A stretch of 64,000 nucleotides of DNA from Buxus sempervirens (taxonomy: Eukaryota; Streptophyta; Magnoliopsida; Buxales; Buxaceae), in the NCBI GenBank assembly GCA_947561395.2, contig OX387184.1:40600766-40664765 (forward strand), written 5' to 3'. Shown here piece after piece: positions 1 to 64,000 of this stretch. The notes under the pieces were generated by a model. It was not told where the DNA came from, searched no databases, and saw only the letters and a program-made list of their open reading frames with translations. The number at the start of each line of letters is the position of its first letter. Position 1 is the stretch's first letter. The position numbers and the translations under genes are program-made.

Positions 1-1632
1 ATGAATTCCAGATCCTCTTTTATGTCAATATCAATTCTAGGATATCACCAATAAATGGAAATCAAAGCAAAACTTGAGTAAAACCAAGTTGAGTCAAATT
101 CGGAACATTCGGTAAAAGATAGTGCCATTTGTCTTGAAATCATTCAAATCCAGTTTAAATTGAGTCAAACCAAATCCATTTGAAAGATTATGATAAATAG
201 AAGACTCATGCAAATTTTCAATCAAATCTGGTTAAAATCCTAGGAGTTATTCTCCTTTGAAATATGCTGCTAAAGATAGTTAAAAGTGATAAGTGGGCAA
301 CTTTGGGAATCCATTTAGAAAAATTGGCTCCATATAAATCTGTGAAATTTGGCATGAATTAAGTATGTAGAGCCATATTTCAAATGAAATTAGCCTCATA
401 CAAAAATTCATTCGGATGTGCCTTGGGTGACCTCCCGAACAGGCCCCGAGGATCACAGATTAACCCAGAAAAATGCTGTTGAGCAGTTCTGAGTAAATCT
501 GTTTACCCACGACACAAATGGAGTCAAAAAATTATGAAACCAACTGGATTTGAAATTAGACTTCCAAAGGAAAAGTGACGGGTTCCGCAATATGGCCTGA
601 ACTGACCTATCAACTTCGTCTGAGTGGTGTCAAAAATCTACTCCATAAAAATTAATGAAATTTTACAGGCCTAAACTAGATAGCCTCACCTTTCCCATGG
701 TTTTGTAGTCACTCCAAAATTCATCCGGACGATGAAGTTATGAGTGTCCGAAGTTGGGGTACAGCTGATGTCCAGTTTCAGCCTTTTTAAAGAAAATCAA
801 CTCAAAATAGTGATAAGGTGTGTGTAATCCGTGCAATATGAATCAAAACCACTTTGAAGAACCTCTAGGAAGAAAGATGGCACAAGTTTGGCTCACCATT
901 CTCTCCGATTGGAAAGAATATGCCAAAAACCCCAAAAGTGAGCAAAAATGCCCAAAACTGAGAGGTTAGACCTAGAGGTCTTCAAGACTCAAGATAAACT
1001 CATTTGAAATCAATTTAAAAATCATTGAGATATATTCCAGAACTGCTTGGGGCTATTTATTTCAGATCTATCACAATGAATGCAATAAATTCGAAATATA
1101 AGCCGATTCCGACAAAAACAGGTGCTATGTGTGTATGTGTAAAAATCCACTCTTCAACAACATAACAACATATAGCATGCATTCATATCAATCAAATGGG
1201 GTTTTAAAACAACTTAGGGTTCCGTTCCATTCTCGTTTCCCTTAGTTCTCTCTCCCCGTTTTATGGTTCTTCGAGATAATCTTGGGGTACTTTGAGTATG
1301 AAATGGTTTTCATAGAATCAAAAGGCTTTTCAAAAGGTTCTCACACTAAGGATCAATCCTCAGTCTCGTTTCCCCTAGATCCCGCCTTCACGTTTTATGA
1401 CTAGGGGGAGTCTTGAGATACTTTGAGTAGAGGAAGGGTTTGCATACACAAAGAATAGGCCTTATTCTACAGAAAGGTAGAAGAAAAGAACTAAACCTAG
1501 AATGTAAGATAGAAAAATAAATAAGGTTTTAGGCTTACCTGGGTTCTGGAAGCAGTGCGGCAGCGGTTCCCTTCTTCATTTGGAGCTTTTCAATCTCCAA
1601 CTTATTGGCCATTTGCTTGAGGAGGAGCCTCC

Positions 1633-1640
1633 TATTTATA
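1633..1640 (-). promoter_or_regulatory. TATA box of LTR F
   Basis: The plus strand reads TATTTATA, so the minus strand reads TATAAATA. It lies about 410 bp inside the LTR and about 95 bp upstream of a minus-strand splice donor, the same spacing as in the gag-only LTR (TATA 13059, donor 13164) and in LTR D. Confidence 0.55.
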
Positions 1641-1804
1641 GGCAAAGGCTAGGGTTAGGGTTTGTATGATGCTAGACACAAAATGATGTCTAGAGTCCAC
1701 CAACCTAAACCCTAAGGCTATTTCCTAGATTTCCACTCCTTTAATGAAGGATATGATGGTAAAAAGTGAAAACTCTCGGAAAACCCTAATTTTGAGAAAA
1801 AAGC

Positions 1805-1950
1805 TTGTATCCGACATATCAGGTCGAATACAAGAGCACATATATGTATCTGACATATGTCGTCGGATACATTAATGCATGCTTGTATCCGACAACTTCT
1901 GTCGGATATAAAAGGATATGTTTGTATTCGACCTGAGTTGTCGGATACAA
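1805..1950. repeat. Palindromic word cluster of LTR F (GTATCCGAC / GTCGGATAC)
   Basis: At least seven copies of GTATCCGAC-like words and their complements are arranged as short hairpins. Examples are GTATCCGACA and TGTCGGATA around a 5-nt loop, and GTATTCGAC and GTCGGATAC around a 7-nt loop. The cluster lies immediately upstream of the TATA box in transcription order. Other LTRs in the window have a cluster in the same place with a different word. Confidence 0.75.
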
Positions 1951-2050
1951 GAAGAAATGCACAAATCTGAATTTTTGTGCTGGTTTCAAAGGAAAGAATG
2001 ATTTTTGACAATTGTTCATCATTTTTATTGTGCAATTTGGGGTGTCTACA

Positions 2051-4202
2051 GCAGCCAAAAAACAGCCCCCAAAATATTGAATCCTGTCAATAAAAGATTA
2101 AATGACATAAGGAATTGTTGCCATTAAAATCTTGGACTATAAATAAATTATTGGTGTGCTTACACATGGTAACAAATTAAACGTACAACTATTATATTTA
2201 CTCATTGTAGCGATTATTTTAAATTATTTAAAAATAACATATTTAAATATATATGTTCATGTGCTTAGCACAGGTAAAACAACTAGTTTTCATGCTTAAA
2301 ATTAACAAAAAATTCAAATCATTTTTACTTGTGGTTTTGGGTTTAACAGATGGTATTGTTGGGCTTTACAATTGATTAAAACCGCCTGCCACTAAAAGCG
2401 ATATTAAAATTTCTTCAAACATTCAAATTTCTGGCCATTTTCTTAGATAATTTTTCGAATAATCCTATGATTAATCGAAATATCATCAATTACCAATCCC
2501 GAAACTCACGATTTCGTACTCTATTTTCCACAAATTTCAAAATTGCTGAACTAAAATGGATTTGAAGCAATCATTAAACATGTCTAAAACAAAATCCCAT
2601 CAAAATCAAGGATTTTCCTTATAAGAACCCAAATTTAACACATTAAATTTTCTCATATGAGGATTTAAAGAAAAGTTCTGAATTTTGTTAGTTATCATCA
2701 ACCCATATCATTTCTCTTGATTTCTTCCATTATAATGAAACCAACATGAACACATGTGAGAAGCTATTTTAAACTCATTTCTCATCAAGAACTCAAACAA
2801 ACTTCTCTCTTTTCTTCATTTGAAATTCAGATCATATAACCAAAAAATACATTTTTTATGTAATATTTTTCATTCTCAATCTTCATATTATTAAAATTGA
2901 GAGTCACCTACTTATAAACTGAACTCTCTTATTTCCCTCCATTTTCTTTTCTTCTCTAGTTTTCCTCTTCTCCTTTCTACCTTCGTCTCTATTTTCCTCT
3001 TTGGTTTCTCTCTTCTCTGCTTTCTTGCCTCTCAACTAACTTAACCAAACAAGCTTGGGGAGAAGCTTCCAACTTCTTCCTTCTATTTATAAGATACTAA
3101 TAGAGGCACATGTACTATTGAACGCATATATTTTAATTGTTAGTAGTTAAGATGGGACTCTTGAGTATTTTTTTTTTTTTTACTTTTGATGAGATGTGCA
3201 CATTGGATACTTACCTGATAAGATAAGAGTGTTTTGGGCGGGTAGTTTCCTATTGGATACATGAATCTTTTAAGGATTTTGAAAGGGTCTATTGTGACCA
3301 AATAAGGAGGCAGGCCAGAATCTTGAGAATATTCCCCAGGGATCACTTAAATAATAGTATACATAAAAACAACCTAGTAGATCCAATTCCAATAAATTAA
3401 TAAGAGCTAAGATGAATGCATGACTAGTTTCATCATAATATATCAAAACATCCCGTCCCATCCCTTTCATTTCTAGCGTGATATCAACTAAACTCATTTT
3501 ATGTAGTCAACTTAGGGTTCAAAAATCAATCAATAGCCAATGATGAATAATCATCTTAAACTGTAATTAGCAATTTAATTATAATGAACTTTGATTAGGA
3601 TGATTTAATTTTTCATGATATTCCAACCAAGTTCAAGTTTAGTGATCCAATATAATATAAATAATGAGGTTTTCCATATAATGTTATTGATTTCGATTTA
3701 TAGTACTTTTTGTCCTTCAGTTCTTTGCATTATCTATTACTATGCTTCTATTTCCACAAAAGGAATACGAGAGGAATAAATGCTTCAAGCCTTGTAAGGT
3801 TAACATGAAAAAAATAGCTTGATAGCATTGTATTTAAAACTTTTTGGCATAAATGAAAAAAACGTTATGGACAAAAATAAAAGAATAAAAGGAAAAACCA
3901 CATAAAAGGGTGGGAAAAGAAAATAAAAGTAGAAAAAACAGAATTCACCCCTATCAAATATTCCAGGTGTACTGATTGATCAACTGGGGGAAATTAACTC
4001 GATCAGTTATTACAATTAAAAATCGAATTTAGTACAAACATTGCTACAATAGCAACAAGAAGATTAATTTCTATCCAGCTTTAAGCTCATACAAAGAGAT
4101 GAAGAAGCGAAAAGACAACGTTTCCATAACTTGGATTAGTTATCACACTTTCAAGTGATGACATAGCATTTGCTATATGTCAAAGAATCCCCCGAAATAA
4201 TC
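2051..4202. other. Intergenic, AT-rich, no gene seen
   Basis: AT-rich sequence between LTR F and the 3' end of the GDSL gene. A pyrimidine-rich stretch lies at about 2930-3080. The short open frames carry no recognisable domain. The last few hundred bases before 4203 probably hold the 3' UTR of the GDSL gene, but no firm poly(A) signal was chosen. Transposon debris too old to classify is possible. Confidence 0.5.
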
Positions 4203-6307
4203 CTAAAGCATGGCCAGTTGTTGTATATTGATGGGGTATACATCAGATCTTGACTTGGAGTTGTATGATTTCTTAGCAAGGATGATGTTTGCAACCTCCG
4301 TCGGATGAAATGCATCCCAAAATAAGTACTTTCTTCTATCATTACAAGGTTCTTGCAGAGGAAGACAAGTTATCTGCCCATTGTTCCGTCCTACGCCACA
4401 GCATCCCTTGTCCACCACTTCAAAACCTGCTTCATTGTAACATCTATTTCATTTAAATATAGCACCAAACGACAAGATTATGCATAATTTAAAATTCATT
4501 ATTTATGTAAGAAATAGGGATTGATTTACAATACATATGGAGAAATGGGGTCTATCCAAATATGATTTCACATGTGAGTTACTTTGCTTAACCATGCAGG
4601 TAACCCTGTCCTAAGTAACCATATATGAAATAACTTCCTATATTACTTATCTTTAAATACTTAACATGATATTGAAGTAATTAAATTCCTTTGTCTAAAT
4701 TTTTAATGCTCTAAGGAAGTGATAAACATAGTTGTGCCTTCACCCGTTAGCTAAGGTTTTAGGTGAAATGGTTGTTTAACATGCATGGTATTAGAGCAAG
4801 AGGTCTTGTGTTCACTCCCAAATGAATTGTTGTTCGTCGCGTGTAGTGAATTGCATTGGCATAATGGCATTTATATGTGAGTTCTAAAATATTGTATTTG
4901 GGCCTTTGATAACAAAGTAGGAATCAAACAATAACCATAAGGAGGCATGCAATAGAAACAAGTTACCATATGAGGCGGCGTTCGTTACGAGATCCTTTGA
5001 GCTTGCATACAAATCCATGTACACGAATTTCGCTCCGGGCAGTTGGCCGTTATTGAAGCGATCGACCAACTTCCGGAGGCCAGAGTTGAAAATTCCAATC
5101 GCCATGTTTATCGTTTCATTGCACCGACTTCCTCTTCCACTGTACCGTGCGAGTTCGTAGGGTATGCAGCCAATCTGCCCAACTGCTGTTACCACCACCT
5201 TTCGAGCTCCAAGCCTGTATAGTTGCTGCAAAAAATGAAACAAAAATTGTTAAGTTTTACTGAGCAATGAAAGTTTATGAGCCCATTTGCATGGATTTTG
5301 AGTACCATAATTGATGAAGGATGAGGACTTACTGTTAGTTGGCGACAGTAATCTTGAAGAAGACTGGCAGCATAAGTTTGAGGACTGTAATACGAGCTAG
5401 TTGAGTAGAACGTCGGCATGAAGTAATTGTTCAGGTAATCGTTACTGCCGATGCCTGAGTAGATAATGCACTTGCTTAGATGATACGCAAGTGCGTTGTC
5501 ATTCCTCCTGAAAAACCTCCTCATCTGTTGCACTGTTCTTCCAAAGTTTTCAACTTGTTGGTTCATTGACATATGAGCACCCTGTAATAAATTTATTGTG
5601 CTAGATCAAATTAGATGTATCATCAACTAATTAGATCTCAAATTTGGTTGTTAACATGATCATGTAAAAGGTGCTCATCCGTGGCCTATAAGTGATTGCA
5701 AGCAATCATTCAAACCATTTGAAAGCCTATGCATTTTATGTAAATGATCATGTTCGTCGGTTTTACCAGATTGCTGCCAGTCTCATCTCTTATGCCTGAT
5801 GCTCCAGATGCATAATTCACTCCCTGTAAGAGCTCAGCTCCACGAGCTCCAGCATAAGGCGGAATGTAATTCGGAAACCCTAGAAGTTGAGCTGCAAAAT
5901 AAGATGACATGCAAGTACAAGCTCACATGTTAATCCAAGATTTAACCCATTAATTCCACGCACATGCATCAATTAGATAAAACTGAAGGGAACATTAATT
6001 AATGTACCCTCTAACCTAAGACATCGACCGTTGTTCGACCGTTGGTAAACCGGCCAGTCACGCCGTTGGAGAAGTCGATGCCGTAGGGCATATAATTGGC
6101 CCTAGCAAGTGTAGGTATCTCATTGTTGTTGCCATTGTCCACCAAGGAGTCACCAAAGATGAAGAAACCAGGTACTTGAGGGTTCTGCACAGATGAAACA
6201 ACCCTAGTACCAGTCCCTAACAAAGCTAAGACAACAAGCAACACTAAATCACTGGACCTCCCCATGTTGTTGTTGTATCTCCTCTCCCTGAACATTTTCA
6301 GCTTCAT
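4203..6307 (-). CDS. GDSL-type esterase/lipase, five exons, secreted
   Basis: Minus-strand exons: 6307-6016, 5891-5767, 5581-5333, 5225-4967 and 4426-4203. All introns are GT..AG and the joined frame is 382 codons plus stop. Block I reads FGDSLVDNGNNN with the nucleophile Ser54. Block III includes GSNDYLNNY (oxyanion-hole Asn). Block V is DAFHPTE with Asp346 and His349. These are the hallmarks of plant GDSL/SGNH hydrolases, which cleave ester bonds in lipids, cutin or cell-wall acyl groups; the substrate cannot be told. A hydrophobic segment (residues 21-31) fits a signal peptide. Met15 (ATG at 6265) is the likelier start: it has A at -3 and G at +4, puts the signal peptide at the N terminus, and gives 368 aa, usual for the family. 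The five-exon layout is typical. No frameshift or missing catalytic residue; apparently a functional gene isolated among transposons. Confidence 0.93.
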
Positions 6308-7217
6308 TGATTCGCATTTATAATCAAAGGTGGTGGTTTGGTTCGGTATGTTATTATGGTTTTCATGTACTATACAGTGTCTAATCCAGTGGGAAAACAG
6401 CTAATCAAGAGCCCGTGAGAGTGATGGAACAAATAAAGTTCTGGTTGTGCGTCCTGTTCTCAATCTTTTTTGTAAATAGGGTTCATGGGTAAGATGAAGA
6501 TGAGGTGCAATCTCGTGATCATACCGTTCTTTCGGGAGGGGATACCTGTGATGGCATATCACTGCCATGCTTATCCAACATTGAAGTCTCCAATATATAA
6601 TTACCATGTGATGGCATATCACTGCCATGCTTGCCTGTACCTGTGCCTCTTTTAGCTGGACAACTATGGAATTAGTGCTACAGGAGACGTAAAGTAAAGG
6701 GGCATGTCAATATGCCATCCTCTTGCGTCTGAAATACGAAACACACAAATAATCATAGGGAGAATGGTCTTAAGTGATATTTTTTTCAAAATAATTCAGA
6801 TTCAGTCATACAATTCTTGTAATATTTAATTAATGATATTTTTTTAAAATAATTGAGAATCAGAATCATTTCAATGTACTTGAAAATGCCCTCAAAATAC
6901 GAAAACAGGTTTATTCATTTTGTTGCGTTTGCAAGTCTGCATTTTCAAAAGAAATTCTAACAAATTGATTTTTAATTATTTAAAAAAGTATCATTAATTC
7001 TCAATTATAAAGAATTGGGTGAGTGAATCTCAATTATTTTGAAAAATATCGCTTATAACCAATTTTCCCAATAATCAATGTGAGCCTGGTTATAACAGGA
7101 GACATATAGACTTCACATGGATATAGCTGGCAATGGATGGGGTTATGTCGGGTTTGGGTGGGTTGTAAACAAGTTGATAGGTGAAGGGCTTGCATCGGGT
7201 TCAACTCATTTACGACC
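6308..7217. other. Upstream flank of the GDSL gene, no gene seen
   Basis: Contains the presumed promoter of the minus-strand GDSL gene; no confident TATA box was picked. A direct duplication of a short segment (GTGATGGCATATCACTGCC) occurs at about 6548 and 6607. From 6780 to 7070 the sequence is AT-rich with repeated AATAATTGAGA-like words in both orientations, possibly remains of a small inverted-repeat element. Confidence 0.45.
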
Positions 7218-8011
7218 CCATATCAGCTGGAGCGGGGACGCTGGAAGATCGGCTGGAGCTTTTGCTGATTTCTGCCACTCGTCCCACTCCAAGTTAGCAT
7301 GGGGTTGTACCATGATGAACATGGGTACAACCCAAGTTAGCATGGGGTTGTACCCCTTGCTAAGCGGGTTGTATCCCATGCTGACATGGGTTGTACCCAT
7401 GTTCGTTAGTGGTTTTGTACCCCATGCTACCTTGGGTTGTATCTGTTGCTAAGAGGGTTGTACCCATGTTACTTTAGGTTGTACCCACGTTTGTTAGCGG
7501 TGTTGTACCCCAATGCTGACTTGGGTTGTACCCGTTGTTAAGGGGGTTGTACCCACGTTTGTTAGCGGTATTGTACCCTATGCTGACTTGGGTTGTACCC
7601 ATTGCTAAGAAGGTTGTATCCCATGCTACCTTGGGTTGTACCCATATTTGTTAGTGGTGTTGTACCCTAATGCTGATTTGGGTTGTACCCGTTATTAAGG
7701 GGGTTGTACCCTATGCTGATTTGGGTTGTACCCATTGCTAAGAGGGTTGTATCCCAAGCTACCTTGGGTTGTACTCATGTTTATTATTTGATAATGGTAG
7801 CTTTAAATTAGCCAATGAAAATCGGGCAAGTCCATTAATTTTGGGGATTTCATTTTTGGGGGCAGATGAGCATAACGGAGAGTCTCAATTAATTTTGCCC
7901 GTGACTCTTAACGGAGACTCTCCGTTTTAGTCATGAGCTGGAGTGGGACGCGTGGCGGAAATCGGCCAAAGCTCCAGCCGATCTTCCAGCGTCCCGCTCC
8001 AGCTGATATGG
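7218..8011. mobile_element. Long-inverted-repeat (fold-back/MULE-like) element
   Basis: The left arm 7218-7291 and right arm 7940-8011 are inverted copies of about 73 bp with few mismatches. Both read inward from CCATATCAGCTGGAGC, and both include the words GGAAGATCGGCTGGAGC and GTCCCACTCCA. The arms may extend outward in degraded form. Between them lie a minisatellite (about 7300-7790) and about 150 bp of single-copy sequence. There is no transposase. Inverted arms around subrepeats suggest a non-autonomous DNA transposon of fold-back or Mutator-like type; the superfamily is not proven because no clear TSD was found. The small open frames inside are not genes. Confidence 0.7.
7300..7790 (+). 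repeat. GGGTTGTACCC minisatellite
   Basis: The 11-bp word GGGTTGTACCC and close variants recur about 17 times, spaced 25-35 bp apart, with linkers such as CATGCTGACTT, GTTGCTAAGA and ACGTTTGTTAGCGGT. The linkers alternate, giving a higher-order unit of roughly 110-125 bp. The array fills the interior of the inverted-repeat element. Confidence 0.85.
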
Positions 8012-8379
8012 TCTCCTCATTTACCAACGGGTTGAGAAATTACCAACCCAAAATCAATCCTGTAATAAACGAGTTGAACCAACCAACCAACCCATTTTGT
8101 TTTTTTTCTTTTACAATTTATTTTTAATTAGTTAATTAGTTTTTATTTCTATTCTAAAATTTCAATTATGCTTATATAAAACTCCTTTTAATATAATAAA
8201 ATTTTGATAAATATTATAGCAATATTTAATAGATTTGATTTGTTAGAAAAAAAAAACTAAAAATAGGCAGATTTTTTAGTTGTAAAGAAGTTTAGAATTA
8301 TCTAAAAGTAATTAAATGCATTTAAAATAAATTTATAATAATTAGTATCGCTTCCCTTGTATTAAAAATTAACTTGTAA
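8012..8379. other. AT-rich spacer
   Basis: Very AT-rich single-copy sequence between the inverted-repeat element and solo LTR A1. No open frame or repeat structure seen. Confidence 0.5.
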
Positions 8380-10968
8380 TGTAATACCCCGAACTCGGGT
8401 CAATGCAAAACCGGCACCCAACCCGAACCCGGTTCGCTACTGTAACAACCCAAGTCCGGTTCAATAACCAAACCTAAGGTGTTACAACGAAGCTGGGATC
8501 AGATACAAACTAAGATTCACAATACATATTTTAAAATTAGTTAATTATATCAGAGTTCTGGTGGGAAATAAAACAATTCTTTATTCAATTTAATCAAATC
8601 AGTTTACAATAAAATTTTTCTAATCAAAATGTGGACAATAATATCAATTACAATTCTACCCATCAAATAAACCCCATCTTCGCGATCTCTCCAAGCAAAC
8701 CTGAAAAATAGGTGAAAACGGAGTGAGATTTACATCTCAGCAAGTAGCAAGTACATGCAATTAAAACAGTCTAATGTAAGCAAATAATCATGAGGTATGC
8801 GATTAATCAACGATAAGGTGATAAATTCAAGTTATCAATGCTGAATCCAAATAAGGCGATATGACATGTAATCATACGTAAATACCAGTAAAAAGATGTT
8901 ATCGATAAATAAAACCGACGAAAGCGAAAGCACGTGTCACTGCAGGACTCACAAAGATGATAAGTTTTTGAGATGACACTCAACCACAAGCAATACCACC
9001 GTGCGACTTAAGGGCGAATCTACTAATGATACTCAAACCCATGAACATCACTTTAGATAGGAGCCGTAGTCATCGACTTATTGCGCACGAACTCAGCAGA
9101 GTTAGTATGTACCACCAGCATGTAGCCCCGAAATCAATACATGGAGATGACCGCTTATCCACATATATAGGGAATCACCAGCAGCGCACCGAGGTGTCCC
9201 TCTAGACATAGGACCTTCCAGAGCAAACTAACTTGCAAAGGAAATGCACTCGCACATAAGAGTAACTCAACCCAAAAGAAATACCACTTAGCTAACCAGC
9301 CAAAACTATGGATCCATATACAGCTAAGCCCACTGACACAAACCACGATAAAACCACATACAGGAGGACACGCTACTATAGGAGGCATACACACATTTAC
9401 CCGTAAAGGATTACACATCTCTACAATAGAGGATTACCCATCTCTGTCGTAAAAGCTAGTATCAACTTAACCACAAAAACCGTATCACTCAACCGTAAAA
9501 GAAAAGCGAATAACATCGTACCACAATCCAATCCATGCCAAATATTCAATCCCAAGAGAAAAACATGATTCAATCCTTCTAAACACAAAATAAAGCCATT
9601 TTCAGAATAGCATATGCAATTTCCCAATTATATTCAAAATAAAACTCATACATCATAAATTCGATGAAAATCAGAGTTTATACAATTCCAGAAACCAATA
9701 TTCATATTTAAAGCACAAATAAAAGTAACTCAAGTCTTTCTTAGAGTTTTCCTTATTAATCCCCTTATTATAATCCAAGTTCCCATCTTAATACCTAAGA
9801 TAGTTTCTATTTCAGTTTTCTATATTTTTATTTTCCAGCATATCCTACAGACCTAAGATATAGCTTAGAAGATGTTTTTAATCCATAATTACCAGTTATA
9901 TTATTCCTAACATTATTTCATACCATTTAAACCTTTTCATGCACCAACCTTTCATTATAACCTCCAATTAATTGGTTAATTTTCCCAATCTAATTTTATA
10001 AAATTTTATACCTTAATTAGGTCTTTATAAAGATGCTAGTATGCTTAACTTATCAGAAAAATTATTGAATATTTATTCGTATTACAAAAATCCCCAAAAT
10101 CTGAATTTTCTGCATAGAGCGCCTACACTAGTAAGCTAGGCGATTTTGGGCGATCCTATGCGCTCGTTCAAATTTCTACAGTAATTTTCCAGATTTTCCA
10201 ATTTCGGATTTTTAGGCTTTTGCTTTGAGTTCCATTGGTCTAAATTAATCCCTTAACATTCTAAATCATATATAAAGTCCTCTAGATTAATTTACATCAA
10301 TTAATTTCCAACCTATTACTATCCACATGACCATACCTATGATTATTCAATAATTTTCATATTTCTTCAAGTTTCAATTTTTGTGCTTAGCCTTTGGGTT
10401 TAATTAGTCTAAAATAATTCCCTAACATTCTAAATTATACCTACAACACTCTAGATTAATTTGGGTTTATTAAATACCATCCTATGATTATTTACATGAT
10501 CAAACCAAGATTTATTCATTACTTTAGCAAATCTTTCAAGAACACAAAACTCTAAAATATAAACCATTCGATTCCATGTAAAATCCTTCCCAGCTAATCA
10601 AACTAAACCATAATAAATCACAAAAAATGAAGCCATGCAATTCCTCCAATTTTCAAGGGTTGCTACTTACCTCATGCGCTAAATCCTTCTTCTTCTTAGA
10701 GTTTCTAATTCTGGACCCAAATTCTGCTCCCAATCGCACCAACCTAGGGTTCTCTAATTCCAATCTCCACCGTTCACATTGTAGTCCCATTAGTCAAGAT
10801 CAAAACCTCCAAATATGAGGTTGATCCACCGTTCGGATTTTCCCCGATCGTCGTTTGAAGATGGCTGGTCGGACATCTCCAGCAACCATCTTCTTCTCTT
10901 CTTCCTCCTCTTTTCTAGCTCTCATTATTTAACCCACGAAAATTCTCTCTTGTCTCACCTTATTCTCC

Positions 10969-10976
10969 TATTTATA
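10969..10976 (-). promoter_or_regulatory. TATA box of solo LTR A1
   Basis: The minus strand reads TATAAATA followed by GGAGAA, placing the promoter about 650 bp from the LTR 5' end (11621). Same layout as A3 (56919-56926). Confidence 0.5.
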
Positions 10977-11511
10977 CTTGGCTTTAGAAGTCCTAAACCA
11001 ACCCTAATAGGCTCCTTTAATTGGGTTAACCCAAGGGTGGTCTAATTAAAGTCTAACTCCTTTTAATTAATTCCTATTTTTTTCTCCACCTTCTATTTTC
11101 TACTAAAACAATACTAATCAAATCTCTTATTATTTAAACTCCTCCTTACAACCTAATTTTGTGCCTAATACTCACTTAAATCTTAAATATCACCTAAACC
11201 CCAAATTAAGTTACTTTTCTCCCAATTAAGACCCGAATTTACCTAATTACCCTTTTTCCTCTTTTATGCTCTAGTTATCACTATTTTATTTCTAACTTGA
11301 ATTAATAAATTATTTACTTTTATTTTTTAACCTTAATTATCATTTAATGATTTATTTCATAATTTACACTTTTCTGAAAATTACCAAAATACCCTTTTAC
11401 CCTTTTAGGCTAATTTCCTTAAAAGTCCTTTATTTACAATTTATTACTTATTTGAATTACTTATCCTCCAAATCTTCACTTTTTATTTTAATTATAACTT
11501 AACTCATATTT

Positions 11512-11516
<5 letters not shown>

Positions 11517-11596
<80 letters not shown>

Positions 11597-11600
11597 TTAT
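11517..11600. repeat. (TA)n and (TTTA)n microsatellites in A1
   Basis: About 23 TA dinucleotides followed by about nine TTTA units, 20-100 bp inside the 5' end of the LTR. Compound simple repeat; length probably polymorphic. Confidence 0.95.
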
Positions 11601-12754
11601 GTGAAAATTCGGGGTCTTACATATAATGTGTACAAAATACAACTATAGGCTTATTCTACCTATATATTGTATAAATAAAAAACTTGTATAGATATGGCAA
11701 AATTTTTAATTCTCAAAATTAATAATATTATATCAGTCATAAAAATAATATTATAATTAAAGTCCCAAAATATTAAACTAATGTATTTTAATTAGATAAG
11801 TGTGCACACGAAATTTCACACGATGAGGCGCATGCAGGATGCATGCCTCAGGACAATCGGAGTCGCAACTGCCTGAGAGGTGCAGGCAGACACAATGGTG
11901 CTTAACCGGGTCTAATTTTGTTGGTCTGCGACTTCTTTAGAGATTCGGGCAAGTTCTCGATTACGTCCAGGGAAGTCCGAAGACACCCCGGCCCGCCCCG
12001 TCTATCTGACGGGTCCCTCGGGCCTCCCTGGTTTTAATCAACTTAGTCTCACCCTGTTCCTAATCCAGCATGTGTCTTTATTGGGTCTGAGTGGGGGCCA
12101 CTGAAGATGTAGGCCCCCTGTTAGTTGATTTTATCTTTTTTGTTATTAGGTGAAGTGGGTCGGACATGGGCCCCATTGGAAGGCCCATTTAGTACCAAAT
12201 TAGGCTTAAGTAAGCCCATGGCCTATTAGGGTTATTGGGTAACCCTTGTGTGTGCACCTAAATCTACCTAGATCGCACACGAGGCGCACGTGGGTTCGTG
12301 CGTGCCTTGGGACATTTCGAAGTCGCCACTACCTGAGAGGTGCAGGCAGACACAGGGATTGCCTATCTGGGTCTAAGTATGATCTGCGGCTTATTAGAGA
12401 TCTAGCTAAGTTCTCGGTTACGTCCGGAGAAGTCCGAAGACACCCTGGCTCGCCCCGTCGGTATGACAAGTCCCTCGGGTCTCCCTAGTTTTTGAGTCAA
12501 ATTCACTCTTCCTAGACCCGCATGCGTCTTTTTGGGTCTGGAGGTGTGGGCCCCTTTTTATTTCATTTTTATCTTTTTACTTAAGTTGTTTGGGTCGGAT
12601 ACATGCCCCGTTGGAAGACCTGTGGGTTGCCAAGATTGGGCTTGGATCCAGTGTAGACACCCCAAATTGCACTAAAAATGAGAAAATAATTGAAAATATT
12701 AATTGGGATTTGAAACAGGCCAAAAATGCATGAAAATGAATAATTTAAGCCTGG

Positions 12755-12858
12755 ACCGTATTGTATCCACGGGCTAAGCGCGCCCGAATTTTATATACGG
12801 GCATGCAGCGCCCGTAATACATATACGAACATCGTGGGACCGTAAATCATTTACGGGC
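12755..12858. repeat. Palindromic CCGTAT/ATACGGGC cluster in LTR 1
   Basis: Copies of ATACGGGC and its complement GCCCGTAT are packed within about 100 bp, including the near-perfect hairpin CCGTAAAT with ATTTACGG around a 1-nt loop. It lies about 200-300 bp upstream of the TATA box. The same cluster is at 22338-22441 and 31921-32024 in the other LTRs, and a second cluster using the same word is in the internal region (15713-15829, 25296-25412). Confidence 0.8.
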
Positions 12859-13058
12859 ATTCTAGACTCGTGCGAGTTTTATTCTTCTCTCGATTTCTGA
12901 GCCTTATCTTTAGTCCAATATCCCTTTAAATAAGCAAATTATATATTTTATTCGTGTGAAATATCTTTGTGGATAAAGGATGGGCATTATCTTGTGTTTA
13001 ACTCAAACTGAAACTCTATCTTGCCAAACCTTGGACCAACCATACCCCTAGCTCTGCT

Positions 13059-13066
13059 TATAAATA
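13059..13066 (+). promoter_or_regulatory. TATA box, LTR 1
   Basis: TATAAATA followed by GAGG; transcription would start near 13090. Identical boxes lie at 22642-22649 (LTR 2) and 32225-32232 (LTR 3). No ATG occurs between the predicted start and the splice donor at 13164. Confidence 0.7.
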
Positions 13067-14475
13067 GAGGCTCATTCCTCTAGCTAAAGGCCACGAAATT
13101 TTGAAGAATCAAAAGCTCCAAGAGAAGGGAAGGAATCCCTGCTGCTCTGCCTGCTCAATCCAGGTAAGTCCCCTATCCCTTTTTATTTTTCTGTCTTCAA
13201 TTCTAGATATAATAGGATCATCTCTATTGCTGTAGAATAAGGCCATATCTGTTTTTGTATTCCTAAACTTGTCTCTAAGTACCTCAAGGGTCTCTCTAGC
13301 CGTAAAACGTGAAGAGAGAACTAGGGGAAAGGGGAACAGGTGGATCCCTAGAATAGAACCCCATATCTGTTTTTTTTTCTTTTTCTTCATAGAATAAGGC
13401 CTGTGATTGTGTTTGTGTAACCAAACCTATCTCTAAGTACCTCAAGAGTCTCTCTAGCCGTAAAACGTGAAGAGAGAACTAGGGGAAAAGAGAACAGGTG
13501 GATCCGTAGGGTAGACCCCCATGTGCTCTAATTTGTGAGATGTGGTTGTTTTAAATATCCTGATCATGTTTTAATGCTTTTTATGATGAATCTGAATGAA
13601 TACATGAATCCATGATGTTTATAGCATGAGATCTCCTATTTTTGCCAAAATTTGGATTTTTGCCACTTTTGCACCTACAGCACTGTTTTCGTGATTTTTG
13701 TGGTTTTAGGCTAGGATCTTGGATTTATCATGATCAATATGGTAGATCTGAATCCAGAAGCCTGAAAATAAATTCTAGGGTTTCATGAGATGTTTTTAAA
13801 ATTGTTTTTCATTATTGAGAGAAGACCCTACGGTCTCAATTCTCCCCTTTTGGTGTTTTTCATCAACCTGGGTATTTTTGGTTTTGATTTTCAAATTTAA
13901 TGTGAAATTTGGGCTTTATCTATATCCTGGACTATTCAAGTTCAATTTTGAAATATTTTATAAAAATCATATTTTTCTAGATTTCTAGAATTTTGACTTG
14001 AAGCCAGATTTTTGGATTTTTCACTTTAAATTGATTTTATTTGATTTTATTTGATTTTATCTCAATTTTGTTTTGATCATGAAACCCTAGGAATGGTATG
14101 ATCATGTTTGATAGTTCTGGATCAATCAGACTATTCATATGAAAAAACCATATATTTTTGCTTTTTTGTGATTTTGTGTGATTTTTATAGCAAGCCTTTT
14201 ATTTTTGAAAAACATGAACAATGCCTGGCAACCACCTTGTGTGGATGAATAGGGGTGCCTAACACCTTCCTCTGTTCATAACTTAATCCCCTTACCCATC
14301 TCTGGTTGTTTTTTTTTAGGAGAGATATTTTGCCCTAAAATTGCCTTTTGTGCTTATTTAATATTTTGGTGTCCATTCACGCCTAAATTGAATGGTGGCG
14401 ACTCTTTGTTTAATATAATCCCGTGTGATGATTGAGGAAATCATTAAGATTGATTTTTTTCCCATGTCTCACAAC

Positions 14476-14493
14476 TGGCAACTCTGCTGGGGA
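14476..14493 (+). other. Primer-binding site, unit 1
   Basis: TGGCAACTCTGCTGGGGA starts 2 nt after the LTR end, the standard position for a tRNA 3'-end-complementary site. Unit 2 has TGGCGACTCTGCTGGGGA (24059-24076). The G form resembles the primer site reported for Tat/Ogre-type elements (a tRNA-Arg primer, from memory). The A in unit 1 is a mismatch that could weaken priming. Confidence 0.75.
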
Positions 14494-15990
14494 CTTGTGG
14501 ATTTCAGCCTTTAGGTGTTTTTGTTCATGTTTTGATTTTTTTGATTCGCTTGCTATTTTGTGTTCTTAAGCATGTTGAGTATATTTTAAATCTGAATTAT
14601 TGCTTAAGAATTCATAGGGGTAGAAACATGCTTAATTTTGATTTATAGGATTGTTTCTACAAACATGCGTAGGGGAGGTTCGTTTTGATGAACTATGCTT
14701 ATTTCTTGCTATATTTTTATGATAGCATGTTTTAATTTTCAGCATGATCTCCATGATGATTTTGGGTGTATAACATGATCATATGTTTGCATGATAGATG
14801 ATTTTTTTATGAGCATGTTTTGGGTGCTATAGGATTGCTTTATTTACTTGTTTATTTTAAATATGCTTTCCTATTATGCCTTGGTTTGTTTATGCATGGC
14901 TACGAAAAGAGTGGCAAGGGTTTGGGACGTTGTGAATGTAACCTATTTTTACTATGCACTGTGCACCTTTTACTTTTACACAGCCTACCCTTAACCTATA
15001 GGAAGTTGAACCCGAATGTGTGTAGCTTGGCGCAACGAGGTCGATACTTCGGAAAGCGAAAGTGAAAACATTCACCTTAGAACTTTGAGCTAATGATGTG
15101 ATGATAATGTGGATCTGGGATTCTGATCATCACTAGGCTTGAGTGCTAAGTTGCCATTAAGCCAAAACCCAAAACCCCTACGCTTGAAGGTGGAGTTACA
15201 CGTTTTTGGCTAAAGTATACAATTATGTAGGGATATGGGTTTGTATGATTGTGGGAAGGCCATGTGCATGGCTTACAAACTAGGGCATAATGCGGATGCC
15301 ATATTGAAGGTAAACAAGGTAACAAGGTAATCCTATGGTTTTGCATTATTTTCATGTCATAGGGGTGTCACAGTGCCCATTGGTTTGGGATAAAATTGGT
15401 CCCAAAATATGCATGTTTTTTAAAAATTGGTGCAGCCCATAGGAAGAGTCTCTCACTCTGTTTAGAAGCAATCCTACCCTATGTTCATACAAGAGGCAAC
15501 AAAAGGGTACCAAATTCTTGAGTATGGTGTCAATTCGAAGGGTACATGTGCCCTCCTAAGCATGTGTTTTAGCAAAAAGGCCAAGGTCCACTTTGGGACA
15601 GTTTAGAAGCTCTGCAATGGGTGAACCGTACGTTTGGATGAACAATGAAAGTGATCAAACCATGTAAAAACTGGAAAAATATAACGGGGTTCCGTTAAAC
15701 CGCATTTAGTACACGGGCTGGGCTTGCCCGTATTAGTTATACGGGCTAGGCTCGCCCGTGTTTTCCATACAGTCACGGCTTGCTCGTAATTTGAATACGG
15801 GCAGGGCTGGACCGTACTGTGTATACGGTTTTCTCGGAATATTCAACTTTAATCAGTTTTTCCCACTAAAATCTTCCTTTAACATTTAAATAATGATAAA
15901 GGGAAACAAGTTTGAATAAAATGCTTCAAAAAAAAAACAAAAAAAAACAAAAACAAAATAATTGAAAAAAAAATGTGAGAGAAAGGTTCC
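14494..15990 (+). other. Long gag leader, non-coding, unit 1
   Basis: Between the primer-binding site and the hairpin array lie about 1.5 kb without a convincing frame. It contains the second palindromic cluster (15713-15829) and an A-rich stretch (15920-15975). The short frames (14820-15065, 15146-15355) are repeated in unit 2 only because the whole unit is duplicated. Confidence 0.7.
15713..15829. repeat. Internal palindromic cluster (GCCCGTATT/ATACGGGC), unit 1
   Basis: GCCCGTATT and ATACGGGC flank a 4-nt loop, followed by GGGCT/GGCTC linkers and further copies, ending with CCGTA and TATACGG. It uses the same word as the LTR cluster 2.9 kb upstream. Unit 2 copy: 25296-25412. Confidence 0.8.
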
Positions 15991-17048
15991 TTGGGCTTCT
16001 GAAAGCCTTTGAATTTCAGACTTTTTTCAAAACTCTTGGGCTTCTGAAAGCCTTTGAATTTCAGACTTTTTCAAAACTCCTGGGCCTCTGAAAGCCTTTG
16101 AATTTCAGATTTTTCAAAAAATCCTCAGGCCACTGAAAGCCTTTGAATTTCAGACTTTTTTTCTCAAAAAAAAATCCTCGGGCCTCTGAAAGCCTTTGAA
16201 TTTCAGATTTTTCAAAAAATCCTCAGACCACTGAAAGCCTTTGAATTTCAGACCTTTTTCTTTTTGGGCCGTCTAAAAGCCTCTGAATTTTAGACAAATC
16301 ATATTCTTTGGGCCGTCTAAAAGCCTCTGAATTTTAGACAAATCATTTCTTTGGGCCGTTTAAAAGCCTCTGAATTTTAGACAATCATTTCTTTGGGCCG
16401 TCTATAAGCCTCTGAATTATAGACACATATCCTTTGGGCTGTCTAAAAGCCTCTGAATTTTAGACAAATCATTTTTGGGCCGTCTAAAAGCCTCTGAATT
16501 TTAGACAAACCTTTTCTTTGGGCCGTCTATAAGCCTCTGAATTATAGACACATATATCCTTTTTGGGCCGTCTAAAAGCCTCTGAATTTTAAACAAATCA
16601 TTTTTTTGGGCCGTCTAAAAGCCTCTGAATTTTAGACAATCATTCCTTTGGGCCATCTATAAGCCTCTGAATTATAGACACATATCCTTTGGGCCTCTGA
16701 AAGCCTTTGAATTTCAGATCTTTTTCCTCGGGCCTCTGAAAGCCTTTGAATTTCAGACTTTTCTCAAAAATCTCTGGGCCTCTGAAAGCCTTTGAATTTC
16801 AGACTTTTTTCAAAAATATCCTTGGGCCTCTGAAAGCCTTTGAATTTCAGATTTTTTTTTTTCAAAAATATCCCTGGGCCTCTGAAAGCCTTTGAATTTG
16901 AGACTTTTTTCAAAAATATCCCTGGGCCTCTGAAAGCCTTTGAATTTCAGACTTTTTCCAAAAATATCCCTGGGCCTCTGAAAGCCTTTGAATTTCAGAT
17001 CTTTTTCTCTTTTTGTGGGACATGTTGGAAGCCCTAGAATATTCCAAC
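15991..17048 (+). repeat. Array of 24 constant-loop hairpins in the gag leader, unit 1
   Basis: Units of about 38-52 bp each contain a short inverted repeat around a loop GCCTTTGAA or GCCTCTGAA. Thirteen have stem CTGAAA/TTTCAG (units 1-6 and 17-23), seven GTCTAAAA/TTTTAGAC, three GTCTATAA/TTATAGAC; the last and most diverged (17024-17048) has GTTGGAA/TTCCAAC with loop GCCCTAGAATA. Units 8-16 form three rounds of a B-B-C higher-order repeat, about 127 bp each. Both stem halves change together, so pairing is kept; exceptions are one G.U-type pair (unit 9), one C.A (unit 14), one outer mismatch (unit 16) and one G.G (unit 21). Spacers are T-rich with GGGCC. Not a CRISPR array; coding frames across it are accidental. 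Confidence 0.93.
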
Positions 17049-17239
17049 AATTCAATTCAAAAAAAAAAAAAAGAAGCAAATAAAGAAAAAAATCCAAACT
17101 CGTGTTCACCCAGCTTGCACATAGGCATACATAGGCATGTGAATGAGATTAAATTGGCACTGATATTTTCTCTTTATTTTTCCAGGTACCAAGTACACTT
17201 GCAACCATAGCTCCTATAACCAGATCAAGAGCTCGTGCC

Positions 17240-18919
17240 ATGAATCCCATTGAGAATGAAGCTGATACTCCTCACCCAGATATGGTCCTGCTTCAGGAGC
17301 AAGTGGCAGGACTAGCCCGAATGCTAGAGAACATACTATCGGTGCAGGCCCAACAAGTTCAAGCCCAGAACCAAGCACCTCCACCTCCAATCAATATCCC
17401 ACCTCCGGTTCAACCTATTCCTGAACCCATTTCTGAACCTACCCCTGAACCTATACTGATCAGGGAGGAGATGGTTGAGTCTGAGAAAGAGAAGGAAAAG
17501 GAAAAAATGAGGGAAGAAATGGAGAAGAAGTTCATGCATAGGCTGGAGATTATTCAGGATGAGTTAAGGGAAGTGAAGGGAGTTAAATCATTTGGGGGCA
17601 CCAATTTTGAAGATTTGTGTCTATACCCCAATGTATGTCTACCGGCCAAATTCAAATGTCCGGATTTTGATAAATATGATGGCACTGGCTGCCCAATGAG
17701 CCATTTGAAGTTATACTGCGGGGCTTTATGCCAATTTGGCCGGGATGACGGCATACTAATTCAACTCTTCCAAAGGAGTTTAACTGGAGCTGCTTTGAAG
17801 TGGTTTACCACCTTGGATCATGGGAAAATAAGAAGGTGGAAAGACTTAGCAGATTCCTTTTTGACACAATACAGGTTCAACTCTGAGATTATACCAGATA
17901 GGTATGACATGATGAAGATGACAAAGAGAAATGATGAGACCATAAGGCAATATGCTAAAAGGTGGAGGGAGTTGGCTGCACAAGTTAAGCCACCCGTGGG
18001 AGAACCAGAAATGATTTCAACCTTCATCAGCACACTGGGGCAACCCTTTTACAGTCACTTGGTTGGTCAAACTACCACCAACTTTGCTGCCCTAGTGCAA
18101 GTGGCAGACAGAATTGAAGACGGGATCAAGTCTGGGAAAATAGCTGATTATTCTGCAGTGTTGAACCAGGAAGCTTCCACCACTTTCTCTACACAGAAAA
18201 AGGAGAATGGTAATGGAAGAATAAAGAATAAAGAAGGGAGAGAAGCAGAAGTGAATATGGTGCAACTTCCCAGGGAACCCTTTCAAATCAATGTCCATCC
18301 ACCTCCTATTAAGCCAACCCATCAAGTTCCTTTGCTGCCTATTCAAATTAATGTCCCTGCTGCACAGCCTGTGAAGGAGGAAACAGAAGTAAGGAAGAGA
18401 AGGGAATTCTCTAAACTGCCTATGAGACCATCTGAACTTTTGCCTACCTTACTTCAGAAGGGTTACGTGACTTTGAAGTTACCAAATCCTCATGCAAGCA
18501 AAGGGAAGAATTATGATTCATCTGCAATCTGTGATTATCATATGAGCACTCCAGGGCATACCACAGATCGTTGCTTGGCCCTAAAGCATGCAATCCAGGA
18601 TTTGTTGGATAATAACTCCTTATCATTCAATTCAGTCACACCCATCCCACCTACCGATAACAATGGGGCAGGCAGCTCAAATGCAATAGGGGCAATTTTC
18701 TCTGGAGAAAGAAGATTTGACCCTTCTCAGCTTATCACTCCTATTGGTCCAACAGTCAAGGTTTATCTTGAAAGAAATGCTCCTGGTTATGAGCAGGAAG
18801 GCTTGCCTCACTCAGCAAGAGAAAGAAATTATCTGAAAAAGGGAGAAAAGTCAACTTTTGCCTTTAAGAACAGGGGCAGTTTTCGAACTCCCATGTTCTT
18901 TGAAAAGAAACTCCTATAA
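17240..18919 (+). CDS. gag: Retrotransposon Gag, Ty3/Gypsy Tat/Ogre type, unit 1
   Basis: Intact 559-aa ORF. In order: a heptad-like helix (residues 16-36), a proline-rich linker (47-71), a highly charged Glu/Lys coiled coil (79-115), the retrotransposon gag core (about 130-300, with LTGAALKWF and the Tat/Ogre-like FRLTQYRF-type region DSFLTQYRF), a basic linker, and a zinc-knuckle-like motif C431-X2-H434-X5-H440-X4-C445. This CHHC spacing is a variant of the usual CCHC knuckle and, from memory, typical of Tat/Ogre Gags. Gag packages genomic RNA into cytoplasmic particles. The frame is open upstream to the predicted acceptor at 17185, but the first ATG is 17240. No pol frame follows. Residue 290 is Asp here and Asn in unit 2. 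The intact frame after duplication suggests recent or continuing function. Confidence 0.92.
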   Translation: MNPIENEADTPHPDMVLLQEQVAGLARMLENILSVQAQQVQAQNQAPPPPINIPPPVQPIPEPISEPTPEPILIREEMVESEKEKEKEKMREEMEKKFMHRLEIIQDELREVKGVKSFGGTNFEDLCLYPNVCLPAKFKCPDFDKYDGTGCPMSHLKLYCGALCQFGRDDGILIQLFQRSLTGAALKWFTTLDHGKIRRWKDLADSFLTQYRFNSEIIPDRYDMMKMTKRNDETIRQYAKRWRELAAQVKPPVGEPEMISTFISTLGQPFYSHLVGQTTTNFAALVQVADRIEDGIKSGKIADYSAVLNQEASTTFSTQKKENGNGRIKNKEGREAEVNMVQLPREPFQINVHPPPIKPTHQVPLLPIQINVPAAQPVKEETEVRKRREFSKLPMRPSELLPTLLQKGYVTLKLPNPHASKGKNYDSSAICDYHMSTPGHTTDRCLALKHAIQDLLDNNSLSFNSVTPIPPTDNNGAGSSNAIGAIFSGERRFDPSQLITPIGPTVKVYLERNAPGYEQEGLPHSARERNYLKKGEKSTFAFKNRGSFRTPMFFEKKLL

Positions 18920-21659
18920 GAAGAATGCACATTTCCTGAGGATCCTAAGGAGCCTTGTTCTCAGGAAGTGATTTTAATAAAGGCTCTTCAAAAAAAAAAA
19001 AGATTTTTCCCTTTAACATTTTTCTAGAAAAAAAAAAGTTTTCAGCAAGGTCCTTTTACTTATGAATCATATCTCTTATTGAATTTCATTGAGTTGAATA
19101 TGACTTTGACATTGGGCTCAATTTTGAGACCAAAATCGAAGCAAAAGACATTTTATACAAAAATTCAAATCTTTTAAATGTCATGAGAAGAATATTCTGC
19201 AAAATTATGAAATGACCAATTTTACAGCCTTTGGAACCAAAGATGACCCACAGTCTTCAACAGAAAAGATAGAAGAAGATTTGAAGTTTCTTCATTAGAA
19301 TACAGAAAGAATCCCACCACTTGCTGATTCGTTCAAAGGGAAGTTGATAATATTGTTTGAAGAAATTTTAGGGCTTTGCACTTGAAAATATGGGAGAAGA
19401 TTTGACATTTTCGTTGGAAATAGAATTGGGCATCATTTGATGGAAAGAATCCAAATTCAAAAGATTGATCAAAAGGTGAAGAGCTTGTTCATAACAGAGG
19501 TTCTATTTGAAGATGCTTAAGAAGAAAAAAAAAAGAGAAGAAAAAATCCTGAGCCAGTCATGTAGTGCAACTCTACCAAGTCTAAAAATTCAATTTTTCT
19601 TAAAATGATAAGAGGCCTTTCTTTCTTATATCCCCAAAAATTTTAAAATCCCTAATTAAACCCTTTGAGCTTGATACATTTTTCCAAGTAACCTAAACTG
19701 AGAATTGTAACCCCACACTGGGGCAAATTTATTAAGGCATAAAAAAAAAGGAATGAAAGGACAATTATTGAAGTTCAAAAGGGATTTTGAATATGTTTTC
19801 AAAAAAGGGGGCAAAGAAATGGAAAAAAAAAGGAAAAAGAAAAAGAAAAAAAAGGAAGAAAAAAAGATAATCAAATGCTATTTGGAGAATGTCTTCAAAA
19901 TTGTGAAGAAAAAAAATGGAAAAAAGAAGTTCAATACTGGAGAATAAGTTTCAAATGAAGAAATCAAATTAAGGGAAGAACTTCATTACTGGGGGCAATT
20001 TTGTATTCATTCCAAAAGAAAAAATGCCTTAAAAATTACAATTTCAGTTAACCCATTTGATTATAGGGTATTTGAGCCTTTTATTCCTTTTCTTTCTAAA
20101 CTAACACCAAGCCTTCGTTTCGTCCTATTCATAAGTCCTCTTTGATTAAGAAATTTTGAATTAAGGCAGTCTTGACTACATGGTTGCTGGTGATGAAGGA
20201 TTAAAAAAAAAAAAAGAAAAAAGAAGAAAAAAAAAAGGAAAAAATGGAGAAAATGTAGTGAAAACCCGAAAGGGCGCTACATGGCAAATAATCGGCTATC
20301 TACAAGAAAGAAATCGTCAGAGAGGAAAGTCCAGAATTGGCATAGATCCAAGTGAAGTCTTCATGTTGGTGGTTATTTTGAGATACAGTCACACATCAAG
20401 TGATTGAGGAAAATTCTCTTTTCAAGACTGAAGCAACATAATTAGAACTATGATATGAATCATCTATGAACAAGTTGATGGCCATCAAAATTGCCATTAG
20501 GAAATTATTACTAAAGTTGAAGTCATAAATTCTCATACCATGGATACAATGGAGAAACAATTGTTCTTCAATTGGATGAAGGAAGATGTCTTTCTAGACT
20601 GGGGCAAAATAGTCAAATTGAAAGAGTCGTCATATCTGGAGCATCAATTGATAAGCCGATGGTCATGGGAATGATTCTAAAGGTTCCGAAGGTTTATTTT
20701 GGTCTTTCTTCATTTTCTGGAATAATCTTCTCATTATTCAACTTGATTTTAATTCTTTTAGACTATATGCTAATAAGTGATTGGATCATTTTTCAAAAAA
20801 AAAAAAAAGGCACAAAAAGCAAAAAACTATATTTTTGGCCTATGATGAGAATCTATATCTTTTCATAAAACATTGGTTTTGCAAGCATTAGAGAATTCTG
20901 AGGCCACTAGTATAAAACATATTTTCTTATATTTGCATTTGCATTCTTCTATTAGGGTTTCTTTTTGGCAAAGGTAAAAAAAAAAAAAAGAAGAAGAAAA
21001 AAAAAAGAAAAAGAAAGAAAAAAAAAAGAGAAGAGAGAAAAAGAAAAAAAAAGAGAGAAAGAAAAAAAAAAGAGAGAAAAAGGAAAAAAGAGGATCATCT
21101 CTACTGAGGGGCAAATACTTCTTCAAATAATCAAAACTGGGGCATGCTCAACGTCTTTCCCTCTGGGTTTTCATTGGAATGAATTCCAACATCTGGAAGA
21201 AGCAATCAAGCTTTAGTCTTCGAATTTGAAAGAAAAAAACAAGGTTTCGAAGCAATGGCATATTTTCTTCATTAAACAAGGGTTCCCAATTCTTCAATCA
21301 TGAAGAAGGATTTTACTGGGGCAGCAAGAAGGCATGAAAGACAGATCATGGGTTGTAAAGGCATGAGGTTAGATCAACAGATCATGATCCATCCATCAAG
21401 ATGAGGACATTCACTTGAGCAATTAAAAAGCATGAAGACAGGTTATGGGCAGTAAGGGCACATACATCGCTATTGAGAGAGCAAGAAGATAAAGAAGCAA
21501 AAGCAAGTTGCAGAACATTCAAGCACAGGTTCGGGCATCAAATGGCACCAAGGTATATCAAATAAGAAAATCAATCAGGAAAATTCAAAAAGTGAAAAAC
21601 ATCAAAATCAATTGAGTTTGCAGTGGTCAATTTTAAATCCACATTCTTTTCAAAAATTG
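18920..21659 (+). other. Non-coding, purine-rich region after gag, unit 1
   Basis: About 2.7 kb where an autonomous element would carry pol. Many A/G tracts (notably 19740-19870, 20200-20240, 20970-21090) give spurious Lys/Glu frames. The word ACTGGGGCA or a close variant recurs at about 19708, 19986, 20596, 21105, 21136 and 21316. No protease, RT, RNase H or integrase motif was recognised in any frame. Length differences from unit 2 are mostly in the A runs. Confidence 0.8.
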
Positions 21660-21713
21660 CTTGTCTCAGATTTCTTTTCATAGCCACGAGAGCTCCAAGA
21701 AATCTGAGATAAG
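21660..21713 (+). other. 3' hairpin 1 with 20-nt conserved loop, unit 1
   Basis: CTTGTCTCAGATTTCTT (21660-21676) pairs with AAGAAATCTGAGATAAG (21697-21713): 17 pairs including one G.U. The loop of 20 nt (21677-21696) is TTCATAGCCACGAGAGCTC plus C. The loop recurs in hairpin 2 on a different stem. It contains the self-complementary hexamer GAGCTC. Unit 2 copy: 31243-31296. Confidence 0.9.
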
Positions 21714-21999
21714 GAAGAGACACCACCCCACTTCAAGCAGGGGTTTCATTGGCTATCTTCGAATCCATGTTTTTATCATTTCTTTGTTGGACCAAAGCAA
21801 GTTCAATTAATGAGATGTTTTTCAAATGTGCAATTTTGAGTTGTGTCTGTTCTTTGCTGTTCATTGTGCTACAACTGTAGGCCACCCAGAAAAATTGTCT
21901 TTTTTATTATTTTCTCCGCACTTATCAGGAGATCAATGTCTATATTAGTTGTAAGTTGCAAGGATTGCCACCTTACCCACTTTTGTTTTAAAAATTTTG

Positions 22000-22045
22000 T
22001 CTCAAATCTCACTTCATAGCCACGAGAGCTCAGTGAGAGGAGAGA
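22000..22045 (+). other. 3' hairpin 2 with the same loop on another stem, unit 1
   Basis: TCTCAC (22007-22012) pairs with GTGAGA (22033-22038). After a 3x3 internal loop, TCTC (22000-22003) pairs with GAGA (22042-22045). The 20-nt loop (22013-22032) matches hairpin 1 at 19 of 20 positions, while the stem has no matching sequence beyond general TCTC words. It lies about 190 nt upstream of the next LTR. Unit 2 copy: 31583-31628. Confidence 0.85.
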
Positions 22046-22220
22046 GGAGGATTTGGCCCTTAAGCTGAGGGACTTCTTAGCAAATCTTCCAAAATAAATT
22101 CTTTTTCATAAAATCGTCCATTTGATCCTTGCAAAGTGCAATTGGTTAGACAAAAGTCTTAGAAAGTGCAATTGGTGGGTCTTTTTTGCTCTCTGCTTGT
22201 AATTGGTTCCAATTACTAGC

Positions 22221-22234
22221 AAAGAGGGGGCAGC
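22221..22234 (+). other. Polypurine tract, unit 1
   Basis: AAAGAGGGGGCAGC directly before the TG of LTR 2, the position of the plus-strand primer. The same sequence precedes LTR 3 at 31804-31817. Confidence 0.8.
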
Positions 22235-24056
22235 TGTAGACACCCCAAATTGCACTAAAAATGAGAAAATAATTGAAAATATTAATTGGGATTTGAAACA
22301 GGCCAAAAATGCATGAAAATGAATAATTTAAGCCTGGACCGTATTGTATCCACGGCCTAAGCGCGCCCGAATTTTATATACGGGCATGCAGCGCCCGTAA
22401 TACATATACGGACATCGTGGGACCGTAAATCATTTACGGGCATTCTAGACTCGTGCGAGTTTTATTCTTCTCTCGATTTCTGAGCCTTATCTTTAGTCCA
22501 ATATCCCTTTAAATAAGCAAATTATATATTTTATTCGTGTGAAATATCTTTGTGGATAAAGGATGGGCATTATCTTGTGTTTAACTCAAACTGAAACTCT
22601 ATCTTGCCAAACCTTGGACCAACCATACCCCTAGCTCTGCTTATAAATAGAGGCTCATTCCTCTAGCTAAAGGCCACGAAATTTTGAAGAATCAAAAGCT
22701 CCAAGAGAAGGGAAGGAATCCCTGCTGCTCTGCCTGCTCAATCCAGGTAAGTCCCCTATCCCTTTTTATTTTTCTGTCTTCAATTCTAGATATAATAGGA
22801 TCATCTCTATTGCTGTAGAATAAGGCCATATCTGTTTTTGTATTCCTAAACTTGTCTCTAAGTACCTCAAGGGTCTCTCTAGCCGTAAAACGTGAAGAGA
22901 GAACTAGGGGAAAGGGGAACAGGTGGATCCCTAGAATAGAACCCCATATCTGTTTTTTTTTCTTTTTCTTCATAGAATAAGGCCTGTGATTGTGTTTGTG
23001 TAACCAAACCTATCTCTAAGTACCTCAAGAGTCTCTCTAGCCGTAAAACGTGAAGAGAGAACTAGGGGAAAAGAGAACAGGTGGATCCGTAGGGTAGACC
23101 CCCATGTGCTCTAATTTGTGAGATGTGGTTGTTTTAAATATCCTGATCATGTTTTAATGCTTTTTATGATGAATCTGAATGAATACATGAATCCATGATG
23201 TTTATAGCATGAGATCTCCTATTTTTGCCAAAATTTGGATTTTTGCCACTTTTGCACCTACAGCACTGTTTTCGTGATTTTTGTGGTTTTAGGCTAGGAT
23301 CTTGGATTTATCATGATCAATATGGTAGATCTGAATCCAGAAGCCTGAAAATAAATTCTAGGGTTTCATGAGATGTTTTTAAAATTGTTTTTCATTATTG
23401 AGAGAAGACCCTACGGTCTCAATTCTCCCCTTTTGGTGTTTTTCATCAACCTGGGTATTTTTGGTTTTGATTTTCAAATTTAATGTGAAATTTGGGCTTT
23501 ATCTATATCCTGGACTATTCAAGTTCAATTTTGAAATATTTTATAAAAATCATATTTTTCTAGATTTCTAGAATTTTGACTTGAAGCCAGATTTTTGGAT
23601 TTTTCACTTTAAATTGATTTTATTTGATTTTATTTGATTTTATCTCAATTTTGTTTTGATCATGAAACCCTAGGAATGGTATGATCATGTTTGATAGTTC
23701 TGGATCAATCAGACTATTCATATGAAAAAACCATATATTTTTGCTTTTTTGTGATTTTGTGTGATTTTTATAGCAAGCCTTTTATTTTTGAAAAACATGA
23801 ACAATGCCTGGCAACCACCTTGTGTGGATGAATAGGGGTGCCTAACACCTTCCTCTGTTCATAACTTAATCCCCTTACCCATCTCTGGTTGTTTTTTTTT
23901 AGGAGAGATATTTTGCCCTAAAATTGTCTTTTGTGCTTATTTAATATTTTGGTGTCCATTCACGCCTAAATTGAATGGTGGCGACTCTTTGTTTAATATA
24001 ATCCCGTGTGATGATTGAGGAAATCATTAAGATTGATTTTTTTCCCATGTCTCACA
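22235..24056 (+). repeat. LTR 2 (shared central LTR)
   Basis: 1822 bp, near-identical to LTR 1 and LTR 3. One private difference was noticed (ATTGTCTTTT where the others have ATTGCCTTTT, near 23935). It serves as 3' LTR of unit 1 and 5' LTR of unit 2. TATA box 22642-22649; donor 22747; palindrome cluster 22338-22441. Confidence 0.95.
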
Positions 24057-24058
24057 AC

Positions 24059-24076
24059 TGGCGACTCTGCTGGGGA
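24059..24076 (+). other. Primer-binding site, unit 2
   Basis: TGGCGACTCTGCTGGGGA, 2 nt after LTR 2; the presumed wild-type form of the site that carries an A at its fifth base in unit 1. Confidence 0.75.
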
Positions 24077-25573
24077 CTTGTGGATTTCAGCCTTTAGGTG
24101 TTTTTGTTCATGTTTTGATTTTTTTGATTCGCTTGCTATTTTGTGTTCTTAAGCATGTTGAGTATATTTTAAATCTGAATTATTGCTTAAGAATTCATAG
24201 GGGTAGAAACATGCTTAATTTTGATTTATAGGATTGTTTCTACAAACATGCGTAGGGGAGGTTCGTTTTGATGAACTATGCTTATTTCTTGCTATATTTT
24301 TATGATAGCATGTTTTAATTTTCAGCATGATCTCCATGATGATTTTGGGTGTATAACATGATCATATGTTTGCATGATAGATGATTTTTTTATGAGCATG
24401 TTTTGGGTGCTATAGGATTGCTTTATTTACTTGTTTATTTTAAATATGCTTTCCTATTATGCCTTGGTTTGTTTATGCATGGCTACGAAAAGAGTGGCAA
24501 GGGTTTGGGACGTTGTGAATGTAACCTATTTTTACTATGCACTGTGCACCTTTTACTTTTACACAGCCTACCCTTAACCTATAGGAAGTTGAACCCGAAT
24601 GTGTGTAGCTTGGCGCAACGAGGTCGATACTTCGGAAAGCGAAAGTGAAAACATTCACCTTAGAACTTTGAGCTAATGATGTGATGATAATGTGGATCTG
24701 GGATTCTGATCATCACTAGGCTTGAGTGCTAAGTTGCCATTAAGCCAAAACCCAAAACCCCTACGCTTGAAGGTGGAGTTACACGTTTTTGGCTAAAGTA
24801 TACAATTATGTAGGGATATGGGTTTGTATGATTGTGGGAAGGCCATGTGCATGGCTTACAAACTAGGGCATAATGCGGATGCCATATTGAAGGTAAACAA
24901 GGTAACAAGGTAATCCTATGGTTTTGCATTATTTTCATGTCATAGGGGTGTCACAGTGCCCATTGGTTTGGGATAAAATTGGTCCCAAAATATGCATGTT
25001 TTTTAAAAATTGGTGCAGCCCATAGGAAGAGTCTCTCACTCTGTTTAGAAGCAATCCTACCCTATGTTCATACAAGAGGCAACAAAAGGGTACCAAATTC
25101 TTGAGTATGGTGTCAATTCGAAGGGTACATGTGCCCTCCTAAGCATGTGTTTTAGCAAAAAGGCCAAGGTCCACTTTGGGACAGTTTAGAAGCTCTGCAA
25201 TGGGTGAACCGTACGTTTGGATGAACAATGAAAGTGATCAAACCATGTAAAAACTGGAAAAATATAACGGGGTTCCGTTAAACCGCATTTAGTACACGGG
25301 CTGGGCTTGCCCGTATTAGTTATACGGGCTAGGCTCGCCCGTGTTTTCCATACAGTCACGGCTTGCTCGTAATTTGAATACGGGCAGGGCTGGACCGTAC
25401 TGTGTATACGGTTTTCTCGGAATATTCAACTTTAATCAGTTTTTCCCACTAAAATCTTCCTTTAACATTTAAATAATGATAAAGGGAAACAAGTTTGAAT
25501 AAAATGCTTCAAAAAAAAAACAAAAAAAAACAAAAACAAAATAATTGAAAAAAAAATGTGAGAGAAAGGTTCC
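24077..25573 (+). other. Long gag leader, non-coding, unit 2
   Basis: Near-identical copy of 14494-15990, including the palindromic cluster at 25296-25412. Confidence 0.75.
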
Positions 25574-26631
25574 TTGGGCTTCTGAAAGCCTTTGAATTTC
25601 AGACTTTTTTCAAAACTCTTGGGCTTCTGAAAGCCTTTGAATTTCAGACTTTTTCAAAACTCCTGGGCCTCTGAAAGCCTTTGAATTTCAGATTTTTCAA
25701 AAAATCCTCAGGCCACTGAAAGCCTTTGAATTTCAGACTTTTTTTCTCAAAAAAAAATCCTCGGGCCTCTGAAAGCCTTTGAATTTCAGATTTTTCAAAA
25801 AATCCTCAGACCACTGAAAGCCTTTGAATTTCAGACCTTTTTCTTTTTGGGCCGTCTAAAAGCCTCTGAATTTTAGACAAATCATATTCTTTGGGCCGTC
25901 TAAAAGCCTCTGAATTTTAGACAAATCATTTCTTTGGGCCGTTTAAAAGCCTCTGAATTTTAGACAATCATTTCTTTGGGCCGTCTATAAGCCTCTGAAT
26001 TATAGACACATATCCTTTGGGCTGTCTAAAAGCCTCTGAATTTTAGACAAATCATTTTTGGGCCGTCTAAAAGCCTCTGAATTTTAGACAAACCTTTTCT
26101 TTGGGCCGTCTATAAGCCTCTGAATTATAGACACATATATCCTTTTTGGGCCGTCTAAAAGCCTCTGAATTTTAAACAAATCATTTTTTTGGGCCGTCTA
26201 AAAGCCTCTGAATTTTAGACAATCATTCCTTTGGGCCATCTATAAGCCTCTGAATTATAGACACATATCCTTTGGGCCTCTGAAAGCCTTTGAATTTCAG
26301 ATCTTTTTCCTCGGGCCTCTGAAAGCCTTTGAATTTCAGACTTTTCTCAAAAATCTCTGGGCCTCTGAAAGCCTTTGAATTTCAGACTTTTTTCAAAAAT
26401 ATCCTTGGGCCTCTGAAAGCCTTTGAATTTCAGATTTTTTTTTTTCAAAAATATCCCTGGGCCTCTGAAAGCCTTTGAATTTGAGACTTTTTTCAAAAAT
26501 ATCCCTGGGCCTCTGAAAGCCTTTGAATTTCAGACTTTTTCCAAAAATATCCCTGGGCCTCTGAAAGCCTTTGAATTTCAGATCTTTTTCTCTTTTTGTG
26601 GGACATGTTGGAAGCCCTAGAATATTCCAAC
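25574..26631 (+). repeat. Array of 24 constant-loop hairpins, unit 2
   Basis: Copy of the array at 15991-17048, with the same order of stem classes (A x6, B, three rounds of B-B-C, A x7, D). No hairpin gain or loss between the units was seen, although such arrays usually change unit number readily; this fits recent duplication. Confidence 0.93.
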
Positions 26632-26822
26632 AATTCAATTCAAAAAAAAAAAAAAGAAGCAAATAAAGAAAAAAATCCAAACTCGTGTTCACCCAGCTTG
26701 CACATAGGCATACATAGGCATGTGAATGAGATTAAATTGGCACTGATATTTTCTCTTTATTTTTCCAGGTACCAAGTACACTTGCAACCATAGCTCCTAT
26801 AACCAGATCAAGAGCTCGTGCC

Positions 26823-28502
26823 ATGAATCCCATTGAGAATGAAGCTGATACTCCTCACCCAGATATGGTCCTGCTTCAGGAGCAAGTGGCAGGACTAGCC
26901 CGAATGCTAGAGAACATACTATCGGTGCAGGCCCAACAAGTTCAAGCCCAGAACCAAGCACCTCCACCTCCAATCAATATCCCACCTCCGGTTCAACCTA
27001 TTCCTGAACCCATTTCTGAACCTACCCCTGAACCTATACTGATCAGGGAGGAGATGGTTGAGTCTGAGAAAGAGAAGGAAAAGGAAAAAATGAGGGAAGA
27101 AATGGAGAAGAAGTTCATGCATAGGCTGGAGATTATTCAGGATGAGTTAAGGGAAGTGAAGGGAGTTAAATCATTTGGGGGCACCAATTTTGAAGATTTG
27201 TGTCTATACCCCAATGTATGTCTACCGGCCAAATTCAAATGTCCGGATTTTGATAAATATGATGGCACTGGCTGCCCAATGAGCCATTTGAAGTTATACT
27301 GCGGGGCTTTATGCCAATTTGGCCGGGATGACGGCATACTAATTCAACTCTTCCAAAGGAGTTTAACTGGAGCTGCTTTGAAGTGGTTTACCACCTTGGA
27401 TCATGGGAAAATAAGAAGGTGGAAAGACTTAGCAGATTCCTTTTTGACACAATACAGGTTCAACTCTGAGATTATACCAGATAGGTATGACATGATGAAG
27501 ATGACAAAGAGAAATGATGAGACCATAAGGCAATATGCTAAAAGGTGGAGGGAGTTGGCTGCACAAGTTAAGCCACCCGTGGGAGAACCAGAAATGATTT
27601 CAACCTTCATCAGCACACTGGGGCAACCCTTTTACAGTCACTTGGTTGGTCAAACTACCACCAACTTTGCTGCCCTAGTGCAAGTGGCAAACAGAATTGA
27701 AGACGGGATCAAGTCTGGGAAAATAGCTGATTATTCTGCAGTGTTGAACCAGGAAGCTTCCACCACTTTCTCTACACAGAAAAAGGAGAATGGTAATGGA
27801 AGAATAAAGAATAAAGAAGGGAGAGAAGCAGAAGTGAATATGGTGCAACTTCCCAGGGAACCCTTTCAAATCAATGTCCATCCACCTCCTATTAAGCCAA
27901 CCCATCAAGTTCCTTTGCTGCCTATTCAAATTAATGTCCCTGCTGCACAGCCTGTGAAGGAGGAAACAGAAGTAAGGAAGAGAAGGGAATTCTCTAAACT
28001 GCCTATGAGACCATCTGAACTTTTGCCTACCTTACTTCAGAAGGGTTACGTGACTTTGAAGTTACCAAATCCTCATGCAAGCAAAGGGAAGAATTATGAT
28101 TCATCTGCAATCTGTGATTATCATATGAGCACTCCAGGGCATACCACAGATCGTTGCTTGGCCCTAAAGCATGCAATCCAGGATTTGTTGGATAATAACT
28201 CCTTATCATTCAATTCAGTCACACCCATCCCACCTACCGATAACAATGGGGCAGGCAGCTCAAATGCAATAGGGGCAATTTTCTCTGGAGAAAGAAGATT
28301 TGACCCTTCTCAGCTTATCACTCCTATTGGTCCAACAGTCAAGGTTTATCTTGAAAGAAATGCTCCTGGTTATGAGCAGGAAGGCTTGCCTCACTCAGCA
28401 AGAGAAAGAAATTATCTGAAAAAGGGAGAAAAGTCAACTTTTGCCTTTAAGAACAGGGGCAGTTTTCGAACTCCCATGTTCTTTGAAAAGAAACTCCTAT
28501 AA
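26823..28502 (+). CDS. gag: Retrotransposon Gag, Ty3/Gypsy Tat/Ogre type, unit 2
   Basis: Intact 559-aa ORF identical to the unit 1 Gag except Asn for Asp at residue 290, by comparing the two translations. It has the same coiled-coil, proline-rich, gag-core and CHHC-knuckle (C431-H434-H440-C445) layout. The predicted leader acceptor is at 26768, 54 nt upstream. No pol frame follows. Two intact Gag copies driven by identical LTRs could raise Gag dosage; particle formation would still need Pol from another element. Confidence 0.92.
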   Translation: MNPIENEADTPHPDMVLLQEQVAGLARMLENILSVQAQQVQAQNQAPPPPINIPPPVQPIPEPISEPTPEPILIREEMVESEKEKEKEKMREEMEKKFMHRLEIIQDELREVKGVKSFGGTNFEDLCLYPNVCLPAKFKCPDFDKYDGTGCPMSHLKLYCGALCQFGRDDGILIQLFQRSLTGAALKWFTTLDHGKIRRWKDLADSFLTQYRFNSEIIPDRYDMMKMTKRNDETIRQYAKRWRELAAQVKPPVGEPEMISTFISTLGQPFYSHLVGQTTTNFAALVQVANRIEDGIKSGKIADYSAVLNQEASTTFSTQKKENGNGRIKNKEGREAEVNMVQLPREPFQINVHPPPIKPTHQVPLLPIQINVPAAQPVKEETEVRKRREFSKLPMRPSELLPTLLQKGYVTLKLPNPHASKGKNYDSSAICDYHMSTPGHTTDRCLALKHAIQDLLDNNSLSFNSVTPIPPTDNNGAGSSNAIGAIFSGERRFDPSQLITPIGPTVKVYLERNAPGYEQEGLPHSARERNYLKKGEKSTFAFKNRGSFRTPMFFEKKLL

Positions 28503-31242
28503 GAAGAATGCACATTTCTAGAGGATCCTAAGGAGCCTTGTTCTCAGGAAGTGATTTTAATAAAGGCTCTTCAAAAAAAAAAAAGATTTTTCCCTTTAAA
28601 ATTTTTCTAGAAAAAAAAAAGTTTTCAGCAAGGTCCTTTTACTTATGAATCATATCTCTTATTGAATTTCATTGAGTTGAATATGACTTTGACATTGGGC
28701 TCAATTTTGAGACCAAAATCGAAGCAAAAGACATTTTATACAAAAATTCAAATCTTTTAAATGTCATGAGAAGAATATTCTGCAAAATTATGAAATGACC
28801 AATTTTACGGCCTTTGGAACCAAAGATGACCCACAGTCTTCAACAGAAAAGATAGAAGAAGATTTGAAGTTTCTTCATTAGAATACAGAAAGAATCGCAC
28901 CACTTGCTGATTCGTTCAAAGGGAAGTTGATAATATTGTTTGAAGAAATTTTAGGGCTTTGCACTTGAAAATATGGGAGAAGATTTGACATTTTCGTTGG
29001 AAATAGAATTGGGCATCATTTGATGGAAAGAATCCAAATTCAAAAGATTGATCAAAAGGTGAAGAGCTTGTTCATAACAGAGGTTCTATTTGAAGATGCT
29101 TAAGAAGAAAAAAAAAAGAGAAGAAAAAATCCTGAGCCAGTCATGTAGTGCAACTCTACCAAGTCTAAAAATTCAATTTTTCTTAAAATGATAAGAGGCC
29201 TTTCTTTCTTATATCCCCAAAAATTTTAAAATCCCTAATTAAACCCTTTGAGCTTGATACATTTTTCCAAGTAACCTAAACTGAGAATTGTAACCCCACA
29301 CTGGGGCAAATTTATTAAGGCATAAAAAAAAAAGGAATGAAAGGACAATTATTGAAGTTCAAAAGGGATTTTGAATATGTTTTCAAAAAAGGGGGCAAAG
29401 AAATGGAAAAAAAAAAGGAAAAAGAAAAAGAAAAAAAAGGAAGAAAAAAAGATAATCAAATGCTATTTGGAGAATGTCTTCAAAATTGTGAAGAAAAAAA
29501 ATGGAAAAAAGAAGTTCAATACTGGAGAATAAGTTTCAAATGAAGAAATCAAATTAAGGGAAGAACTTCATTACTGGGGGCAATTTTGTATTCATTCCAA
29601 AAGAAAAAATGCCTTAAAAATTACAATTTCAGTTAACCCATTTGATTATAGGGTATTTGAGCCTTTTATTCCTTTTCTTTCTAAACTAACACCAAGCCTT
29701 CGTTTCGTCCTATTCATAAGTCCTCTTTGATTAAGAAATTTTGAATTAAGGCAGTTTTGACTACATGGTTGCTGGTGATGAAGGATTAAAAAAAAAAAAG
29801 AAAAAAGAAGAAAAAAAAAAGGAAAAAATGGAGAAAATGTAGTGAAAACCCGAAAGGGCGCTACATGGCAAATAATCGGCTATCTACAAGAAAGAAATCG
29901 TCAGAGAGGAAAGTCCAGAATTGGCATAGATCCAAGTGAAGTCTTCATGTTGGTGGTTATTTTGAGATACAGTCACACATCAAGTGATTGAGGAAAATTC
30001 TCTTTTCAAGACTGAAGCAACATAATTAGAACTATGATATGAATCATCTATGAACAAGTTGATGGCCATCAAAATTGCCATTAGGAAATTATTACTAAAG
30101 TTGAAGTCATAAATTCTCATACCATGGATACAATGGAGAAACAATTGTTCTTCAATTGGATGAAGGAAGATGTCTTTCTAGACTGGGGCAAAATAGTCAA
30201 ATTGAAAGAGTCGTCATATCTGGAGCATCAATTGATAAGCCGATGGTCATGGGAATGATTCTAAAGGTTCCGAAGGTTTATTTTGGTCTTTCTTCATTTT
30301 CTGGAATAATCTTCTCATTATTCAACTTGATTTTAATTCTTTTAGACTATATGCTAATAAGTGATTGGATCATTTTTCAAAAAAAAAAAAAAGGCACAAA
30401 AAGCAAAAAACTATATTTTTGGCCTATGATGAGAATCTATATCTTTTCATAAAACATTGGTTTTGCAAGCATTAGAGAATTCTGAGGCCACTAGTATAAA
30501 ACATATTTTCTTATATTTGCATTTGCATTCTTCTATTAGGGTTTCTTTTTGGCAAAGGTAAAAAAAAAAAAAAGAAGAAGAAAAAAAAAAGAAAAAGAAA
30601 GAAAAAAAAAAGAGAAGAGAGAAAAAGAAAAAAAAAGAGAGAAAGAAAAAAAAAGAGAGAAAAAGGAAAAAAGAGGATCATCTCTACTGAGGGGCAAATA
30701 CTTCTTCAAATAATCAAAACTGGGGCATGCTCAACGTCTTTCCCTCTGGGTTTTCATTGGAATGAATTCCAACATCTGGAAGAAGCAATCAAGCTTTAGT
30801 CTTCGAATTTGAAAGAAAAAAAAAAGGTTTCGAAGCAATGGCATATTTTCTTCATTAAACAAGGGTTCCCAATTCTTCAATCATGAAGAAGGATTTTACT
30901 GGGGCAGCAAGAAGGCATGAAAGACAGATCATGGGTTGTAAAGGCATGAGGTTAGATCAACAGATCATGATCCATCCATCAAGATGAGGACATTCACTTG
31001 AGCAATTAAAAAGCATGAAGACAGGTTATGGGCAGTAAGGGCACATACATCGCTATTGAGAGAGCAAGAAGATAAAGAAGCAAAAGCAAGTTGCAGAACA
31101 TTCAAGCACAGGTTCGGGCATCAAATGGCACCAAGGTATATCAAATAAGAAAATCAATCAGGAAAATTCAAAAAGTGAAAAACATCAAAATCAATTGAGT
31201 TTGCAGTGGTCAATTTTAAATCCACATTCTTTTCAAAAATTG
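28503..31242 (+). other. Non-coding, purine-rich region after gag, unit 2
   Basis: Copy of 18920-21659. Differences seen include CTAGAGG for CTGAGG just after gag, AAAATTTT for ACATTTTT near 28598, TTACGG for TTACAG near 28807, ATCGCACC for ATCCCACC near 28896, and A-run length changes near 29330, 29410, 29790 and 30820. The A-run changes break the Lys-rich frames present in unit 1, showing that those are not genes. Confidence 0.8.
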
Positions 31243-31628
31243 CTTGTCTCAGATTTCTTTTCATAGCCACGAGAGCTCCAAGAAATCTGAGATAAGGAAG
31301 AGACACCACCCCACTTCAAGCAGGGGTTTCATTGGCTATCTTCGAATCCATGTTTTTATCATTTCTTTGTTGGACCAAAGCAAGTTCAATTAATGAGATG
31401 TTTTTCAAATGTGCAATTTTGAGTTGTGTCTGTTCTTTGCTGTTCATTGTGCTACAACTGTAGGCCACCCAGAAAAATTGTCTTTTTTATTATTTTCTCC
31501 GCACTTATCAGGAGATCAATGTCTATATTAGTTGTAAGTTGCAAGGATTGCCACCTTACCCACTTTTGTTTTAAAAATTTTGTCTCAAATCTCACTTCAT
31601 AGCCACGAGAGCTCAGTGAGAGGAGAGA
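31243..31628 (+). other. 3' hairpin pair, unit 2
   Basis: Copies of the two constant-loop hairpins: 31243-31296 (17-bp stem) and 31583-31628 (short interrupted stem), about 340 nt apart. Both loops carry TTCATAGCCACGAGAGCTC. Confidence 0.88.
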
Positions 31629-31803
31629 GGAGGATTTGGCCCTTAAGCTGAGGGACTTCTTAGCAAATCTTCCAAAATAAATTCTTTTTCATAAAATCGT
31701 CCATTTGATCCTTGCAAAGTGCAATTGGTTAGACAAAAGTCTTAGAAAGTGCAATTGGTGGGTCTTTTTTGCTCTCTGCTTGTAATTGGTTCCAATTACT
31801 AGC

Positions 31804-31817
31804 AAAGAGGGGGCAGC
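31804..31817 (+). other. Polypurine tract, unit 2
   Basis: AAAGAGGGGGCAGC immediately before LTR 3. Confidence 0.8.
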
Positions 31818-33639
31818 TGTAGACACCCCAAATTGCACTAAAAATGAGAAAATAATTGAAAATATTAATTGGGATTTGAAACAGGCCAAAAATGCATGAA
31901 AATGAATAATTTAAGCCTGTACCGTATTGTATCCACGGCCTAAGCGCGCCCGAATTTTATATACGGGCATGCAGCGCCCGTAATACATATACGGACATCG
32001 TGGGACCGTAAATCATTTACGGGCATTCTAGACTCGTGCGAGTTTTATTCTTCTCTCGATTTCTGAGCCTTATCTTTAGTCCAATATCCCTTTAAATAAG
32101 CAAATTATATATTTTATTCGTGTGAAATATCTTTGTGGATAAAGGATGGGCATTATCTTGTGTTTAACTCAAACTGAAACTCTATCTTGCCAAACCTTGG
32201 ACCAACCATACCCCTAGCTCTGCTTATAAATAGAGGCTCATTCCTCTAGCTAAAGGCCACGAAATTTTGAAGAATCAAAAGCTCCAAGAGAAGGGAAGGA
32301 ATCCCTGCTGCTCTGCCTGCTCAATCCAGGTAAGTCCCCTATCCCTTTTTATTTTTCTGTCTTCAATTCTAGATATAATAGGATCATCTCTATTGCTGTA
32401 GAATAAGGCCATATCTGTTTTTGTATTCCTAAACTTGTCTCTAAGTACCTCAAGGGTCTCTCTAGCCGTAAAACGTGAAGAGAGAACTAGGGGAAAGGGG
32501 AACAGGTGGATCCCTAGAATAGAACCCCATATCTGTTTTTTTTTCTTTTTCTTCATAGAATAAGGCCTGTGATTGTGTTTGTGTAACCAAACCTATCTCT
32601 AAGTACCTCAAGAGTCTCTCTAGCCGTAAAACGTGAAGAGAGAACTAGGGGAAAAGAGAACAGGTGGATCCGTAGGGTAGACCCCCATGTGCTCTAATTT
32701 GTGAGATGTGGTTGTTTTAAATATCCTGATCATGTTTTAATGCTTTTTATGATGAATCTGAATGAATACATGAATCCATGATGTTTATAGCATGAGATCT
32801 CCTATTTTTGCCAAAATTTGGATTTTTGCCACTTTTGCACCTACAGCACTGTTTTCGTGATTTTTGTGGTTTTAGGCTAGGATCTTGGATTTATCATGAT
32901 CAATATGGTAGATCTGAATCCAGAAGCCTGAAAATAAATTCTAGGGTTTCATGAGATGTTTTTAAAATTGTTTTTCATTATTGAGAGAAGACCCTACGGT
33001 CTCAATTCTCCCCTTTTGGTGTTTTTCATCAACCTGGGTATTTTTGGTTTTGATTTTCAAATTTAATGTGAAATTTGGGCTTTATCTATATCCTGGACTA
33101 TTCAAGTTCAATTTTGAAATATTTTATAAAAATCATATTTTTCTAGATTTCTAGAATTTTGACTTGAAGCCAGATTTTTGGATTTTTCACTTTAAATTGA
33201 TTTTATTTGATTTTATTTGATTTTATCTCAATTTTGTTTTGATCATGAAACCCTAGGAATGGTATGATCATGTTTGATAGTTCTGGATCAATCAGACTAT
33301 TCATATGAAAAAACCATATATTTTTGCTTTTTTGTGATTTTGTGTGATTTTTATAGCAAGCCTTTTATTTTTGAAAAACATGAACAATGCCTGGCAACCA
33401 CCTTGTGTGGATGAATAGGGGTGCCTAACACCTTCCTCTGTTCATAACTTAATCCCCTTACCCATCTCTGGTTGTTTTTTTTTAGGAGAGATATTTTGCC
33501 CTAAAATTGCCTTTTGTGCTTATTTAATATTTTGGTGTCCATTCACGCCTAAATTGAATGGTGGCGACTCTTTGTTTAATATAATCCCGTGTGATGATTG
33601 AGGAAATCATTAAGATTGATTTTTTTCCCATGTCTCACA
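31818..33639 (+). repeat. LTR 3 of the gag-only array
   Basis: 1822 bp, ending GTCTCACA directly before the TSD copy CCCAG. It shares GGCCTAAG and ACGGAC with LTR 2 against LTR 1, and has one private change (CCTGTACCG for CCTGGACCG near 31919). TATA box 32225-32232. Confidence 0.95.
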
Positions 33640-33969
33640 CCCAGTAGGGTTATTGAGTAACTCTTTTTGGTTTGGATTTGTTTATGGAATTAATCAAACA
33701 TTTTAAAGGCTTAGAGGGCTTGGATTTGGCTCAGAAGCAATTAAGCAAAAAGCCTTGGGCCCGTTTGTTGAAAACAGGCTTGGTTTAAGCCAGTCAGAAT
33801 GTCGCCCCATATGTGGGCCCAAGAGGCCTTGGTGGGTCTGGTTAGGCCCACAGTTTGTAAATGGGCTCAGGATAGCCCAAACAGCTTAACAAGGTCGGGT
33901 CGAGCCGGTTCGGGTCGGAACAGATCCAACCGAGTCCAAAATTTCCACTTTTTACATTATTTTGAAACT

Positions 33970-34070
33970 GCCCGCATTTACTATATGGGCTGGCCTAGCC
34001 CGTAAATGTAATACAGTTCAGGCCTGCCCATATAGTAAATACGGGCACGCCCAGACCGTACTGTAAATAC
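33970..34070. repeat. Downstream palindromic cluster of B2 (GCCCGTA/TACGGGC)
   Basis: GCCCGCATT, GCCCGTAAAT, AAATACGGGC and ACCGTACTGTAAATAC words in both orientations with GGCCT linkers. The word is the same as in the B2 cluster at 35009-35215, one kilobase away on the other side of the transcribed part. Confidence 0.7.
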
Positions 34071-34987
34071 AAGCTTCATCCGATTTTATGTTTTTGCACC
34101 GATTTCAGCCAAGATTAGTCTAGTCGGTTTCCTTGGGTATCTGACATTTTCGCAGTGGTGCATCTCCTTTGCTTGATTACAAACACCTTTCCTTTGCGGC
34201 CTTTCATAAAGAAATCTCCCACCTCTTTTTTCTCTTGTTTGCATCAATTGATAGTGTGTGTGCGGGTGAGAATTAGGAAGGGAGGAGGGGAGAATTATAG
34301 GTTACAACAGAAATCAAGGAGGATAGGACCCCTCCATAAAAAAGTATCAAATAAAAACAACTAAACATAGCTTATTCATGAAATCCCTCAGCTATTTTAC
34401 CAACGTAGCTCTCCTCCCATTCTTGTGTAGAGATCCCCACCTTCCGTGGGGTCTCTTATGGCGTGCAAATGAAGAACAGACAAGTTAGAAAAGATGTAAC
34501 AAAATAAATACTAAGAAGAACTTAAAAGAAAAGTGGCCGGAACAGCCTGATTCTTATACATGTTAAATACAAAGTTGTGAGGAGGCTTACAGTGCTATTA
34601 CTACCTTGTTCTGAGGTGTGGAGGTTCTCCGAGAGATTTCGGCAGTGCTTTTGCACTCCTTTAGATTTCCAAAAAATGGGCTTGAAAGAGCCTCTCCTAC
34701 TCTGGGTTGATAGAGATGAAAGGTAGGGACAGTGGTAAGATTTTGGGCAGCACTTCCGCACTCCTGTTGATTTCCCGAAATGGGTTTGAAAAGGGGGTTC
34801 ATTTGCTTTTGGTTGGAAAGGGATGAAAGGTAAGGGTGAAACAGTAATTCGGGAGTATTTTGGGTATTTCGGGTTTTGGTTTTGAGTGGGACAAAGTCTG
34901 GACAAAGTTTGGACGCGGAAAGAACCAAGAAGGAGAGGGAGAGAGCTTGGGGGGATCAGCCTGCACAAATGGAGAGGGCTGGCCCTC

Positions 34988-34995
34988 TATTTATA
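34988..34995 (-). promoter_or_regulatory. TATA box of LTR B2
   Basis: Minus strand TATAAATA followed by GAGGG, directly downstream of the palindromic cluster 35009-35215. Confidence 0.55.
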
Positions 34996-35008
34996 GGCAA
35001 AATTTCGT

Positions 35009-35215
35009 GCCCATACTTGAACTACAGGCATGCCTTGCCCGTACTTGAACTACGGGCGTGCCTTGCTCGTATTTTAAATACGGGTGCGTCGCCCTCGTGC
35101 GCGAATCTCACGCGAATCGCCAGCTGTCATTATGTACGGGACGCGTGTCCCGCTTCTAGAAGGTTTGCCCGTATTTGAAGTACGGGCATGCCTTGCTTGT
35201 ACTTCAAATACGGGC
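35009..35215. repeat. Upstream palindromic cluster of B2
   Basis: Hairpins of the type GCCCGTATTT and AAGTACGGGC around 1-2 nt, and GCTCGTATTT with AAATACGGG, separated by the linker ATGCCTT or GTGCCTT. The same ATGCCTT linker joins different words in LTR D (46938-47045). Confidence 0.75.
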
Positions 35216-36120
35216 GAGCACGTTTTTAAAATGTTGGATTTGAAAATTTTTGTTAAATTTGATTTATTTAAAGATTTTATTCGATTTTCTTATTATTTTA
35301 TTAAAAAATCTTAAGATTCTTAATCATTATCATATTAAAATATTAAAATTTATTTTATTAAATGCTTTTTTTTATTTATTTTCTCAATTTATTAATTTAT
35401 TTGGCCTTTTGCAGCTATTTTTGCCACATGGGCAGTTTTCTTGAAATTTTAATTGTCCATAACTTCTTCGTCCGGTGTTCCATTTCAGCAAACTTGGTGT
35501 CGTTGGATTCGGCTCGGAACCCACTATCCACTGGGATCAAATTGGGCAGCTGCATTGGGGTTGAGCAAAAAGTCAATTTTTCGCTCCCCAGAAGTTTGAC
35601 TGGTTCATAACTTTCTCATCCGGACTCCGATTCCAGCAAATTTAGTTGCGTTAGAATCATGTCGAAATACTCTTTTCAATGAGATGAAGTTTGATGGCCA
35701 AATTCGCTTGAATCAAAAAGTCAATTTTTTGACCCCCTCAGGGTTTAACTTTTCATTTTTCTTCATTTTAGGGGTGCAAAAATCAAGTGCTAACACCTTG
35801 CTGGATTAAGTTGTTTGGTTTTGGGGTTAATTTAAATATTCTAATTAAGTGGGTTAAAAAAATTTTAAAGGCCCAATGGGCTTGGGGAGGCCCATGAACA
35901 ATTAACCAAATGGCCTTGGGCCTATTTATTGAAAACGGGCCATGGTCTGGGCCGAATTGAATGTGGGCCCCGTTGGAAGGCCCAAAAAGCCTTGGTGGGC
36001 CCAATGTCTTAAAAATGGGCTTGGATTGACCCAAAAACCCAATTGGGTCAGCTTACATCAAAATGGGTCGGATCGGATCCAACCGGGTCCAAGAAAATGA
36101 TTTTTATTTAATTACAAAAT

Positions 36121-36230
36121 CTGACCGCATATGCAATGTGGTTTGAACAGAATCGCAGAACAAATGCAGTTCAAGTCTGACCGCATATGAAATGTGGTCA
36201 GGCCCGAACTGCACTGAGTATGCGGTTTGG
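36121..36230. repeat. Downstream palindromic cluster of B1 (GACCGCAT)
   Basis: GACCGCATAT, ATGTGGTC, AACTGCA and ATGCGGTTTGG words in both orientations. The matching B1 word near its TATA box is ACCGCA..TGCGG (40055-40074). Confidence 0.65.
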
Positions 36231-37496
36231 CCTGATTTTTTAAAATGACCAAAATTTTGGTTGGGTCGGGCTCGCCTGGTTCCCTGGGACGTCCGCCAGT
36301 TGATGTGAGCTCCCATATGGGCCACAATGGTTTAGATCTTCCATTTTTGGGCTTAAACAGGCCTCCTTCATGGGGATTCTCAAGAAAAAATGCTGATGAT
36401 CTTGAATCCTCTTTGATTTCACATAACAGGGACTCTAGGGGTCCCTATTTGGGTGTGCCTGTGATCTCCTTCTCTCATTCTCAAAGAAGAGAGCAAAAAA
36501 GGCCTACAAGACCTAAATCGAGTTCCATTGGCAGCACCAATCACATATTCACTCAACTGATCAACAATAATCACTCGGACTATACAAGGTAACGACGACC
36601 ATGCATGAAGGTGATATTGTAGAACAAAACTCACAATGAAAACATATAAGTAAAAGAAACATCTAAGGAGCCAAATCTGATTTTGAAAATGGGTTGGAAA
36701 TACCGAAGAGGATTCAATAGGTATGTACATGCGAGTAGAAGAAGAACAAACTGATTTTGAAAAGAAGAAAAACTGAAATAAACTTGGAACATTTCCTACG
36801 TATATTATTTATGAGTGCATGTGATGTATATTCCCTAAAAAAACGAAAATAATTTAAAGCAACAAATGAAAGAGATGCTTGAGTGTGTGTGTGCATAGGT
36901 GTATGAGATGGCCCTACCATATGTGCATGATCATACTGGAGAGACCAAAGGACCCATAGAAATCATACATACGAAGAGATAACATATAGCATATGATAAA
37001 TGAAGGGAAGAGGGAAAAGAGAAGTTAGGGATACATTGGATGACACAAAGAGGACAGGACCCCTCTTTAATAAGCGCAATAAATTAAATAAACAGAGATG
37101 ATGTAAAATCCCGAATTTTTAATCACATTAAAAATATTAGGTTTTGTTGTTAATTAGTTTAATTAATGAAAATTCTTAGAAATAGAGAAAAGGAAATTAT
37201 TTAGAGAAAAATACTTAAAATAAAATAATATAGGAGAAACTATTAAAATGAACAAATTTTGTTAACTGAGTTTCATTGGTAGGATTGGTGGTGGAGCGAG
37301 CGAGGGTAATTTTGAATTTAATAATAATAATGGATACAAAAATTGTTGTAATCAAATGAGAGACTAATATAGGTAGTCCGATATCGGGGCAAGCACCGAA
37401 TCGCGAGCTTAAGAGGTTGGCCATGTATGGAGTTTCGGTAGGCGAGCACATAGGGGATTGTGAGATGAGTTTAGCATTGGAGCGCCATCGGAGGGT

Positions 37497-37504
37497 TATA
37501 AATA
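37497..37504 (+). promoter_or_regulatory. TATA box of solo LTR C
   Basis: TATAAATA followed by GGAGC, about 395 bp inside the LTR. Confidence 0.6.
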
Positions 37505-38814
37505 GGAGCTGTGTTTGGGGTTCTAGGATTTTTCGCTCAAGTCGGTTGGAGGAGGTTGTCGCGGCTGGAGATTTCAGAGGTTCGGCCGATTTGTCTGTGC
37601 GATCAGAAGAGATCGGAGGAGTCGGAAATCAGAAGTGAGCATCAAGAGGATTTGGAGGTGGGAATTGCCACTGGTTGTGCTCAGTCGAAGATTTTTGTTG
37701 CTGAGCGAGAGGGATTATACAGCAGGTGAGTAGCACTGTTTTGATCTGTGTTTTGTTTTGATCTCTAAGTTTAGTCGAAAAGCATGGTTTTGGGAAACAT
37801 AGCTTCCGAACGTGTTTTATTTGATGAGATTCAGGGTCGGGATATGAAGTTGTTTAGATTAATCTCGAATCCTGTTTAAACGTGTTTTGGGGATGGTAGA
37901 AGCATAGGAAAATTGTCGCAGAGGTCAAAAATGTGGTCAATCATGGAGTTTTGGAATTAACAGAGAGTCGAAAATCATGAGTTGGGTTCGGCGAGTTGCC
38001 GCCGACCTAGCTACCTCAGCGGCAGCTCAGCGCGAGAAGTTGTTTTGGTTTGGCCGAGTTGGTGCCGACCTAGCGCCAAGTGTTTTGAGCCAGCGTAAGC
38101 GAACTGTTGGATCCGCTAACCTATTTTCACCCAGCGGTAGCTCGGCGCTAGCGATTGGTTGGATTCGCAGACCTGGCGCCAACTACGCCGAGGTCAGTGC
38201 ACCCACCAAATACTACAGTGAGTTGCGGCTGATCATGTTGAGCCTATTTTTGATACTTTAGGGATTAAATCTCTTTGCCAAACACTAGATCAGGATGCTA
38301 GAGGTATTTTAAGTTACTCAAAAACCTTCGTAGATATAGTTACATGAATTGTGGGTTCTACAAGGCAAGTTTGGGAAAACTGTTGGGGTAACTTACTATT
38401 CCAAATGCCATGAGTTAATGACTTAGTTTTAAAGTATGTTTTATATTTGTTTCCAGTTTATGAACTCGTTTAATTTGGGTTTGCGTGATTTCAAGTGCTG
38501 AACCGTATGTGTCAAATTATCTTTGTGCAAGTCGAAAAAAAAAGAGAGTTATTTTACCAGTGGACATGTGTTTTGGGACTTGAATAATTATTGAGTTTAC
38601 TTGAGTTTCTGTTCTGGTCTGGAGGGACCTTTGATGTGATGATGGAAATGTTTGGTTTAATGTGATGTCAGTGTTGAGTTTATGCGATGGTTTTTATGTT
38701 TTGGTTTAGCTTGTCCTGGATCCAGAGTCTAAGCTTAGTAATGTGATGTATATGTTTTATTGGTGTAATGGCATGGCCATGGAGTGTTCCCACGACCGGT
38801 GTAGAGCAGCTAGA

Positions 38815-38930
38815 AACCCTGAGTAGGCTTGGTTGTCAATGCCGATACCCAGAGTAGGCCGGCATTGGATGACGAAACCTTGAGTAGGCCATCATTTTAG
38901 AGTGTCTGAAACCCTGAGTAGGTCGGAATT
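38815..38930 (+). repeat. CCCTGAGTAGG minisatellite in LTR C
   Basis: Four copies of a unit of about 30-38 bp with the core AACCCTGAGTAGG or CCAGAGTAGGCC, in the part of the LTR where A3, A5 and E carry their own unrelated minisatellites. Confidence 0.7.
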
Positions 38931-40770
38931 GTGTACATGGAGGTGTGGATGTCGCTCTAGTATGTTGATTAACCAATCTAAACAACTACATGACATTGAC
39001 CAATTTTGGGTTTTGATTTATTTGGCACGAGATATATTATTGGATTGTTGTGAAAATTTGGTTTCCTCGAGACGTGGTTTATGATGATATTGGATTTCGT
39101 GATTATTCGGATTAGTTGACAATTGTACTGAGATTTAATTACATATTGGTTTTTCATTTGCTATATCATTTTGTCTGATGAAGTACTGTGAGTTTAGTCG
39201 GATTAATAGTGTTATTGCCATCGTTACTTGTGAATTATTCAATCCATGTTTTACAACTAGAAAAATGTATTTGTGCATGCATGTGCTGTTCGCTGAGATA
39301 TTCGTATCTCATTCCATTGTTTTTGTTTTGTTTTCAGATACTCTTGGAGAGCGATACTTGTCGGTAGTTACTTGGCATGTGAGTTTGTTCAATTGGGATT
39401 ATTTTAGCGCACTCTGTTTTTATAGTTAATTGTTATATTCATGCTTTTCCTTCACTCTGATATTGTAGTCCTGTGTTACATGCTAACCTTTGGAGACGTG
39501 TTACGATTTAATTACGTAACTCGGATTTGGGGCGTTACAGATGAAGATTATGTTTACTTAAACATCCTTTTGACTCTTCAAAACTACTCTCCTCCCTTCA
39601 TCGTATGGAGATTCCCCTCCTACCAAGGGAATCTCACATCATGCACAAAGAGAACAAACAAGTTAGAAAAATACAACAAGAACAAAGCCTCAAAAGAACC
39701 GAAAAGAACCTTGTCAGAACAGCTTTATCTTCATATATGTCAAATACAAAGCAAAGGGGGACTCACCTTGCTATTACTTTTTCTTTTCAAAGTGTGGTGG
39801 GTCTCCTATTGATGTGGATAGCACTTCAAATCCTCCTTCGGTTCAAAAGATCACCTCTTGCCTTCTTGAGGTGGAAAGAAAAGGAAGGAAGCAAGAAGCA
39901 AAGGATTAGAAGGGTAAAACGGGGATTTTAATAGGCTTAGGTGGGGGAGAGGACCTTCCAAAGGTTGTAGGTCTCCAGAACGGCAGGGGGACGACAAGGC
40001 TCAAGATGCCTTGCAAACAATGGCTACTAGGGCCTATTTATAGGCAAAATTCCGAAACCGCACTTCAAATGCGGATGCGCACGTTTTTAAAATGTGTGAT
40101 TTGAAACCATTTATCCAATTTGACTTTTAAACAATATTTTGTCCAATTTTTTTTTATTATTTTAATAAAAAAAGATATTTTTTATAAAAAATTTATTTTA
40201 TCTCCGATATTTATTTGTTTCAACTTTTTCTGCTCTTTTGCCACGCGGATAGTTTTCCTGAAACTTTGACCGGTCATAACTTTCTCTTCTGATGTCCGAT
40301 TTTAGCAAACTTAGTGGCGTTGGAATCAGATCAGAATTCCCTATCCACTGAGTTAAAGTTTGGTGGCAAATTCAGGCTTTTTAGCATAAGTGCAAAATTG
40401 CTCCCCCGAATGCAGTTTAGCTCATATCTTGCTCTTCGGGACCACGGTTCCAGCAAACTCGGTTGCGTTGGAATTGCGTCGGAACCCTCTATCCAATGAG
40501 ATCAAGTTAGGCAGCTGAATTGGGCTTGTGCAAAATGCCAATTTCTGCTCCCCGCAAGTTTGACCAGCTCACAACTTCTTCATCCAGACTCCAATTTGCG
40601 CAAACTTAGTTGTGTTGGAATCGTGTCGGAATTCTCTTTTAAATGGGAAGAAGTTTGGTGGTCAATTTTCATTGGATCAAAAAGTCAACTTTTTGACACC
40701 TCTGAGTTTGACTTTTTAATTTGAATTTTATTTTCTGCATTTTTTGGGGTGCAAAAATCAGGTGTCTACA

Positions 40771-40999
40771 CTAAGTACACTCAATAACATAATAAAATAT
40801 GATATAAATGGAATATAAGAGGTCAAAATAAAGAAAAAAATTTAAATTTAGATAGGTGACCCAACAGGTTAGCGATTTGGGTTCAGTTGGATTGGCGGGT
40901 TTGTTCAAAAACTCCCACTTTAATCCTTGGGGTTACAATCCTAAGATTCAAAGAGGGACTCAAATCTTTATATATAAAGGATCCATCATCATCATCATA
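40771..40999. other. Spacer between B1 and A2
   Basis: About 230 bp of presumably original locus sequence, including an ATC microsatellite (40982-40997), between the B1 TSD and the A2 TSD. Together with 11622-11800 it is part of the small remnant of non-LTR sequence in the right half of the window. Confidence 0.55.
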
Positions 41000-41620
41000 T
41001 GTAACACCCCGAACCCAGTGTGCGCTCGTCCGATCCGCGAGAATCGCACTTCTAGGATATGGCTGGGATCTCCTTAGGAGAAAATGAGGAATGGGAGTCA
41101 CCACTGCCTGATGGGGTGCAGGCACACACCTGGGTGCCTAATGTTTGTCTATCAATGGTTTGCGGCTTGAGATTCTGAAGAAGTGCTCGGTTACGGTTCG
41201 GGAAGTCCGTAGACACCCCGGTCCACCCCTTCGGGTGACAAATCCCATGGGTTGTCCTGGTTAATTTGATTGAGTCAACTCATCCATTCCTAATCCTGCA
41301 TGCTCATTTGATTGAGTCTTGGTGGGACCATATGTGTGGTGTAGGTCTCTTTTATTTTGATTTTATCTTATTAGCTCAAGTGAATCCCAATTAGGGTTGC
41401 TACATAGGGTATCACTCTTTCTGGTTCAAGGTTGATTGGTTGGAATGGGTGGGCCCCTTTGAAAGGCCCGCGGATACTCAATTTGGGCCCACCGGGCCCA
41501 AGGCTCATCTCGGGTCATGGGTCGACCCAAAACCTACTAAATTAGCCTTTGTTTGGATTAAATAAAATAAAACAAAAGAAAGGGGCAAAATCTGCATTTT
41601 TTAGGGTTTTTTCTGGGTTT

Positions 41621-41759
41621 GGCCGAAATGACAGTTCGGCCAAACCCTAAATTGTTCATGACCAAAATTATATTTCGGTCATGCTAAAAACAAGCATGAC
41701 CGAAATATAATTTCGGTTATGAAAATTTTATACTTGACCGAACTGTTTTTCGGTCAAGT
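41621..41759. repeat. Downstream palindromic cluster of B3 (ACCGAAAT/ATTTCGGT)
   Basis: Four consecutive hairpins: GGCCGAA/TTCGGCC; ATGACCAAAAT/ATTTCGGTCAT; GCATGACCGAAAT/ATTTCGGTTATG; ACTTGACCGAA/TTCGGTCAAGT. Loops are 3-7 nt. This is the cleanest cluster of its kind in the window. Confidence 0.88.
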
Positions 41760-43004
41760 ACAAAAAACCTTGTTTTTACAATTTTCCAAGGGGGCTGGGT
41801 TTCTCTGGTTTCCTGGGAAGATCAGGGACTGTGTAGGTTCCTGTGTGGGCCCACAGTGGTTTGAGATTAGGGTTATTGTCCTAATTAACTAATGATTTTT
41901 TATTTTAAGCCAAAATAAATGGGGAACATGACTTCCTCCATCCATGGGTGAAAACCCATGTGTTTTGAGGAGACCATGCATGTCTCCTTGCTGTGAGTAG
42001 GGAATGCTCACTTTCTCCATGAGGGGTGAAAAATGAGGGACCTGAGAGGTCCTTTCCCTAAGTCTCCGGGCACACCATGGAACATTCTCATGCAATAACA
42101 CAACCAAGCAAGCATTAAGGAGGCAAAAAATGTAATCTAAGATGCTTTAAAGAGAGTACATGTGGGTGGGTGCAAGCATGGAGTATGCATGCTAGGCAAT
42201 GAAGACTACCTACAATAAGAGGTAGGAAGCAAACATGCTTTAAGTGTTAAAGTGCAAGGTAGATCATGCTTCCTAGCATTAGTGTATGTGTGATGCTTCA
42301 AATATGCATGCAAACCATGCACCATACAAACAAGTGAAAACCACCACAATAATCAATAGAAAAAGGGAGTAAAGAGAAAGGTTAAAGGGGGATTTATGGG
42401 ATACATGAGATGTGAAGGAGGAGGAGGGAGAACATTCTCTCCCCTTATTAAATGAAATAAAACCAAAAGAAGCACCAAAGGGAGTGCCTAAAAGGGTGAC
42501 CTTGAATGGTGCTACATGGTCTCTCCCCCTCTATTTTCAGGCTTGAACACCTCCCCTTACCATGGGAACTCATCCATATGAAGGAGTGGAAGGAAATGAG
42601 AAATAAAAGAGAGGGAAGCAAGCTAAAATTGCAAGAAACAGTATACTAAAAGGAACATGCTCATATTTGATTCAAATTCACATATGTTATACAAGTGAGG
42701 TTTAGGAAGCTTACCTTGGAGTTAATAGGCTTCCTTGAAGTGTGTTGAAGCTCCTTGAAGGCTTGGCAGCAAGTGGAGTCCTCCTCTAGAACTTCCAAGG
42801 TGATTTCCAAGCTCCTTTCTTGATTAAGGTTGAAGAAGGAGAGGTTGGAGAGTGATTTGGAAGGGTTTGGATGGGGTTTGAAGGCTTAGGGAGTGTGGGA
42901 GATATGTGAGAGAGATGGACGTATGGGGTAGAGGGGTTGGAGCAAGCCAAAATCAACCAACCTTTCAAAATGAGCTTCTGTTTGCCTTTTATAGACAAAA
43001 ATAG

Positions 43005-43237
43005 TATAACCGAAAACTCAGTTCGGTTATGCTATATATGTGTATAACCGAAATATTATTTCGGTTATACACAAATCATTTGTGACCGAAATTAAATTTT
43101 GGTCACAATAACATCTAATCAACAATGATTAGTGTCCGGGATAAGCTTAGAGAATCCTGACGTAAAATCTGGAATCTTATCCTTAGAACCGAAATTTAAT
43201 TTCGGTTATACACATAACCAAAATTTAATTGCAGTTA
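43005..43237. repeat. Upstream palindromic cluster of B3
   Basis: Hairpins built from the same word as 41621-41759: ATAACCGAAA/GTTCGGTTAT; TATAACCGAAAT/ATTTCGGTTATA around a 3-nt loop; TGACCGAAAT/ATTTTGGTCA; further AACCGAAATT/AATTTCGGTT copies. It directly precedes the B3 TATA box in transcription order. Confidence 0.85.
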
Positions 43238-45654
43238 TTTATAGATATTTTCTAGATTTTCCCTTTCTCTCTCCTATATTGTTGAAATGATGTTGATGAG
43301 AGAATCCAGATTTTTTTTATTTTTTATTATTTTAATTAATTAAAAGAAAATATTTGAAAATATTATTATTTTATTCAAGATATTTTGCTTTCTTGTCGTT
43401 TGACTTGCCACGTGGATAGAGTTTCTTCATTTTTGCCCTGAAGGCTGTTTTGCTCATTATTAGAGAATTTTAACGTGACCGTATAAGGTATATGGTTGCG
43501 AATTCTTTTAGTTGCCACGTGGACTGAATTTCTGCATTTATTTACGGTTTTGCCCTTTGGGGTGTTCTGCTCATAACATCCTCATCTGAACTCCGATTCT
43601 GACAAGCTCAATTACGTTGGAACCGTGTCAAGATTTCCTATCCATGGAGACAAGGTATGGCAGTAAATTCAAGCTTGATCAGAATGTTAATTTCTGCTCC
43701 CTAGGGTTTGACCTGTTTCAAGGTTCTGTTGTTTTTAGCACGTTTTGGTTTGAACAAAATTTGGGTGCTTACACCCGGGTCAATGCAAAACCGGCACTCA
43801 ACCCGAATCCAAAGTACTATAGCCCAAAGCTTCCAAATGCCAGACAATAAAATTCAATTCGATTAACAATTAATATCAGAGTGCAAAAGTCTTATCATCA
43901 ATAAAACCAATAATAATAAGCGTGGATTAAAGTCATCCAAACCTTCTCATCAAAATATAACTCAAGTCTGGTAAAACAGGTTCTATCACTCTCACTCTCA
44001 CTCGCATAAACATCAATTCTTAAATTAACAAATAACTAATCAATGTCTCAAATAACAAAACAATATCAAAACCTAACTATTATGGATAATAGTAGTCCTC
44101 TGGAAGAAAATGAGCAAACTCGCCCCCGGAAGCAAACCCCACGTCTCTCTCATGCGTATCAGTTGAAAACAAAACAAATAGGAATGAGTTACGAATATCT
44201 CAGTAGGTAACAACATGCATGAATAAATAGTTTATATATATAGAAGATAGTTACCTTCATGCTCGGTAAAAATAAACGAGATAAGCAAGATACGATACAA
44301 TCTCAATAGATTAAACAGTTCTCAAATCAAAATAGTTCACAAGTATAATCTTTTCCATCAACATAAATTTCCAACACAATAGTGTAATAATCAAGATTAC
44401 AACTAATCCATCACAATCCATCATACAACATTGTAGGACTTATAAGGACAAGCATGATTTTGAAAAGAAACTCTCCATTCACTATGCCACCATGCGACTT
44501 ATGAGCGAAGCTACTAAGACCCTCAAACCTGTATATCACTGAAGCAAGAGGCGTAATCATCGACTTATTGCACACGAAACTTACGAAGTTCGGCACGTAC
44601 CACTAGCATGCAGCACCTTAATCAATACATGGAGATGGTCGCTTATCCGCATATACAAGACTCACCAGCGAGGCTCGAAATGACCTTACAGACATGCAGA
44701 CCCCCAATGCAAACTAACTTGCAAAGGAAGCACGAGCACAAATTAGGAGTACCCTAACAAAGAAAAACCTCCCCACTCTTAAGCTTAACCTTATGGATCC
44801 ATATGCAGCTATGCCCACTAGACACCAACAATATCAATTACCTCAAACGAACATGGTTTAATAAAAGTGCCTAGTGGCATATAGGGTTTTCAAAATCTCA
44901 TACTCTTTCCAAAAATAATTTTATAAAACAGTTTCTGGTGTAAAGTTTTTCTAGTGATATTCAGAAATCATAATACTTTAAAATACATTTTTCTAAGTAG
45001 GAATTTTTAACCAAATCGAATCAGATTTCTAAATAACCCAAAATCCCATTTTATTTTCAAGTCAAACAACCCAATTGCAAAACAATCCTAAATTATTCTT
45101 TAATTTGTTTTAAATACAAAAGATCATTTAAAACAGTTGTTGTGAGACATGGGAAAATCAATTCAATGACTTCCTTATCATCACACGGGCTCAATAAAAA
45201 AGGAGTCGCCACCATTCAATTTTAGGTGTGAATGGACACCAAAATAATCAAATAAAATAAAAAAAGGCAAAATTAGAGTGAAAATAACTCTACTTTAAAA
45301 TGAATAAAAAAAATCCAGAGATGGGTAAGGAGATAAGGTTATAAATAGGGGAAGGTGTTAGGCACCCCTATTCATCCACACAAGGTGGTTGCCAAGTGTT
45401 GTTCAAGCTTTGAAAAGAAAGGGCTTACTAATAAAAACCAAATTAAAAATAAAAAACGTATGTCTTTTTCTATATGAATGGCCCAATTAATTCTGAACCC
45501 TTCATTTGAATATGCCATCTTTAGGGTTTCATTATTGAGTAAAATCAAAATAAAGAAAACAAATCTAAAGTAAAAACTTGAAAAACTAGCTTTAAGTTAA
45601 ATCCTTGAAATATTGGAACTACATAATAAAAGTTAAAAATCTTATTTTAACAAA

Positions 45655-46165
45655 ATATTGAGGAATTAAGCCTAAACAATCTAGGATACAGATCTGGTAC
45701 AAATCTCTCTTTAGTTGAAAGATCTAAACCAAATATACCCATGCTGGTGAAAAGCATCAAAAAGGGAGAGTTTAGACCATAGGATCCTCTCTCAAAAATT
45801 AAAACAATTCAAAAATCACCTCATGACATTGAAGAATAAATCCGAAGCATCTAGGATACAGATCTGATCCAGATTTCTCATTGGTTGAGAGATCTAGACC
45901 AGATAAACCCATGTTGATGAAAAACATCAAAAAGGGAGAGTTTAGACCATAGGATCTTCTCTCAAAAATTGAAAACAACTCAAAATCACCTCATGATATT
46001 GAAGATTAAATCCGAACCATCTAGGGTACAGATCTGGTCCAGATTTCTCATTAATTGAGAGATCTAAACCAGATACACCCCATGTTGATGAAAAACGTAA
46101 AAAATGGAGAGTTTAGACCATAAGATCTTCTCTCAAAAATTGAAAACAACTCAAAAATCACCTCA
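45655..46165. repeat. Tandem repeat of about 165 bp in LTR D
   Basis: Three successive copies containing GGATACAGATCTG, TTGAGAGATCTA, ACCCATGTTGATGAAAA and AGGGAGAGTTTAGACCATA, with moderate divergence. The gag-only LTRs have only one such segment (GAGAGAAGACCCTACGGTC, near 13820), so D expanded this part. This accounts for its greater length (2489 versus 1822 bp). Confidence 0.85.
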
Positions 46166-46937
46166 TGAAACCCTAGAGGTTACTTTAAGGCTTCTGATTT
46201 TAGATATATCATATTGATCATGGTAGATCCAAAATCCTAGCCTAATAATAACCAAAAGAAAGAAAACAACGATGTGGGTGTAGTTGTGTGGAAAATCAAA
46301 ACTCTAGGAGGAAAAGGAGATTTAATGCTATGAACAGCATAGATCCATGATATTCCTCCATATTTCAGCAATAAACAATCACATGACATAAATAGAGTAT
46401 TCAAAAGACACATATCTAAGATTACAACACATGGGGGTCTACCCTACGGATCCATTCTTGTCCTCCTTTCCCCTAGATCTCTCTTCACGTTTTACGGCTA
46501 GAGAAGATGCTTGAGGTACTTGGATTTAGGTTTGGGGTTACAACCATACACAGGCCTTATTCTATAGAAAAAGTATAAGAACAGGATAATCCTAGAATTT
46601 AAAACAGAAAATAAAAGGGAAGAGAAGCTTACCTGGATTTGAGAAATCAGAGAGGCAGGGGTTCTCTTCTTCACTTGGAGCTCTTCTAGCTTCAATTCTA
46701 AGCCATTTGCTTGAGGTGAGGCCCTCTATTTATAGGCAAACCCAGGGGCATGGTTGGTCACAAGGGTATGTCAAAATAGGGTTCTAGAATGTTCCAACTC
46801 AGTTTCAAAACATGAGTTGGAGTAAATTTGAAAGCCAACGTAGGGTAAAAAAGGGAAGATCACATCCCCCAAAGAGAGGTATGAGTGTAAATAAAGCTCA
46901 GAAATCGAGTATTTATAAATTCGCACAAAATTGCCCG

Positions 46938-47045
46938 TGATCGCATATAGATTGCGGTCATGCCTTGACCGCATTCTCAATGCGGTCAAGTATAAACCAC
47001 AGATCAAATGCAGTCAAGGCCAAACCGCATAGTAAATGTGGACAA
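46938..47045. repeat. Palindromic cluster of LTR D (TGACCGCAT/ATGCGGTCA)
   Basis: Includes TTGACCGCATT and AATGCGGTCAA around a 3-nt loop, a perfect 11-bp stem. Neighbouring copies are joined by ATGCCTT, the same linker as in B2, though the words differ. It lies just upstream of the TATA box. Confidence 0.85.
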
Positions 47046-48627
47046 GACCAAAATGGCCTATCTGCACAAATTCTGCATAGCCTTGACCCTTACCTGCACA
47101 TGCAATACTTATTTACATGTAATATCATTTAAGTAAATGTCTTCGTATTTTTTAATCTCCATTTACTTAAGATATTACATGTAAATAAGCAAACACCCCC
47201 CCCCCCCTCCCATTTGAATCCATTAAAAATAGTTCCAGACCCAAATTCCAAGTCAATAAAAAGTCAACTTTCCAGTTTAAGGCTAAATTCCGGTTTTTCA
47301 GGTTCGATAAAATACCAAGGTATTTGTCAAGATTTAAAGGCTCAAAAAATTCATTTATGCAATAACATTGCTAAAAACCTGATTATCAGGAAAAATTATC
47401 TTGAAATTTTGCCTCCAAAAATATTTCATTTTTTGGGGTCAAAAGTCAACAAAATTCAACGGGAAAAGTTTGACTTTGCGCAAAAGATTAAATTTGGGCC
47501 TTTTCCTTTGTGGTTTTGGATTCAAGTGAGTTAAGGATTTCAATTCCAATGCTAAGAATTGAAAATTCCAATAAAATATTTCTCTCCTTCAAGATTTATC
47601 AAAAAGCGTACAATTTTGGGGTGTCTACAGTTGTAAATACCTAAAATAAGTTGATTCAGATATTTAAAATCATTTAAAAATCATTGTATTTTGAAACAGT
47701 GTTTCAATCTGTGAAAAATCAGAATTTATTGTTGATCGCTCACCCCTGTCACTCAGGCGACTTAGGTGGGCAGTAGAACGTTTTTAACAAATTTTTCCAA
47801 ATCAACGGCCGCTCAGGTGGGCGCCCAGGCGACCTACCCAAAATCCATATTTTTCACGGTCGCTCAGCCCATCGCTCAGGCGATCGGTGGGCGACCAATA
47901 CTTACGTATTTCTAAAAAACACAGGCGAGGCGCTCATCTAGATCGCTCAGGTGATTGTGCTGAACGCTCGACAAACAACAGCTAATCCGACTTCCAAACA
48001 CTAGTTTTTATGCATCAAAACGAAAATCTACGTATTTAGATCAACTCTAACAACTTCAAAACAATATATCATCCTTCCAAATCATGTAGAAACATATATA
48101 CGATCATGTAGAATAATCAAACGTAAGAAAACTAAGTAACAACTAAATGATGTGCTACCTACCTCTGTTCGATTGAGTTTCCTTCTTCCTCCTCAACTGT
48201 AGATGATGATCTCTCTCTATAGCAACACAGAACTCCTTCTAGATGAAGAACACCTCAAGATCAACGAAAGCTCCTTCTCTTCTCTCTCAGTCTCTCGTTT
48301 CCTTCAGCCGTCAGAGAATACAAGTCTAAAATATGATTAGTATTTTGAGAAGTATTCTCTTAAGTATTAACCCTATTTTAGTCTCATGATTCCATGTATC
48401 TCACTACCATCAACTCCTATGCTACTAACCAATCAGATTAATTAATAGTCTTACATTAATACTTACTTATTTATTTCATGATCCAACGATCAGATTTGCT
48501 TCAATCTCCGGATCTCCTCCATCGGTGTGATCAGCTATATTTATAATTACAATCCATCAGTAAAATCCCCAATAAAATACCGATTATTATTTAATTAAAA
48601 ATTTTTGCAAATTTTCAGGGTCTTACA

Positions 48628-49112
48628 TCATAAGCCAGTTGCCACCAAAGTAAGGTGATAGTGATATTTAGAGGATGGAATATGGATAATAATTACATAA
48701 AATTTTAAGAGAACTTCTACTTAGATAGCCTTGGCCTTCCATGTGTTCCTTATAAATATTTCCTTTGTCATGAAAATATGCAAAAAAATAATGAATCCCT
48801 AACAGGTCGTTCGAATGGGAGTTTTTAGACATCTCAATTTGGACTGGAATGTAGAACTGAGTACCTAGCTCATATGGTATGGTTGCAAACACAGCAGCTA
48901 GAGCTCGATTTCAATAAGTTCAGACTATTGACCCAAATTAAAATCATTTGCCCAAAGCAAGTCTCGTCTGAACTGAAATACAAAATAATTAATGAGCCCT
49001 AAATAAAAGATGAGGGAATATTCTCCCACGATTCTGGCTCCCCTTTTTTTTTTCAAACATTGCCCTCCTCAAATAAAATAATCCCCTTGTGAAACCCTGT
49101 CCCAATACCCCT
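48628..49112. other. Spacer between A2 and E, no gene seen
   Basis: About 480 bp with no repeat structure and no convincing frame; contains the A2 right TSD (48628-48632) and the proposed E left TSD CCCCT (49108-49112). Confidence 0.5.
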
Positions 49113-50814
49113 AGCACACCCTAACCAGTGAGTGTGATGTGTAGGTAAAGTTGGAGAAGCCTAAGCTTGAAGCCAATCAAAGTGGCTAAGCCCCAGCTCG
49201 ACAGTGACCTGTGAAGGTGAGTAATCCCAATTTGGTTAAATAAGAATTCATGTTGTGCGAAAAATGACTAAGTGTTGGTTGCTATTGTGCAATAGGAGGT
49301 GGAGTGGCAAAAGGGTGATTTTTGCATGTGAGGGAGTTGCTTAAGTGAAATAGGAAAAAGAAAAAAAAACAAAACAAAAGACAAACATCTCATACAACCA
49401 AACCCAACACCCGACCCCTCTCCCTTTCCCTTTCTCTCTTCTTCATTTTCCTCCTCCTTCCCACTCCCATTTTTCATCTCTTTCTCTCCTCATTTTCTTC
49501 CCATCACGTTTCCCCTTTTGAAAAGAGAGCCTTACTAGCAAGGAAAGGAAGAAGAGAACTCGAGGAGGCCATTTTCGTTTGGAGAAGAAGCTTGGAGTTT
49601 TGTGGTGAAACCAACCAAGAGCAACCAAGGGTGCTGTTAGTGGGTTGATTTGGAAGCAAGAAGACTTGCTTAAGTGTTTGCAAGAGGTAAGCAATACCAC
49701 CCCTCCCATATTTCAAGTTTTAGCCATTTTCGTATATAAATGTGGAATTTAGGGTTTGATGTATGAAATGATTTGTGTGGACAAATAGGTGTGATTTCTT
49801 TTAGGGGTTTTGTTAGTAGTAGATAACTACACATGCTAGGAGTGATTTAAAGCCCAAAAACACTAAGAACGAGTGAGATTTAAGAAAATCTCCAAATCCC
49901 AAAAGTTCGGATTTCGCGAACTGTTAAAAAGCCCAGCCGCCTGAACAGTCGCTCAAGTGCGGCATCGGTGATAGTTTTAGGTAGAGGTCTAAGGCATGGC
50001 CGCTCAAGCGACTGCTCTAGCGACCTGCCTGAATAGAGGAACCCGAGAGCAAATCTTTGGCCGCTTGAAGCAGGCTCGAGCGCCCTGCCCTGTTTTCCCA
50101 AATTTTGTCCAGATTGAACTAAGGATTGATTTTGTGTGAATCTAACCCATGTATGAGTGAGATTTAGGAGTCTAGGGAGTGTTCCAATTGGAGTTGTCAC
50201 CAAATTCCAAATAGTAAAGATTTTGGGTACGATTTGCTAGAATAGGTCTCATAGAGAGAGCTGTGTTCCAGATTTTTATAGAAGTGGGATAAATTGATTC
50301 CACTACTTCAAATACCTTCCAAATAACCTATGGAAGTTGAATACAAGGACCAAACCCAAGTTGAATAAGTTTCAAGAGGATTGAGGCATAGATTGCCAAG
50401 ATGGGTCATGAAATGTAGATAATTTCCAAAAATGTGGTTTTTGCCAGATTGAACCACCAAGTGTTTTTATTCAAATCCAACCTACGTATAAGCGAGAATT
50501 ACGTGTCTAGAAAGTGTCCCAACTGGAAGCATCTCGAAATTCCAATTAATAAGGACTTTGGGTACTTGTTACCAAGGGAAATCTTGCAAAGAGTTTCTGT
50601 CCCAGAATACTATAGAATTAGGATAACTTGTTTCCACCACTTCGAGCACCTTTCAATTAACCTTTAGAGATAGAAATCAAGAACCAAGACCAAGCTGTAC
50701 AAGTACCAAATAACTAAGGCATAGGTTGCCCAAATGGGTCTTGAAAGTGGAATTTCCGGTACAGCCAATCCTTTTCCATTGACCTTCATGGTGAGTACAC
50801 CACATGGGATATGA

Positions 50815-51075
50815 TGGGCTTCGGCCTGGAATTTGGCACAAGACATGGAGGGCATTAGCCCGTATTAAATTACGAGATAGGAAAGGCATTGGCCCATATT
50901 GATTTGCATGACCTTAAGGGCATTGGCCCATTACTTGTAATATGAGATGAAGAGGGCAGTGGCCCATGGTTATTGATATTGAAATGAGGGCAATGGCCCA
51001 TGGTTATTGATAGTGAATGGAGGGCAGTGGCCCAAAATCCATGAGCAACGAATAAGGGCTTGGCCCAAGAATGAC
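50815..51075 (+). repeat. GGGCANTGGCCCA minisatellite in LTR E
   Basis: Seven copies of GGGCAGTGGCCCA-like cores spaced 35-50 bp, with linkers such as TGGTTATTGATA. The core is a partial palindrome. Confidence 0.8.
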
Positions 51076-51239
51076 TCAGGTAAGGCCATAGGCTACCTTT
51101 GAGATCTGTCATGCCTGAGTGCATGAACCACATGACATTTGAAGTAACCTTACTATTTTCCATACTATACAAGTAGGATTGTTTATACACATGCTCCATG
51201 GCCAAGTGTCATTGTTATTGTTCATGCTAGACTGTATAT

Positions 51240-51760
51240 TGTTTCGGCACCGTATGTAATCGGTGGCCGATGCCCATTTGCTATGTGTAATCAACAATGG
51301 ATGTATATATTGTTCCGGCACCATGTGTAATCGGTGGTCGATGCCCATTTGCTATGTGTAATCAACAATGGATGTATATATTGTTCTGGCACCATGTGTA
51401 ATCGGTGGCCGATGCCCATTCGCTATGAGTAATCAGCAATGGATGTATACTATTCCGGCACTATGTGTAATCGGTAGTCGACGCCCATGTGCTATGTGTA
51501 ATCAGCAATAGATGCTTACGTCATGTGTAATCGGCGTAGATGCCTAGCCACCATATGTAATCGGTGAAGCTAGATGGATATGTGTTGTTGTTAATGCTTT
51601 GATTATGTTGTAATACCACTCCATGTACCTTTGGGTAATCATCTATGGATATTTATACGACATGTGTGATCGGCGAACTACATGCCTACGTCATGGGTAA
51701 TCGATGTAGATGCCTAGCCACGGCATGTAATCGGTGATGCTAGATGGGAATCTTGAGTAG
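51240..51760 (+). repeat. TGTAATCGGTGG minisatellite in LTR E
   Basis: Four units of about 72 bp (51246-51530), each with TGTAATCGGTGGCCGATGCC, GCTATGTGTAATCA and CAATGGATGTATA. They are followed to 51760 by shorter degraded units built on GTAATCGG. Confidence 0.85.
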
Positions 51761-52924
51761 TATAACACTAGACCTCTTACATAACAATTGGTGAGATTGA
51801 ATGAAAGGTTGTACTGAATTGATTAATTGTACACCGACGCACAAGCATGCACCAACTTGTATGGCACTGAACTGTGTTATTTGGTTTATGATTTCAACTA
51901 AGCGCATGTCATGATTTAATCGATTGATATATGCCTAAACTGTGTTTTCTCGAGCGTGCATGTGTTGCTTAATTAGACATTCGTCTCACAGTTGCTTTAC
52001 TTATTGTTTTTCAAATCCATCGTCGTCCGGTGTGAAGAATCGGGCTGGGGATAGAGGCAAGGAAAATGCCATCGGGTATAGAGAGGAAAACTATTATAGG
52101 CCTTAGGTTTTAATTTCATTATTATACATGTATAGTTCATTTTGGACTTGTAACCCTTACCTTTGAGAGGAGTGATTAGTCACTCAATATTTTGTGACTA
52201 AACTATTGTGTCCTATTTCAATTCCTTCATATATATATGATTACACTTTTGATATATACATGTATAAACTGTTTGCACTTGCACTTGTTAGGAAAAAGTT
52301 TTAAAATTCTTCGTGTTTTGTTAAGTATAATGGCCCACTTGCCACGGTCTGGGACGGGTTGTGCCTTAGAGGGGCAGACCTAGTTCTGGGTCGTGACACC
52401 CCTGTTATACCACTTGTAACGCCCCAAATCCGGGTCATTTTTTTTTCATGACTCGGATCAAGGCATTAATTTGTGGTACATTACAATCAACTCAAAAGAT
52501 AAGACTAAAAGAATTAAAAGTTATCAGAGTGCTAGGAAGCTTAAATTATTCATTAGAATCTATATCTTACTATTACATCAAGTAATCAAATGAAAGGCAA
52601 TTACAATTTAACTAACTCTCAAACTCTACTAGATCATCTACTATTATTCTAAGAAAATAAAAACACCTATATCAATATTCTACTCTTGTCGTCTGGATTC
52701 TCAATTCTTCAAGCCCACTATTTGACTACCCGAGTGGCGTCCTCACTAAGATCACCTGAAAACAAACATTTAAAAGCAAGAATGAGATATAAAATCTCAG
52801 CAAGTAGCAACATGCATGGAAGAAAACAGTTTGCATATAATATTTTCAAAACATTTCATGAGTTGCAAAATAAATGCTCAAATACCAATCAAATAAGGAA
52901 ATAGTATCGTATAATTAAATCATT

Positions 52925-53215
52925 CCATCTCTTCTCCCAAGGAGGTAAACCAATTTCTCCCACCGAGGAGATAATAATCTCTGCCACCAAGTAGGTAGTA
53001 CACATTTTTGCCACCAAGCAGGTAAAAGTCTCTGCCACCACGTAGGTAATAATCTCTACCACCAAGCAGGTAAAAATCTTTGCCACCAAGTAGGTAAAAA
53101 TCTCTGCCACCACGTAGGTAATAATCTCTACCACCAAGCAGGTAAAAATCTTTGCCACCAAGTAGGTAAAAATCTCTGCCACCAAGCAGGTAAAAGTCTC
53201 TGCCACCAAGCTATT
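52925..53215 (+). repeat. 30-bp minisatellite in LTR A3
   Basis: About nine units of roughly 30 bp built on TCTCTGCCACCAAGTAGGTAA, alternating CACCAAGCAGG, CACCACGTAGG and CACCAAGTAGG forms, giving a partial 60-90 bp higher-order pattern. The antisense open frame through it (52889-53230) is an artefact, since 30 is a multiple of three. Confidence 0.9.
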
Positions 53216-53387
53216 ATGGAAACAATCCACATTGCCATCCGTGGCATATCAAACATAACCCTCAATCACAGTATTATCAAGGAATATATAACTCTACTGT
53301 AGGAGAATACACACCTATACTGTAGAGGATTACACATCTCTATCAAAATAGGCAGCATCAACTCAACCACAGAAAGGCAGCATCAAC

Positions 53388-55536
53388 TGTAATGCCCCGG
53401 ATCCGGGTTACAGGAACTAACCCGTAACTCATCACCGAAAGGTTACATTTTCACCCAGAATCACAAAGTCAGAGTAAAGGAAACATGACTAAACAATTAA
53501 ATATATATACAGAGTCCACTAAAACCAACTCAAACTAAAATATTAATCTCTAATCTAATCTCACCTGATCATAGCTTTTACCCTCCGATATCGGCTTTTC
53601 TAAGGTTTGAAAATAAAACAAAACAAACGGTCTGAGATACGAATATCCCTGTAAGTAGCCCATGCATGCTCATAAACATTTTAACATTTCTAAAATATGA
53701 TTCGGATTAAAATATGCATTAATCGACAATAAAACGAATAAACAGAATAATTCCACGATAATATATTAATAAACACAAAGTAACCAGAATAAATCAACAA
53801 ACCATAGCAGGACTCATGAAATAAGACTGTCTTTAACCAGGGTAATCACAATGTCCACTATGCCACCTCCTGGCTTAGGTGCGAAGCCAAGTACACAATC
53901 ATCGTCTTATTGAGGGAGAACCCACCCAGTACAGTGATGGGTTGGCAAGAACTACCCAAACATGGTCCGAGTACACGATAAAATGAGTGAATAGCCGCAG
54001 CCAGCCGAGTACACGATTAGGCCTCACTGAGTACATAGTGGAACACGCGTGCGTGGATAGGGAATTACAACTAGCAAAGAACAATCCCTTCCACTACCTA
54101 GCTCTTACATGGATCCATATAGCGCTATGCCTACTAGGTTCTAAAATCGAAACCAACCATGAAAATATAGTTAACACAACTCGTTCTAATCTCAACTAAA
54201 TCATCCCGAGTACACGGGGCCTCTCTGAGTACACAGAGGCAAAGCATCTACCCAAGTACATGGGCATCTCAATTTGCCTCTCCAAGTACATGGAGAAAAA
54301 TAAATCAAAACCAAAATCCTAACCCTTTTTATTTCAACTATTATTTTCCTAAAATTTTGTTCATGCAACATGCTAGATTTCATCTCAACTATTACTTTTC
54401 TCTTTACTATTATTAAATTGTCATTATCTTATTTTTAAATTAAGTTACAAATCCTAAAATCCATTTTTAAACACTTTTTCCTTGAATTTTAATTTTTCTT
54501 TCAAAATGTAACTAAAATGTAATTATTTATTTGGGGGTTGAACTTATTTGTTGAATCTAACTAAAAAGTAATTATGTAGGTTCTATGTACTAATTTATCA
54601 ATACAGTATAAGGTTTCCACTAAAAACATAATTATTTTCTAAAATAATACATCACTTTTTATTTATTATAGATGTTTTGCACCAAAATTTAAATATTTAG
54701 AAAAATTCATCTTCTCCAACTCGCACATGAACTAGTCGGCGATTTGTAAATTTTTGAAGCCTTTCCATGCTCAACACATATTACTAAATGGTTTTACACC
54801 ACTTGCAATTATCTAATACCATATTAAGCTAGATTTTAAACCTACCAATGTAATTAAACAAGAGAAAATCGACATTTAAGAAATCTCTACCGATTTCACA
54901 AACACGAAAACAGCAACTCAAGAAGAACGAAACGCTACTTACCTTCTCTTCTTCTTCTTCCTCTTCCCTTCTTCTCCCTTTTTCTTCTTTCTTCTTTCTC
55001 CCCTTCTCTCCCTGCGCCCCTTTTCCTCTTCCTACGGATGAAAGTGCAAATAGAACCCTTGGGGTTCTTTAATCTTGTATACATATATAGAGTCCTATTA
55101 AACCGTTTAAACCAATGACCCATTAAACCGGTTTACTAAAAATGAACCGACCTCTTAAAAATACCATTAAACCAACTAAACCTATTTAAATAAACCACTT
55201 AAACACAACTAAACCTAATTGAACCAATTAAATTCCTTTTTTACACAAACCAGATTTACTAAACCGAATCCAATTGAACCGGACCAATCTACCCAATTAA
55301 ACCAAATAAATTCAAGTTATACCTAAATCAACTAAACCGGTCTCAATCACCTAACAAATTTTACTATCCAAGTGAACCGAACCCAAATCAATTTAGCTTG
55401 TTCACGTAAAACAAAACCCACCCAATTAAGCCTTTTCTTTAAAATTGGATTTAAGTAACCTCATTTAATCCTTTAATCCCCTATTTGTCCTTAAATAAAT
55501 TTCAAAAAAAAATTCAAGGAAATTCAGGTTTTTACA
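53388..55536 (-). mobile_element. Solo LTR A4 inside A3 (TSD TCAAC)
   Basis: The plus strand is TGTAATGCCCCGG...TTTTTACA, 2149 bp, with perfect TSDs TCAAC at 53383-53387 and 55537-55541. It includes repeated GAGTACACG/GAGTACATG words (about 53960-54290) and the block GGATCCATATAGCGCTATGC shared with the other A LTRs. Repeated AAACC/GAACC-rich text occurs at 55090-55400. No coding sequence. Confidence 0.88.
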
Positions 55537-57522
55537 TCAACCCAACTATAGAAGGTAACATCAACTCAACCGTAGGAGATAAAACAAGAAATTCATTTTA
55601 TAAACCAAAGATAATTTTTTTAAAGAAAAACATACTTAAAACCATGATTCAATCTTCAAACAAGCTTCATCGATGTAGAAACACTCAATCCATACTTTAT
55701 TAGTAATATAAAACCGTATAGTGCGTAATGGCATACCAAAGTATTCAATGCTTTAACATCCAAATCATAAGCTCAACATTCAAAAATCTTGTATAAAACA
55801 TTTCTGATCAATTCTACAACTTGAAACACATATAAATTTAACTTTTGCAATTGCTAGAATCAACCAAATCAATTTAAAACAAAGTTTGGAACCCAAAACT
55901 CTCTTTGAAACCAAAACAAGGCCTATTTTAGTAAAACGTACCCAAAATCCTACATAATTTTTATAAAATTATTCGGCCACTAAAAACAACTCGTAAGCGC
56001 CAAAAACTTATTTGTACATATGTTGAATTTTTCCAAAAATTATTTTATAATCAAGTTCTAGGTAAATTTCCCAAAATCAGAAAATCTGGGTTGGGCGCTC
56101 GACAGGGCGCTCTACTCTTTGTGTCTAGCGGTCTACCAAAACAAAACAGATAAAACGGACGCTCAAGCGGTCGTGTTGAGTAGTTGATAATAGAAGTAAT
56201 ATAGGTGAAATGCTTGACAAGGTCGCTTGAGCGACTTGTCAGGAGCTCACCCAATTGCGGCAAAACCTAGAAATCCGATTTCTGTAATTTTTCTCTTTGA
56301 ATCCTTTAAATCATGATTCCAACAATTCAAACCACTTCTAACACGTCTTATATCATATATAAATCGTATTAAATCATTCTAAACAAATCAAAGCACATAT
56401 TTACTACAAATCTAAATCAAAATCTTAGAAAATCAACACTAGAAAGCATACTTAACAAATTTCATAAACCCATCTAAGATCATTCAAACCCACGAAATCT
56501 ACTGTATAAAATACATGGTTTCGTATCTCAAATTATCATATATTAATTCCAGATCAAACTCAAATGATTAAACCTAAAATCATGCAACGATAAAACAAAA
56601 CAGGATGTTACTACTTGCTTCAAAACGCAAAATCCTTCTCTTCAAGTTACTGTCGAGATTTTGCTACTATCATACCCCTTTAGAGACCTCAAAACACCAT
56701 CTCCACCATTCAGATTGAAGCTCCACCAGATGTGAACAAAACCGCCAAGTTTGAGGCCGATCCAACGGTTGAATCTTTCTAGATCGCACTTTGATGAACG
56801 CTGATCAGAAATTTCTGCAGCACCTTCTCTCTATTTCCCATATGTGAGCTCTCTTTTCTCATCATTTTCCTCTATATGATTGGATTAAAAGAAACCCTAA
56901 CTCCTCTCTAAAGCCTCCCTTTTATAGGCTCACCCAAAATAGAAGTCCTAATAAGGTTTGGAAATTTTCTAACCCCACTAGGATTCTTAATCTTTCACAA
57001 CTCCTCCTTCTAATTCTTTTCTCTTAATTCTAAATAAGAGAAATTTCTATTTTTCCTAATTTTGGTGCTAATTATTTCCCTTATTTGTAAATATTTCAAA
57101 GACTCCCCAAAATTCCTCTTTTCTTCAACTTAAGGCCCATAATCAACTATAATTACTAATATGCCATTTTCCCACTTATTAAGCTATAAATATCATTGTT
57201 AATAATCAATTTAAACCCAACTTAGGTCTAACATAATTTCTCAAGTCTATTAATCTATTTAATTATTTACCAATAATTAGTAGGAATTGACCAAAATACC
57301 CTTCTCTTGATAATCTCATATCTACCCATTGGATTTCTTCTAAAATTTCCAAATTTATTCTCCTTATTATTCTTAATCATTTATATATTCTGAATGGATG
57401 GAAAGTGCCCCAAATCAAATGCTATATATTTAATCTCCAATTTATTTCGATAAATTCATTAATATTCTAAATATTCATATTTAATTCGCTTTATTTATTT
57501 GCTAAAAATTCGGGGTTTTACA

Positions 57523-58350
57523 CCACTCTTCCCAGTTCAAATTTAAACATGTTGTAACTACCTATGGCATGATATCTACTAGAGTGGGCTGTTCATCTAA
57601 ATGGGCCCCACAAATTAGCTACACGCATAGCACGTACAATCCCCTAGTTGGAGTAAAAAGGAAAATGAAAATAAGAAAAATGAGAAGAAGATAGAAAGGG
57701 GACCTTTGAAGGAAAAAAAAAGGCTTGAAAGATAGAGGTGAGTGAAAAAAAAAGGTGGTACCATTCATGACTCGAATATCCAAAATGTGTACAACTTAAA
57801 AAAAATAAATGACTTAAACTAAACTTGACCTCAGTAAGCCAATTGCTTGCAGAGGCATGGCCTAGGCTTTAAAGATCTCGTATCTTTAAAATTAAATTAT
57901 ATTAAAATTAAAATATCAAAAATTAAAAAAACAAGAAAAGGAAAATAAAATTGATAAAACTTACAGCAAGGAAATAGAGAAAACCAAAGAAGCACTGTAA
58001 TGGAAATGAGGAACAATAAAACTATGTAATAAATGAGTTATCCTAAGGAATAAACAATTAATAATATAAACTTTGAATAAAGAATAAACAATGAATAAGG
58101 TAAAATCTAGAGACTTAGGGAATTAAGCAATAATCCAATTTCATATTATGAAGAGGAATATAAGATGATTAAATCTGGAAATTTTGGAAGAAATCCAATG
58201 ATTGGATGTGGTTAAATCAAAGAAAGGGTAGTTTAGTTAATTCCTAGGGGTATGGTGGTGTGGCATCATAAGGGATTATGAATTCTAAATCCTCATATGC
58301 ATGGGAGAAAGAAAGGACTTTGAGTTAGATTATAAAGTTGCATGCATAGA
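57523..58350. other. Spacer between A3 and A5, no gene seen
   Basis: About 830 bp of AT- and purine-rich sequence; no frame, inverted repeat or LTR terminus recognised. It holds the right TSD of A3 and the left TSD of A5 (58346-58350, ATAGA). Confidence 0.55.
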
Positions 58351-61300
58351 TGTAACACCCCGAATCCAGGTCATTTTTTTTCTCATTTTGAGTCGGATCA
58401 AGGCATTAACTTGTGGTACATTACAATCAGTTCAAATATAAGGAAATAAAGAACTAAGATTTATCAGAGTGCTAAGAAGCTCAAATCATTTATTAGAAAC
58501 TGAATCTCCCTATTACATCAATTAATCAATTGAAAGGCAGCTACAAATTTGACTAACTCATAAATCCTTCTAGATCCCCTACTATTAAGATCCTAATAAA
58601 ACAAATACAACTATATAAAAGGTCCTACACTTGTCTTTAGGATTTTCTAGACGTCAACCCATTACAGTTTAACCCGGGGTGCCCTCTCCAAGATGACTTA
58701 AAAATAGAATATAAAGTAGGGGTGAGATACGAATATCTCAGTAGGTAATACATGCATGCTAGAAACAGTTTATATATAAAATTAATCATTCATGCACGAT
58801 AAAACAATCGGGTAGTCACGGTCGATAATAAGAACGAGTAATCACCGGGCAAAACCAACATTTATTCAGTGCTTGAAATAAAGAGAGTTTATTTAAATGT
58901 AAATCATGTCATTCATAATTAATAGTGAATTTCAATCTGATAATAACATTCTCTCATGTAGGATGCAATCACGTAGTAATCACATCTACCCTACATGAGG
59001 TCTCTCCCGCAGGAGTCATCATATCTCACCCACAGGTGATCACATCTCACCCGCAGGTGGTAATCACATATATCTCCCTTGTGGGATACAATCACATAAT
59101 GATTAAATCTTCCCCACAAGAGGTCACATCTCTCCCGCAAGAGGTCACATATCTCCCCTGTGGAATGCAATCCAATCAGGATCACATCTCCCCCAACAGG
59201 AGGTCTCATCTTACCCGCAGGTGGTCACATATCTCTCCTGTGGAATGCAATCCAATCAGGATCACATCTCCCCCAACAGGAGGTCTCATCTCACCCATAG
59301 GTGGTCACATATCTCCCATGTGGGATGCAATTCAATTAGGATCATATCTCCCCCAACAGGAGGTCTCATCTCATCCGCAGGTGGTCACATATCTCCCCTG
59401 TAGGATGCAATCCAATCAGGATCACATCTCCCCCAACAAGAGGTCTCATTTCACCCGCAGGTGGTCACATATCTCCCCTATGGGATGCAATCCAATCAGG
59501 ATCATATCTCCCTCAACATGAGGTCTCATCTCACCCGCAGGTGGTCACATATCTCCCCTGTGGGATGCAATCCAATCAGGATCACATCTCCCCCAACAGG
59601 AGGTCTCATCTCACCCGCAGGTGGTCACATATCTTATCCGCAGATGGTAAGAATCTCTTATAGCCATCATGGCATCCAATCCACAGTCCAAATTATATTT
59701 TGAGTATTCATAACAACTTGAACCCAATCAGTTTATAATTCAAACCTTATTCAACGATTAGTTCATTAGTCTGTAGTTACACTAACTGGGTATAATTATG
59801 GGATAATCAAAGTATTAGATGACTCGAGTGATTAGAGGTAGTGACGGGGTCAATTGAGGTAACTTCGAGGTTATGTAAAGTTATAAAGTAATGTAAAGGT
59901 AAAGTTTAGGGGTAATAAGATAATTACTATTTACTTACGTTTAGGGACAATATGGTTCTTGCTATTTATAAAGTAGTTCAGGTAAAATTTAGGGATGGGG
60001 ATATAATATAATAAAGTGTGTATTAATTTTTTAGTGAAACTTAGAGTAGACCAATTCAATTACTAATGAGGCCTAACGGTAAATAGGGTTCTTTCTCCAA
60101 TGTCTTTAAGGTAGTTCGACTGGGTTGAGTTTCGGATATAAAGTCCCTATTTGTAGAAATCTGGTTACTGATATATAATTCAATGTATCTTAATTAATTA
60201 CTCAAATTTATAGAGGTTTATCTGTATTACTTAGAATTTCTTATTTAAGATCAAGTTTAGGCAACTAATTACCTAAAATAATTTCCTATTTATTTTTCTA
60301 CCAAAACAGGGTATTTGATAATTTATTTTGGTCTTAAAACTTCTTAATTAATGATTAAAATTGACTAAAAATAGTTTGGAATTGAATCAGGGTTTGAAAT
60401 TATGAAATTCTGCATTTTCTGGTTAGAGCGCTCAGGATTGCTCAGGATCACCTGGGCGGTCTAGGGTCAGCGGTAGTTCAAAATAGATCGCCGACAATAA
60501 GCCAGGTAGCGGTCTCGAGTGCTCTCAATTTTTCAACGAGCGCCTGGGAGCGCCGAGGGTCGCTGAGCACAGTAAGCTCGGCGGTCTCCCAAAAACAAAC
60601 ATACAATGTTTAAAAATCCGATTTTTCATGTCCAAGATGATTCTAACATAATTATAAGATTGATATCAAACTAAATACATGTATATAAAACACTAAAACA
60701 TGCAATAGAGATTAAACATGTACGAGAACACAAAAACGCTCGATAAAACAGTGCTCCCTACCTGATTGTGCGAGTTCTGATTCTTCTTCTGAATAGAAAC
60801 CCTTCTTCTCTTCTCAAACACAGAATAACACTCTTAAGGCGATGAAGAATGCAAGACAGATGTTCCTTCTTCTCCTTTTCTTCTTCAATCTTTCTCTCCC
60901 TTTCGTTTTTCCCCTTCGGCCGTTGAATACCCCAAACCAATTACAATACGATGGAACATACGCTTAACATTCCTCTAGGGTATAAACCCTATTCTTTTAT
61001 ACCCCACGATCCTACGCAACACACATTAGACAATCATCCAATTAGAACACAGTTTCAGATTTACTTAATTCTTACCTCGATCTACCACGATCCAACGGTC
61101 AGATTTTCCGCCACTCTCCTGATCTCCTCTATCAGTGCGATCATCTATAATTATAATTAATATCCTTCAATAAAATTCTCATCTCCTCGACTTAAGGCTC
61201 TAAATCGACTATATTTATCATCATGCCCTTATTCCACTTATCAAGGTATAAATATCATTATTAATATGAAATCTGAACCCAACTTAAATCTATCATTATT

Positions 61301-61513
61301 TCTCAAGTCTATTAATAACTTAATTTATTTATTTACCAATAATTAATATGAATTAGCCAAAATACCCTTCCCTTGATAATTTACATCTACTCACTCGATT
61401 TCTCCTGAAATTTCTAAGTTTATTCTCTAATTTATTTTGACAAATATATGGACATTCAAGATATTCATATTCAATTATTATTTATTTATTTACTGAAAAT
61501 TCAGGGTTTTACA
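58351..61513 (-). mobile_element. Solo LTR A5 (TSD ATAGA)
   Basis: The plus strand is TGTAACACCCCGAATCC...AGGGTTTTACA, 3163 bp; perfect TSDs ATAGA lie at 58346-58350 and 61514-61518. TATA box (minus TATAAAAG) at 60994-61001. Hairpin TGAGAT..ATCTCA at 58723-58740. Minisatellite 58960-59650. CG-rich palindromic block (GAGCGCTC, GAGCGCCTGGGAGCGCC) at 60426-60592. Close to A3 in its first 150 bp. The 198-codon frame 58925-59521 is a by-product of the minisatellite. Confidence 0.9.
58960..59650 (+). repeat. 80-bp minisatellite in LTR A5
   Basis: About six full units of roughly 80 bp from 59140 to 59640 (GGTCACATATCTCCCCTGTG, GGATGCAATCCAATCAGGAT, CATCTCCCCCAACAGGAGGT), preceded by shorter, more diverged units. 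It sits at the same place in the LTR as the 30-bp array of A3. Confidence 0.9.
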
Positions 61514-61552
61514 ATAGATAGAATAGGATTCTAATTTTGGGCGTGTGATTAA

Positions 61553-63954
61553 CGTAAGATCCCGAATTTTTGGATAATAATTAAGGCATAAATAAATAAA
61601 TTAAAATAGGGGTATGAATAAAGTGGAGATAAAAAAATGGGAATTTAGAGGATTAATAATCTAAATAAATAATAATTTTAAAATAAAAGAGAATTTTGAA
61701 AGGAAATCAATCTAGGAGGATAAAAGGGTATTTTAGTAAATTCCAAATGGATCAATTAATGAATTTAATCATTAGATAATTAAAAGATTTGGAAAATAGA
61801 AAAATAAATTTGATTGGGTTAGGTTTGAAATTAAATAGCAATAATTATGGCCTAAAAGAAGAAAAAGGACAACTTGGTAATTATAATTAATTAGTGGCTT
61901 TAATTTGGAGAAAAAGTGATTTAATACTGTGTTTAGGTAATATTTAGAAATACGCATTAAATTATGGACGAAAATTCATTTAAAATTAGGGTTTCTTTTA
62001 AAGGAGGTAGTAAGGAAAGGTGAGAGAGAAGGGTTCATTCGTTGGAGTAAAATAGAGAGAGAGAGAGAGAGAGAGAGAAGACAAGATTTTAGAAGAGGGG
62101 CTGCTGCAGAAACCTCCGACCAGCACCCATCAAAGTTAGATCGGGAGAGATTCACCCGTCAGATCGCTCTCAAATTTGGAGGTTTTGTTCATGACTAGTA
62201 GAGCTACAATCTGAACGGTGGAGATCTTGTTTGGGAACCCTAGGATGATGCGATAACAACAGAAATTTGGAATAAATTCCGGATTCATTGAGAAGATGGA
62301 TTTAATGTATTAAGGAAAGTAGCAATCACTTGAAAATTGGAGGAACTACATGTTTTCTGTGTTTTGATTGGTTTCTGATTGATTTGATTAGATTAAAACA
62401 TGTTTCATGAATACGTTTGTTTTTCCTCGATAGGTTTTTGTGTTTTTAAAAGGAAAAGTAAGAAAGTATTGATGAATATAGGTTTGATCTTTGTAGATGT
62501 CCATAAATTTGCAATTAATTGATACAAATAGATTTAAATTGAGGTGTAGGAATTGATGGAATTTAATTTGGCATTAAAACTAATAATTTGGAGCAATGAA
62601 TGCAAATGGGTGTCTTAAAGGGCAAGGTTTTGGAAATAGTAGATTAGATTTAGTTAAACATGAATTTGGAGAGTAGAACCAATTCTTAAATTCCAATATG
62701 GGTCTGTGTGATTTGCTGAAAGTGAAGAATAACAGAAATTACAAAATGTAATACCTTAGGCGTTAAATACAGAAGTTGGGCATTAATAGGTAATTTAATT
62801 AGAGAAGTTTAAATCAAGACTTAGGAATCTTATTATTAATTATGAATGTGAAATACAACTTGTGAAAAACTTAATAATCATGGTTCACGTACAATAATAT
62901 TCATGAAATATGATTTGGAAATTTTATTCATGTTTTTGATTGTGTTTTCTCAATGGGATTGATTTCGGGTTAAGAAGATTGAGACATGAATAATACTTGA
63001 GAATGACATATGATAATTGATTTTTGAATTATTATAATTGAGATTATGGATTATGAAATTGTGTATGTGGATTTGTAAATTAATAAATGGTAATATGTGT
63101 GAGTTGTGTCTAGTGGGCATAGCTGTATATGGATCCATAGGCAAAGCTAGATAGTGGAGGGGTACTTATTTTGGGTTGATCACTCCCATTTGCGCTCGCT
63201 CTTCCTTTGCAAGTTAGTTTGCATTTGGGGGGTCTTCATGTCTGTAGGGTCTCATTTCGAGCCTTTATATTGCTGGTGAGTACCATGTATGTGCGGATAA
63301 GCGGCCATCTCCATGTATTGATTCAGGTGTTGCATGTTGGTGGTTCGTGCCGAACTCTGTGAGTTTCGTGTGCAATAAGTCAATGTCTAGCCCTCTTACT
63401 GTTAGATTAAGATCGGGTTGGAGGATTTTACTAGCTTCGCTCATAAGTAACATGGTGGCATATCGATGAAGAGTATTTGTTCAAAGACTTATCTTGCTTC
63501 ATGAGTCCTGTGATGTCACATGTGGTTTTGTGTATATTTTATTATTTGTCTTGGAATATTTACATGAATTTGATTTAATTGCCTTTGCCTTGTTTTATCG
63601 ATCTACCTCATGACTATTTTATATAATAAACTGTTTAATTGCATGCACCTTGCTACTTGTTGAGATTTATATCTCACTCCGTTTTCTCCTATTTTTCAGG
63701 TATGCTTGAAGAAATCGTCAAGTTTGGGGTAGTGTACTCATGGGTAAAATTGTGGTTATTACCATAGAACAAGTTCAGAATAAAGTGATTCTTATTGTAA
63801 ATTAATTTGATTAAATTGAATTAAATATTCTATGCTCCCAATTGTACTCTGATATAAATAAAAGTTTTAAATTCTGCATAAATTTTAGTTTGTTCTGACC
63901 AAATTTTTACTAACACTCCAGGTTTGGTTGTTGAATCAGATTCGGGGCGTTACA
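61553..63954 (+). mobile_element. Solo LTR A6, plus orientation
   Basis: Starts CGTAAGATCCCGAATTTTT (TG changed to CG) and ends GGGGCGTTACA, 2402 bp. The flanks ATTAA and ATTGG match only 3 of 5, so there is no secure TSD. Reading in the opposite direction to A1-A5, it matches their 3' parts: TGAGAT..ATCTCA hairpin at 63661-63676, TTTTTCAGGTATGCTTG near 63694, GCAAGTTAGTTTGCATTTGG near 63208, and the block TAGTGGGCATAGCTGTATAT near 63110. A GA microsatellite lies at 62050-62078. Begins 39 bp after A5. Confidence 0.72.
62050..62078 (+). repeat. (GA)n microsatellite in A6
   Basis: About 13 uninterrupted GA units in the LTR, near its presumed transcription start. Confidence 0.95.
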
Positions 63955-64000
63955 ATTGGTTTGGTTGCACATGACCCAACTAGTAAATATAAACTTAAAA

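Follow-up and report, generated by a model that had tools for sequence, protein, structure and literature searches.

Covarying, pseudoknot-like leader repeats of a young gag-only retrotransposon of Buxus sempervirens and its gag-pol relatives

Why would the leader of a retrotransposon carry two dozen short repeats whose stems differ from unit to unit and still pair? The question is raised by a 64,000-nucleotide stretch of Buxus sempervirens DNA (host genome size 676.5 Mb), referred to here as the window, in which a preliminary description had noted such an array upstream of a gag gene. The features of the locus are listed in Table 1. The array lies in a tandem whose three 1,822-bp LTRs differ pairwise by 2–3 substitutions with zero gaps, as expected from unequal recombination or tandem insertion. 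The tandem carrying both array copies is recent, and the second copy, which is indeed base-for-base identical to the first, is therefore not independent evidence. The element itself is a young gag-only element of the Ty3/gypsy type, with the two LTRs and single gag ORF of a TR-GAG. Between gag and the 3′ LTR there is no non-gag frame of 150 aa, the longest other stretch being 118 codons; Pfam was applied to gag alone, and a badly decayed pol could remain. The Gag has 28 protein relatives, compared at the protein level without DNA context, the best of which (Tetracentron) is 41% identical. The tandem is flanked by TCCAG and CCCAG, so that a 5-bp target duplication would match at four of five bases. 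Elsewhere in the window, the downstream part of the LTR has a 74% identical counterpart (45139–45826, minus strand) that lies beside a 170-bp direct repeat (45679–46018), and a tandem repeat with an 80-bp period and seven register copies occupies 59032–59751.

Table 1. Positions of the element, its leader signals and the repeat array in the window
Feature	Position	Strand	Remarks
LTR–internal–LTR–internal–LTR tandem	12652–33639	+	
5′ LTR	12652–14473	+	1,822 bp, TG...CA
TATA box TATAAATAG	13059–13067	+	In LTR
Predicted splice donor ATCCAG/GTAAGT	13158–13169	+	Intron from 13164
Probable primer-binding site TGGCAACTCTGCTGGGGAC	14476–14494	+	Assigned from position
Array	15991–17048	+	24 units, 23 with loop GCCTYTGAA
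Example unit	16266–16295	+	
Example unit, S1 5′ strand	16266–16269	+	GGGC
Example unit, L1	16270	+	C
Example unit, S2 5′ arm	16271–16278	+	GTCTAAAA
Example unit, S1 3′ strand	16279–16282	+	GCCT
Example unit, L3	16283–16287	+	CTGAA
Example unit, S2 3′ arm	16288–16295	+	TTTTAGAC
Gag-proximal second-class unit	17024–17048	+	GTTGGAA-GCCCTAGAATA-TTCCAAC
Predicted branch site, pyrimidine tract and acceptor	17159–17185	+	CTGAT (17160–17164); TTTTTCCAG/GTAC
gag ORF	17240–18919	+	559 aa; Retrotrans_gag, E 2.8e-12
Polypurine tract AGCAAAGAGGGGGCAGC	22211–22234	+	Adjoins 3′ LTR
Further LTR copies	22235–24056 and 31818–33639	+	
Array, copy 2	25574–26631	+	Identical to first copy
gag ORF 2	26823–28502	+	559 aa

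All 24 units are present where the preliminary description had placed them, with a mean spacing of 44.5 nt, and they use four stems (TCTGAAA, GTCTAAAA, GTCTATAA and GTTGGAA). The single shared loop claimed for them holds for 23 units (GCCTTTGAA in 13 and GCCTCTGAA in 10); the last unit differs, with loop GCCCTAGAATA. Likewise, the count of only four units with a mismatch or wobble is correct for the stem lengths used in that description and rises to six once a seventh pair is counted in the first stem type. Pairwise identity between units averages 0.84 over a 29-nt core versus 0.45 over the following 10 nt. Folding of the whole array was no better than that of shuffled sequences (z of −0.58 sense and −0.38 antisense, 20 shuffles each); nested folding is blind to pseudoknots, but it still gives the array no support. 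The array contains one ATG against a mean of 11.3 (minimum 4) in 300 dinucleotide shuffles, with CAT as frequent as expected, a weak signal because the units are copied from a few types.

The repeats are abundant in the genome. A 16-base core (GCCTYTGAATTTYAGA) gave at least 28,513 matches (14,184 forward and 14,329 reverse) versus 0 for the reversed control. A search with the window Gag scored at least 78 of 11,910 candidates, 69 of these 78 being without an internal stop, and a search with the reverse transcriptase of a second element (L001) scored 115 of 10,769 candidates, which were 99–100% identical and of which 113 had no internal stop.

For the main stem (S2), units were defined by the loop alone (13 types), provided that it was flanked by an A and a T, and seven bases were taken on each side, which yielded 1,434 units from 59 non-overlapping places. 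Left out before counting were L002–L008 (same place as L001) and L010 (the second copy in the window, same as L009), together with the near-duplicates L030 (of L029) and L038 (of L037); the overlapping pairs L027/L043 and L032/L040 stood in earlier counts and were removed from the final counts for both stems. All seven pairs are Watson–Crick in 1,120 units and six of seven in 262, with 52 units having fewer. The 116 distinct arm pairs average 5.67 Watson–Crick pairs of seven, compared with 4.46 when the 3′ arms are reshuffled (maximum 4.77 in 500), a reshuffling that takes no account of the common descent of the stem types. Among the types that recur in two or more stretches, stem positions 3–7 all vary, with Watson–Crick swaps at each, and eleven types are fully paired (CCTGAAA, CTTGAAA, CTTGGAA, GTTGGAA, TAAGGAA, TCTAAAA, TCTAGAA, TCTATAA, TCTGAAA, TTCTAAA and TTTGAAA). 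The proposal that both arms change together is thus borne out between unit types, where complementarity exceeds that of all 500 reshufflings, and so is the argument that minisatellite drift alone would not yield it; five of the seven stem positions vary by such swaps. The fixed loop, on the other hand, does not survive comparison with the relatives, which use at least a dozen loops.

Bulk copies behave differently from unit types. One stem with its loop occurs genome-wide as 19,085 intact 23-mers. At its pair 6 there are 693 T·G wobbles versus 778 C·A mismatches and, with either loop allowed, 937 T–A pairs; an estimated ∼84 changes affect both arms (9 of 100 listed places with the T loop, scaled to 937) versus ∼28 expected for independent arms. 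Given the absence of a wobble preference genome-wide, most copies decay free of constraint, and it is between unit types that the arms covary. Mutation of one arm alone, which had been proposed as the refuting observation, is about as frequent as chance predicts in the bulk of old copies, a result that tells partly against the preliminary description. A wobble test for strand-specific RNA selection was suggestive in the fetched stretches (62 GU, 37 AC and 43 other among 142 single-defect units) and was set aside because the genome-wide counts override it.

In the window, GGGCC or a close variant of it stands before every unit. Its GGGC can pair with the GCCT at the start of the loop, forming a second stem (S1) that interleaves with S2 as in an H-type pseudoknot. 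The plain hairpin of the preliminary description is therefore right as to the stem and incomplete as to the unit, whose conserved segment ahead of the stem both pairs and covaries with the loop start. In most units the S1 strands are GGGC/GCCU, AGGC/GCCU, AAGC/GCUU, GGGU/ACCU or GGG/CCC. In the non-overlapping set, the 84 GCTT loops are preceded by AAGC (50), GGGC (7), AGGC (4) or no motif (23), GCCC loops by GGGA (three pairs) in 58 of 67 cases, and the 17 ACCT loops by GGGT (9) or GGGC (6). The 1,159 GCCT loops are accompanied by GGGC (846), AGGC (131), AGGA (85), none (58) and rarer forms.

MAFFT, applied to 25 unit types, misaligned the S1 columns, and S1 was therefore counted by script in a fixed register, with one 5′ strand taken per stem-and-loop type (37 types). 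Watson–Crick pairs fill 121 of 148 cells versus 105.4 on shuffling (maximum 116 in 5,000), and at the first three positions all 37 types are paired (shuffled mean 30.7, maximum 35), the classes being few and shared by descent. The strands change together at three of the four positions. When overlapping stretches were retained, the counts were 128 of 160 cells and 39 of 40 types, and sliding the partner by 1–3 bases lowered the number of paired cells to 57, 19 and 21, respectively. The effect is weaker over all 141 distinct types, rare ones included: at three positions 0.723 are paired versus 0.637 shuffled (maximum 0.702), and at four positions the value of 0.468 (shuffled 0.405, maximum 0.482) lies within the shuffle range. 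In 150 pairs of neighbouring units with different loop starts the unit's own S1 strand pairs in 295 of 300 cases versus 234 of 300 after swapping; GCCC/GCCT neighbours show no own-strand preference (5.98 versus 5.94 of 8).

Most units have an S1 of 4 bp, an L1 of 1–2 nt, an S2 of 7–8 bp and an L3 of 3–6 nt, or else values of 3, 3–4, 6–8 and 4–7, respectively; the commonest combinations are 4/1/8/5, 4/1/7/5 and 4/2/7/5. H-type pseudoknot loops follow length rules for crossing the grooves, and loops of these lengths are able to do so. Two interleaved complementary stems are found in the RRGN classes, and both stems covary, with few independent classes. Most units thus look like H-type pseudoknots, in that the start of the loop has a complementary 5′ strand that changes along with it, and such a structure is likely as judged from sequence. 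In the proposed fold, S1 would comprise 3–4 bp between the upstream RRGN and the loop start, L1 about 1–4 nt, S2 6–8 bp and L3 3–7 nt, usually ending in A. An upstream RRGN strand is lacking in 153 of 1,500 array hairpins. The leaders of L076–L079, four young members of the gag-pol lineage, contain 30 GCCC units and 26 units with the same stem, loop TAGAGTAG and no S1 partner, which do not have the two interleaved stems; these lie outside the S1 and S2 tests because the four stretches were added later. Many hairpins of a third kind in the same leaders (TTGGTTGGT-TATTTTT-ATCAATCAA) contain G–U pairs.

The array had been tied to an element coding only for Gag, and this does not hold, since a gag-pol element carries it as well. 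L001 has 20 first-class units and 2–5 GCCC-class units, depending on the pattern; downstream come an open frame carrying the Retrotrans_gag and G-patch domains and then RVT_1 (E 1.2e-32) and RNase H. Over 413 columns, the Gags of L001 and the window share 59% identity. The GCCC class was found in 58 of 60 distinct array-reaching leader stretches searched (with overlaps L040/L032 and L043/L027) and is absent from L012. Gag similarity sorts the stretches into three groups with different repertoires. The window-like group has mostly first-class units with one to three GCCC units (L012 matched no GCCC pattern) and the L001-like group has both classes. The third, roughly 56–66% identical to both others, has GCTT, GCCTGAA and GCCC units and few or no first-class units, a repertoire biased by its partial selection through the GCTT pattern. 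The stretches that follow L046, L050 and L056 yielded no reverse-transcriptase motif. Copies with 99–100% identical reverse transcriptase contain 0–20 first-class and 2–8 second-class units; L076–L079, of the L001 reverse-transcriptase family, have none of the first class. Among these four, reverse transcriptase is nearly identical and yet the leader arrays differ in size and make-up. The array of L044 is broken by what reads as the LTR of a related element, starting TGTAGACACCCC. Other hairpin-like repeats occur upstream of the window array (15706–15770) and in the LTR (ACGGGC...GCCCGT), and TATCCGG...CCGGATA repeats occupy the comparable part of the L001 leader.

A feature absent from the preliminary description bears on its packaging idea: the leader, including the primer site, looks in sequence like an intron of ∼4 kb that extends from the LTR to just before gag. 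The predicted donor scores 11.77 bits with a matrix typed from general knowledge, the next best site in 12661–17240 reaching 7.83. The acceptor at 17185 is the strongest in the leader and lies 54 nt upstream of the gag ATG, with a possible branch site (CTGAT) 21 nt upstream of it. If the start site is assumed to lie 30 nt after the TATA box, 80 upstream ATGs in the unspliced leader compare with 0 in a spliced leader of 129 nt, in both element copies. An acceptor 40–79 nt before ATGAA is present in 40 of 48 leaders, eight having none under that rule, and the acceptors of the third Gag group are weaker AAG forms. In L044, a related LTR has CTCAG/GTAAGC about equally far from its TATA box, a thin test of donor conservation that covers two LTRs (window and L044). 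A search of the genomic DNA for the spliced junction gave four matches at up to three mismatches, all of them unspliced acceptors (control 0); the absence of spliced DNA copies fits spliced RNA not being copied and is no evidence of splicing. Because the array lies within the predicted intron, only unspliced RNA would keep it.

We tentatively favor a reading, possible though somewhat short of probable, in which H-type pseudoknots of the predicted leader intron form a multivalent mark on unspliced RNA. With the intron the spliced RNA would lose primer site and array along with some 80 upstream ATGs, leaving a short mRNA from which gag would be translated, and the unspliced genomic RNA would keep primer site and array. 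Gag would be the most likely reader of the mark, for packaging, and as many weak sites would sum, the array could turn over while each unit kept its fold. Whether the units are pseudoknots at all is challenged by the view that stem and loop are selected as plain hairpins and that GGGCC and its relatives are a single-stranded protein site that happens to resemble the complement of the loop. The units with loop TAGAGTAG fit this view in keeping stem and GGG without a partner, as do the shortness of S1 and the predicted stability of the S2 hairpins alone (−3.3 to −8.0 kcal/mol); the covariation of the S1 strands beyond 5,000 shuffles does not, nor does the contrast, at one and the same stem, between AAGCC-TCTAGAA-GCTT and AGGCC-TCTAGAA-GCCT, and we consider plain hairpins unlikely. 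The main rival explanation of the perfect arms is mutational: template switching by reverse transcriptase or during replication would correct imperfect inverted repeats, and tandem duplication would spread the units. Rapid turnover of arrays among copies with 99–100% identical reverse transcriptase, the excess of double changes in one unit type and the lack of a GU preference all agree with it. It leaves unexplained a covarying 4-nt S1 interleaved with S2, the conserved loop ends and the conservation of core over linker, and is in our judgment quite improbable.

As to function, the main rival is control of nuclear export or splicing, in which the array, like a constitutive transport element, would export unspliced RNA or slow the splicing of the leader. 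Its position inside the predicted intron suits such a role, and intron-containing retroelement RNA is reported to need help to leave the nucleus (PMC10309623). A search of the 64-kb window against Rfam, which gave no match at the gathering score and three weak, unrelated ones (E 0.2–0.3), counts against it, and we rate this role as distinctly unlikely. RNA dimerisation and a decoy for the Gag of a helper element, both named in the preliminary description, are further candidate roles. A selfish or neutral array, one with no role for the element and comparable to the family-specific repeats of Retand, seems very improbable: plant LTR elements often carry tandem repeats (PMC11963269) and the bulk copies decay without a wobble bias, but units of different kinds precede gag at the same site in three Gag groups, and two stems covary. 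A more specific form of the packaging mark, a modular and rapidly evolving lock-and-key code in which the GCCU/GCUU/ACCU/GCCC repertoire on unspliced RNA would diverge with the Gag lineage and gag-only elements would be packaged through units of their own and borrow pol, is rather unlikely.

Little is known of how plant LTR retrotransposons separate genomic RNA from mRNA or of how gag-only elements get copied. The predicted splice would separate two RNA pools, which makes the choice between translation and packaging testable here. As a packaging mark, the array would offer a natural series of pseudoknot variants, some pairs of which differ only by compensatory changes, in many near-identical copies.

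The Psi packaging region of retroviruses lies in the leader, upstream of gag, in unspliced RNA, and Gag reads the retroviral RNA. The present array resembles it in leader position and, if the predicted donor is used, in being restricted to unspliced RNA; it differs in consisting of two dozen short repeats with changing stems, for which Gag binding is putative. Tandem pseudoknots in the 3′ UTRs of plant viruses stand at the 3′ end and are few in number, whereas 24 units precede gag here. The upstream pseudoknot domain of TMV is reported to consist of consecutive short pseudoknots in genomic RNA (PMC4683447). In Ty1, a leader pseudoknot is reported as a major site of Gag binding in vitro, with no demonstrable role in packaging (PMC4974528); like the putative pseudoknots described here it belongs to an LTR-element leader, and unlike them it is a single long-range fold. 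A TR-GAG copy is reported to transpose in Arabidopsis (PMC8704663). Like the window element, TR-GAGs have two LTRs and one gag ORF with no pol found, but the Arabidopsis example is of copia type, and the accessible part of its description includes no leader array. The barley element BARE is described as having separate RNA pools for Gag translation and replication, and the parasitic, Gag-less BARE2 as sharing packaging signals with it (PMC3735527); the intron given there is 104 nt long and inside the ORF, in contrast to the 4-kb leader intron predicted here. Retand-type plant Ty3/gypsy elements carry family-specific tandem arrays, reportedly most often between pol and the 3′ LTR (PMC11963269), so that array position differs, and hairpins and pseudoknots are absent from that text. 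No description of a leader array of the present kind was found in the open-licence literature. Elements with gag alone, pseudoknots in leaders and tandem repeats of plant elements have all been described before; what appears to be new is that two dozen pseudoknot-like units, their stems covarying, form an array in the leader and that gag-only and gag-pol lineages have it in common.
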